In this document: piece by piece, positions 1 to 32,447 of the stretch
How positions within the stretch are numbered: the stretch's first letter is position 1
Layout of the letters: every line of letters begins with the position of its first letter
Origin: an uncultured Verrucomicrobiota bacterium
GTDB lineage: Bacteria > Verrucomicrobiota > Kiritimatiellia > RFP12 > UBA1067
Length of the DNA stretch: 32,447 nucleotides
Direction of reading: 5' to 3'
NCBI GenBank assembly: GCA_945834475.1
Contig: CAMAHK010000019.1
Location: 1-32,447, forward strand
Notes under the pieces: model-generated
Databases searched by the model: none
Seen by the model: only the letters and a program-made list of their open reading frames with translations
What the model was told of the DNA's origin: nothing
Translations under genes and position numbers: made by a program

Positions 1-122
1 GCCTTCGGCAGGGTCGTCTTGATCGACTCCGCGAGGATGAGGTTGGTGACCAGGCTCTTCATGAGCATCTTGCGATGCTCCATGGAGCGCCCGAACTTCT
101 TCATGACTCTCTGATGACGCAT
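1..122 (-). CDS. rplQ: 50S ribosomal protein L17, 5' part only
   Basis: The minus-strand frame starts with ATG at 122 and runs off the left edge of the window. The visible 40 residues begin MRHQRVMKKFGRSMEHRKM and end near IKTTLPKA, which is the conserved N-terminus of bacterial L17 (basic start, then the SLVTNLI helix and the IKTTLPKA turn). It follows rpoA by 16 nt, the normal last position of the alpha operon, so it is probably co-transcribed from the promoter before rpmJ. The C-terminal part lies outside the window. Confidence 0.93.
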   Translation of the reverse strand, partial: MRHQRVMKKFGRSMEHRKMLMKSLVTNLILAESIKTTLPK

Positions 123-138
123 AACTTAAACTTCTTTC

Positions 139-1137
139 TTACTTCTTGGCCTCGAGGAGGTCCGGATCGAACTTGTAACCGAGCGAGAGGCCCATCTGAA
201 CGAGCTTCGCCTTGATCTCGGTGAGCGACTTCTTGCCGAAGTTGCGGTACTTGAGCATGTCGGCCTCGGTCTTGGAGGCAAGCTCTCCGACCGTCGAGAT
301 GTTCGCGTTGTTGAGGCAGTTCGCCGCACGGACCGAAAGCTCGATCTCGTTGACGGACATGTTGAGGAGCTTTTTGAGCTTCTCGCGCTCGTTCGCGTCA
401 TCCGACTTGTTGTCGTCGAACTCAAGCGACTCTTCACCCGCATAGTCAACGAAGACATCGAGGTGCTTACGGAGAACCGCGCCCGCAGTCTTGAGGGCCT
501 CTTCGGGGTTGATGCGGCCGTCGGTCCAGACATCGAGAACAAGCTTCTCGTAGTCGGTACGCTGACCGACACGGGTGTTCTCGACGAGGAAGTTGACGCG
601 CGTCACCGGCGAAAAGATCGAGTCAATCGCGATGCGACCGATTTCCTGCTCGGCCTTCTTATTACCCTCGGCCAGGCAAAAGCCGCGGCCCGTCTTCACT
701 TCGCACTCCATCTCGATGGAGCCGTCGACGTCCAGCGTGCAAATCACCTGCTTCGGGTTGAGGATCTCGACATTGTTCTCCTGCGCAAAGGTCTCCGCGT
801 AGACCGTGCAGGGCCCCTTCGCCTTAAGCGAAATGACCTGCGGCTCACGCGAGACAGTCTTCACGAGCACACGCTTCAAGTTGAGAATGATGTCGGTGAC
901 ATCTTCCGTGCAACCCTTGATCGTGGAGAACTCATGATTGACCCCCCGAATCTTCACAGACGAGATGGCCGCCCCCTCGATCGAGCTCAAAAGAACCCGA
1001 CGGAGAGAGTTACCGATCGTCCGCGCATAGCCGATCTCGAAGGGCTCCGCAGTGAAACGCGTGTAGGTCGGAGTCTTGGTCGACTCGTCGATCTGGACGT
1101 TATGCGGCATCTCGAAACGGCTCAAACGGATAGGCAT
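139..1137 (-). CDS. rpoA: DNA-directed RNA polymerase subunit alpha
   Basis: This 332-residue protein is the RNA polymerase alpha subunit, which dimerises to nucleate core enzyme assembly and contacts upstream promoter DNA and activators. The N-terminal domain (about 1-235) shows the typical block with RTIGNSLRRVLLSS near residue 40 and the VNHEFSTIKG motif. The C-terminal domain (about 255-330) shows SVRAANCLNNANI and NFGKKSLTEIK, the helix-hairpin-helix region that binds UP elements. Length matches the family (about 315-340). An AGAGGGG Shine-Dalgarno lies just upstream of the ATG. It sits between rpsD and rplQ as in most bacteria. Confidence 0.98.
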   Translation of the reverse strand: MPIRLSRFEMPHNVQIDESTKTPTYTRFTAEPFEIGYARTIGNSLRRVLLSSIEGAAISSVKIRGVNHEFSTIKGCTEDVTDIILNLKRVLVKTVSREPQVISLKAKGPCTVYAETFAQENNVEILNPKQVICTLDVDGSIEMECEVKTGRGFCLAEGNKKAEQEIGRIAIDSIFSPVTRVNFLVENTRVGQRTDYEKLVLDVWTDGRINPEEALKTAGAVLRKHLDVFVDYAGEESLEFDDNKSDDANEREKLKKLLNMSVNEIELSVRAANCLNNANISTVGELASKTEADMLKYRNFGKKSLTEIKAKLVQMGLSLGYKFDPDLLEAKK

Positions 1138-1175
1138 GTGTTACCCCTCTTGTAAAGATTGGTGAATCAACCGGA

Positions 1176-1805
1176 TTAACGCGAGTAAAGTTCGACGATG
1201 GCCTGCTCGTCGACGATCGGAGCGATCTGCTCACGCGTCGGAACGGCGAGGACCTCGGCGCGCAGCGTCGCCTTGTCGAAGCTCATCCACTGCGGCAGCT
1301 GAGCGCTCGTCGCAGCCTCGACCGAACGGTTCGCGGCTTCCTTCGAACCCGTCGCATCCTTGACGGTGACGACATCGCCGACCTTGAGGATGTGGCTCGG
1401 GATCGCGGCCTTGCGGTCATTCACGAGAATGTGGCCGTGGAGGACGAACTGACGCGCGGCGCGGCGGCTCGGCGCAAGACCGAGACGGTAGATGACGTTG
1501 TCAAGGCGCATCTCCAGGAGCTGGAGAAGGATCTCGCCCGTAACGCCCTCGCGGCGGTACGCTTCTTCGAAGAAGCGGTGGAACTGAAGTTCGCCCATGC
1601 CATACTGACGGCGGAGCGACTGCTTCTGACGAAGCTGAGAGCCGTATTCCGACATCTTCTTGGCGCGACGACCGACGTGCATACCGGGAGCTCCGGTACC
1701 CTGCTCGATCGGGCACTTGGCCATGTAGCAACGCGCGCCCTTGAGGAAGAGCTTCTGCCCTTCGCGGCGGCACTGACGACAAACGGGACCAGTATAACGA
1801 CCCAT
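1176..1805 (-). CDS. rpsD: 30S ribosomal protein S4
   Basis: The 209-residue product is S4, a primary 16S rRNA-binding protein that starts assembly of the small subunit body. The N-terminus carries four cysteines (CRQC near residues 9-12, then two more within the next 20 residues), so this is the zinc-binding form of S4. The S4 RNA-binding domain is seen from about residue 95 (MRLDNVIYRLGLAPSRRAARQ, HGHILVN). The start codon is 2 nt after the rpsK stop, and the ribosome-binding sequence AGGAGGG is formed by the last codons of rpsK, so the two genes are probably translationally coupled. Confidence 0.98.
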   Translation of the reverse strand: MGRYTGPVCRQCRREGQKLFLKGARCYMAKCPIEQGTGAPGMHVGRRAKKMSEYGSQLRQKQSLRRQYGMGELQFHRFFEEAYRREGVTGEILLQLLEMRLDNVIYRLGLAPSRRAARQFVLHGHILVNDRKAAIPSHILKVGDVVTVKDATGSKEAANRSVEAATSAQLPQWMSFDKATLRAEVLAVPTREQIAPIVDEQAIVELYSR

Positions 1806-1807
1806 GA

Positions 1808-2254
1808 TTAGACCCTCCTGCGCTTACGGGCGCGGCAACCGTTGTGGGGAACCGGCGTGGTGTCGGTGATCTGAGTGACGCGAATACCCGCGGCCTGGAT
1901 GGCGCGAACCGCGCTCTCGCGGCCGGCGCCCGCACCCTGCATGCGGACTTCACACTCGTGCATACCCTTGGCGACCGCAACGCGGGCCGCATCCTGCGCG
2001 ACCATCGTCGCCGCGAACGCGGTGGACTTGCGGGAACCCTTGAAGCCCGCCTTGCCGGCCGAGCTCCAGCTGATCACGCCGCCACGTGCATCGGCGATCG
2101 AGACCTGGGTGTTGTTGAACGTCGAGCGAATAAACGCGATGCCAGCCGGAATCGACTTGCCCTTCTTCGCCTTCGCGACTTCGCCTTCAGCGCCTTCCAC
2201 CGGAGCGGCGGGAGCGGCCTCAGGAGCGATGTCCTTCGTGATTTCTTCTGCCAT
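1808..2254 (-). CDS. rpsK: 30S ribosomal protein S11 with acidic/Ala-rich N-terminal extension
   Basis: The 148-residue product is S11, a platform protein of the small subunit next to the mRNA exit. The family core begins near residue 34 ([19 protein letters not shown]) and ends with the conserved [11 protein letters not shown] tail. About 30 residues of Ala/Pro/Glu-rich sequence precede the core and are not part of the usual S11. The ATG is well supported because a strong AAGGAGGTAGC ribosome-binding site lies directly upstream, so the extension is probably translated. It lies between rpsM and rpsD in canonical order. Confidence 0.97.
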
Positions 2255-2268
2255 TTTAAGCTACCTCC

Positions 2269-2649
2269 TTAGCGACCGGCCTGCTTCGGCATCGCGATGG
2301 ACACGCGCTTGCCGCCCTTGCGGGTGCGAGCATTCGTCTTCGTGCGCTGACCGCGGACCGGAAGACCCTTCTTGTGGCGGAGACCACGATAGGAACCGAT
2401 CTGGATCAGACGGCGGATGTTCTGCGAAACCTCACGACGGAGGTCGCCCTCAACACGGAAATGATCCTGAATGTACGTCGTGATCGCGTGGATCTCATCC
2501 TGCGTCACATCGTCGGCATGCTTCGCCGGATCAACGTTGACCGCCGCCAGCACGTCATCGGCGCGCTTCGGCCCAATACCATGGATATAACGAAGGGCGA
2601 AGCGAATCTGCTTCTTTCCCGGAATATCCACACCCATCAGTCTAGGCAT
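2269..2649 (-). CDS. rpsM: 30S ribosomal protein S13
   Basis: The 126-residue product is S13, a head protein of the small subunit that bridges to the large subunit and contacts P-site tRNA. It starts MPRLMGVDIPGKKQIRFAL and shows the helix-two-turn-helix segment with YIHGIGPKRADDVL, then the RGLRHKKGLPVRGQRTKTNARTRKG block that ends all bacterial S13 proteins. It follows rpmJ by 18 nt. An AAAGG sequence about 12 nt before the ATG may act as ribosome-binding site. Confidence 0.98.
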   Translation of the reverse strand: MPRLMGVDIPGKKQIRFALRYIHGIGPKRADDVLAAVNVDPAKHADDVTQDEIHAITTYIQDHFRVEGDLRREVSQNIRRLIQIGSYRGLRHKKGLPVRGQRTKTNARTRKGGKRVSIAMPKQAGR

Positions 2650-2667
2650 AGTTTTTGTTTACCTTTC

Positions 2668-2781
2668 TTAACCCTGGCACTGCTTGTGACGCGGGTTGGT
2701 GCAGATCACGCGCACCACGCCCTTGCGGCGAATGATGCGGCAGTTCTCGCAAATGCGACGAACGGAACTACGTACTTTCAT
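2668..2781 (-). CDS. rpmJ: 50S ribosomal protein L36
   Basis: This 37-residue gene encodes L36, the smallest large-subunit protein. The product starts [21 protein letters not shown] and ends NPRHKQCQG. It keeps the CxxC...C...H zinc-ribbon pattern (C11, C14, C27 and H32), so it is the zinc-binding form. It is first in the cluster and is followed by rpsM. Its usual neighbours secY, map and infA are absent upstream, where pgi and a dedicated promoter are found instead. Confidence 0.97.
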
Positions 2782-2812
2782 TGTGATTTTACTCTCTTAG
2801 AGTGGTCGAATT

Positions 2813-2850
2813 TTGGTATAGTATATCAAAAAACGGGGTAATCGCGCAAG
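2813..2850 (-). promoter_or_regulatory. Promoter of the rpmJ-rplQ ribosomal cluster
   Basis: On the minus strand an extended -10 box TGA-TATACT occupies 2820-2828, with TTGCGC 18 bp upstream as a possible -35. The start site would be near 2813, giving a leader of about 32 nt before rpmJ. A second, overlapping TATACC follows. The box matches the promoters of pgi, tetR and aspS in this window. Confidence 0.7.
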
Positions 2851-2872
2851 GGGGTAAATTTTAGCACGAATT

Positions 2873-4519
2873 TTAGCGTCCCACGGCCTTCCGATAGCGC
2901 ACGATGAGCTGGTTCGTCGAGCTGTCGTGCTTGAGCGCGGGCTTCTTCGCCGTGAGGTCCGTAAGGACGCCCTTCGCGAGGACCTTGCCGAGCTGCACGC
3001 CCCACTGGTCGTAGCTGTAGACGTTCCAGATGACACCCTGCACGAAGACCTTGTGCTCGTAGAGCGCGACAAGTGCGCCGAGCGTCTCGGGCGTGAGCTG
3101 ATCGCAGAGGAGCGTGTTCGTCGGCTTGTTGCCCTCGAACGTCTTGAACGGAATGAGTTTCTTCTCGACGCCTTCCGCCGCGCACTCTTCCGCCGTCTTG
3201 CCGAACGCGAGCGCCTCGGTCTGGGCGAAGAGATTCGCCATCAGCTTGTCGTGGAGGTCGCCGATCGGGTTGTGCGTCTTGCAGCAGCCGATGAAGTCGC
3301 ACGGAATCAAATGCGTGCCCTGGTGGATGAGCTGGTAGAACGAGTGCTGGCCGTTCGTGCCGGGCTCGCCCCACTCGATCGGACCCGTCGAGTACTCGAC
3401 GCCGTTGCCGTCCTTGTCGACGCACTTGCCATTGGACTCCATGTCCATCTGCTGGAGGTACGCCGGGAAGCGCGAGAGGTACTGGTCGTACGGGAGCACG
3501 CAGTACGACTCGGCGCCGTAGCCGTTGTGGTATAGAATGCCGAGGAGCGCGAGGATGACCGGCATGTTCCGCTCGAAGCGCGCCGTGCGGAAGTGGCGGT
3601 CCATCTTGTAGTAGCCCTTGAGGAGCTTCTTATAGTTGTTGCGGCCGATCGCGAGCATCAGCGAGAGACCGATTGCGCTCGGGAGCGAGTAGCGTCCGCC
3701 GACCCAGTCCCAGAAACCGAACATATTCTTCGTGTCGATACCGAACGCGGCGACTTCCTTCGCGGCCGTCGAAACGGCGACAAAGTGCTTCGCGACGGCG
3801 GCCTCGGCGTCAGCCTTCTTGAGGCCCGCCTTCTTCGCCTCGGCGAGGAACCAGTCCTTCGCGGCGAGCGCGTTGGACATCGTCTCCTGCGTCGTGAAGG
3901 TCTTGGACGCGATGATGAACAAGGTCTCGTTCGCCTTCACCGCGCGGAGCGTCTCGGCGAGATGCGTCGAGTCGACGTTGGAGACGAAGAAGAACTTCAT
4001 GTTGCGCTTCGTGTAGGGCGTGAGCGCGATGTTCGCCATGACGGGACCCAAGTCGGAGCCGCCGATGCCGATGTTGACGACGTTCTTGATGCGCTTGCCG
4101 GCGAAGCCCTTCCACTTGCCCTGACGGACCTTGTCGGAGAAATCGCCCATCTGGTCGAGGACCTTGCGGACGTCCTTGAGGACGTCCTTGCCGTCGACCT
4201 TGACCTTGTCGGCCTTGTTGAGATTGCGGAGCGCGGTGTGAAGAACGGCGCGGCCTTCGGTCGCATTGATCTTCTTGCCCGTGAACATCTTCTCGATCTC
4301 TTCCTTGAGATTCGACTCCTTCGCAAGCTTGACGAGCGCCTTCATGACCTTCTCGTCGATGCGGTTCTTGGAGTAGTCGAGCATCCAGCCCGCCGCCTCG
4401 AGCGTGTACTTCGCGGCACGGTCCTTGTCCTCGGCGAAGCGTTCCTTGATCGTCTTGAGCGAGCTCGCGCTCATCGCGACATCCAGCTGCGCCCACTTGT
4501 CAGTCATCGTTTCCTTCAT
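2873..4519 (-). CDS. pgi: Glucose-6-phosphate isomerase
   Basis: The 548-residue protein interconverts glucose 6-phosphate and fructose 6-phosphate in cytosolic glycolysis and gluconeogenesis. Family signatures are clear: GIGGSDLGP near residue 152, the [13 protein letters not shown] substrate-phosphate loop, and the [13 protein letters not shown] signature near residue 275. Length equals that of E. coli Pgi (549). The ATG at 4519 has an AAGGAGC ribosome-binding site and lies about 32 nt after its predicted transcription start. No clear terminator separates it from the ribosomal cluster downstream. Fructose 6-phosphate is also an entry point for sugars released by the hydrolases in this window. 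Confidence 0.98.
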
Positions 4520-4557
4520 TGATGCTCCTTCGGTATGTTGTTTGAAAGATTTTGCGT

Positions 4558-4566
4558 AGTATATCA
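4558..4566 (-). promoter_or_regulatory. Extended -10 promoter of pgi
   Basis: The minus-strand sequence TGA-TATACT lies just after the ruvB stop codon (TGA at 4571-4573). Transcription would start near 4551, giving a leader of about 32 nt with an AAGGAGC ribosome-binding site. The -35 region is weak (a CTGACG-like sequence inside the end of ruvB). Confidence 0.65.
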
Positions 4567-4570
4567 GAAA

Positions 4571-5566
4571 TCAGACATCTCGCGTCAGTCCCAGCGTCTC
4601 ATAGGCGAGCGCCGTCGCGACGCGACCCTTCGGGGTACGCTCGAGATAGCCTTCCATAATGAGGAACGGCTCGTACGCCTCTTCGATCGTGTCGGGCTCC
4701 TCGCCGACCGAGACGGCGATCGTCGAGAGCCCCACGGGACCGCCCCCGAACTTCGCACAGATCGTCTCAAGGATCTTGCGGTCCATCTCGTCGAGCCCGT
4801 GCGGATCGATCTCGAGGAGCGAGAGCGACGCCGTCGCCACCTCGCCCGTGATGAAATTGTCGGCCCTCACCTGCGCGTAGTCGCGGACGCGCCGGAGCAG
4901 GTTGTTCGCGATGCGCGGCGTGCCGCGGCTGCGGCGCGCGATCTCGAGCGCCCCTTCGCGGTCGATGTCGACGCCGAGCTTCGCCGCGGAGCGCGTCACG
5001 ATCTCGGCGAGCGTCTCGGGCTCGTAGTAGGAGAGGCGGTTCACGAGACCGAAGCGGGCGCGGAGCGGAGCGGCGATGAGGCCAATGCGCGTCGTCGCAC
5101 CGACAAGCGTGAAGCGCGGCAGGTCGAGGCGCACGGACCGCGCGTTCGGTCCCTGGTCGAGCATGATATCGATCGCGTAGTCTTCCATCGCCGAGTAAAG
5201 ATATTCCTCAACCGTCTTCGCCATGCGGTGGATTTCGTCGATGAAGACGATGTCGCCGGGTTCGAGCGAGGTGAGGAGTCCCGCCAGGTCGCCGGGCTTG
5301 GTGATGACGGGACCCGAAGTCGTCTTCACGTTGACACCCATCGCGTCCCCGAGAATGTACGAGAGCGTCGTCTTGCCGAGGCCGGGCGGACCCGAGAAGA
5401 GCACATGGTCGAGCGACTCGCCGCGGTCCTTCGCCGCCTTGACGGCCAGCAACAGCCGGTCGCGAATCTTCTCCTGACCGACAAAACCGTCGAAATCGGT
5501 CGGACGCAGCTTGTTGTCAAACGCCGTCGACCGGTTCAACTCATCACTCTGTCTCTCTTTCGCCAT
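4571..5566 (-). CDS. ruvB: Holliday junction branch-migration ATPase RuvB
   Basis: RuvB is the hexameric AAA+ motor that drives branch migration of Holliday junctions with RuvA and prepares them for RuvC. The Walker [10 protein letters not shown] is at residues 59-67, Walker B is VFIDEIHR, sensor I lies near ATTRIG, and the C-terminal winged helix ([14 protein letters not shown]) binds DNA. I chose the ATG at 5566, giving 331 residues. An alternative GTG start at 5602 would add 12 residues ([12 protein letters not shown]) that overlap the -10 box and match nothing in the family. ruvA and ruvC are not adjacent. Confidence 0.96.
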
Positions 5567-5575
5567 AGGAACGTA

Positions 5576-5584
5576 ATTATAACA
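5576..5584 (-). promoter_or_regulatory. Promoter of ruvB, probably leaderless
   Basis: The minus-strand extended -10 box TGT-TATAAT ends 9 nt before the ruvB ATG at 5566, and the sequence between them contains no Shine-Dalgarno motif. With a normal -10 to start distance the mRNA would begin 1-3 nt before the start codon. Confidence 0.6.
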
Positions 5585-5594
5585 CAATCCACAT

Positions 5595-6209
5595 TCACGC
5601 ACGAACGGCGGTCATCGCATCGATGGCCGCCATCATGCGCACTTTCGGCTGAGACGGCTCCTGTTCGATGCCGAGGAGCATCTTCAGCGCGGCCGACTCG
5701 AAGTTGGCGAAGAAGAGCTCGGACATGATCTCCGGATCGAACTCAGGCCGGATGCTGCCGTCCGCGCGACCGTCCGCCAGAATCCCCGCAAAGGTCGTCT
5801 TCAGGCCGCCCGTGAACTCCACCACGCGCGTCGCCATGTCCTCACCGGACGCGATCTTCGCAAAGACGAACGTGAAGATGACCTGCACGAAGTCGCGCTC
5901 GCGATACAGGAGATCGCAAACGAGCGAGCAGACGCCGCGCAAGTGATCCGCGGCGGACATCTTCTGCCGACGAACCTCGGCAATCGACGCACGGACTTCC
6001 TTGATCACTTCGAAGATGGCCGCATCGAAGATCTGGCGCTTCGTGCGGTAATAGCGGTAGATCGCCGTCCGGGGCACGCCCGTCGCCTCCGAGATATCCT
6101 GAAAGGCCACCTTGTCATACCCCAGTCGCACAAACAGCGGCAAAGCCCGCCGCGCGACCAAACGCTTGCGCTCGTCCGTCTTCCGTGTTGTCCCCGTCGT
6201 CTTCTTCAT
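5595..6209 (-). CDS. TetR/AcrR-family transcriptional regulator
   Basis: The 204-residue protein has the two-domain plan of TetR repressors. The N-terminal helix-turn-helix spans about residues 25-62 ([20 protein letters not shown] followed by [17 protein letters not shown]), with the Y-R-Y-Y-x-T-K signature of the recognition helix. The remaining helical region (65-204) is the ligand-binding and dimer domain and is too variable to name the ligand. It lies between ruvB and an EamA-type transporter on the same strand. Control of that transporter is possible, but the transporter is transcribed from upstream with luxS, so the link is weak. Confidence 0.93.
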
Positions 6210-6218
6210 ATCTTGTGT

Positions 6219-6227
6219 AGTATATCA
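6219..6227 (-). promoter_or_regulatory. Promoter of the TetR gene, overlapping the upstream stop codon
   Basis: The minus-strand box TGA-TATACT ends 9 nt before the ATG at 6209. Its TGA (6225-6227) is the stop codon of the EamA transporter. No Shine-Dalgarno sequence lies in the short gap, so the mRNA is probably leaderless or has a leader of 1-3 nt. Confidence 0.6.
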
Positions 6228-7127
6228 AAAACGAAGGCAGAGAAGTGCAATGCCGGAGAGGACGAGGACGAGCGCGAGGGACTTGCGCTGCAGGTTCGTC
6301 TCATGGAAGAAGAGCGCGCCGAGAACGAACGTGATCGCGACGGAGAAGCGCCGCATCAGGGCCATCACCGAAATCGGCGCACCCGGCTGCGAGACACCGT
6401 TGAACATCAGCCAGTCGGAGAACGCGAGGAGAATGCCAACCAGCGGAATCGTCCACCGCCACTCGAACCGTACCGTCGGCGTCTCGCCGACAGGCGCGGT
6501 AACAGCCACCCCCCTTTGCACCACCAGACACACCGCGTAGACGGCGACGAGGCCGACCTGGAAAACGAATTGGGTCGGCTCGATCGGTGACTGCGCGACT
6601 TGGAAAACGTACTTGTCCCACAGCGACGAGACGGCCGAGAGAATCGCGCCAATCACCGCGCACCAGACCGCGCGGTTCCGGAGGAAGTCGATGCCCTCGT
6701 GACGTCCCGCCCACGAGAACGTCAAGTAGCCCGCGAAAACGAGGATCATGCCGAGCGCCTGGACGACGGACGGCACCTCGCCGTAGAGAAACAACGCGAT
6801 CAGGAAGACGAGCGCCGGCGACGACGCGCGAATCGGCGTCGCAATCGTGATCGGCAAAGTTCTGAGCGCGCAGAACGTGAAGACCCACGATGCCGCGACG
6901 ATCAGCGACTTGAGGATGCCGAGCGTGAGAACGCGTCCGTCAACGGACGCGAACGCCACGGCGAAGCGGCCCGTTACAGCCAACCCCGACAAATACGCCG
7001 CGCAACCGAAAAGCGTCGAGCAGAGCAAGACTGGAATGACCGCGTTATTCCGGACGCTCGCCTTCTTCGCGAGATCGTAGAGCGCGAGGAAGACCGCGCT
7101 CGTGAGAATCCAGGCGACCCAGCTCAT
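6225..7127 (-). CDS. EamA/DMT-superfamily inner-membrane transporter
   Basis: The 300-residue protein consists almost wholly of hydrophobic segments, about ten, in two similar halves. This is the layout of EamA (drug/metabolite transporter) permeases. The first half contains LKSLIVAASWVFTFCALRTLPI followed by the proline/serine-rich ATPIRASSPALVFLIALFL turn, and the second half repeats it near LLAFSDWLMFNGVSQPGAPI. The substrate cannot be inferred. It starts 4 nt after the luxS stop with an AAGG ribosome-binding site, so luxS and this gene form an operon. Residues 207-219, between two membrane segments, are encoded by a GTAC-type hairpin similar to repeats elsewhere in the window. Confidence 0.88.
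   Translation of the reverse strand: MSWVAWILTSAVFLALYDLAKKASVRNNAVIPVLLCSTLFGCAAYLSGLAVTGRFAVAFASVDGRVLTLGILKSLIVAASWVFTFCALRTLPITIATPIRASSPALVFLIALFLYGEVPSVVQALGMILVFAGYLTFSWAGRHEGIDFLRNRAVWCAVIGAILSAVSSLWDKYVFQVAQSPIEPTQFVFQVGLVAVYAVCLVVQRGVAVTAPVGETPTVRFEWRWTIPLVGILLAFSDWLMFNGVSQPGAPISVMALMRRFSVAITFVLGALFFHETNLQRKSLALVLVLSGIALLCLRF
6470..6507 (+). repeat. GTACC-hairpin element inside the EamA gene
   Basis: GTACC is followed by a perfect 7-bp stem (GTCGGCG / CGCCGAC) with a TCT loop, then AGGCGCGGTAACAGCC. The TCT loop and the GTACCG/GCGTCTCGCC core resemble the repeats near 13433 and 14543. The GGTAACAGCC tail matches the tandem repeats at 8548-8631. It encodes a loop between two membrane segments. 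Membership of the same family is plausible but weaker than for the copies near aspS and mtaB. Confidence 0.45.
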
Positions 7128-7131
7128 CGCC

Positions 7132-7638
7132 TTACGCGTCGAAGAAGGTCTTACCCTTCGCCGCGATCCGCTTCGCCTTCGGGTACGTGAACTTCCACGT
7201 CTTCGCGAGAAACGCCTTCGCCTCCCACTTCGCTATCTGAAGGTCGTGAAGGAGATAGTTGCCGCAGGTGACCGCCGTCGCTCCCGGGACCTCGCCCGTG
7301 TACGCGGCCTGGTACTTGAACGCCGCGCGGATGAGCTTTTCAATGTCCTTGGGCTGGATCTCGTTTTCCGTGTTAGTGATGAAATAGCAGCCCGTCAGAC
7401 ACCCCATCGGTCCCCAATAGACGACATGGTCCTTGAAGTCCGAGTTTCTGAGGTATGTCGCGACCACGTGCTCGATCGTGTGCATCGCGTTTGGATGCAC
7501 CGCCGGCTCCTTGTTCGGCGTCTTCATGCGGATGTCGAACGTGGTGATCCATCCACCCGCAACCTTGTCCCGCCGGCTCACGTAAATGCCCGGCACAATC
7601 CGCGTGTGGTCAACTTGAAATGATGCAATGAGTTCCAT
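7132..7638 (-). CDS. luxS: S-ribosylhomocysteine lyase (autoinducer-2 synthesis)
   Basis: LuxS cleaves S-ribosylhomocysteine to homocysteine and the autoinducer-2 precursor DPD as part of the activated methyl cycle. All functional residues are visible: HTIEH at 53-57 supplies two metal-binding histidines and the glutamate, C80 in GPMGCLTG is the catalytic cysteine, and C125 in TCGNY is the third metal ligand. The 168-residue length is typical. The N-terminus MELIASFQVDHTRI aligns with the usual LuxS start, so the ATG at 7638 is secure even though it has no Shine-Dalgarno sequence. The EamA transporter follows 4 nt downstream. Confidence 0.97.
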   Translation of the reverse strand: MELIASFQVDHTRIVPGIYVSRRDKVAGGWITTFDIRMKTPNKEPAVHPNAMHTIEHVVATYLRNSDFKDHVVYWGPMGCLTGCYFITNTENEIQPKDIEKLIRAAFKYQAAYTGEVPGATAVTCGNYLLHDLQIAKWEAKAFLAKTWKFTYPKAKRIAAKGKTFFDA

Positions 7639-7646
7639 AGGCGCGA

Positions 7647-7655
7647 ATTATACCA
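7647..7655 (-). promoter_or_regulatory. Promoter of luxS, probably leaderless
   Basis: The minus-strand extended -10 box TGG-TATAAT ends 8 nt before the luxS ATG. Because the LuxS N-terminus is fixed by family conservation, the mRNA can carry at most about 2 nt upstream of the start codon if the start is at the usual distance from the box. Confidence 0.65.
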
Positions 7656-7841
7656 AAAAGCAGCGAGGACTGTATGGTATCGAAACACATGTTTATCAAT
7701 CCACCGCAAAATCTGCCGCATCCTCTCTCTTTTCACCCTCCGTAGTCGCACAGCGCGAAGGAGGGCCCCGCCCCCACACCCCACCCGCCATCGCCACGCT
7801 CGGGGACGGAACCTACCTCATCCTAGACCACATTTTACAAT

Positions 7842-8078
7842 TCAATTGACAAGCGTCTGGCCGTAAGACGCCTGCGCGCTTGTCGCCTTACGGAGTGAAT
7901 CGAGCAACGCGGGAATCAGGGCCTCGCCCATCTTGGAGACTGCGAAGGTCAGTCGTCCGGCATCCTTCAGTGAGGCACCTATACGTCTCATCGACTGAAG
8001 CCATTTTTGCTTGCACTTCCATTCGTCGCCTCCATTCTGTTTCCTGACAATGCGCCCTTTTCGGTTATTTGAACCCAA
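7842..8078 (-). CDS. Small protein of unknown function
   Basis: This 78-residue frame overlaps the end of the small cysteine-rich gene upstream by 14 nt and would start with TTG at 8078. A later ATG at 7991 gives a 49-residue version. The first third is basic and Trp/Lys-rich, and the rest (AGRLTFAVSKMGEALIPALL) looks like an amphipathic helix. I do not recognise a family. In another frame, an ATG with a GGAGG ribosome-binding site gives a 44-residue product, so the reading frame is uncertain and a frameshifted gene is possible. Confidence 0.4.
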   Translation of the reverse strand: MGSNNRKGRIVRKQNGGDEWKCKQKWLQSMRRIGASLKDAGRLTFAVSKMGEALIPALLDSLRKATSAQASYGQTLVN

Positions 8079-8256
8079 AGAAATCCTTTAGCGTATCCTT
8101 GTTCAGGATGCCCATGCTTTTCGCCAATGCGACCATCTCAGGCGTTACCTTCGTCTTGGAGACATCATCCCTCTGACACACCACGCCACGACACATGATT
8201 CCGTCTCGATAAGCGCAAACTCCAGTTGCACACTTGGGACAAAGTTGATCCTTCAT
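8065..8256 (-). CDS. Small cysteine-rich protein, putative zinc ribbon
   Basis: From the ATG at 8256 the product has 63 residues. It begins MKDQLCPKCATGVC and continues with two more cysteines (CRGVVC), giving C-x2-C, C and C-x4-C spacing that could bind zinc. The C-terminal half is helical (TPEMVALAKSMGILNKDTLKDF). I prefer this start because AAGGA lies about 10 nt upstream, although an in-frame ATG at 8283 would add nine residues. The 3' end overlaps the next small gene. The family is not recognised. The structured leader upstream supports real expression. Confidence 0.5.
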   Translation of the reverse strand: MKDQLCPKCATGVCAYRDGIMCRGVVCQRDDVSKTKVTPEMVALAKSMGILNKDTLKDFFGFK

Positions 8257-8259
8257 TCT

Positions 8260-8315
8260 GCTCATTCCTTTTTGTGTAGACAATACGACTAACGGTATTG
8301 CAGTCTGGAATGAGC
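8260..8315 (-). promoter_or_regulatory. Leader hairpin that pairs over the ribosome-binding site
   Basis: In the minus-strand leader, GCTCATTCC (8307-8315) is fully complementary to GGAATGAGC (8260-8268), which overlaps the AAGGA ribosome-binding site of the small Cys-rich gene. Inside the loop, CAATAC (8295-8300) pairs with GTATTG (8281-8286). The two stacked stems would hide the ribosome-binding site when folded. Confidence 0.45.
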
Positions 8316-8495
8316 TCTGCTAAGCTCCGTCCTGTTTTTGCAGTTTCCTGCGCAAGGACATCCGCGTTTCTCAGCGGATTAACTCGCTCCCCGGCCCATG
8401 AGCCCCCTTGCGAATCTTCCTTGCCGCAAGGACCGTCCGGACGCCTCTCTTATTATACCCGGGATCGTCCGGTTCAATTCCTGAAAGGTGTCCGT

Positions 8496-8504
8496 ATTAT
8501 ACCA
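8496..8504 (-). promoter_or_regulatory. Extended -10 promoter for the two small genes
   Basis: TGG-TATAAT on the minus strand would start transcription near 8489 and leave a leader of about 230 nt before the ATG at 8256. A second TATAAT without the TG element lies at 8452-8457. The stretch 8284-8500 shows no convincing gene. It holds small GC-rich stems such as CCTTGCGGCAAGG. Confidence 0.45.
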
Positions 8505-8547
8505 CATCCCATTCACTGTGTGCTGATCAAATTTGCAGTCGCAAAAG

Positions 8548-8650
8548 CCCCCACGCCGAGGCAAGGTAACAGCCGACGTACCCGACGCGCCCCCGCGTCG
8601 AGGCAAGGTAACAGCCAAGTACCCGACGTGACCTCACGCCGAGGCGCTGC
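8548..8650. repeat. 42-bp tandem repeat, two full units and a partial third
   Basis: Unit 1 (8548-8589), unit 2 (8590-8631) and a partial unit 3 (8632-8650) share the core GAGGCAAGGTAACAGCC followed by GTACCCGACG. At the unit border CGACGCG pairs with CGCGTCG around a C4 loop, and at the second border CGACGTGA pairs with TCACGCCG, so each junction forms a hairpin flanked by GTACC and GGTAAC. Confidence 0.75.
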
Positions 8651-8652
8651 AC

Positions 8653-8681
8653 CGAACTAATCTATCAGATAGATCAATTCG
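8653..8681. repeat. Inverted-repeat element, copy 1
   Basis: The core AATCTATCAGATAGAT is a near-perfect palindrome (TCTATC-A-GATAGA) flanked by CGAA and TTCG, which extend the pairing. It is repeated at 8832-8860 with 20 of the first 22 bases shared. Confidence 0.6.
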
Positions 8682-8736
8682 ACATGGTCAAACCAACCCC
8701 AACCACACAATAGGAGCCTTCACACGTCCACGAACA

Positions 8737-8764
8737 CTCCTAAAGTATATATATACATTAGGAG
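8737..8764. repeat. 28-bp palindrome
   Basis: CTCCTAA and TTAGGAG enclose the perfect 12-bp palindrome GTATATATATAC, with a single A:A mismatch on each side. The whole 28 bp is self-complementary except for that pair. It lies in a gene-free stretch between the two copies of the TCTATC/GATAGA element. A protein-binding site or a cruciform are both possible. Confidence 0.6.
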
Positions 8765-8831
8765 GGTCCAAGACCGAATATCATAAACGAAATTATCATG
8801 ATCACTGTGTTCTTTGAATATACCGAAGAAC

Positions 8832-8860
8832 CGAACCAATCTATCAGATAGAATAGTTCA
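8832..8860. repeat. Inverted-repeat element, copy 2
   Basis: This is the second copy of the TCTATC-A-GATAGA palindrome found at 8653-8681. The flanks differ (GAAC and GTTC) but still pair with each other, so the inverted structure is conserved although the sequence has changed. Confidence 0.6.
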
Positions 8861-8902
8861 CCCCACCGGACAACCGCCGCGGAATCCGGCATACTCCGCG
8901 GC

Positions 8903-9067
8903 ATGTACGACTACGACAACTGCGCCATCATCACAATCGCCAACGGGCAGGCGCATCTGGACTGCACCTTCAACACCGACGCCATGGAGCCGATTCAGAT
9001 TTCATCGTATCACCACAACGGCTGGTACGCCTGCCAACACTGTCCCCTGCTCCGCCATGCCTTCTAG
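8903..9067 (+). pseudogene. Stop-interrupted reading frame of unknown family
   Basis: From the ATG at 8903 the plus strand encodes 54 residues beginning MYDYDNCAIITIANGQAH, with a protein-like mix of Tyr, Trp, His and Cys, including HHNGWYACQHC. A TAG at 9065 interrupts it. The same frame continues for about 30 codons (EIWDWWNAHVAGSIDLIDNQ) before further stops. The continuation also looks protein-like, so this may be the remnant of a longer gene or a stop-separated pair. No family is recognised, and no clear ribosome-binding site or promoter is seen. A 7-bp stem (CCGCGGA/TCCGCGG) lies just upstream. Confidence 0.3.
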
Positions 9068-9378
9068 GAAATCTGGGACTGGTGGAACGCCCACGTCGCG
9101 GGTTCAATCGACCTCATCGACAACCAATCCACCGCAAAATCACTATCTCATGAAGACGGGCGTCACCGGGGATGCGGTCATCGGAGGTACTGGAATACCT
9201 AGAAGTCGCACGCCCCGGCTAGCCCAAATTTAGATAAAATGACCCCAGCCGCAGTCTCGCTACTTCTGTGAAGATTTCCAGTTTTCCGATGACGGAGCGA
9301 AATTACGTTTTCGTTTTCTCTGCGCGTGTTCCAGCACGCGGTGCGACAGTCATCCGGTGCCCTGCCGCTGTTGCCAAT

Positions 9379-9425
9379 ATTATATCAAAACACCTCGAAT
9401 CGCGGGTACAGGCTCGCCAAATGAG
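9379..9425 (-). repeat. Direct repeat, copy 1 (end of DUF4160-like gene plus promoter-like box)
   Basis: The first 33 bp are almost identical to 9570-9602: a promoter-like TGA-TATAAT box on the minus strand and the segment CACCTCGAATCGCGGGTA. The following 14 bp are partly conserved. In this copy the sequence also encodes the C-terminal residues of the DUF4160-like protein. Confidence 0.75.
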
Positions 9426-9511
9426 ATATGCACATGAACAGGTTCAAGAGGCTCACACTCGTCCGACCAGAAGTAGACGAGATAAGGTCCCATCTTAAAA
9501 ACCCGAGGCAT
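9380..9511 (-). CDS. DUF4160-family protein, short or truncated
   Basis: A 43-residue frame starts with ATG at 9511 behind a strong GGAGG ribosome-binding site. The sequence MPRVFKMGPYLVYFWSDECE followed by PVHVHISFGEPVP is the N-terminal signature of DUF4160 proteins (GxYxVYFWSNE...PxHVHV), small proteins often found in toxin-antitoxin-like pairs. Family members usually have about 80-95 residues. Here the frame ends within the direct repeat, so the C-terminal half is missing. Either the gene was cut when the repeat formed, or this is a minimal version. It is transcribed from the promoter-like box in the upstream repeat copy. Confidence 0.6.
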   Translation of the reverse strand: MPRVFKMGPYLVYFWSDECEPLEPVHVHISFGEPVPAIRGVLI

Positions 9512-9569
9512 TCTCAAAACCTCCGTTGCGAGAAAAACGAATAATCAGATGAGCCATCGACTCGACGAG

Positions 9570-9616
9570 TATTATATCAAAACACCTCGAATCGCGGGTA
9601 GAGTTTCTCAAATGAG
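9570..9616 (-). repeat. Direct repeat, copy 2, carrying the DUF4160 promoter
   Basis: This is the upstream partner of 9379-9425. Its minus-strand TGA-TATAAT box (9571-9579) would start transcription near 9564, about 53 nt before the DUF4160-like ATG. The rest aligns with the DUF4160 3' coding end but is 1 nt shorter and so frameshifted, as expected for the tail of a decayed second gene copy. Confidence 0.65.
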
Positions 9617-9666
9617 AAAATGGCTGTGAGGGGTGGGGAGGTCGAGAGACGGGTTAGGCAAAGAAA

Positions 9667-9690
9667 GGGCCACGGAAATCCGTGGCCCTG
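9667..9690 (-). terminator. Rho-independent terminator of fucI
   Basis: A perfect 10-bp stem AGGGCCACGG / CCGTGGCCCT with a 4-nt loop is followed on the minus strand by TTTCTTT. It lies 45 nt after the fucI stop codon. Confidence 0.85.
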
Positions 9691-9734
9691 TGCGATTACC
9701 CTGTCGCGGGCGAAACGCGCCGCTGTACGGGAAT

Positions 9735-11537
9735 TCAGTGGTTCGTCGCGTAGAGCGGACCGAAGTTCTTGCAGGCGCGGTAGTCGGCGCCCGTCGGATC
9801 GTCGGACGCGCCGAAGAGGCCCCAGCAGTGCGGCTGGAAGACCTGCTCTTCCGGCACGTTGTGCATCGCGACCGGGATGCGGAGCATCGAGGCGAGCGTG
9901 ATGAGGTCGGCGCCGACGTGACCGTAGACGATCGCGCCGTGGTTCGCGGCCCACGCGTTCATCACCGAGTAGACGTCCTTGAAGAAGCCCTTGCCCGTCA
10001 ACCGCGGCGTGAACCACGTGCACGGCCACTCGGGATTCGTACGCTCCATGAGCGTCTTGTTCTGCTTCGCGTCGAGCTCGACCGACCAGCCCTCGGCGAT
10101 CTGGAGGACGGGCCCCTGGCCCTTCACCGTCGAGATGCGGATCATCGTCAGCGGCATCCCCTTCGGCGTCAGGAACGAGCTCGAGAAGCCGCCGCCGCGG
10201 AAGTACTCGACACCCGCCGGCACCCACTCGGTCGCCTTCATCGTCGCATCGATGTCCTTCTGCGTGACCTCCCACCAGTTCTTGAAGACGCTCTTGCCCT
10301 TCTCCTTCATCGCGCCCGCCGCGTCAAGGCAGCAGCTGCCCGAGTTGAGGAGGTGGATGATGCCCTGCTTCGCGTCCTTCGGGAGGCCCTTGCCCGTCGC
10401 GCGCTTGACGGCCTCGTCGGACCAGTACGTGCGCACGTCGGCGAACATCGCGGCCTTATTCGTGAGGAGCCACAGCATGAGCATGCAGACGCCGTTCAAG
10501 ATGTCGTTCTCGGTCGCCATGATCATCGGCATCTTCTTGCCGTTCCAGTCGAAGGACGAGTTGCAGATCGCCTCCATGACGTCGCCGTTCGGCCAGTGGT
10601 CCGTCCACTGACGCTGCCCCTGGAAGCCGCCCGCGATCGCGTTGCGACCGACGGCCTCTTCGCCAAAGCCCATTTCCTTGAGCTTCGGATTGCCGACCAT
10701 CATGTCGCGGCAGATGATCGCCATCTTCGCGATGAACTCCCAGTCGGCGTCCTTCGCGGCGCGGCTCTTCTGGATGGCCTTCGGATTGTAGTCCTTGCCT
10801 TCCTTGCAGTACTTCTTCATCCACGCGAGGCACTTCTCGTACTCCTCCTTGTCGTAGATGCCCTCCTCGATGCGGCGGAGGATCTCGCACTCGTCCATGT
10901 TCTCCGTCGCGAGACCGAAGTAGTCGTTCATCATGTGGAAGTCGAGGAACGAACCCGGGATGCCCATCGCGGAGGAGCCGATCGAGAGATAGCTCTTGCC
11001 CTTCATCATCGCGACCGCGAGACCCGCCTTCGCGAAGCGGAGGATCTTCTCGGCGACGTCAGGGGCGATCTTCGCGGACTCGTCGCGGTTCTGCACCTCG
11101 TGGCCGTAGATGCCGTACGCCGGCATGCCGCGCTGCGCATAGCCCGCGAGCATGCACGCGAGATAGACCGCGCCGGGACGCTCCGTGCCGTTGAAGCCCC
11201 AGACCGCCTTCGGGATCGTCGTGTCGAGGTCCATCGTCTCGGTGCCGTAGCACCAGCACGGGGTGACGGAAAGCGACACGCCGACGTTGTTGTCGCGGAA
11301 CTTGTTCGCGCACATCGCCGCCTCGAAGCGTCCGCCGATCGTTGTGTCGGCGATCACGCACTGGACGGGCGTGCCGTCCGGGTACTGCAGATTGTCGCTG
11401 ATGAGCTTCGCGGCCGCCTGGGCCATTTCCATCGTCTGGTCCTCGAGGGACTCGCGGACGCCGCGCCGGCGGCCGTCGATGATCGGGCGAATGCCCACCT
11501 TCGGGAATCCATTGTGCGTAAACACAGTCTGAGCCAT
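9735..11537 (-). CDS. fucI: L-fucose isomerase
   Basis: The 600-residue cytosolic enzyme interconverts L-fucose and L-fuculose (and often D-arabinose and D-ribulose), the first step of fucose breakdown. It aligns along its length with E. coli FucI (591 residues): [17 protein letters not shown] near residue 14, [10 protein letters not shown] near 92, [14 protein letters not shown] near 113, [17 protein letters not shown] near 303. The metal-binding acids are E343 (ATEND) and D367 (FADVR), and the catalytic histidine is in [15 protein letters not shown]. The ATG has an AAAGGA ribosome-binding site. Fuculose kinase and aldolase genes are not adjacent, so this enzyme acts alone at this locus. Confidence 0.97.
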
Positions 11538-11567
11538 AGTGATTTTCCTTTCGAGTATAAAATCAAC

Positions 11568-11606
11568 GAGAAGTATTATACCAAAAATTATGATATACTA
11601 TTACTT
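11568..11606. promoter_or_regulatory. Overlapping divergent promoters of fucI and aspS
   Basis: On the minus strand TGG-TATAAT (11575-11583) drives fucI. On the plus strand TGA-TATACT (11591-11599) drives aspS. Only 13 bp separate the two -10 hexamers, so the -35 region of each falls on the -10 box of the other. Predicted starts are near 11568 and 11606. Both mRNAs have leaders with good ribosome-binding sites. Confidence 0.7.
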
Positions 11607-11626
11607 CAATTTGAGGAGACAATATT

Positions 11627-13432
11627 ATGCATCCGTATCGTACCCATACGTGTAACGAGCTCCGCGCGGCTGACGCGGGCAAGACTGTCAAGCTTTCCGG
11701 CTGGATGTACCGCTTGCGGGACCATGGCGGCATCCTGTTCGTGGACCTCCGCGACCACTATGGTCTGACGCAGATCGTCGTCCACCCGAGCCGCAGCTTC
11801 TTCGGCCTCGTCGAAAAGGCCCACCTCGAGAGCGTCATCACGGTGACGGGCGAAGTGAAGCTCCGCGAAGCGAACACGATCAACCCCGACCTCCCGACCG
11901 GAGAGATCGAGATCGAGGCGAACGAGCTCGTGATGGAATCTGCCTCCGACGTGACGCCCCTTTATATTCCGGATGAAAAGGCCGACGAGAGCGAAGACGT
12001 GCGTCTTCAGTACCGCTTCCTCGACCTCCGCCGCGAGAAGCTCCACCAGAACATCGTCCTCCGCTCGCAGGTCATCAAGTTTCTTCGCGAGCAGATGTGG
12101 GAAAAAGGCTTCAACGAGTTCCAGACGCCGATCCTGACGGCCTCCTCGCCCGAAGGCGCGCGCGACTACCTCGTGCCGAGCCGCATCCACCGCGGCATGT
12201 TCTACGCCCTGCCGCAGGCGCCGCAGATGTTCAAGCAGCTCCTCATGGTCTCGGGCTTCGACAAGTACTTCCAGATCGCGCCGTGCTTCCGCGACGAGGC
12301 CGCGCGCGCCGACCGCTCCCCGGGCGAGTTCTACCAGATGGATATCGAGATGAGCTACGTCACGCAGGACGAGATCTTCGCGGTCGTCGAAGACGTCGTC
12401 GGCAAGACGTTCAAGAAGTTCTCGACTTGGGTCTGCAACGAGGCTCCGTGGCCGCGCATCAAGTACCGCGATGCGATGATGACGTACGGTTCCGACAAGC
12501 CGGACCTCCGCAACCCGCTCAAGTGGTTCAACATGAGCGACTTCTTCGCGAAGGCCGATTTCAAGGCGTTCGCGGCGTGCGTCGCGAACGGCGGCCTCGT
12601 CAAGGGCCTGCTCGTCAAGGGCATCGTCGGTGTCGAGGCGCGTACGTGGTTCGACAAGCGCGAGGCGTTCGTCAAGGAGAACGGCGGCAAGGGCCTCGGC
12701 TACATTTCCTGGACGAAGGAAGGCGAGCTCAAGGGCCCGATCGCGAAGTTCCTCTCCGCCGATCAGCTCGAGGAGATGAAGAAGCTCTCCGGCATGGAGC
12801 CCGGGGACGCGCTCTTCTTCATGGCCGCCGACGTCGACGAGTGCAACCGTCTCTCGGGTCTCGTCCGCACCGACATCGCCAACCACCTCACGAACAACAT
12901 CTGCGAGAAGAACTGCTACAAGTTCTGCTGGATCGTCGACTTCCCGTTCTTCGAGAAGGATCCCGAGACCGGCAAGATCATCTTCTCCCACAACCCCTTC
13001 TCGATGCCGCAGGGCGGCCTTGAGGCGCTCAACACGAAGGATCCGCTGACGATCGAGGCCTACCAGTACGACGTCGTCTGCAACGGCATCGAGCTCTCCT
13101 CGGGCGCGATCCGCAACCACCAGGTCGAGGTCATGTACAAGGCGTTCGAGATCGCCGGCTACACGAAGGAAGACGTCGTCAAGAAGTTCGGCGCCCTTCA
13201 CCGCGCGTTCCAGTTCGGCGCCCCGCCCCACGGCGGCATCGCCCCGGGCGTCGACCGCATGGTCATGCTCCTCACCGACACGCCCAACATCCGCGAAGTC
13301 ATCGCCTTCCCGATGAACCAGAAGGCTCAGGACCTCCTGATGGGCGCGCCGAACTACGTGACCGAGCAGCAGCTCCGCGAACTCCACATCAAGATTCGCG
13401 GCACTGGCAGCGAGGTCGAAGCGAAGGCCTAA
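11627..13432 (+). CDS. aspS: Aspartyl-tRNA synthetase
   Basis: The 601-residue enzyme charges tRNA with aspartate. The OB-fold anticodon-binding domain lies at the N-terminus ([20 protein letters not shown] at about 15-35). Class II motif 2 appears as [20 protein letters not shown] near residue 223, and motif 3 as [18 protein letters not shown] near residue 530. Between them lies the GAD insertion typical of bacterial-type AspRS. A GAGGAG ribosome-binding site precedes the ATG. A GTAC-hairpin repeat and a terminator-like hairpin follow, and the CPBP protease and mtaB lie downstream on the same strand. Confidence 0.98.
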
Positions 13433-13473
13433 CCCCGTACCGCCGCCCGTCTCGGGCGCGGCGCTTCCAAGCA
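13433..13473 (+). repeat. GTAC-hairpin repeat, copy 1 (aspS 3' flank)
   Basis: This 41-bp element starts directly after the aspS stop codon. GTAC is followed by a 9-bp stem with a one-base bulge and a TCT loop (13440-13461). It aligns without gaps to the copy inside mtaB (14543-14583), with 34 of 41 bases identical. Confidence 0.75.
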
Positions 13474-13476
13474 GAG

Positions 13477-13980
13477 ATGACAAAACTTAAGTTCACATTG
13501 AAGGCCTGGCCGATGATCGCTCTTGCGACCATCGGCCTTTGTTATCTCACCCAGCTCGTCGCGGGCTGGTGTGGAATTGAGCTGAAGGAGCAGCAGAACG
13601 TCGACCTCATCCGAAAGATGGCAGGCTGGAACTTCGCGTTTCTGACGAACTGCGCGCTCGTTCTTGTCATCATGCCAATGATCGAAGAGGCGATCTTCCG
13701 AGGACTTCTCGCCAAACTCCCCGTCAGGCTCGTCTCCCCCCGCCTCCCTCATTCGGTCATTCGGTCATTCAGTTATTCGGTAATCGTTCTCTCCTCGGCG
13801 CTTTTCTCGGCTGCCCATTACTTCGGCCAGCCCTGGCCTGACAACGCCTTTCTCGCGCTCTTCTTCTTCGGCCTTGCCCAGTGTTGGCTCTACAAGAAGA
13901 CGAACATCTGGTGCGCGATGCTGAATCACGGCCTCTTCAACGCGACAAACCTGGTGCTCCTGTTCGTGGTGCCCCAATGA
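13477..13980 (+). CDS. CPBP-family intramembrane glutamic protease
   Basis: The 167-residue membrane protein carries the CPBP (Abi/Rce1-like) catalytic motifs: E70-E71 with R75 in EEAIFRG, H114 in SAAHYFG and H151 in MLNHGLFNATN. About four hydrophobic segments are seen. Bacterial relatives cut membrane or signal peptides, or act in bacteriocin self-immunity. The substrate here is unknown. The loop PHSVIRSFSYSV at residues 91-102 is encoded by a 9-bp tandem repeat and is probably an insertion. The start has only a weak AGAG ribosome-binding site formed by the end of the repeat element. The stop overlaps the mtaB start (ATGA), so the two are coupled. Confidence 0.88.
   Translation: MTKLKFTLKAWPMIALATIGLCYLTQLVAGWCGIELKEQQNVDLIRKMAGWNFAFLTNCALVLVIMPMIEEAIFRGLLAKLPVRLVSPRLPHSVIRSFSYSVIVLSSALFSAAHYFGQPWPDNAFLALFFFGLAQCWLYKKTNIWCAMLNHGLFNATNLVLLFVVPQ
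13508..13540 (+). terminator. Terminator-like hairpin within the CPBP 5' coding end
   Basis: GGCCGATGATCGC (13508-13520) pairs with GCGACCATCGGCC (13525-13537) with one mismatch and a TCTT loop, and is followed by TTTGTT. The shape and the position 75 bp after the aspS stop fit an intrinsic terminator, yet it lies inside the coding sequence of the CPBP gene (residues 11-21). Confidence 0.5.
13749..13785 (+). repeat. Tandem 9-bp repeat inside the CPBP gene
   Basis: Four imperfect units of TCATTCGGT run in a row. They keep the reading frame because the unit is nine bases long, and they encode the loop between the catalytic EEAIFRG helix and the helix with H114. Confidence 0.7.
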
Positions 13981-15224
13981 AAGTCTGCTTCGAAACCTTT
14001 GGCTGTCGCCTCAACCGTGCGGAAGCACTTGAGGAAGAGGCGAAATACATCGCCCGCGGCTGGGAGGTGACCGACTCGCACGCCGACGCCCACCTGATCA
14101 TCGTGCGCGGCTGTAGCGTCACGGCCCGCGCCCAGCACGACTGCGAAAAGACGATCGAACACCTGAAGCAAAAATACCCCCACGCCCGCGTGATCGTGAC
14201 GGGCTGCCTCCCCTCGGCAAACAAGACCTACAAGGTCAACCCAACACCCCTACGGAATGTCGCGTTTAGCAAGGACAACAACTCCGCACCCCCTATCCCC
14301 ACCCGCACGGCCCGTGCCTACCTGAAGGTCCAAGACGGTTGCAGCGGACACTGCGCCTTTTGTATCGTCCCCCAGTTCCGCGGCAAGTCGACCTCCATTC
14401 CCTTTGACACCCTCCTCGACAAGGCCAAACGCTTCCTCGACGCGGGCTACCACGAGATTGTCCTGACGGGCTGCAACCTCGTTCAATATAACGATAACGG
14501 CCGCCGTCTCCCCGATCTCCTCGCCGCCCTCGCAACCCTCATCCCCGTACCGCGGTGCGTCTCGCCCGCGGCGTATCCAAGCAACCCCAAACCCACCCCC
14601 TTTCGCGTTCGGCTGGGCTCGATTGAGCCAGGACCCGTCGCGCTCGACGTTGCTTCCGTCATGGCCGAACACCCGAACATCTGCCGCTTCCTGCACATTC
14701 CCGTCCAATCCGGCTCGAACCAGGTTCTCAAGGCGATGAAAAGGCCTTACACGGTTCATGATGTCGAGTCGCTGGTGGATTCAGCTCTTTCGAAGATGCC
14801 GCTGATCGGGCTTGGTTGCGATCTGATCGCCGGCTTCCCAGGCGAGACACCAAACGATCATTTCGCCTCCCTCGGCCTTCTCAAACGCCTCTCGTTCAAC
14901 AACGCCCACGTCTTCCCGTTTTCCAAACGGCCCGGGACACCTGCCGCCCTGTTGCTCAGCCAGATTACCCGCGAGATTCGTCATGGGCGTGCGCATGAAC
15001 TCGCGAACCTCATCCGTGCGCAACGAATCCAGTTTGCGAAGAAATTCATGAACAAGGACGTTGAAATCGTTCTGGAGAGCGAAGATCGCGGCACAGGCTG
15101 GACGAGCGAATACCTGCCATGCGAGATCCTCAACAAGAACCGCCTCACCGCGAAGCGCAAAGACCTCGTCCGCGTCCACGTCACCGACATCCATGAGGAT
15201 CGTCTTAAGGCGACTTTTGTCTAA
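13977..15224 (+). CDS. mtaB: tRNA (N6-threonylcarbamoyladenosine-37) methylthiotransferase, MtaB-type
   Basis: This 415-residue radical-SAM enzyme of the MiaB/RimO/MtaB family adds a methylthio group to t6A37 of tRNA. The N-terminal domain has the three iron-sulfur cysteines C10, C46 and C77 (FGCRLN, VRGCSVTARA, TGCLPS). The radical-SAM motif is C122-x3-C126-x2-C129 in GCSGHCAFC. Short linkers and HIPVQSGSNQVLKAMKRPY fit MtaB rather than MiaB, though this subtype call is less secure. I use the ATG at 13977, which overlaps the CPBP stop. Residues 190-202 are encoded by a GTAC-hairpin repeat and have no counterpart in the family. Confidence 0.9.
   Translation: MKVCFETFGCRLNRAEALEEEAKYIARGWEVTDSHADAHLIIVRGCSVTARAQHDCEKTIEHLKQKYPHARVIVTGCLPSANKTYKVNPTPLRNVAFSKDNNSAPPIPTRTARAYLKVQDGCSGHCAFCIVPQFRGKSTSIPFDTLLDKAKRFLDAGYHEIVLTGCNLVQYNDNGRRLPDLLAALATLIPVPRCVSPAAYPSNPKPTPFRVRLGSIEPGPVALDVASVMAEHPNICRFLHIPVQSGSNQVLKAMKRPYTVHDVESLVDSALSKMPLIGLGCDLIAGFPGETPNDHFASLGLLKRLSFNNAHVFPFSKRPGTPAALLLSQITREIRHGRAHELANLIRAQRIQFAKKFMNKDVEIVLESEDRGTGWTSEYLPCEILNKNRLTAKRKDLVRVHVTDIHEDRLKATFV
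14543..14583 (+). repeat. GTAC-hairpin repeat, copy 2, in frame within mtaB
   Basis: This 41-bp copy forms a 9-bp stem with a single bulged T and a TCT loop. Relative to copy 1 a C:G stem pair has become G:C, so the pairing is kept. It adds about 13 residues (RCVSPAAYPSN) between the radical-SAM core strands. Confidence 0.75.
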
Positions 15225-15265
15225 GCAAGGAAACGATTTCCTCCGTCATTATGGAATAAAGCACG

Positions 15266-15293
15266 AAAGGCGCTCGGAAGTCCGAGCGCCTTT
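15266..15293. terminator. Bidirectional terminator between mtaB and gdhA
   Basis: A perfect 12-bp stem AAAGGCGCTCGG / CCGAGCGCCTTT with a 4-nt loop lies 42 nt after the mtaB stop and 44 nt after the gdhA stop. The A/T ends of the stem give a short U-tract on either strand. Confidence 0.85.
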
Positions 15294-15331
15294 GGGTAGC
15301 ACCGCGGGCGAGGACGCACTGCGGTACAGAA
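15294..15331 (-). repeat. GTAC-hairpin repeat, copy 3, inverted
   Basis: The minus-strand sequence GTACCGCAGTGCGTC-C-TCGCCCGCGG matches copy 2 over 25 of 27 aligned bases, with one inserted base in the loop. It abuts the terminator between the convergent mtaB and gdhA genes. Confidence 0.7.
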
Positions 15332-15336
15332 TGTCT

Positions 15337-16710
15337 TTAGCAAACGCCCTGAGCGATCATCGCGTCGGCGACCTTCGTGAAGCCGGCGATGTTGGCGCCC
15401 ATCACGTAGTTGCCCTTCTGGCCGTACTTCGCAGCGGCTTCCCAGGCGTTGTCGTGGATGGACTTCATGATGCCCTTGAGCTTCGCATCGACTTCCTCGC
15501 GGCTCCAGCTGAGGCGCTCGGAGTTCTGGGACATCTCGAGGCCCGACGTGGCGACGCCACCGGCGTTCGAAGCCTTGCCCGGCGAGTACATGATCTTCGC
15601 CTTGACGAACGCGGCGATCGCGTCCGGCGTGGACGGCATGTTCGCGCCTTCGCCGACGAGCTGGCAGCCATGCTTGAGGAGGTACTCGGCGTCCTTGCCG
15701 TTGAGCTCGTTCTGACGGGCGCACGGGAAGGCGGCGTCGATCTTGTCGGTCACCTGCCAGCTGTTGACGCCCGCGAAGAACTTGACGGCCTTCGTCTTCT
15801 TCGCGAAGTCGGCAAGTTCGCCGCGCTTGACGGTCTTGAGGACCATGATATCCTGAAGCATCTTCTCGGTAATGCCGTCCTTCGCGAGGATCGTGCCCGA
15901 GCGGTCGGAGAGCGTGAGGACCTTCGCGCCGAGCTGCATGAGCTTCTCGGCCGCGTACGTCGCGACGTTGCCCGAACCGGAGATCACGCACTTCTTGCCC
16001 TCGAACGTCTCCTTGCGCATCGCCAGCATGTTCTCGGCGAAGTAAACGTCGCCGTAGCCCGTCGCCTCGGGACGGATTAGCGAGCCACCGAAGGAGAGAC
16101 CCTTGCCCGTGAGGACGCCCGTCCACTCGTTGGCGAGGCGCTTGTACTGGCCGAAGAGGTAGCCGATCTCACGGCCGCCGACGTTCATGTCGCCCGCCGG
16201 AACGTCCGTATCCGGACCGATGTGGCGGAAGAGCTCCGTCATGAAGCTCTGGCAGAAGCGCATGACTTCCGCATCGGAGCAGCGCTTGCCGGGGGTGTGG
16301 GGGCTCTGCTTCGGGTTGAAGTCGGAACCGCCCTTGCCGCCGCCCATCGGAAGCGTCGTGAGCGAGTTCTTGAAGACCTGCTCGAAGGCGAGGAACTTGA
16401 GAACCGAAAGATTGACGGAAGGATCGAAACGGAGACCGCCCTTGTACGGACCGATCGCCGAGTTCATCTGGATGCGGTAGCCGCGGTTGACGCGGACGAT
16501 GCCCTTGTCATCCACCCACGGCACGCGGAACATGATGACACGCTCAGGCTCGACCATGCGCTCGAGAATCGCGTTCTGCTGATACGCCTTGTTGGACTCG
16601 ATCACGGGCGTGAGGGTCGTAAAGACCTCGTCAACGGCCTGGAGGAACTCGGGTTCGTTCGGATTCTTGGCCTGGACGTCCGTCCAGACCTGCTCAATGT
16701 ACTTGTTCAT
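15337..16710 (-). CDS. gdhA: Glutamate dehydrogenase (probably NADP-dependent)
   Basis: The 457-residue hexameric-type enzyme links 2-oxoglutarate and ammonium to glutamate. Clear blocks are YRIQMNSAIGPYKGGLRF near residue 78, LPMGGGKGGSDF near 120 with the catalytic lysine K126, DTDVPAGDMNVGGREIGY, TGKGLSFGGSLIRPEATGYG and the nucleotide-binding SGSGNVATYAAEKL. This arrangement matches the NADP-type (E. coli GdhA-like) clade. Residues 135-140 (QSPHTP) interrupt the otherwise invariant DPKGKSDxEVM segment and come from a partial G-rich repeat. AAAAGG serves as ribosome-binding site. The 170-bp upstream region holds short palindromes but no promoter like the others. Confidence 0.96.
   Translation of the reverse strand: MNKYIEQVWTDVQAKNPNEPEFLQAVDEVFTTLTPVIESNKAYQQNAILERMVEPERVIMFRVPWVDDKGIVRVNRGYRIQMNSAIGPYKGGLRFDPSVNLSVLKFLAFEQVFKNSLTTLPMGGGKGGSDFNPKQSPHTPGKRCSDAEVMRFCQSFMTELFRHIGPDTDVPAGDMNVGGREIGYLFGQYKRLANEWTGVLTGKGLSFGGSLIRPEATGYGDVYFAENMLAMRKETFEGKKCVISGSGNVATYAAEKLMQLGAKVLTLSDRSGTILAKDGITEKMLQDIMVLKTVKRGELADFAKKTKAVKFFAGVNSWQVTDKIDAAFPCARQNELNGKDAEYLLKHGCQLVGEGANMPSTPDAIAAFVKAKIMYSPGKASNAGGVATSGLEMSQNSERLSWSREEVDAKLKGIMKSIHDNAWEAAAKYGQKGNYVMGANIAGFTKVADAMIAQGVC
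16288..16306 (+). repeat. Partial G5-TGYG-G5 repeat within gdhA
   Basis: The sequence GCCGGGGGTGTGGGGG matches the 5' half of the RAYT-associated repeat (GCCAGGGGGTGCGGGGG). It accounts for an insertion of about six to eight residues at a site where other glutamate dehydrogenases have none. Confidence 0.5.
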
Positions 16711-16847
16711 GTGAGTGCCTTTTAGTTAGGTTAAACTAGCAATAGTTTGAACTGCAAATCCCGTGCCACCAGAGCTTTAGTCGCTTCTATGGCCTCATAA
16801 TATTACACTTTACGTAACACCATATCAGGGGGTATTACACAAAGTGA

Positions 16848-16860
16848 AACCACAGTGGTT
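16848..16860. promoter_or_regulatory. Palindrome AACCAC-A-GTGGTT
   Basis: A perfect 13-bp palindrome lies 20 nt beyond the EIIC stop and 137 nt upstream of gdhA. About 25 bp further towards gdhA lies TTACGTAA. It could be an operator for gdhA or a weak terminator stem for the EIIC gene. The rest of 16711-16880 shows nothing I can name. Confidence 0.3.
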
Positions 16861-16880
16861 GTCAGCGTGCGAGCCATTCG

Positions 16881-18269
16881 TCAATTCGCCAATTGCCCAA
16901 TCCGCTTGCGATTCACCGCGCACATGCCGAGCGCGAGAAGCCCTGCGGCGATCGCGCCGACCCACTTGAGCGTCACCGTCAGGTGGAAGACGACCCAGCA
17001 CCAGAGCGCGCTCGCGAAGTCAAGCGCCGCGCCGCCCTCGAAGCCCTCGGGCACGGTGATGCCGTCCAGCTTCGCCGCGCCGATCGCGTGCGAAAAGGCC
17101 GGCGTCAGGTTGGTGACGAAGTAGAGTCCCGCGACAAGCGCGACAAGACCGATGATGAAGGTCTTGAGCACGTTGCCCTTCGTGATCGGCAACACGCACG
17201 GGAAGAGATAGAACATCCCAGCGAGCGACGCAAGCGGCAGGAACTTGTTCCCCGGCAGCACGACCGAAAGGAAGAGAATGACCGGGATCAGGAGAATCGA
17301 GACGACCAGCGTTGTCGGGTGTCCAATGACCAAGGCCGGGCTCATGCCGATGGAGAAGGTTTGAGAAGTTTGAAGGGTTTGAGAGGTTTTCAGGCGGGTC
17401 GAGAGTTTCTCCTGCACAGCCTGCGAAATCGGCTTGAGGCCTTCGATGAAGAGGCCCGTGATGCGGGGGATGAGTTCCATCACCGCGCCGACCGTGACGC
17501 CGAGCTTGAGAATCGCGGGAATCGAATCGCGCACGGCCGCGAGCGAATCGCAGCGGAGACACCCGATCGCACAGCCGATGACGAGTCCGAGGAAGAGCGG
17601 CTCACCGAGCAAGCCGAACTTCTTCTTGAGTCCCTCCGCGTCGATGTTGAGTTTGCCGAAGCCCGGAATGCGGTCGAGGAGCCAGCCGATCGCGACCGCG
17701 AACGGCGTGAAACTCTGGCAGAACGGCTGCGGAATCGAGATGCCCTCCATGTCCTTGTAATACGACTGGAAGCCCTTCGCCGTGAAGTCGGCCATGCAGA
17801 GCGTGATCACGTAAAGGACAATCGCCGCATAAAACGCCCAAGCGAGCGAGCCCGTCGTAAAGAAGACCATCGCGCCGAGAAAGGCGAAATGCCAGTAGTT
17901 CCAGAGGTCGATGTTCACCGTGCGCGTCGTCTTCGTGAGAAGCATCACGACGTTGACGCCGAGGCAGACAGGAATGATAAACGCGCCGACGGCCGTCGAA
18001 TACGCGACCGCCGCGGCCGCCGGCCAGCCGAGGTCAAAGTACGGAAGGTTGAGGTGGTAAAGCTCCGTCATCCCCTTCAGCGCGGGACCAAGATTGCTGG
18101 TGAGAAGCGCCGTCACGACACCAAGCCCGACAAAGCCGACGCCGACCTTGAGTCCCGACTTGAGCGCCTGAGAGAACTTGATGCCAATCAAACACCCGAG
18201 GACGGTGAAGATGACCGGCATCATCACCGAAGCCCCAAGTCCAATCACATAAGCAAAAACCTGTTCCAT
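16881..18269 (-). CDS. Galactitol-type PTS EIIC membrane component
   Basis: The 462-residue protein is an integral membrane EIIC of the galactitol family. It shows the N-terminal MMPVIFTVLGCLIGIKFSQALKSGLKVGVGFVGL region and the conserved IGMSPALVIGHPTT segment. It would move a sugar or polyol across the membrane with EIIA and EIIB partners, but neither is present in the window. It may rely on distant partners or work without phosphorylation. Residues 292-305 (LKTSQTLQTSQTF) come from a tandem repeat. It follows the GH88 gene by 39 nt, so it may carry a product of uronate or polysaccharide breakdown. The substrate is unproven. Confidence 0.85.
   Translation of the reverse strand: MEQVFAYVIGLGASVMMPVIFTVLGCLIGIKFSQALKSGLKVGVGFVGLGVVTALLTSNLGPALKGMTELYHLNLPYFDLGWPAAAAVAYSTAVGAFIIPVCLGVNVVMLLTKTTRTVNIDLWNYWHFAFLGAMVFFTTGSLAWAFYAAIVLYVITLCMADFTAKGFQSYYKDMEGISIPQPFCQSFTPFAVAIGWLLDRIPGFGKLNIDAEGLKKKFGLLGEPLFLGLVIGCAIGCLRCDSLAAVRDSIPAILKLGVTVGAVMELIPRITGLFIEGLKPISQAVQEKLSTRLKTSQTLQTSQTFSIGMSPALVIGHPTTLVVSILLIPVILFLSVVLPGNKFLPLASLAGMFYLFPCVLPITKGNVLKTFIIGLVALVAGLYFVTNLTPAFSHAIGAAKLDGITVPEGFEGGAALDFASALWCWVVFHLTVTLKWVGAIAAGLLALGMCAVNRKRIGQLAN
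17354..17394. repeat. Tandem 9-10-bp repeat inside the EIIC gene
   Basis: Units of the type GGTTTGAGA are repeated about four times with small changes. They encode a Thr/Ser/Gln-rich stretch just before the IGMSPALVIGHP motif. The C-terminus of the same gene (16872-16900) is formed by a different run of AATTG-based units. Confidence 0.65.
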
Positions 18270-18281
18270 AACACCACTACC

Positions 18282-18311
18282 CGCTTATCGCTTATCACTC
18301 AACACTTATCA
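18282..18311. repeat. CTTATCACT-type tandem repeat between GH88 and EIIC
   Basis: CGCTTATCGCTTATCACTC and a second ACTTATCACTC fill the 39-nt gap between the two genes. On the coding strand the units read GTGATAAG and place stop codons in all frames just after the GH88 stop. Confidence 0.55.
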
Positions 18312-19553
18312 CTCTTTCTTGAGACGCAGCAGCGCCTCAAGAAAGTAGTAGTCGCCGTAGTCGAGCGGCGTATCGACTTCGCTGCCGCCGGGCTTGTGTC
18401 CGACGCCGTGCTTGAGAAGCCAGTGACCGATTTCGTCACCCTCCGAGAAGTATTCGGGCGAAGCGAGCGCCGTGAGCTGCTTCACCGCAAACGCGCGGTA
18501 CTTCGCGGCCTTGTCGGGACTCTTCACGTACTTCGAGAGTTCGAGTAGACCCGAGGCGATGATCGCCGCCGCCGAGGTGTCGCGCTCTTCGCCCGGCGCG
18601 CCGAAGTCCCAGTACGGGACGCCGTCAATGGGCATGTTCGGATGGTTGAGCGCGAAGTCCGTCACCTTCTCGGCGAATGCGAGATACGCGGGATCCTTCG
18701 CCTCGCGGTACATCATCGTGTAGCCGTAGATCGCCCACGCCTGGCCGCGGCTCCACGCCGTCTCGCAGGAAAGTCCCTGCCCGCGGCGAATCTCCTGAAC
18801 CGCGCCGTGGAAGCCGGGACGCTGATCGTAGTTCAGGACGTGATACGTGCCGCCGTCCGCCCGGAAGTGATGCGCCATCGTCTTCGTCGCATGGCTGCGC
18901 GCGACGTCCGCAAAGCGCTTCTCGCCGCCCGGAATCTTCGCCGCCTCCTCGAGCAGCTCGAGATTCATCATGTTGTCGGGAATGACAAGGAAGTCCTTCG
19001 TCTCATCCAGCATGCCCCAGCTGCGGATCAAGCCGAGCTCTGGCTTAAAGCGCTTGCAGAGCGAATCGGCCGTGCTCGTGATGAGCGCGTCGTATTCGTC
19101 GGTCTTCAGGAGGCGCTTCGCGTTGCCGTACGAACAGTACATAATGAAGCCGATGTCATGGTTGGACGTGACCTTGGCATTCGGCGCAAGCGTCTCGGTC
19201 CAGGCCTTGGCGCGCGTCTTGAAGAACTCGTCTCCCGTCGCCTCGTAGAGATACCAGAGCGAGCCGGGGAAGTGCCCCGCCGTCCACCAGAAGATCGTGC
19301 GCATGTCGAGCTGACGGGTCTTGCGGTTGAAGCCATGCGGCATCAGCGCCTTCGACTTGTCCCAGCCCTTGCCGACTTCCTTTTCGGAAATGGCGAGCGG
19401 AGCCGCAGCGGCATCGAGCGCCTTGTAGTGCGCCGCCGACTTCGCGAAGATTTCGGGAAGACGCGCGAGCAGCGCCTCCTCAGCAGCCGGAGCCGCAACC
19501 AGGGACGTCGTCAAAGCGACGGAACAGAACGAAAGAGTCCAAGTGTATTTCAT
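18309..19553 (-). CDS. Secreted GH88 unsaturated glucuronyl hydrolase
   Basis: The 414-residue protein begins with a signal peptide (MKYTWTLSFCSVALTTSLVAA) and is otherwise an alpha/alpha-barrel of the GH88 family. This family removes the unsaturated uronic acid left at the non-reducing end by polysaccharide lyases. The likely catalytic aspartates lie in SNHDIGFIMYCSYGNA (residue about 133) and in VIPDNMMNLELL (about 194), matching the two essential Asp of Bacillus UGL. WSRGQAWAIYGYTMMYR and YWDFGAPGEERDTSAAAI are also family blocks. It has its own promoter and is followed by the EIIC gene, suggesting hydrolysis outside the cytoplasm followed by uptake. Confidence 0.92.
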   Translation of the reverse strand: MKYTWTLSFCSVALTTSLVAAPAAEEALLARLPEIFAKSAAHYKALDAAAAPLAISEKEVGKGWDKSKALMPHGFNRKTRQLDMRTIFWWTAGHFPGSLWYLYEATGDEFFKTRAKAWTETLAPNAKVTSNHDIGFIMYCSYGNAKRLLKTDEYDALITSTADSLCKRFKPELGLIRSWGMLDETKDFLVIPDNMMNLELLEEAAKIPGGEKRFADVARSHATKTMAHHFRADGGTYHVLNYDQRPGFHGAVQEIRRGQGLSCETAWSRGQAWAIYGYTMMYREAKDPAYLAFAEKVTDFALNHPNMPIDGVPYWDFGAPGEERDTSAAAIIASGLLELSKYVKSPDKAAKYRAFAVKQLTALASPEYFSEGDEIGHWLLKHGVGHKPGGSEVDTPLDYGDYYFLEALLRLKKE

Positions 19554-19559
19554 AATTAC

Positions 19560-19568
19560 ATTATACCA
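19560..19568 (-). promoter_or_regulatory. Promoter of GH88, probably leaderless
   Basis: TGG-TATAAT ends exactly 6 nt before the ATG at 19553, so the canonical +1 is the A of the start codon. The start is fixed by the signal peptide. No Shine-Dalgarno sequence is possible in this gap. Confidence 0.65.
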
Positions 19569-19595
19569 TTAAGCGTTGCATTGAGACACCCCCCT

Positions 19596-21260
19596 TTAAG
19601 GGAGTGCGTTGAAATGAAGCCGCTGCCCGTCGGCCGTCAGGCGCTTGGCAAGGTCTGCATAGGGAACGTCTTGCACGGCACGGCCGTCTTTGGCCGCCAT
19701 TGCCGCCGCCGTTGCAGCCGATTCACCGAGGAGCATGAAGACGGGTTCCATGCGGATCGAACCGAACGCCATGTGCGTCGCGGAGAGCGCCACGGGGACG
19801 ATCAGGTTCTCGCAGTCCGCCTTGCGCGGAACGATTGCGCCGTAGTCGATGCCGTACGGGGTCTTCGGCTTCACCTCGATGTCGCCCTCGTTCTGCACGT
19901 AGCCGTCGGCCGTCACATAGCGACGGACGTTGTGCGAGTCGAGGCTGTAGGAGCCCATACCGACGGGACCGTACGCCTTACCCTGCGCGGGATGGCGCGG
20001 ATCGCCGAGGCAGTCGTGCTCGGTCATCGTGTATTCGCCGACCATGCGGCGGCCCTCGCGGACGTAGATCTCGTACGACCAGCCGCCGTTCTCGACGAAC
20101 TCGTCCTTGGTGAGGCCCCACTTGGACATCGCGTCACGGACGTTCTTCGGCACGGACGGATCGTTCGCAATGAAGTAGAGGACGCCCATCTGGTAGTCCT
20201 TGTGCGCCTTCGCGAGTTCCGCGCGGCGCTCGTAGCTCGCCTCGGGCCACTCGTAGCTGCCGCCGAGCCAGTCGAAGTTCAGCGGACCGTGGTTGTTCGT
20301 GTCCGTCTTGTGGTTCGCGATGCGGTCGAACTTCTGGAACGTCTCCTTGTACCCCTTCGCGTAGCAGCGCGCAAGGAGCTCATAACGCGCAGGATCGTAG
20401 CCGTCCGGCTTCGCGAACGGAATGCGGTTGCGCGGATCGTCCGTCAGGCACAGGCGGTAGCAGTACGCCTGCACGCGCTTGTCGCCCGCACCCTTCACGC
20501 CCGGCTCGCCGAGATCGATCTCGGCGCAAAGTCCGCTCGACGGATCGCCCGGCACCTTGTAGGGCGAGATCTTCCAGTCGCGGAAATGGTGCTTGTGATG
20601 GAGGACGCCGATCTGGTTGCCGTTCCAGTGCTCGCCGAATTCGGCGCAGTCCTCGCGTCCCACACGGTACGGCACGCCCGCCGCCGCCATGAGGTCGCCT
20701 TCGTAGGTCGCGTCGATGAAGTACTTGCCGGAATACGTGTTGCCCGAAAGCGTCCGGATGGACGCGATGCGACCATCCTTCTTGGTCACACCCTTCCCTC
20801 GATCCAGGAACTCGCCGCGGCGGACATCGACCTTGCGCTCGGCCATCCAGTCGATGAAGACCTGCTCGGCGACGTGCGGCTCGAAGGTCCACATCGTCCC
20901 TTCCTCATGGTTCATCGCCTTGGTGTCCTGTCCGTCGGCCTTGAAGTCCTCCTTCTTCTGCCACGTCCAGGTCTCGGGCTTCTGATACATCTTGTAGATG
21001 CGGCGGTAGAAGTCGCGGGCTAGTCCGCCGATCGCGGACGTGTTGCCCGAGTCGGTGAAGCCGAGGCCCGAGACGGAGAGTCCGCCGATATGCTGCGCCG
21101 GCGCGACGATGACGGGCTTCATCCCCATATCCGTCGCCTTGATCGCCGCCGAAACCGCCGCCGGCGAACTTCCGTAGATCACCAGATCGGCCTTGAACTC
21201 CTCAGCCGAGACACACAGCGCCGTCGCAGCCACACCCGTCAGAATCAAGCTCTTCATCAT
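19596..21260 (-). CDS. Secreted FAD-dependent oxidoreductase (FAD_oxidored family)
   Basis: From the ATG at 21260 the protein has 554 residues. It begins with a signal peptide (MMKSLILTGVAATALCVSA), then a Rossmann nucleotide-binding start (ADLVIYGSSPAAVSAAIKA), and the IGGLSVSGLGFTDSG segment typical of the large FAD_oxidored group common in polysaccharide loci. Further blocks are GKYFIDATYEGDLMAAAGVPY and the C-terminal ARMEP-type region with ATHMAFGSIRMEPVFMLLG. The substrate is unknown. Oxidation of a sugar is likely from context. The start overlaps the GH5 stop by 1 nt (TGATG) and has an AAGGGG ribosome-binding site. The longer frame starting at 21386 lies within GH5 and is rejected. Confidence 0.88.
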   Translation of the reverse strand: MMKSLILTGVAATALCVSAEEFKADLVIYGSSPAAVSAAIKATDMGMKPVIVAPAQHIGGLSVSGLGFTDSGNTSAIGGLARDFYRRIYKMYQKPETWTWQKKEDFKADGQDTKAMNHEEGTMWTFEPHVAEQVFIDWMAERKVDVRRGEFLDRGKGVTKKDGRIASIRTLSGNTYSGKYFIDATYEGDLMAAAGVPYRVGREDCAEFGEHWNGNQIGVLHHKHHFRDWKISPYKVPGDPSSGLCAEIDLGEPGVKGAGDKRVQAYCYRLCLTDDPRNRIPFAKPDGYDPARYELLARCYAKGYKETFQKFDRIANHKTDTNNHGPLNFDWLGGSYEWPEASYERRAELAKAHKDYQMGVLYFIANDPSVPKNVRDAMSKWGLTKDEFVENGGWSYEIYVREGRRMVGEYTMTEHDCLGDPRHPAQGKAYGPVGMGSYSLDSHNVRRYVTADGYVQNEGDIEVKPKTPYGIDYGAIVPRKADCENLIVPVALSATHMAFGSIRMEPVFMLLGESAATAAAMAAKDGRAVQDVPYADLAKRLTADGQRLHFNALP

Positions 21261-23314
21261 CACCGCATCCCCTTCATCTCGAACTTCTCGCCGCTGAGCG
21301 CACGCTTCGCGAATTCGCCCCAGTACGGCGTCGGATCGTAGTCCCAGCTCTGGATCATCACCGGCGCGGCCTTCGGATGGAAGCACCAGCCCGTCCAGTT
21401 GATGCGGAGCTTCTGGATGAAGCCGAGCATATCGGGCGAGAACGTGTAGGGATCCTCCTGCTGGTTGTCGGGGATGAAGTTCATCACGCCAAGCGGGGAC
21501 GCGCCGACTTCACCCAGGAAAATCGGGTGCTTCGCCGCGACCGGGAGGATGCGGCCCCAGCCCTTGTGCCAGTGATAGGTGTGCCAGGCGTACATGATGC
21601 CGTTGCCGGTCGTGTCCGTGAGGCGGTAGGACTTCTTCTCGCCCTTCTCGATCGCCTCGCTCTCGATGCCGGTGAGGTCGTTCGCCCAGAAGAGGCCGCC
21701 CGCGATGACGACGTTCTTCGCGCCGGTGGAGCGGACCGCGTCCACGAGCGCCTGCATGCCGACGGACTCGAAGCCCTGGTTCTTCTTCTTCTCCTCGGCC
21801 GAGAGGAAGGCCGACTCGTCGTGCTGGCCCTGCTGGCCGACCCAGCCGCCGTCGCGCCAGATCTCCCAGCTGATGCCGTGGGGTTCGTTGAAGAGGTCAA
21901 ACAGGACGGCCGGATGGTTCTTGTAGTGCGCCGCACAGTCCTTCCAGAAGGCGACATGCTCGGCCTTCGGGGCACGGAAGCGGTGGAGGTCGATGACGAC
22001 ATAGGCACCGCGGTTCGCCGCGAGGCGGACGATCTTGTCGCACGCGTCGCGGAAGGACTTACCGCCGTCGTTCTTCGAGTAGACGCCCGTACCGAACCAG
22101 TGGGCCTCGTTGATCGGCAGGCGGATGCAGTTCGCCTTCCATTCGTCGATCGCAACGACCGTGGACTTCGTCTCCTGCTCGCCGTTCGGGATCGTCTCCA
22201 TGCCGCCCGCATTCACGCCCTGCAGCCAGACTTCCTTGCCCGAGGGATCGACGAGACGGTTGCCCTGGACACGGACCATCTTCGGCCACTTCGCACGGTT
22301 CTCCGGCTCGTCCGGGACATAGCGGGCCTTGGCCTGGCGCTCGCGCTCGGCGGCGGCCTTCTTGAGCGGCTCCGCGGAAGAGGCGACGCACCGGACGTCC
22401 GTCATCTCCATTTCACCGGCCTTCACCTGGAAGAGACACGGCATGACGACAAGCGTCACGGCCTCCTTCGGCACGAGGAAGGACGTCTCGCGATCCTGCC
22501 AGCCCTTTGTGTCCTTCTGGACGTAGACCGGGCCGGGGTTCTGGATCTCCTTGCCGTTCGCATCCTTGAACTTGAAGAGGACGCGCGCGTCAAACCAGGG
22601 CTTCTCGCCCGTCTTGAGGTTCTTGACCTCCCACTTCCACGACATCTTCAGCGCCTCGACGCCCGAGGGAACGTCATATTCCTTGTAGGCGCAGACGAGC
22701 TTGCCCGGTTCGGTGGAGACGAGCTTCGCGTACGGACCGTTCTGCGCGGGAATCAGAGACCCGCCTTTCTCCAGGCGGTCTTTCGCCTTCGCCTTGCGAT
22801 TCTCCACGCTGGCGGCCTTCTTCGCAGCCGCCGCCTCGCGCTTCGCCTTCTCCGCCGGATCTTCGGTAAACGTCTTCTGCGCCACGACCGAGAGTTTGCG
22901 AATCTGGAAAGCGCCCTTCTTAACATTGAAAAGACACGGCATCAGCGCAATGCCCTGCGCCTTCTCCGGAACCTCCACCGTCTTCTTGACCTCAAACCAG
23001 TCCTTCGTCCCGGCCCAGCCGCCGATAGTGGGGCCGCCCTTGACTTCCTTGCACTGGCTGTCGATGAACTTGGTCATCATTCGCGCGTCGAACCAGCCCT
23101 GAGCGCCCTTCTGGACGTCCGTGATCTTAGCCTCGAACGAAATGGCCGCGCCCTTCGTTCCCCTCGGGAAGAACACGGGAATGAAATGCATTCCCATCTT
23201 GCCCTCCCCCTTGAACGGCACGTCAAGGTTCCGCTTCCCCTCCGGAACCAGATTCGTCTCCGCCCCCGCGACAAGCGCAAGAGCCCCCATCACCGCCATG
23301 ATCAGTCTTTTCAT
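21260..23314 (-). CDS. Secreted GH5 endoglycanase with two carbohydrate-binding-like domains
   Basis: The 684-residue protein has a signal peptide, two similar beta-sandwich-like domains (about 25-145 and 195-311) and a GH5 TIM barrel (about 345-680). The domains share WFDAR and the block MPCLF-x-VK, so they arose by duplication. An Ala/Lys-rich, probably helical linker (150-182) separates them. In the barrel, the acid/base is E477 in FDLFNEPHG and the nucleophile is E602 in FLGEVGAS. GH5 enzymes cut beta-1,4-glucans, mannans or xylans, and the exact target is open. The start overlaps the GH92 stop (ATGA). Confidence 0.92.
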   Translation of the reverse strand: MKRLIMAVMGALALVAGAETNLVPEGKRNLDVPFKGEGKMGMHFIPVFFPRGTKGAAISFEAKITDVQKGAQGWFDARMMTKFIDSQCKEVKGGPTIGGWAGTKDWFEVKKTVEVPEKAQGIALMPCLFNVKKGAFQIRKLSVVAQKTFTEDPAEKAKREAAAAKKAASVENRKAKAKDRLEKGGSLIPAQNGPYAKLVSTEPGKLVCAYKEYDVPSGVEALKMSWKWEVKNLKTGEKPWFDARVLFKFKDANGKEIQNPGPVYVQKDTKGWQDRETSFLVPKEAVTLVVMPCLFQVKAGEMEMTDVRCVASSAEPLKKAAAERERQAKARYVPDEPENRAKWPKMVRVQGNRLVDPSGKEVWLQGVNAGGMETIPNGEQETKSTVVAIDEWKANCIRLPINEAHWFGTGVYSKNDGGKSFRDACDKIVRLAANRGAYVVIDLHRFRAPKAEHVAFWKDCAAHYKNHPAVLFDLFNEPHGISWEIWRDGGWVGQQGQHDESAFLSAEEKKKNQGFESVGMQALVDAVRSTGAKNVVIAGGLFWANDLTGIESEAIEKGEKKSYRLTDTTGNGIMYAWHTYHWHKGWGRILPVAAKHPIFLGEVGASPLGVMNFIPDNQQEDPYTFSPDMLGFIQKLRINWTGWCFHPKAAPVMIQSWDYDPTPYWGEFAKRALSGEKFEMKGMR

Positions 23315-25557
23315 TTCATTTCCTCTTTCATTTCAAAAACCAATTCTCCGCCTTTCACCAGATCCGCATGACGGATCTTTCCGTTCGTAATCGGCGTGCC
23401 ATTCCACGTCACCGACTTCACGTACTTGTTCTTCTCCGAAATCCCCTTCGCCACAATCGTCAGAGAGTTGGAGTTTCGAGTTGGAGTTGGAGAATGGAAT
23501 TTTTTCGCCCTTTCTCCCACTCCAACTTCAGACTCCAACTCTTCTCGGGAGACGCACAGCGTCACCCGAGAAGCCTGCGGCGCGCCGAGCACGTATTCGC
23601 CCGACGACGGATCGACGGGATAGAAGCCCAAGACCGAAAAGAGATACCAGGCCGACATCTGTCCGCCGTCCTCGTTACCGCAGACACCGTCCGGCTTCAG
23701 CGAATAGAATCTCTCGCCCGTCAGCTCGCGCACGAGTTCCTGCGTGCGTTCGGGCTTCCCCGCGAGAGCGAAGAGATACGCGACGTGGTGACTCGGCTCA
23801 TTGCCGTGCGCATACTGTCCGTAGAGCCCCGAGACATCGTCAAGCGCGGGGAGTCCGGGCACTTCGCTCGGCAACGTGAAGAGCCGTTCGAGTTTCGCAA
23901 GAAACTTCTCGCGTCCGCCCAGAAGCGCAATCAGTCCCGGCACGTCGTGCTGCACGTGCCAGAGATACTGCCAGGCGTTCGCCTCGGTGAAATCGCCGCC
24001 CAGCGCGTAGGCGTTGCAGATGCGGAGCGGCTCGAAGTCGCCGCGCCACGCGCCACGCGAATCGCGACCGCGGAAGAACCCCGTCGTCGCATCAAAGAGA
24101 TTCGTATAACTTTTAGCTAACGCCTCAAACCGCGCGACCTCCGCATCGGGGGTGCGGGGGCCTGTCCCCGTCGGTTCCCCCGCCCCCGCCACCACCCGCG
24201 CGAGCCGCGCCGCCCCGGCCGCGTGCACAGCGCCTTCAAGCGTCTTGGAGACGCTTTCTGTCGTGACGATGTCGTAAGGCTCGTAACCAAGCTTCGCGAC
24301 AAGATCGGCGCGATGCGTCCGACGCGATCCCAAAATCGACTTCTTGATCGCCGCGAGGGCGCGCCGTCGATCGAAGCCCGTAAAGCCCTTCACCGCCGCA
24401 TCGGCGATCACTGTAACGGCCGGATTCCCAATCATACAGTTGGTCTCGCGTCCCTGTAAGCTCCAGACGGGTAGATACCCCTGCGCATCGCATTGATCCA
24501 GCATCGAGTTCACGAATCCGTCGACCTTCTCAGGGAAAGCCAGCGTCAAAAACGGATGCGCCGCGCGGTAAGTATCCCAAAGCGAGAGCTCGCCATACGC
24601 AACGCCTGCAGTCGCGGTACGAATCTTGTCGTCGGCCCCGCGAAACCGCCCTGCCGTGTCCGAAATCGTGTGGGGTCCGCAGAGCAGATGATAGAGCGCC
24701 GTGTAGAAGAGCTTCTTCGTGCGCAAATCGGCCTCAATCGCGAAGCGGCCGAGCGCATCGCGCCATTTCGCCTCCGCGTCGCGTCTCACGCGCGTGAGAT
24801 CAAAGTCACCGATCTCGTCCGCAGCGGCCTGCGCACCCGCGTCATCGCTTGTGGCGAGTCCCGAGACGACGGTCAGCGTGTTCGCATCGCTCACGCCGAA
24901 GTCGAAGACATAGCGCGGCGCTTTCTCGCAGACATTCAGCTTGGGGAGCTCCGTGATCGAGAGCGCCTCGTCGCTGAAACGCAACCGGCCGAAGACGTGG
25001 CGCTTCGCCCAGCATTCGACGACCTCCTCGACGGCGAGACCCGTCTTCATTGGCATCGCCGTGCAGAAGATGACGCGATTTGTTTCGCCGCGCGTACCGA
25101 AGACGACGAGCGCGTCCTGCAAATCGACGAGCAGCTTGCGCGACGCGCCCTTCGGGTAGGTGAAGCGAAAGATACCCGCCCGCGTCGTCGCGCTCATCTC
25201 CGCGCGGATGCCGCTCGCAAGCGTCGTCGAGTAATACCCCGGCGAAGCCGTTTCGCTCGCCTTGTCTAACGGCGCGGGAACGACCGGCTGGTCGCCGACA
25301 AACGGCAGGATCCGCAAATCGCCGAGATCGCCGCAGCCCGTGCCGCTGAGGTGCGTTGAAGAGAAGCCCAGGAGCGTCGTATCGCCGTACTGATACCCTG
25401 AGCAATGCGCCCAGTCCAGCGTGCCCGTATCAGGCCCCGCCTGAACGCCCCCGAAAGGTACCGTCGCCGCTGGGGTTGTATGACCTGTCCCCGCCGTGCC
25501 GACAAACGGATCAACAAACGCCAGATTAGCAAGAAGAAATAAACCACTCCAAATCAT
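23311..25557 (-). CDS. GH92-family alpha-mannosidase (metal-dependent)
   Basis: The 748-residue enzyme belongs to GH92, calcium-dependent exo-alpha-mannosidases. The N-terminal domain starts after a short hydrophobic leader with FVDPFVGTAGTGHTTPAATVPFG. The barrel contains LSLWDTYRAAHPFL, and the hallmark catalytic segment GNEDGGQMSAWYLFSVLGFYP is seen near residue 625. Two insertions have no family counterpart: residues about 458-472, from a G-rich repeat, and about 672-697, from a long palindrome. Both keep the frame and lie in surface loops, so the enzyme may still work. It overlaps RAYT (ATGA) upstream and GH5 downstream. Confidence 0.94.
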   Translation of the reverse strand: MIWSGLFLLANLAFVDPFVGTAGTGHTTPAATVPFGGVQAGPDTGTLDWAHCSGYQYGDTTLLGFSSTHLSGTGCGDLGDLRILPFVGDQPVVPAPLDKASETASPGYYSTTLASGIRAEMSATTRAGIFRFTYPKGASRKLLVDLQDALVVFGTRGETNRVIFCTAMPMKTGLAVEEVVECWAKRHVFGRLRFSDEALSITELPKLNVCEKAPRYVFDFGVSDANTLTVVSGLATSDDAGAQAAADEIGDFDLTRVRRDAEAKWRDALGRFAIEADLRTKKLFYTALYHLLCGPHTISDTAGRFRGADDKIRTATAGVAYGELSLWDTYRAAHPFLTLAFPEKVDGFVNSMLDQCDAQGYLPVWSLQGRETNCMIGNPAVTVIADAAVKGFTGFDRRRALAAIKKSILGSRRTHRADLVAKLGYEPYDIVTTESVSKTLEGAVHAAGAARLARVVAGAGEPTGTGPRTPDAEVARFEALAKSYTNLFDATTGFFRGRDSRGAWRGDFEPLRICNAYALGGDFTEANAWQYLWHVQHDVPGLIALLGGREKFLAKLERLFTLPSEVPGLPALDDVSGLYGQYAHGNEPSHHVAYLFALAGKPERTQELVRELTGERFYSLKPDGVCGNEDGGQMSAWYLFSVLGFYPVDPSSGEYVLGAPQASRVTLCVSREELESEVGVGERAKKFHSPTPTRNSNSLTIVAKGISEKNKYVKSVTWNGTPITNGKIRHADLVKGGELVFEMKEEMK
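23465..23541. repeat. 77-bp palindromic insertion within GH92
   Basis: A 28-bp left arm (23465-23492) built from GTTGGAGTT units is matched at about 24 of 28 positions by the reverse complement of the right arm (23514-23541), around a 21-bp loop. It encodes a charged loop (about 26 residues) between the last beta strands of GH92. Confidence 0.75.
24144..24185 (+). repeat. G5/C5 palindromic repeat in frame within GH92
   Basis: GGGGGTGCGGGGG, a 4-nt spacer and TCCCCGTCGGTTCCCCC match the tandem copies at 26681-26771 almost base for base. It encodes GEPTGTGPRTP within a helical linker where other GH92 proteins have no such residues. Confidence 0.75.
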
Positions 25558-26726
25558 TTCGTCAACCCCTCCTCGGCCGCGCGACAGAGCGCCGCCGCCA
25601 AATCATTCATCGCCAAGCAGTTCAATCGGAACTGATGCGCAACCGCTGGATTCTTCCGCATCTCCAGCGCCGACAACGCCGGCGTATTCGAAAACCCGCT
25701 CAAGATCAAAAGACGCCCGGCGGCGATTTCGCGTGAATCTTCTGCCGACGGATCATAGCGCGGCGGCAACGAAGCAGGCAGAAGTTTGATGAATCGCGCC
25801 CGCGGTTCTTCTTTCAGCTGCCGAAAGGCTTCTTTCTCGCCTGGCGAAAGAAAACCCGAAACCGCGATGTACCCACGCCGCGCCTTTTCGACGATTTCTG
25901 CAATCGCCGCGCGATGCTCTTCAACCGATTTCTTAAGCGTCAAGCGAACATGAAAGAGAAACGGCGACGCGAAAAGCGGCGCGTAACCGATCGACGACCA
26001 GCTCTGCCGCGCATCAAGATACGGGTGGCGAAGGTTCGTATGGCGAACGAAGAGATCGGGGTTCCGCTGTTTCCAGATCGCGCGAGCCGGGTTTAGTCGA
26101 ATGTAGCACCGAATGGTCTTCAGTTGGCGCGAATCGAACGAAAGCTCTAGATACGGCGACCGCTCGAAGCGAAGTGGGGAAGCGACGGGGGCCTGCCCCC
26201 GCACCCCCGGGTCGGGCGCAAGCCCACGCGCGAAATCGGCCGCCGCGCAGGCCTCGGCCAAATACCGCGCCATCGTCTCGGGCGAAACCTCGCCAGACCC
26301 AAAGCCACCCCCCTCCGCCAGGGGGTGCGGGGGATTCACCCCGTCGGTTCCCCCCAGTTTCCCCGCCGCGCGCTCCAGCGCATCGATCAGCCGATGCGTT
26401 AACCACAGCGGACTAATAATCGCATCGCGCGAGCAATCGACCAGAAGCAAGAAATGGAAATGGTCGGGCATAATCACGTAGTCGCTCACCCCGACCGCCG
26501 GCCGAACGAGATGGAGCGCCCGAAGCCCCGCCCGCACCAGCTCGCCGCAACCCGACAGCACCGGCCGCGACTTCTCGTCGACGAGCCGCGACAAAACCGC
26601 CCGCCGCCCCTCGACAGCGACAGTTACGAAGAAAAACTTCGTACCAATTCTATTAAACGCCAGCTTCAGAAAATCTCTCCACCGCCAGGGGGTGCGGGGG
26701 GCTTCCCCCGTCGGTTCCCCCAACAC
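25554..26726 (-). CDS. RAYT (REP-associated tyrosine transposase) with long C-terminal extension
   Basis: The 390-residue protein is a Y1-type transposase of the REP-associated class. The HUH motif is H89-F90-H91 in VIMPDHFHFLLLV, and CYIRLNPARA at 207-216 carries the tyrosine block (Y208) of these single-strand DNA nickases. The core ends near residue 230. About 150 further residues contain two Rossmann-like strands (YIAVSGFLSPGEK, GRLLILSGF) that resemble a DprA/SLOG-type fold, which is tentative. The GTG start at 26726 and the first 14 residues lie in a repeat copy, and two more copies encode residues 124-137 and 172-184. It overlaps GH92 by 4 nt and no strong ribosome-binding site is seen. 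Confidence 0.82.
   Translation of the reverse strand: MLGEPTGEAPRTPWRWRDFLKLAFNRIGTKFFFVTVAVEGRRAVLSRLVDEKSRPVLSGCGELVRAGLRALHLVRPAVGVSDYVIMPDHFHFLLLVDCSRDAIISPLWLTHRLIDALERAAGKLGGTDGVNPPHPLAEGGGFGSGEVSPETMARYLAEACAAADFARGLAPDPGVRGQAPVASPLRFERSPYLELSFDSRQLKTIRCYIRLNPARAIWKQRNPDLFVRHTNLRHPYLDARQSWSSIGYAPLFASPFLFHVRLTLKKSVEEHRAAIAEIVEKARRGYIAVSGFLSPGEKEAFRQLKEEPRARFIKLLPASLPPRYDPSAEDSREIAAGRLLILSGFSNTPALSALEMRKNPAVAHQFRLNCLAMNDLAAALCRAAEEGLTK
26174..26213 (-). repeat. G5/C5 palindromic repeat within RAYT, inverted copy
   Basis: On the minus strand GGGGGTGCGGGGG, CAGG and CCCCCGTCGCTTCCCC match the consensus. It encodes residues 172-184 of RAYT (PGVRGQAPVAS). Confidence 0.75.
26315..26357 (+). 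repeat. G5/C5 palindromic repeat within RAYT, direct copy
   Basis: CCGCCAGGGGGTGCGGGGG, ATTCA and CCCCGTCGGTTCCCCCC match the tandem units upstream. It encodes residues 124-137 of RAYT (LGGTDGVNPPHPLA). Confidence 0.78.
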
Positions 26727-26771
26727 CGCCAGGGGGTGCGGGGGTCTTCCCCCGTCGGTTCCCCCAACACC
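26681..26771 (+). repeat. Tandem pair of G5/C5 palindromic repeats at the RAYT start
   Basis: Two units (26681-26724 and 26725-26771) each read ACCGCCAGGGGGTGCGGGGG, a short spacer, then CCCCCGTCGGTTCCCCCAAC. The two G5 and two C5 blocks can form nested stems. The first unit encodes the RAYT N-terminus and the second fills the gap after the passenger gene stop. Confidence 0.85.
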
Positions 26772-26777
26772 AAGTTC

Positions 26778-28925
26778 TTACATAACAACAATCGAAAACC
26801 CCTTCGCCTTCGGCGTCGCGTAGAGCTCGGTCTTATCGGCGCTCAAGGTCAGCTTCCCGACGTTTGCCCCGCGCTTAAACGTCAGGCCCTCCAACGTCGC
26901 GCCCTCGGCCGCCTTCAAAACACACGCCTCGCCCTTCCACAAACCGTCGGCTTCGACAATCGCCGTACCCGACGCGGCTGCGACCGTCAACGGCACCGCC
27001 AACGTTTTGCCCTCAACTTTTGCCAATAGCTTCGCGCCATCAGCGAAAGCTACTGAAGTCTTGATGATGCCCGAACCGCCCAGCTTCGCACCCGCCGCAA
27101 CGTTGACCGGCAAATCACTAACCGTACCATCCAAGATCAGCGTACCTTCCTTAACATAAATTGCATCGCGACGGGCTACCTGCGCCGTAGGTATCGATAT
27201 CGCGCCAGCCAGTCGCTGCGTACCAGAGCCCACCTTGGTGAGGCTAGAGAAGTCCTGAACCGTTCCCGTGAAATCGCCATTCGAATTATTGTCGCCAAAC
27301 GTAAGGTCAATGTGGTAAGTCTTGCGCTTGATAATACCATCGCCATAAAGTCCATTAATTGTCGGAGTAACCTTCACACCGCCACTGCTCGACCCGTTAA
27401 AGCCCAAGGCACCGCGCACGTATACATCACCTTGGCGTGCGCCCATCGGCAGAACTTTGTTATTCACACCAACGACAACAGCACCGTTAACATAGGTATC
27501 GCCCGTGTAATCGCAATCTGAGTTGATTGTCAAACCATTGCCATCGGCAACATCACAGGAAAACCACCCGAAAGTGACACCCATGGAACCAGAGATCGGC
27601 GCATTCCAGGTACTGGTCTTGCCCGATGCATACGAAATGCACCCTTCAATCTCTCCGAACGAGATCGGAAGATTCATCTTAATGTTCGCATTCCGAGTAT
27701 ACCCGAGAACGACCTGACCACTCAATACCTTCAACTTAGCCTCGTCATCACCTTTCGCGAGCGTCGCCGCAACCTTACTATCGCCGCCCTGAAGCAAAAG
27801 CGCGTTTACCGTCTTTTCACCATCAATCGTTACCGTCTCGCCATGCGGAACGAGTAGGTTCTCATGCCCACTCACGACAGCGTCAATGCTCTTGACATAT
27901 TCCGTCTCCAGATCAAGCGGACGTACACCTTTCTCGGTATCGTATGTCGCAAGAGAAGTCTTATATGAGTAGCCGAGAATTGAGGCGTTCCCGCTCGAAC
28001 CGTCGTAGTTTGCCGCTGCAACCGCATTGGGAATCAAACCTCCGACAAGCTCAGGTGTCGTCTTGAACAAGATGTTTGCCCCCGCTACACCTGGCGACTG
28101 CTGGCCCAAATTATGGCCGCGGAAACCGACAAACGGATGATTCTCAAGGACAAGTTTGTCTGCCTTAAGAACCGAACTCTTAGTTGGCGCGAGAACGGTC
28201 ACAAGTTTCAATGCCCCAGACTCACCGCTGATGGTCAAATCGCCCCCGACCGTATCTACGACATCCGCATTACTTCCCTTCAATTCAAGTTCATTGCCGA
28301 CAAATTTGAGATTCTTGGTGCGCATAGTACCACTGCAATCCGTATGGCTGCTGTCAAACTGCAATTTCGCTCCGGCAAAGGTCACATCACCATCGATTGT
28401 AGCTTTATCGTAGCGAAGAGTCATGACAGGTTGCGCGAATACATCAAGGTCACCATTCTGAATCGCGTTGCAAAAAGCATAACCCGCAGTCCCCTTCAAT
28501 GTAAACTTGCGCGCCACTCCTCCGAGATCGACATTAACCTTGCGATTAGCATCGCTGGACCCGAACGTCACAGAACCTTTTGTAATCGAGGCATTTCCAT
28601 TTAGATCTCCAGTAATATACCACGTGGCATCACGCGTGCCATCCGAAACGAAAGTCAAATACGCATCGCAAGAATGGGTAAAGCTCATGCTTCCGGAGTA
28701 GTCTTGTGTAAACTTGATATACTGCGTCGTTTTTGCCGTACCAAGGCCAATGCCAAAGAGTCCATTGACAACGCCATTATCCCAATTTTCCGGTGCAAAG
28801 AAATCATAGGCATTGGCAATCTTGTCTGCCCATTCAGTTTTCTGCCAACCGATTCCCGTTAGGGGTTCCTCGGCTTGCGCCAGTATCGGAAGAAAGATCG
28901 CCGAGAATTTGAATAATGATTTCAT
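26778..28925 (-). CDS. Secreted beta-helix passenger protein (autotransporter-like repeats)
   Basis: The 715-residue protein has a signal peptide (MKSLFKFSAIFLPILAQA) and then Gly/Asn/Thr-rich beta-strand repeats. Modules like NGDFTGTVQDFSSLTKVGSGTQRLAG are passenger-associated transport repeats (PATR), seen in autotransporter-type beta-helices. No membrane barrel follows. The protein ends with ELYATPKAKGFSIVVM, closely matched by the C-terminus of the next gene upstream (ELWATPKIGGLTLTVQ), so this tail may be a sorting or capping module. The AAAGGAG ribosome-binding site is good. The gene is visibly richer in A+T than its neighbours, which may point to recent acquisition. A surface role in glycan binding is inferred only from context. 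Confidence 0.8.
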   Translation of the reverse strand: MKSLFKFSAIFLPILAQAEEPLTGIGWQKTEWADKIANAYDFFAPENWDNGVVNGLFGIGLGTAKTTQYIKFTQDYSGSMSFTHSCDAYLTFVSDGTRDATWYITGDLNGNASITKGSVTFGSSDANRKVNVDLGGVARKFTLKGTAGYAFCNAIQNGDLDVFAQPVMTLRYDKATIDGDVTFAGAKLQFDSSHTDCSGTMRTKNLKFVGNELELKGSNADVVDTVGGDLTISGESGALKLVTVLAPTKSSVLKADKLVLENHPFVGFRGHNLGQQSPGVAGANILFKTTPELVGGLIPNAVAAANYDGSSGNASILGYSYKTSLATYDTEKGVRPLDLETEYVKSIDAVVSGHENLLVPHGETVTIDGEKTVNALLLQGGDSKVAATLAKGDDEAKLKVLSGQVVLGYTRNANIKMNLPISFGEIEGCISYASGKTSTWNAPISGSMGVTFGWFSCDVADGNGLTINSDCDYTGDTYVNGAVVVGVNNKVLPMGARQGDVYVRGALGFNGSSSGGVKVTPTINGLYGDGIIKRKTYHIDLTFGDNNSNGDFTGTVQDFSSLTKVGSGTQRLAGAISIPTAQVARRDAIYVKEGTLILDGTVSDLPVNVAAGAKLGGSGIIKTSVAFADGAKLLAKVEGKTLAVPLTVAAASGTAIVEADGLWKGEACVLKAAEGATLEGLTFKRGANVGKLTLSADKTELYATPKAKGFSIVVM

Positions 28926-28954
28926 TGTTTCTCCTTTCTTTGTTTATGAAAGAT

Positions 28955-31201
28955 TTACTGCACCGTCAGGGTCAAGCCGCCGATCTTCGGCGTGGCCCAA
29001 AGTTCCTTGCCGTCGTTACGCAATTCGATTTCGGCTACGTTTTCGCCCTTTTCGAATACGACTCCGGCCAGCGAGTTGTTTGCGATAACCATCTGGCGTG
29101 GTTCAGTCGAAGTCAAACGGCTTGCAGCATCGACAACGAAAGTTGCACCCTGCTTCAGCGTGACCTTATTCGCCGTTAGCGTACCCGTCAGCACAACCTT
29201 GCCGGCTTGAACGGTGAAGTCACCACCCACATCGACGACGCCGCTGAAACGCTGTGTGCCCGTACCCTTCTTCACAAACGAGTAATTACCCTTCGTGTGC
29301 AGAATCGTACCGGCGAAATTACCATCGGCATCATTATCGCCAACAGTCAACGTCTTTGTTCCCGTATACGGCTTGTCGATAGTACCTCGGCCTGAGAGAC
29401 CGTTAAGAGTTCCTTGCTCCAAGAAGAGCTTTCCGTTTACAATGGTGTTTCCCTTCCTGTCACCCGAAGGTACGAACGTCGACTCGGCAATCGTCACATT
29501 TCCGCCGTTCACATACAAGTCGCCCGTAAACGAGCCCTTCGCCTTGATTGTGAAGAGTCCTTTGCCCGCCGACGCATCAAGCAGATTGTCGGCTAAAACG
29601 ACATCGCTTCCCTTAATCGTTCCCGACAGCGTCATCTTCTTCGCGGCATACTGCGTCACATACCCTGTCGCCGCCCCGAAATCGAAGTTACCCGTGACAC
29701 CAACGGCATTATCCGCCGTCGAGGTCAAATCGAGTACACCCGAGGCAATGCGCATCGTGCCGTTAGTGACGTACACCTGCGACGCGGCCGTAGAGAGCAT
29801 CGAGAACGAATTGACCTCCGAATCTCCGGCAAAGTCCACAACACCCGCCGCCGTCACGCGCACGTTCGCACCCGTTGTCGGCTGAACCCCAGTCTGCGAA
29901 TACGACGTGGTCTCGTATTCCGTCTCCGGCTCGAGGAAACGGAAACCTTTTTCGGCGTCGTAAGCAACAAGCGTCGTCCATGCGACATCAGAGGCGAGCG
30001 TCGAAGCCGCGCCGCGCGCCCATGGCACGATCGGAAGCGAGATCTGACCTTCCGCACCCGTACCAACCGTCTCGACGCCGTTCGATGCGGTGATGTTCAC
30101 ACTCCCCGCCGTGCCAGGAAGTGCCGTGCCGAGTACATTGATCGGCGCATGGAGATCAAGAACTGCATGATCTTCCCGCGTGAGCTCATCGATGTCGAGA
30201 TGCGCATTGGCCTTGCCCGTACCGCCCGTCGCAACGATGCGATCAAGGCCGCTCTTGCCAGTACCTGCCGCGAGCGTGAAGGATGCCGCCGTCTGACGAA
30301 TCGCCGCCCCAGCTTGCGCAGCGAGCGTATGGGTCGCGCTTGCGAGACGCACCTCGCCGAGATCAGTCACCGTCGCCGTGCCCGGCGGAGGCGTTTCGCC
30401 ACCCGTGCCGCCCGAATCGCCACCGCCGCCTGTCGCGCCGTCCTTGCGCTGCGAGAAGAACCAGGTCAAAATGGCGTTATCCTTATAGGTTTCGGTCCAG
30501 ACATTGTGGGGATAATCGATGAATTCGCGATAGTGAACATCGGACCCAACCGCCCAGAGCGCACTGCACATATTGCGCGAACGACAAACAGGAACGGACG
30601 TATCCTTGCTGCCGTGACACGTGTAGATCGGCAGATCCTTCAGCTTCGGTGCCTGCGCGAGATCGGCACCGCCGCAAATCGGAATCGCCGCGGCAAAGAC
30701 CTCGGGACGGCGCGAGATGACATCCCAGCATCCGTACCCACCCATCGAGATGCCTGTCGCATACACGCGAGTCGTGTCGACAGACGGATCCTTGAGAAGC
30801 TCATCCATTAACTCCAGGCAAAGCCCCATCGTTTCCGAAGGCTCGGCCGGCATCGTGTGAGATGTCGAATCCCACTTAACATCCACCCAAAGCTTCCCCG
30901 TCGGAACCTGTCCCGCGACAAGTTTGAAACCGGACTCATTCTTATCGAGCCAAGCGACGATGTCCGGAACACCATGATGCAGCTGCGACACGTTGTTGTC
31001 GCCGCGCTCGCCCGCGCCGTGAAAGAAGAAGACAAGCGGCACCTTCTCACCGTCCACAGCAGACGTCTTCTCGGCCCATCGATAGCGGAACGTCCCGCCG
31101 TTCGCGCCGACAAACTCGCGCGCCTCCGTACGATCCTCAATGCCGGCGCCCAGCGCCACCATCGTCGCCGCCGCCATGGTCACTACCATCACACTCTTCA
31201 T
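28955..31201 (-). CDS. Secreted alpha/beta-hydrolase esterase fused to a beta-helix passenger
   Basis: The 748-residue protein has a signal peptide and an esterase domain (about 25-252) of the PHB-depolymerase/CE1-like type. The oxyanion loop is HGAGERGD, the nucleophile is S152 in GISMGGYG, and the other triad members are D200 in CHGSKDTSVPV and H232 in YPHNVWTETY. A Gly/Ser/Pro-rich linker (255-275) leads to a beta-helix region of about 470 residues, with TGDLYVNGGNV, GNFAGTI and KKGTGTQRFSG repeats shared with the next gene. Deacetylation or feruloyl removal is plausible. The start overlaps the regulator stop (ATGA), and the next gene begins 29 nt downstream. Confidence 0.82.
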   Translation of the reverse strand: MKSVMVVTMAAATMVALGAGIEDRTEAREFVGANGGTFRYRWAEKTSAVDGEKVPLVFFFHGAGERGDNNVSQLHHGVPDIVAWLDKNESGFKLVAGQVPTGKLWVDVKWDSTSHTMPAEPSETMGLCLELMDELLKDPSVDTTRVYATGISMGGYGCWDVISRRPEVFAAAIPICGGADLAQAPKLKDLPIYTCHGSKDTSVPVCRSRNMCSALWAVGSDVHYREFIDYPHNVWTETYKDNAILTWFFSQRKDGATGGGGDSGGTGGETPPPGTATVTDLGEVRLASATHTLAAQAGAAIRQTAASFTLAAGTGKSGLDRIVATGGTGKANAHLDIDELTREDHAVLDLHAPINVLGTALPGTAGSVNITASNGVETVGTGAEGQISLPIVPWARGAASTLASDVAWTTLVAYDAEKGFRFLEPETEYETTSYSQTGVQPTTGANVRVTAAGVVDFAGDSEVNSFSMLSTAASQVYVTNGTMRIASGVLDLTSTADNAVGVTGNFDFGAATGYVTQYAAKKMTLSGTIKGSDVVLADNLLDASAGKGLFTIKAKGSFTGDLYVNGGNVTIAESTFVPSGDRKGNTIVNGKLFLEQGTLNGLSGRGTIDKPYTGTKTLTVGDNDADGNFAGTILHTKGNYSFVKKGTGTQRFSGVVDVGGDFTVQAGKVVLTGTLTANKVTLKQGATFVVDAASRLTSTEPRQMVIANNSLAGVVFEKGENVAEIELRNDGKELWATPKIGGLTLTVQ

Positions 31202-32289
31202 TTGGATGTCTCCCTGTCAGAATTTGATATCAGTGAATCACGGCGGATGAGCGCGACGGGCACGGCGACGGATTCGCGCGGCGTGTCGGCGTGGGCGGCG
31301 AGCGCGAGGAGCTTTTCCGCGGCGGCGCGACCAATAGAGGTGAAGCTCTGGCGAACAGTCGTCAACGCCGGCGTCGTCCACTCGGCGATCGGGTCATCGT
31401 CGAAGCCGACGAGCGAAAGCTCTTCCGGCACCTTGACGCCATTCGCCTCCAACGCACGCATCGCGTGACGGGCGACGGCGTCGCAGGAACAGAAGATTGC
31501 GGTCGGACGCTTCTTGAGCTTCAAAATGCGCGGCACGAGCGCGGCAACCTTGTCTTCCCAGCTTTCGAGTCGCGCAACGCCGCGAATGTCGTACTTGCCA
31601 GGCGCGGCACAACCGAGTTCCTTGAGCTTCGCGCGAAAGCCCTCCCAGCGATCACACACAGTACTCGCCTCGAAGTCGCCCAGAAAGCCGACACGCGCGT
31701 GACCCGCCGCGACAATCGCCTCCGCCGCGAGTGCGCCGCCCGCAACATTGTCCGAGGCGATGCCGACGAGGTCGCCCGACGCAAACGCCTGGTCGACGAC
31801 CACAAGCGGGAAGCCGCTCGCCGCGAGTTCGCGCAACGCCGCTTCAGCCGCCACCGAATGAATCGAAATGACAATCGCCCCCGTCGCACCCGACTCCGGC
31901 AGCGCCGCGATCTCGGCGAGGTACTCTCGCTCGTCGCCATGCGCATCGCGGAACTCGATCTCCGCCCCGCTCTCCAGCGTTACCCGCCGCGCGGCACTGG
32001 CCACCCGGATCGCCGCATCCCAGAGAAGATCACCGGCAATCAGGCGAAAGCGCCGCGTAATCGCCTCGGCCCCGCGCACAAAGACCCCGACGCCCGCACG
32101 CCGCTCAACGAGACCTTCCGCAATCAGCGCGTTCACGGCTTTGCGCGCTGTCATCCGCGAAACGTCGCAGTCTTTGGCAATCGAAACCTCCGAGCCAAGG
32201 GCATCGCCCGGCGAGGCGGCACGCACCGCCTCGCGCACCTTTTCCGCGACCCGCTCGTGCGGCCGCACCTTTCTCTCCCGTTGACTCAT
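31198..32289 (-). CDS. Transcriptional regulator with GntR-type HTH and LacI-type sugar-binding domain
   Basis: The 363-residue protein joins a GntR-type winged helix (about 10-72, with SIAKDCDVSRMTARKAVNALIAEGL and a GVGVFV wing) to a LacI/periplasmic-binding-like sensor (about 80-350; GFPLVVVDQAF, HARVGFLGDF, RPTAIFCSCDAVARHAMRAL, ELSLVGFDDDPIAEWTTPALTTVRQ). This is the layout of AraR-type sugar-responsive repressors. It is first in the polysaccharide operon, so it probably controls the operon and itself, with a released sugar as inducer. Its stop overlaps the esterase start by 4 nt. The ATG lies 7 nt after a -10 box. Confidence 0.93.
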   Translation of the reverse strand: MSQRERKVRPHERVAEKVREAVRAASPGDALGSEVSIAKDCDVSRMTARKAVNALIAEGLVERRAGVGVFVRGAEAITRRFRLIAGDLLWDAAIRVASAARRVTLESGAEIEFRDAHGDEREYLAEIAALPESGATGAIVISIHSVAAEAALRELAASGFPLVVVDQAFASGDLVGIASDNVAGGALAAEAIVAAGHARVGFLGDFEASTVCDRWEGFRAKLKELGCAAPGKYDIRGVARLESWEDKVAALVPRILKLKKRPTAIFCSCDAVARHAMRALEANGVKVPEELSLVGFDDDPIAEWTTPALTTVRQSFTSIGRAAAEKLLALAAHADTPRESVAVPVALIRRDSLISNSDRETSK

Positions 32290-32296
32290 GGCGCGT

Positions 32297-32326
32297 ATTC
32301 TACCACAGGCAGAACCGCGCCGTCAA
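32297..32326 (-). promoter_or_regulatory. Promoter of the polysaccharide-utilisation operon, probably leaderless
   Basis: TTGACG (32321-32326), an 18-bp spacer and TGG-TAGAAT (-10 at 32297-32302) form the best -35/-10 pair in the window. The -10 ends 7 nt before the regulator ATG, so the transcript starts at or 1 nt before the start codon. Confidence 0.65.
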
Positions 32327-32335
32327 CGAGAGAAT

Positions 32336-32350
32336 AGACATGTACAAGTT
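32336..32350. promoter_or_regulatory. Candidate operator of the regulator
   Basis: The minus-strand sequence ACTTGTACATGT lies just upstream of the -35 box. It is nearly palindromic around GTAC and resembles the TTGTAC half-sites bound by AraR-type GntR/LacI hybrids. No second site is visible, so this is tentative. Confidence 0.3.
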
Positions 32351-32362
32351 CAGACGCGACTA

Positions 32363-32415
32363 CAGGAGTGATGAGAACTCCTGCGTTAAGTCTTAACCGC
32401 AGGCGGCTTCGCCGC
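32363..32415. other. Three consecutive palindromes at the right edge
   Basis: CAGGAGT/ACTCCTG forms a 7-bp stem (32363-32383), GTTAAG-T-CTTAAC is a 13-bp palindrome (32385-32397), and GCGGC-TTC-GCCGC is a short hairpin (32403-32415). They may belong to the 3' end of, or the control region for, a gene outside the window. Confidence 0.35.
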
Positions 32416-32447
32416 ACGCAGAGTTGCGCCCGATTCAAAATGTCGTC

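Follow-up and report, generated by a model that had tools for sequence, protein, structure and literature searches.

In-frame palindromes in the gene of a RAYT-type transposase with a DprA-like half, and related palindromes in genes of related genomes

To our knowledge, the route by which short palindromes come to lie in frame within protein-coding genes has been unsolved since the Rickettsia elements were described. Intragenic REPs include the GTAG repeats of Opitutus terrae and the RPE/CGTC repeats of Rickettsia, and CGTC-type repeats, including the intragenic ones of Rickettsia, are reported without a transposase (Di Nocera et al., 2013, PMC3733652). REPs that lie in frame inside the gene of the enzyme itself, generally between HuH and Y, are a feature of TnpA_REP subclass 2.4 (Quentin et al., 2018, PMC6006769). 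Members of this subclass have a median length of 194 aa, the motifs NH[IFV]H, WQ and YIxNNP, and REPs with a GT[AG]G tag. Both the presence of REPs inside tnpA_REP genes of this subclass and the presence of intragenic REPs in other bacteria are already published.

We analysed a stretch of 32,447 nucleotides (the window), which is one of the 134 contigs of a 2.57-Mb genome assembled to a completeness of 85.5%. It contains a transposase gene, a GH92 gene and five palindromes, as follows (positions in the window):

25554..26726, minus strand: RAYT-type Y1 transposase with a C-terminal DprA-like domain; GTG start at 26726, family-type start position at 26669 (CTG here)
23311..25557, minus strand: GH92 gene carrying palindrome copy 5
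26730..26765, minus strand: palindrome copy 1, lying upstream of the GTG start
26686..26721, minus strand: palindrome copy 2, residues 2-14 if the GTG is the start, leader if the CTG is
26319..26354, minus strand: palindrome copy 3, in forward orientation, within the HUH-Tyr linker
26175..26210, plus strand: palindrome copy 4, in inverted orientation, right-hand end of the HUH-Tyr linker
24146..24181, minus strand: palindrome copy 5, in frame within GH92

The transposase frame (26726-25554, minus strand) begins with GTG and is open over 390 codons, and the best named matches to the protein come from metagenome assemblies of Kiritimatiellia and Verrucomicrobia, which makes a Kiritimatiellia host probable. 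A reading made earlier from the sequence only had proposed a RAYT transposase with H89/H91 and Y208 (the GTG being residue 1) that overlaps GH92 by 4 nt. The overlap is as described (25554-26726 against 23311-25557), and the three residues are invariant in an alignment with five homologues; in a 29-sequence alignment, H91 and Y208 are invariant and H89 is conserved in at least 90%. The HUH motif reads PDHFH and that of the tyrosine YIRLNP, so that the HUH and Y---NP motifs by which RAYT/TnpA_REP proteins (class 2 of Y1) are recognised are both present, and the predicted fold is that of a Y1 transposase. The NCBIfam model REP_Tyr_transpos matched the window protein weakly, at 19.9 bits against a curated cut-off of 80 bits, and all 29 aligned members matched the model at E ≤0.1. 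A Pfam search did not match the window transposase, Pfam Y1_Tnp matched 9 of the 29 family members, and PADLOC, run on three family members, gave no match. We conclude that the window protein is RAYT-type by motifs and fold, though naming by the cut-off fails. The C-terminal half is a DprA-like Rossmann domain, as assessed by profile and by predicted fold (Foldseek against 'pdb_via'). The model suggests a Rossmann-type fold shared with DprA (4ljk, 5mll, 3uqz) and ShosA (8zva); unlike in those proteins, the domain here is fused to a Y1 transposase, and the likeness is one of fold.

The closest described enzymes resemble this one in part. In-frame REPs between HuH and Y are found here as in subclass 2.4 (PMC6006769). 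The motifs, however, differ, with DH[FLIV]H in nearly all members of the present family and YI[KR]xNP at the tyrosine (PDHFH and YIRLNP in the window), and the ORFs span about 310-460 aa, include a DprA-like half and go with other tags. At the foot of the hairpin, where subclass 2.4 has a GT[AG]G guide, none of 56 oriented copies shows this sequence, which counts against the explanation that we favour below; in two of the copies, from loci L073 and L074, a GTAG stands 7 nt further out. With the E. coli TnpA_REP/RAYT (4er8; Nunvar et al., 2010, PMC2817692) the family shares the Y1 fold, the HUH and Y---NP motifs, inverted palindromes at the gene and the co-evolution of palindrome and enzyme, but here there is no GTAG at the foot, the copy number is low, palindromes lie in genes and the enzyme has an extra domain. 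The Opitutus terrae and Rickettsia repeats are similar in being translated in frame within diverse proteins (PMC3733652). As described in the same source, CGTC repeats have an unpaired tag, a stem starting with AT and a CCA tail, and since tag, stem and tail of the window palindromes differ from this, we rejected their assignment to the CGTC repeats. Among the matches listed in the open-licence literature, we found neither a RAYT-DprA fusion nor a paper on REPs of Kiritimatiellia, and neither the tag family seen here nor a tie of the enzyme to palindromes in vital genes.

Four of the window palindromes exactly match the pattern GGGGGTGCGGGGN{2,12}CCCCGTCGGTTCCCCC, which did not occur in 100 shuffles (mean 0.00, largest 0), and their 5' tag is GGAACCGA. 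Copies 1 and 2 stand in tandem, 44 nt apart. The proposal that two further palindromes lie in frame in the coding region, and are translated within the transposase's own protein, is supported: copy 3, which is forward, and copy 4, which is inverted, are both in frame in the HUH-Tyr linker and form at the gene the inverted pair of cognate palindromes known from RAYTs. Copy 5 corresponds to 12-13 GH92 residues that are missing in all 11 homologues compared. This fifth copy and the opposite orientation of the linker copies had not been noticed in the sequence-only reading.

In the window's own genome, at the completeness of 85.5%, the covariance model found five strong copies, all at this locus, which counts against the favoured explanation, and two weaker matches elsewhere, one intergenic and one that we read as lying in frame in a transporter-like gene. 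The exact 34-nt pattern detected nothing beyond the four window copies in this genome and 95 relatives; as it was too strict, a looser pattern and the covariance model were used. The build common to the relatives is a tag, CGGGG(G), a loop, CCCC(C)G and NNCCC. It had been suggested earlier that a repeat confined to this locus would speak against an active or domesticated system. The strong copies are indeed confined to it, but related palindromes occur in 44 of the 95 relatives and the catalytic residues are kept. A search of 58 genomes found no close relative in which the transposase site is empty, the best GH92 homologue being ~50% identical.

Palindromes inside the gene are a trait of the close transposase family. 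Read stop to stop, 20 of 21 close-family ORFs contain a hairpin (L021 does not), a count that takes L011, L036 and L076, which are the same gene, once and that excludes 12 more distant or partial loci checked separately. At the close-family loci, 46 hairpins lie in the ORFs (1.87/kb) against 29 outside (0.116/kb). In 17 of the 21 ORFs, at least one hairpin follows the family-type start; in L020, L023 and L026 the sole hairpin is upstream of the likely start. Of the 12 other loci, only L032, itself partial, has a hairpin in its ORF, and the 11 without include L024 and L025, which are closer, but partial or split. Both observations weigh against the favoured explanation. By zone, with a slightly different merging of hits, 24 hairpins fall in the linker, 13 in the C-terminal and 10 in the N-terminal part. 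Linker hairpins occur in 13 of the 21 ORFs and, in our own reading, eight of these 13 linkers have a forward copy on the left and an inverted one on the right. Each of the three frames occurs among the forward copies of the linker (7, 3 and 3), and at least five changes of frame are required on the tree. Therefore, it is the DNA of the linker that is kept and not the peptide. The RAYTs of genomes G054 and G011, which are joined by very short branches, differ by one whole linker palindrome.

The 5' tag of the palindromes follows the phylogeny of the transposase. Tag distance was on average 0.07 within a locus and 0.51 between loci, and it followed protein distance (Mantel r 0.70, p 5e-5, n 20) in a test on related sequences from which shared ancestry was only partly removed. 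Six tag classes could be placed on the tree with only 5 changes; the tags of other clades include GACATCGAC, GCGAACGA and CAAAGGA.

The window copy differs from its relatives at the start of the gene. The start codon of the aligned relatives falls at MKL or the equivalent residues, which is 19 codons downstream of the window GTG. At this position, where relatives have ATG or GTG, the window has CTG (26669-26667), preceded at 5 nt by GGAGAG, which we take to be SD-like. On sequence grounds, either the start would have shifted into the repeat, or the CTG would be used and the 5' repeats would form an untranslated leader. TATAAT, presumably a -10 box, occurs within 20 nt upstream of 8 of the 21 family start sites (chance 0.003 per 20-nt stretch), suggesting that family members are often transcribed as leaderless, stand-alone genes. 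The window copy has no TATAAT upstream of its start, and no promoter-like site was found on the transposase strand from 27696 to 25557; thus, this copy may depend on read-through. Because a CTG occupies the family position, TATAAT is absent and palindromes lie directly upstream, the start inside the enzyme's own repeat is probably secondary, its GTG looking derived, or unused. Of the earlier claim that a tandem repeat encodes the GTG and the first 14 residues, the two 5' copies are real, whereas the coding of residues 2-14 by copy 2 hinges on the GTG start.

Palindromes are also found away from the transposase gene. The looser pattern matched 251 times, in 45 of 96 genomes (the window's own among them), compared with 18 matches of a reversed-pattern control, and the covariance model likewise detected palindromes in 45 of the 96. 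The highest number in any one relative was 18 by model and 35 by pattern. Genomes with a strong RAYT match (E ≤1e-30) had palindromes in 21 of 22 cases and those without in 24 of 74, counts that include the palindromes of the RAYT genes. With the RAYT-locus copies subtracted, the means were 5.1 and 1.2 (p 9e-4), a moderate excess on which it bears that the covariance model was built from RAYT loci. The palindromes in these 24 genomes without a strong match, some of which are rich in them (11 in G055, 10 in G083), count against the favoured explanation, as does the moderate size of the excess. The link between RAYT and palindromes across genomes is real, but not strict.

Of the palindromes outside RAYT loci with enough flanking sequence, 37 of 66 were in frame in a gene, 27 at gene edges or intergenic, and two in the same frame with a stop; this set is non-random (up to a few per genome from the search loci, plus 20 chosen regions in three genomes), counts one L141 site twice, contains some orthologous sites from related species, and includes at least two non-gene members (L046 and L047) that look like tRNA arms. 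The classing relied on a codon-usage heuristic trained on window genes, which under-calls genes of odd composition and missed RAYT ORFs. With 37 of 66 in genes and low counts per genome, these elements depart from canonical REPs, which are extragenic and often exceed 100 copies per genome. Ten host genes were named by NCBIfam: ClpX, two ValRS, three IleRS, LeuRS, MetRS, threonine synthase and a D-galactonate-type transporter. At one LeuRS and one IleRS site the palindrome peptide is absent from solved homologues. At a second IleRS site (L107) the gap is not clean, and in ClpX the peptide substitutes for loop residues; both count against the favoured explanation. One IleRS loop was followed in 27 species (three of 30 loci were off the site pattern): six have the palindrome, three forward and three reverse and always in frame, 12 have 13-14 residues and nine have other inserts, also in frame. 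Since G055/G008 and G011/G040 look alike, the six palindromes may represent two to four events. Outside the transposase, a single frame accounts for 10 of the 11 forward in-gene copies and for 18 of the 26 reverse ones, which counts against the favoured explanation. It is likely that the peptide is under selection here or that insertion is biased, and the peptide may therefore matter in the other host genes.

We consider it rather probable that these elements form a REP/RAYT system, probably of Kiritimatiellia, in which a Y1 plus DprA-like enzyme moves tagged hairpins that survive in frame in genes. The Y1 domain would recognise, in single-stranded DNA, the CGGGG(G)-loop-CCCC(C)G hairpin together with an unpaired, enzyme-specific 5' tag, and would cut and rejoin there, while the DprA-like domain would probably hold or protect the single strand. 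Palindromes would spread singly or as inverted pairs, and in-gene copies would persist only if in frame within flexible loops; such survival would be possible because almost every frame of the GC-rich palindrome is free of stops and its product is rich in Gly, Pro, Ser and Ala. The HUH-Tyr linker and the termini would be tolerant sites of this kind, so that the transposase gene would come to carry its own cognate repeat. The palindromes in this gene are probably the enzyme's own substrate.

Alternatively, the transposase palindromes could be passive, arising by local duplication, slippage or gene conversion of GC-rich DNA in a fast-evolving gene, with no transposition by the enzyme. The tandem arrangement of copies 1 and 2, tandem half-units in L013 and L019 and the other inserts that nine of the 27 species have in that IleRS loop are in line with this, but the shared build at unlinked genes, tag and tail included, the two orientations at a single site and a tag that tracks the enzyme clade make it unlikely. 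Possibly, though somewhat doubtfully, the family is active and the window copy hardly so, having lost its promoter box and ATG after palindromes inserted upstream. The CTG in place of ATG or GTG, the missing TATAAT and promoter-like site, and the few palindromes in its own genome point in this direction; the open 390-codon frame, the intact catalytic residues and the SD-like GGAGAG ahead of the CTG do not.

The sequence-only reading had also viewed the gene as locked into an operon and domesticated. In five relatives, the genes beside or near family members (seven of ten neighbours could be named) are mutually unrelated: YqeY-like, efflux HlyD and OEP, SDR and GH28-like; in our own reading a recombinase-like gene, presumably a tyrosine recombinase, is also near a family member. 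Given this variety of neighbours and a GTG start that seems to have arisen secondarily in the repeat, neither the operon lock nor domestication is supported; the TATAAT at 8 of 21 starts also argues against the former. A domesticated protein, in which the repeat-coded linker has a function at the protein level and the gene serves the polysaccharide operon, is highly improbable. The 4-nt overlap with GH92, the single frame preferred in other host genes and the L079 transposase, which lies between OEP and HlyD genes, would suit it; the L079 cluster has a further gene, which we take to be RND-like, that carries an in-frame palindrome, as GH92 does here. The linker peptide, however, occurs in three frames and both orientations, the linker is modelled with low confidence and varies in length from next to none to more than 100 residues, and the neighbours are not conserved in the five relatives.

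To return to the REP/RAYT reading, insertions similar to those of the transposase gene, in aminoacyl-tRNA synthetases, ClpX and other proteins, are found in relatives of a genome that has a palindrome-bearing transposase. The palindrome of this transposase is of the same kind, its tag co-varies with the enzyme, and the DprA-like half of the enzyme was not expected. Because several of the enzyme-tag pairs differ clearly, tag-specific binding is directly testable. We tentatively suggest that enzymes with a Y1 and a DprA-like ssDNA domain may be an unnamed class of transposase, which would keep its target palindrome as a linked seed within its own gene and spread it into vital genes in the form of in-frame 'linker' insertions, while tag and enzyme co-evolve. 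If this is true, the Y1-DprA class would be a candidate mobiliser of Rickettsia-type protein-embedded palindromes in general.

A related palindrome is found elsewhere in the window's own genome, between two genes that look like part of a hydrogenase or Nuo-type operon (locus L097:1512-1533). The version of the palindrome with the loop CTCTGGCG is frequent at loci of genus g1, L101 and L121 among them, and its innermost stem pair shows matched changes (G-C, C-G, A-T).

L101:1512-1531 and L121:1510-1529, palindrome with loop CTCTGGCG, genus g1

The GH92 ORF also contains, near its C-terminus, a repeat of a second kind: an inverted pair in which AACTCCAACT-type sequence is abundant.

Window 23464-23542, inverted repeat pair, AACTCCAACT-type, within the GH92 ORF

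Inserts of the AACTCTCAACT type, similar to this second repeat, fill the surveyed IleRS loop in locus L188. A different and unrelated repeat, TCTGCGGCAATAATGCCGCAG, occurs in a distant relative (L031:880-2034), where it lies within the stop-to-stop ORF, both at its end and ahead of the transposase domain.

About 50 nt beyond the 3' end of the transposase gene, genomes G054 and G011 carry what looks like a tyrosine recombinase gene.

L073:4865-7696 and L074:4469-7482 (G054 and G011), block of transposase and recombinase-like gene

The two genomes share this block, while their upstream flanks are not alike, as if the transposase and the recombinase-like gene had moved together.
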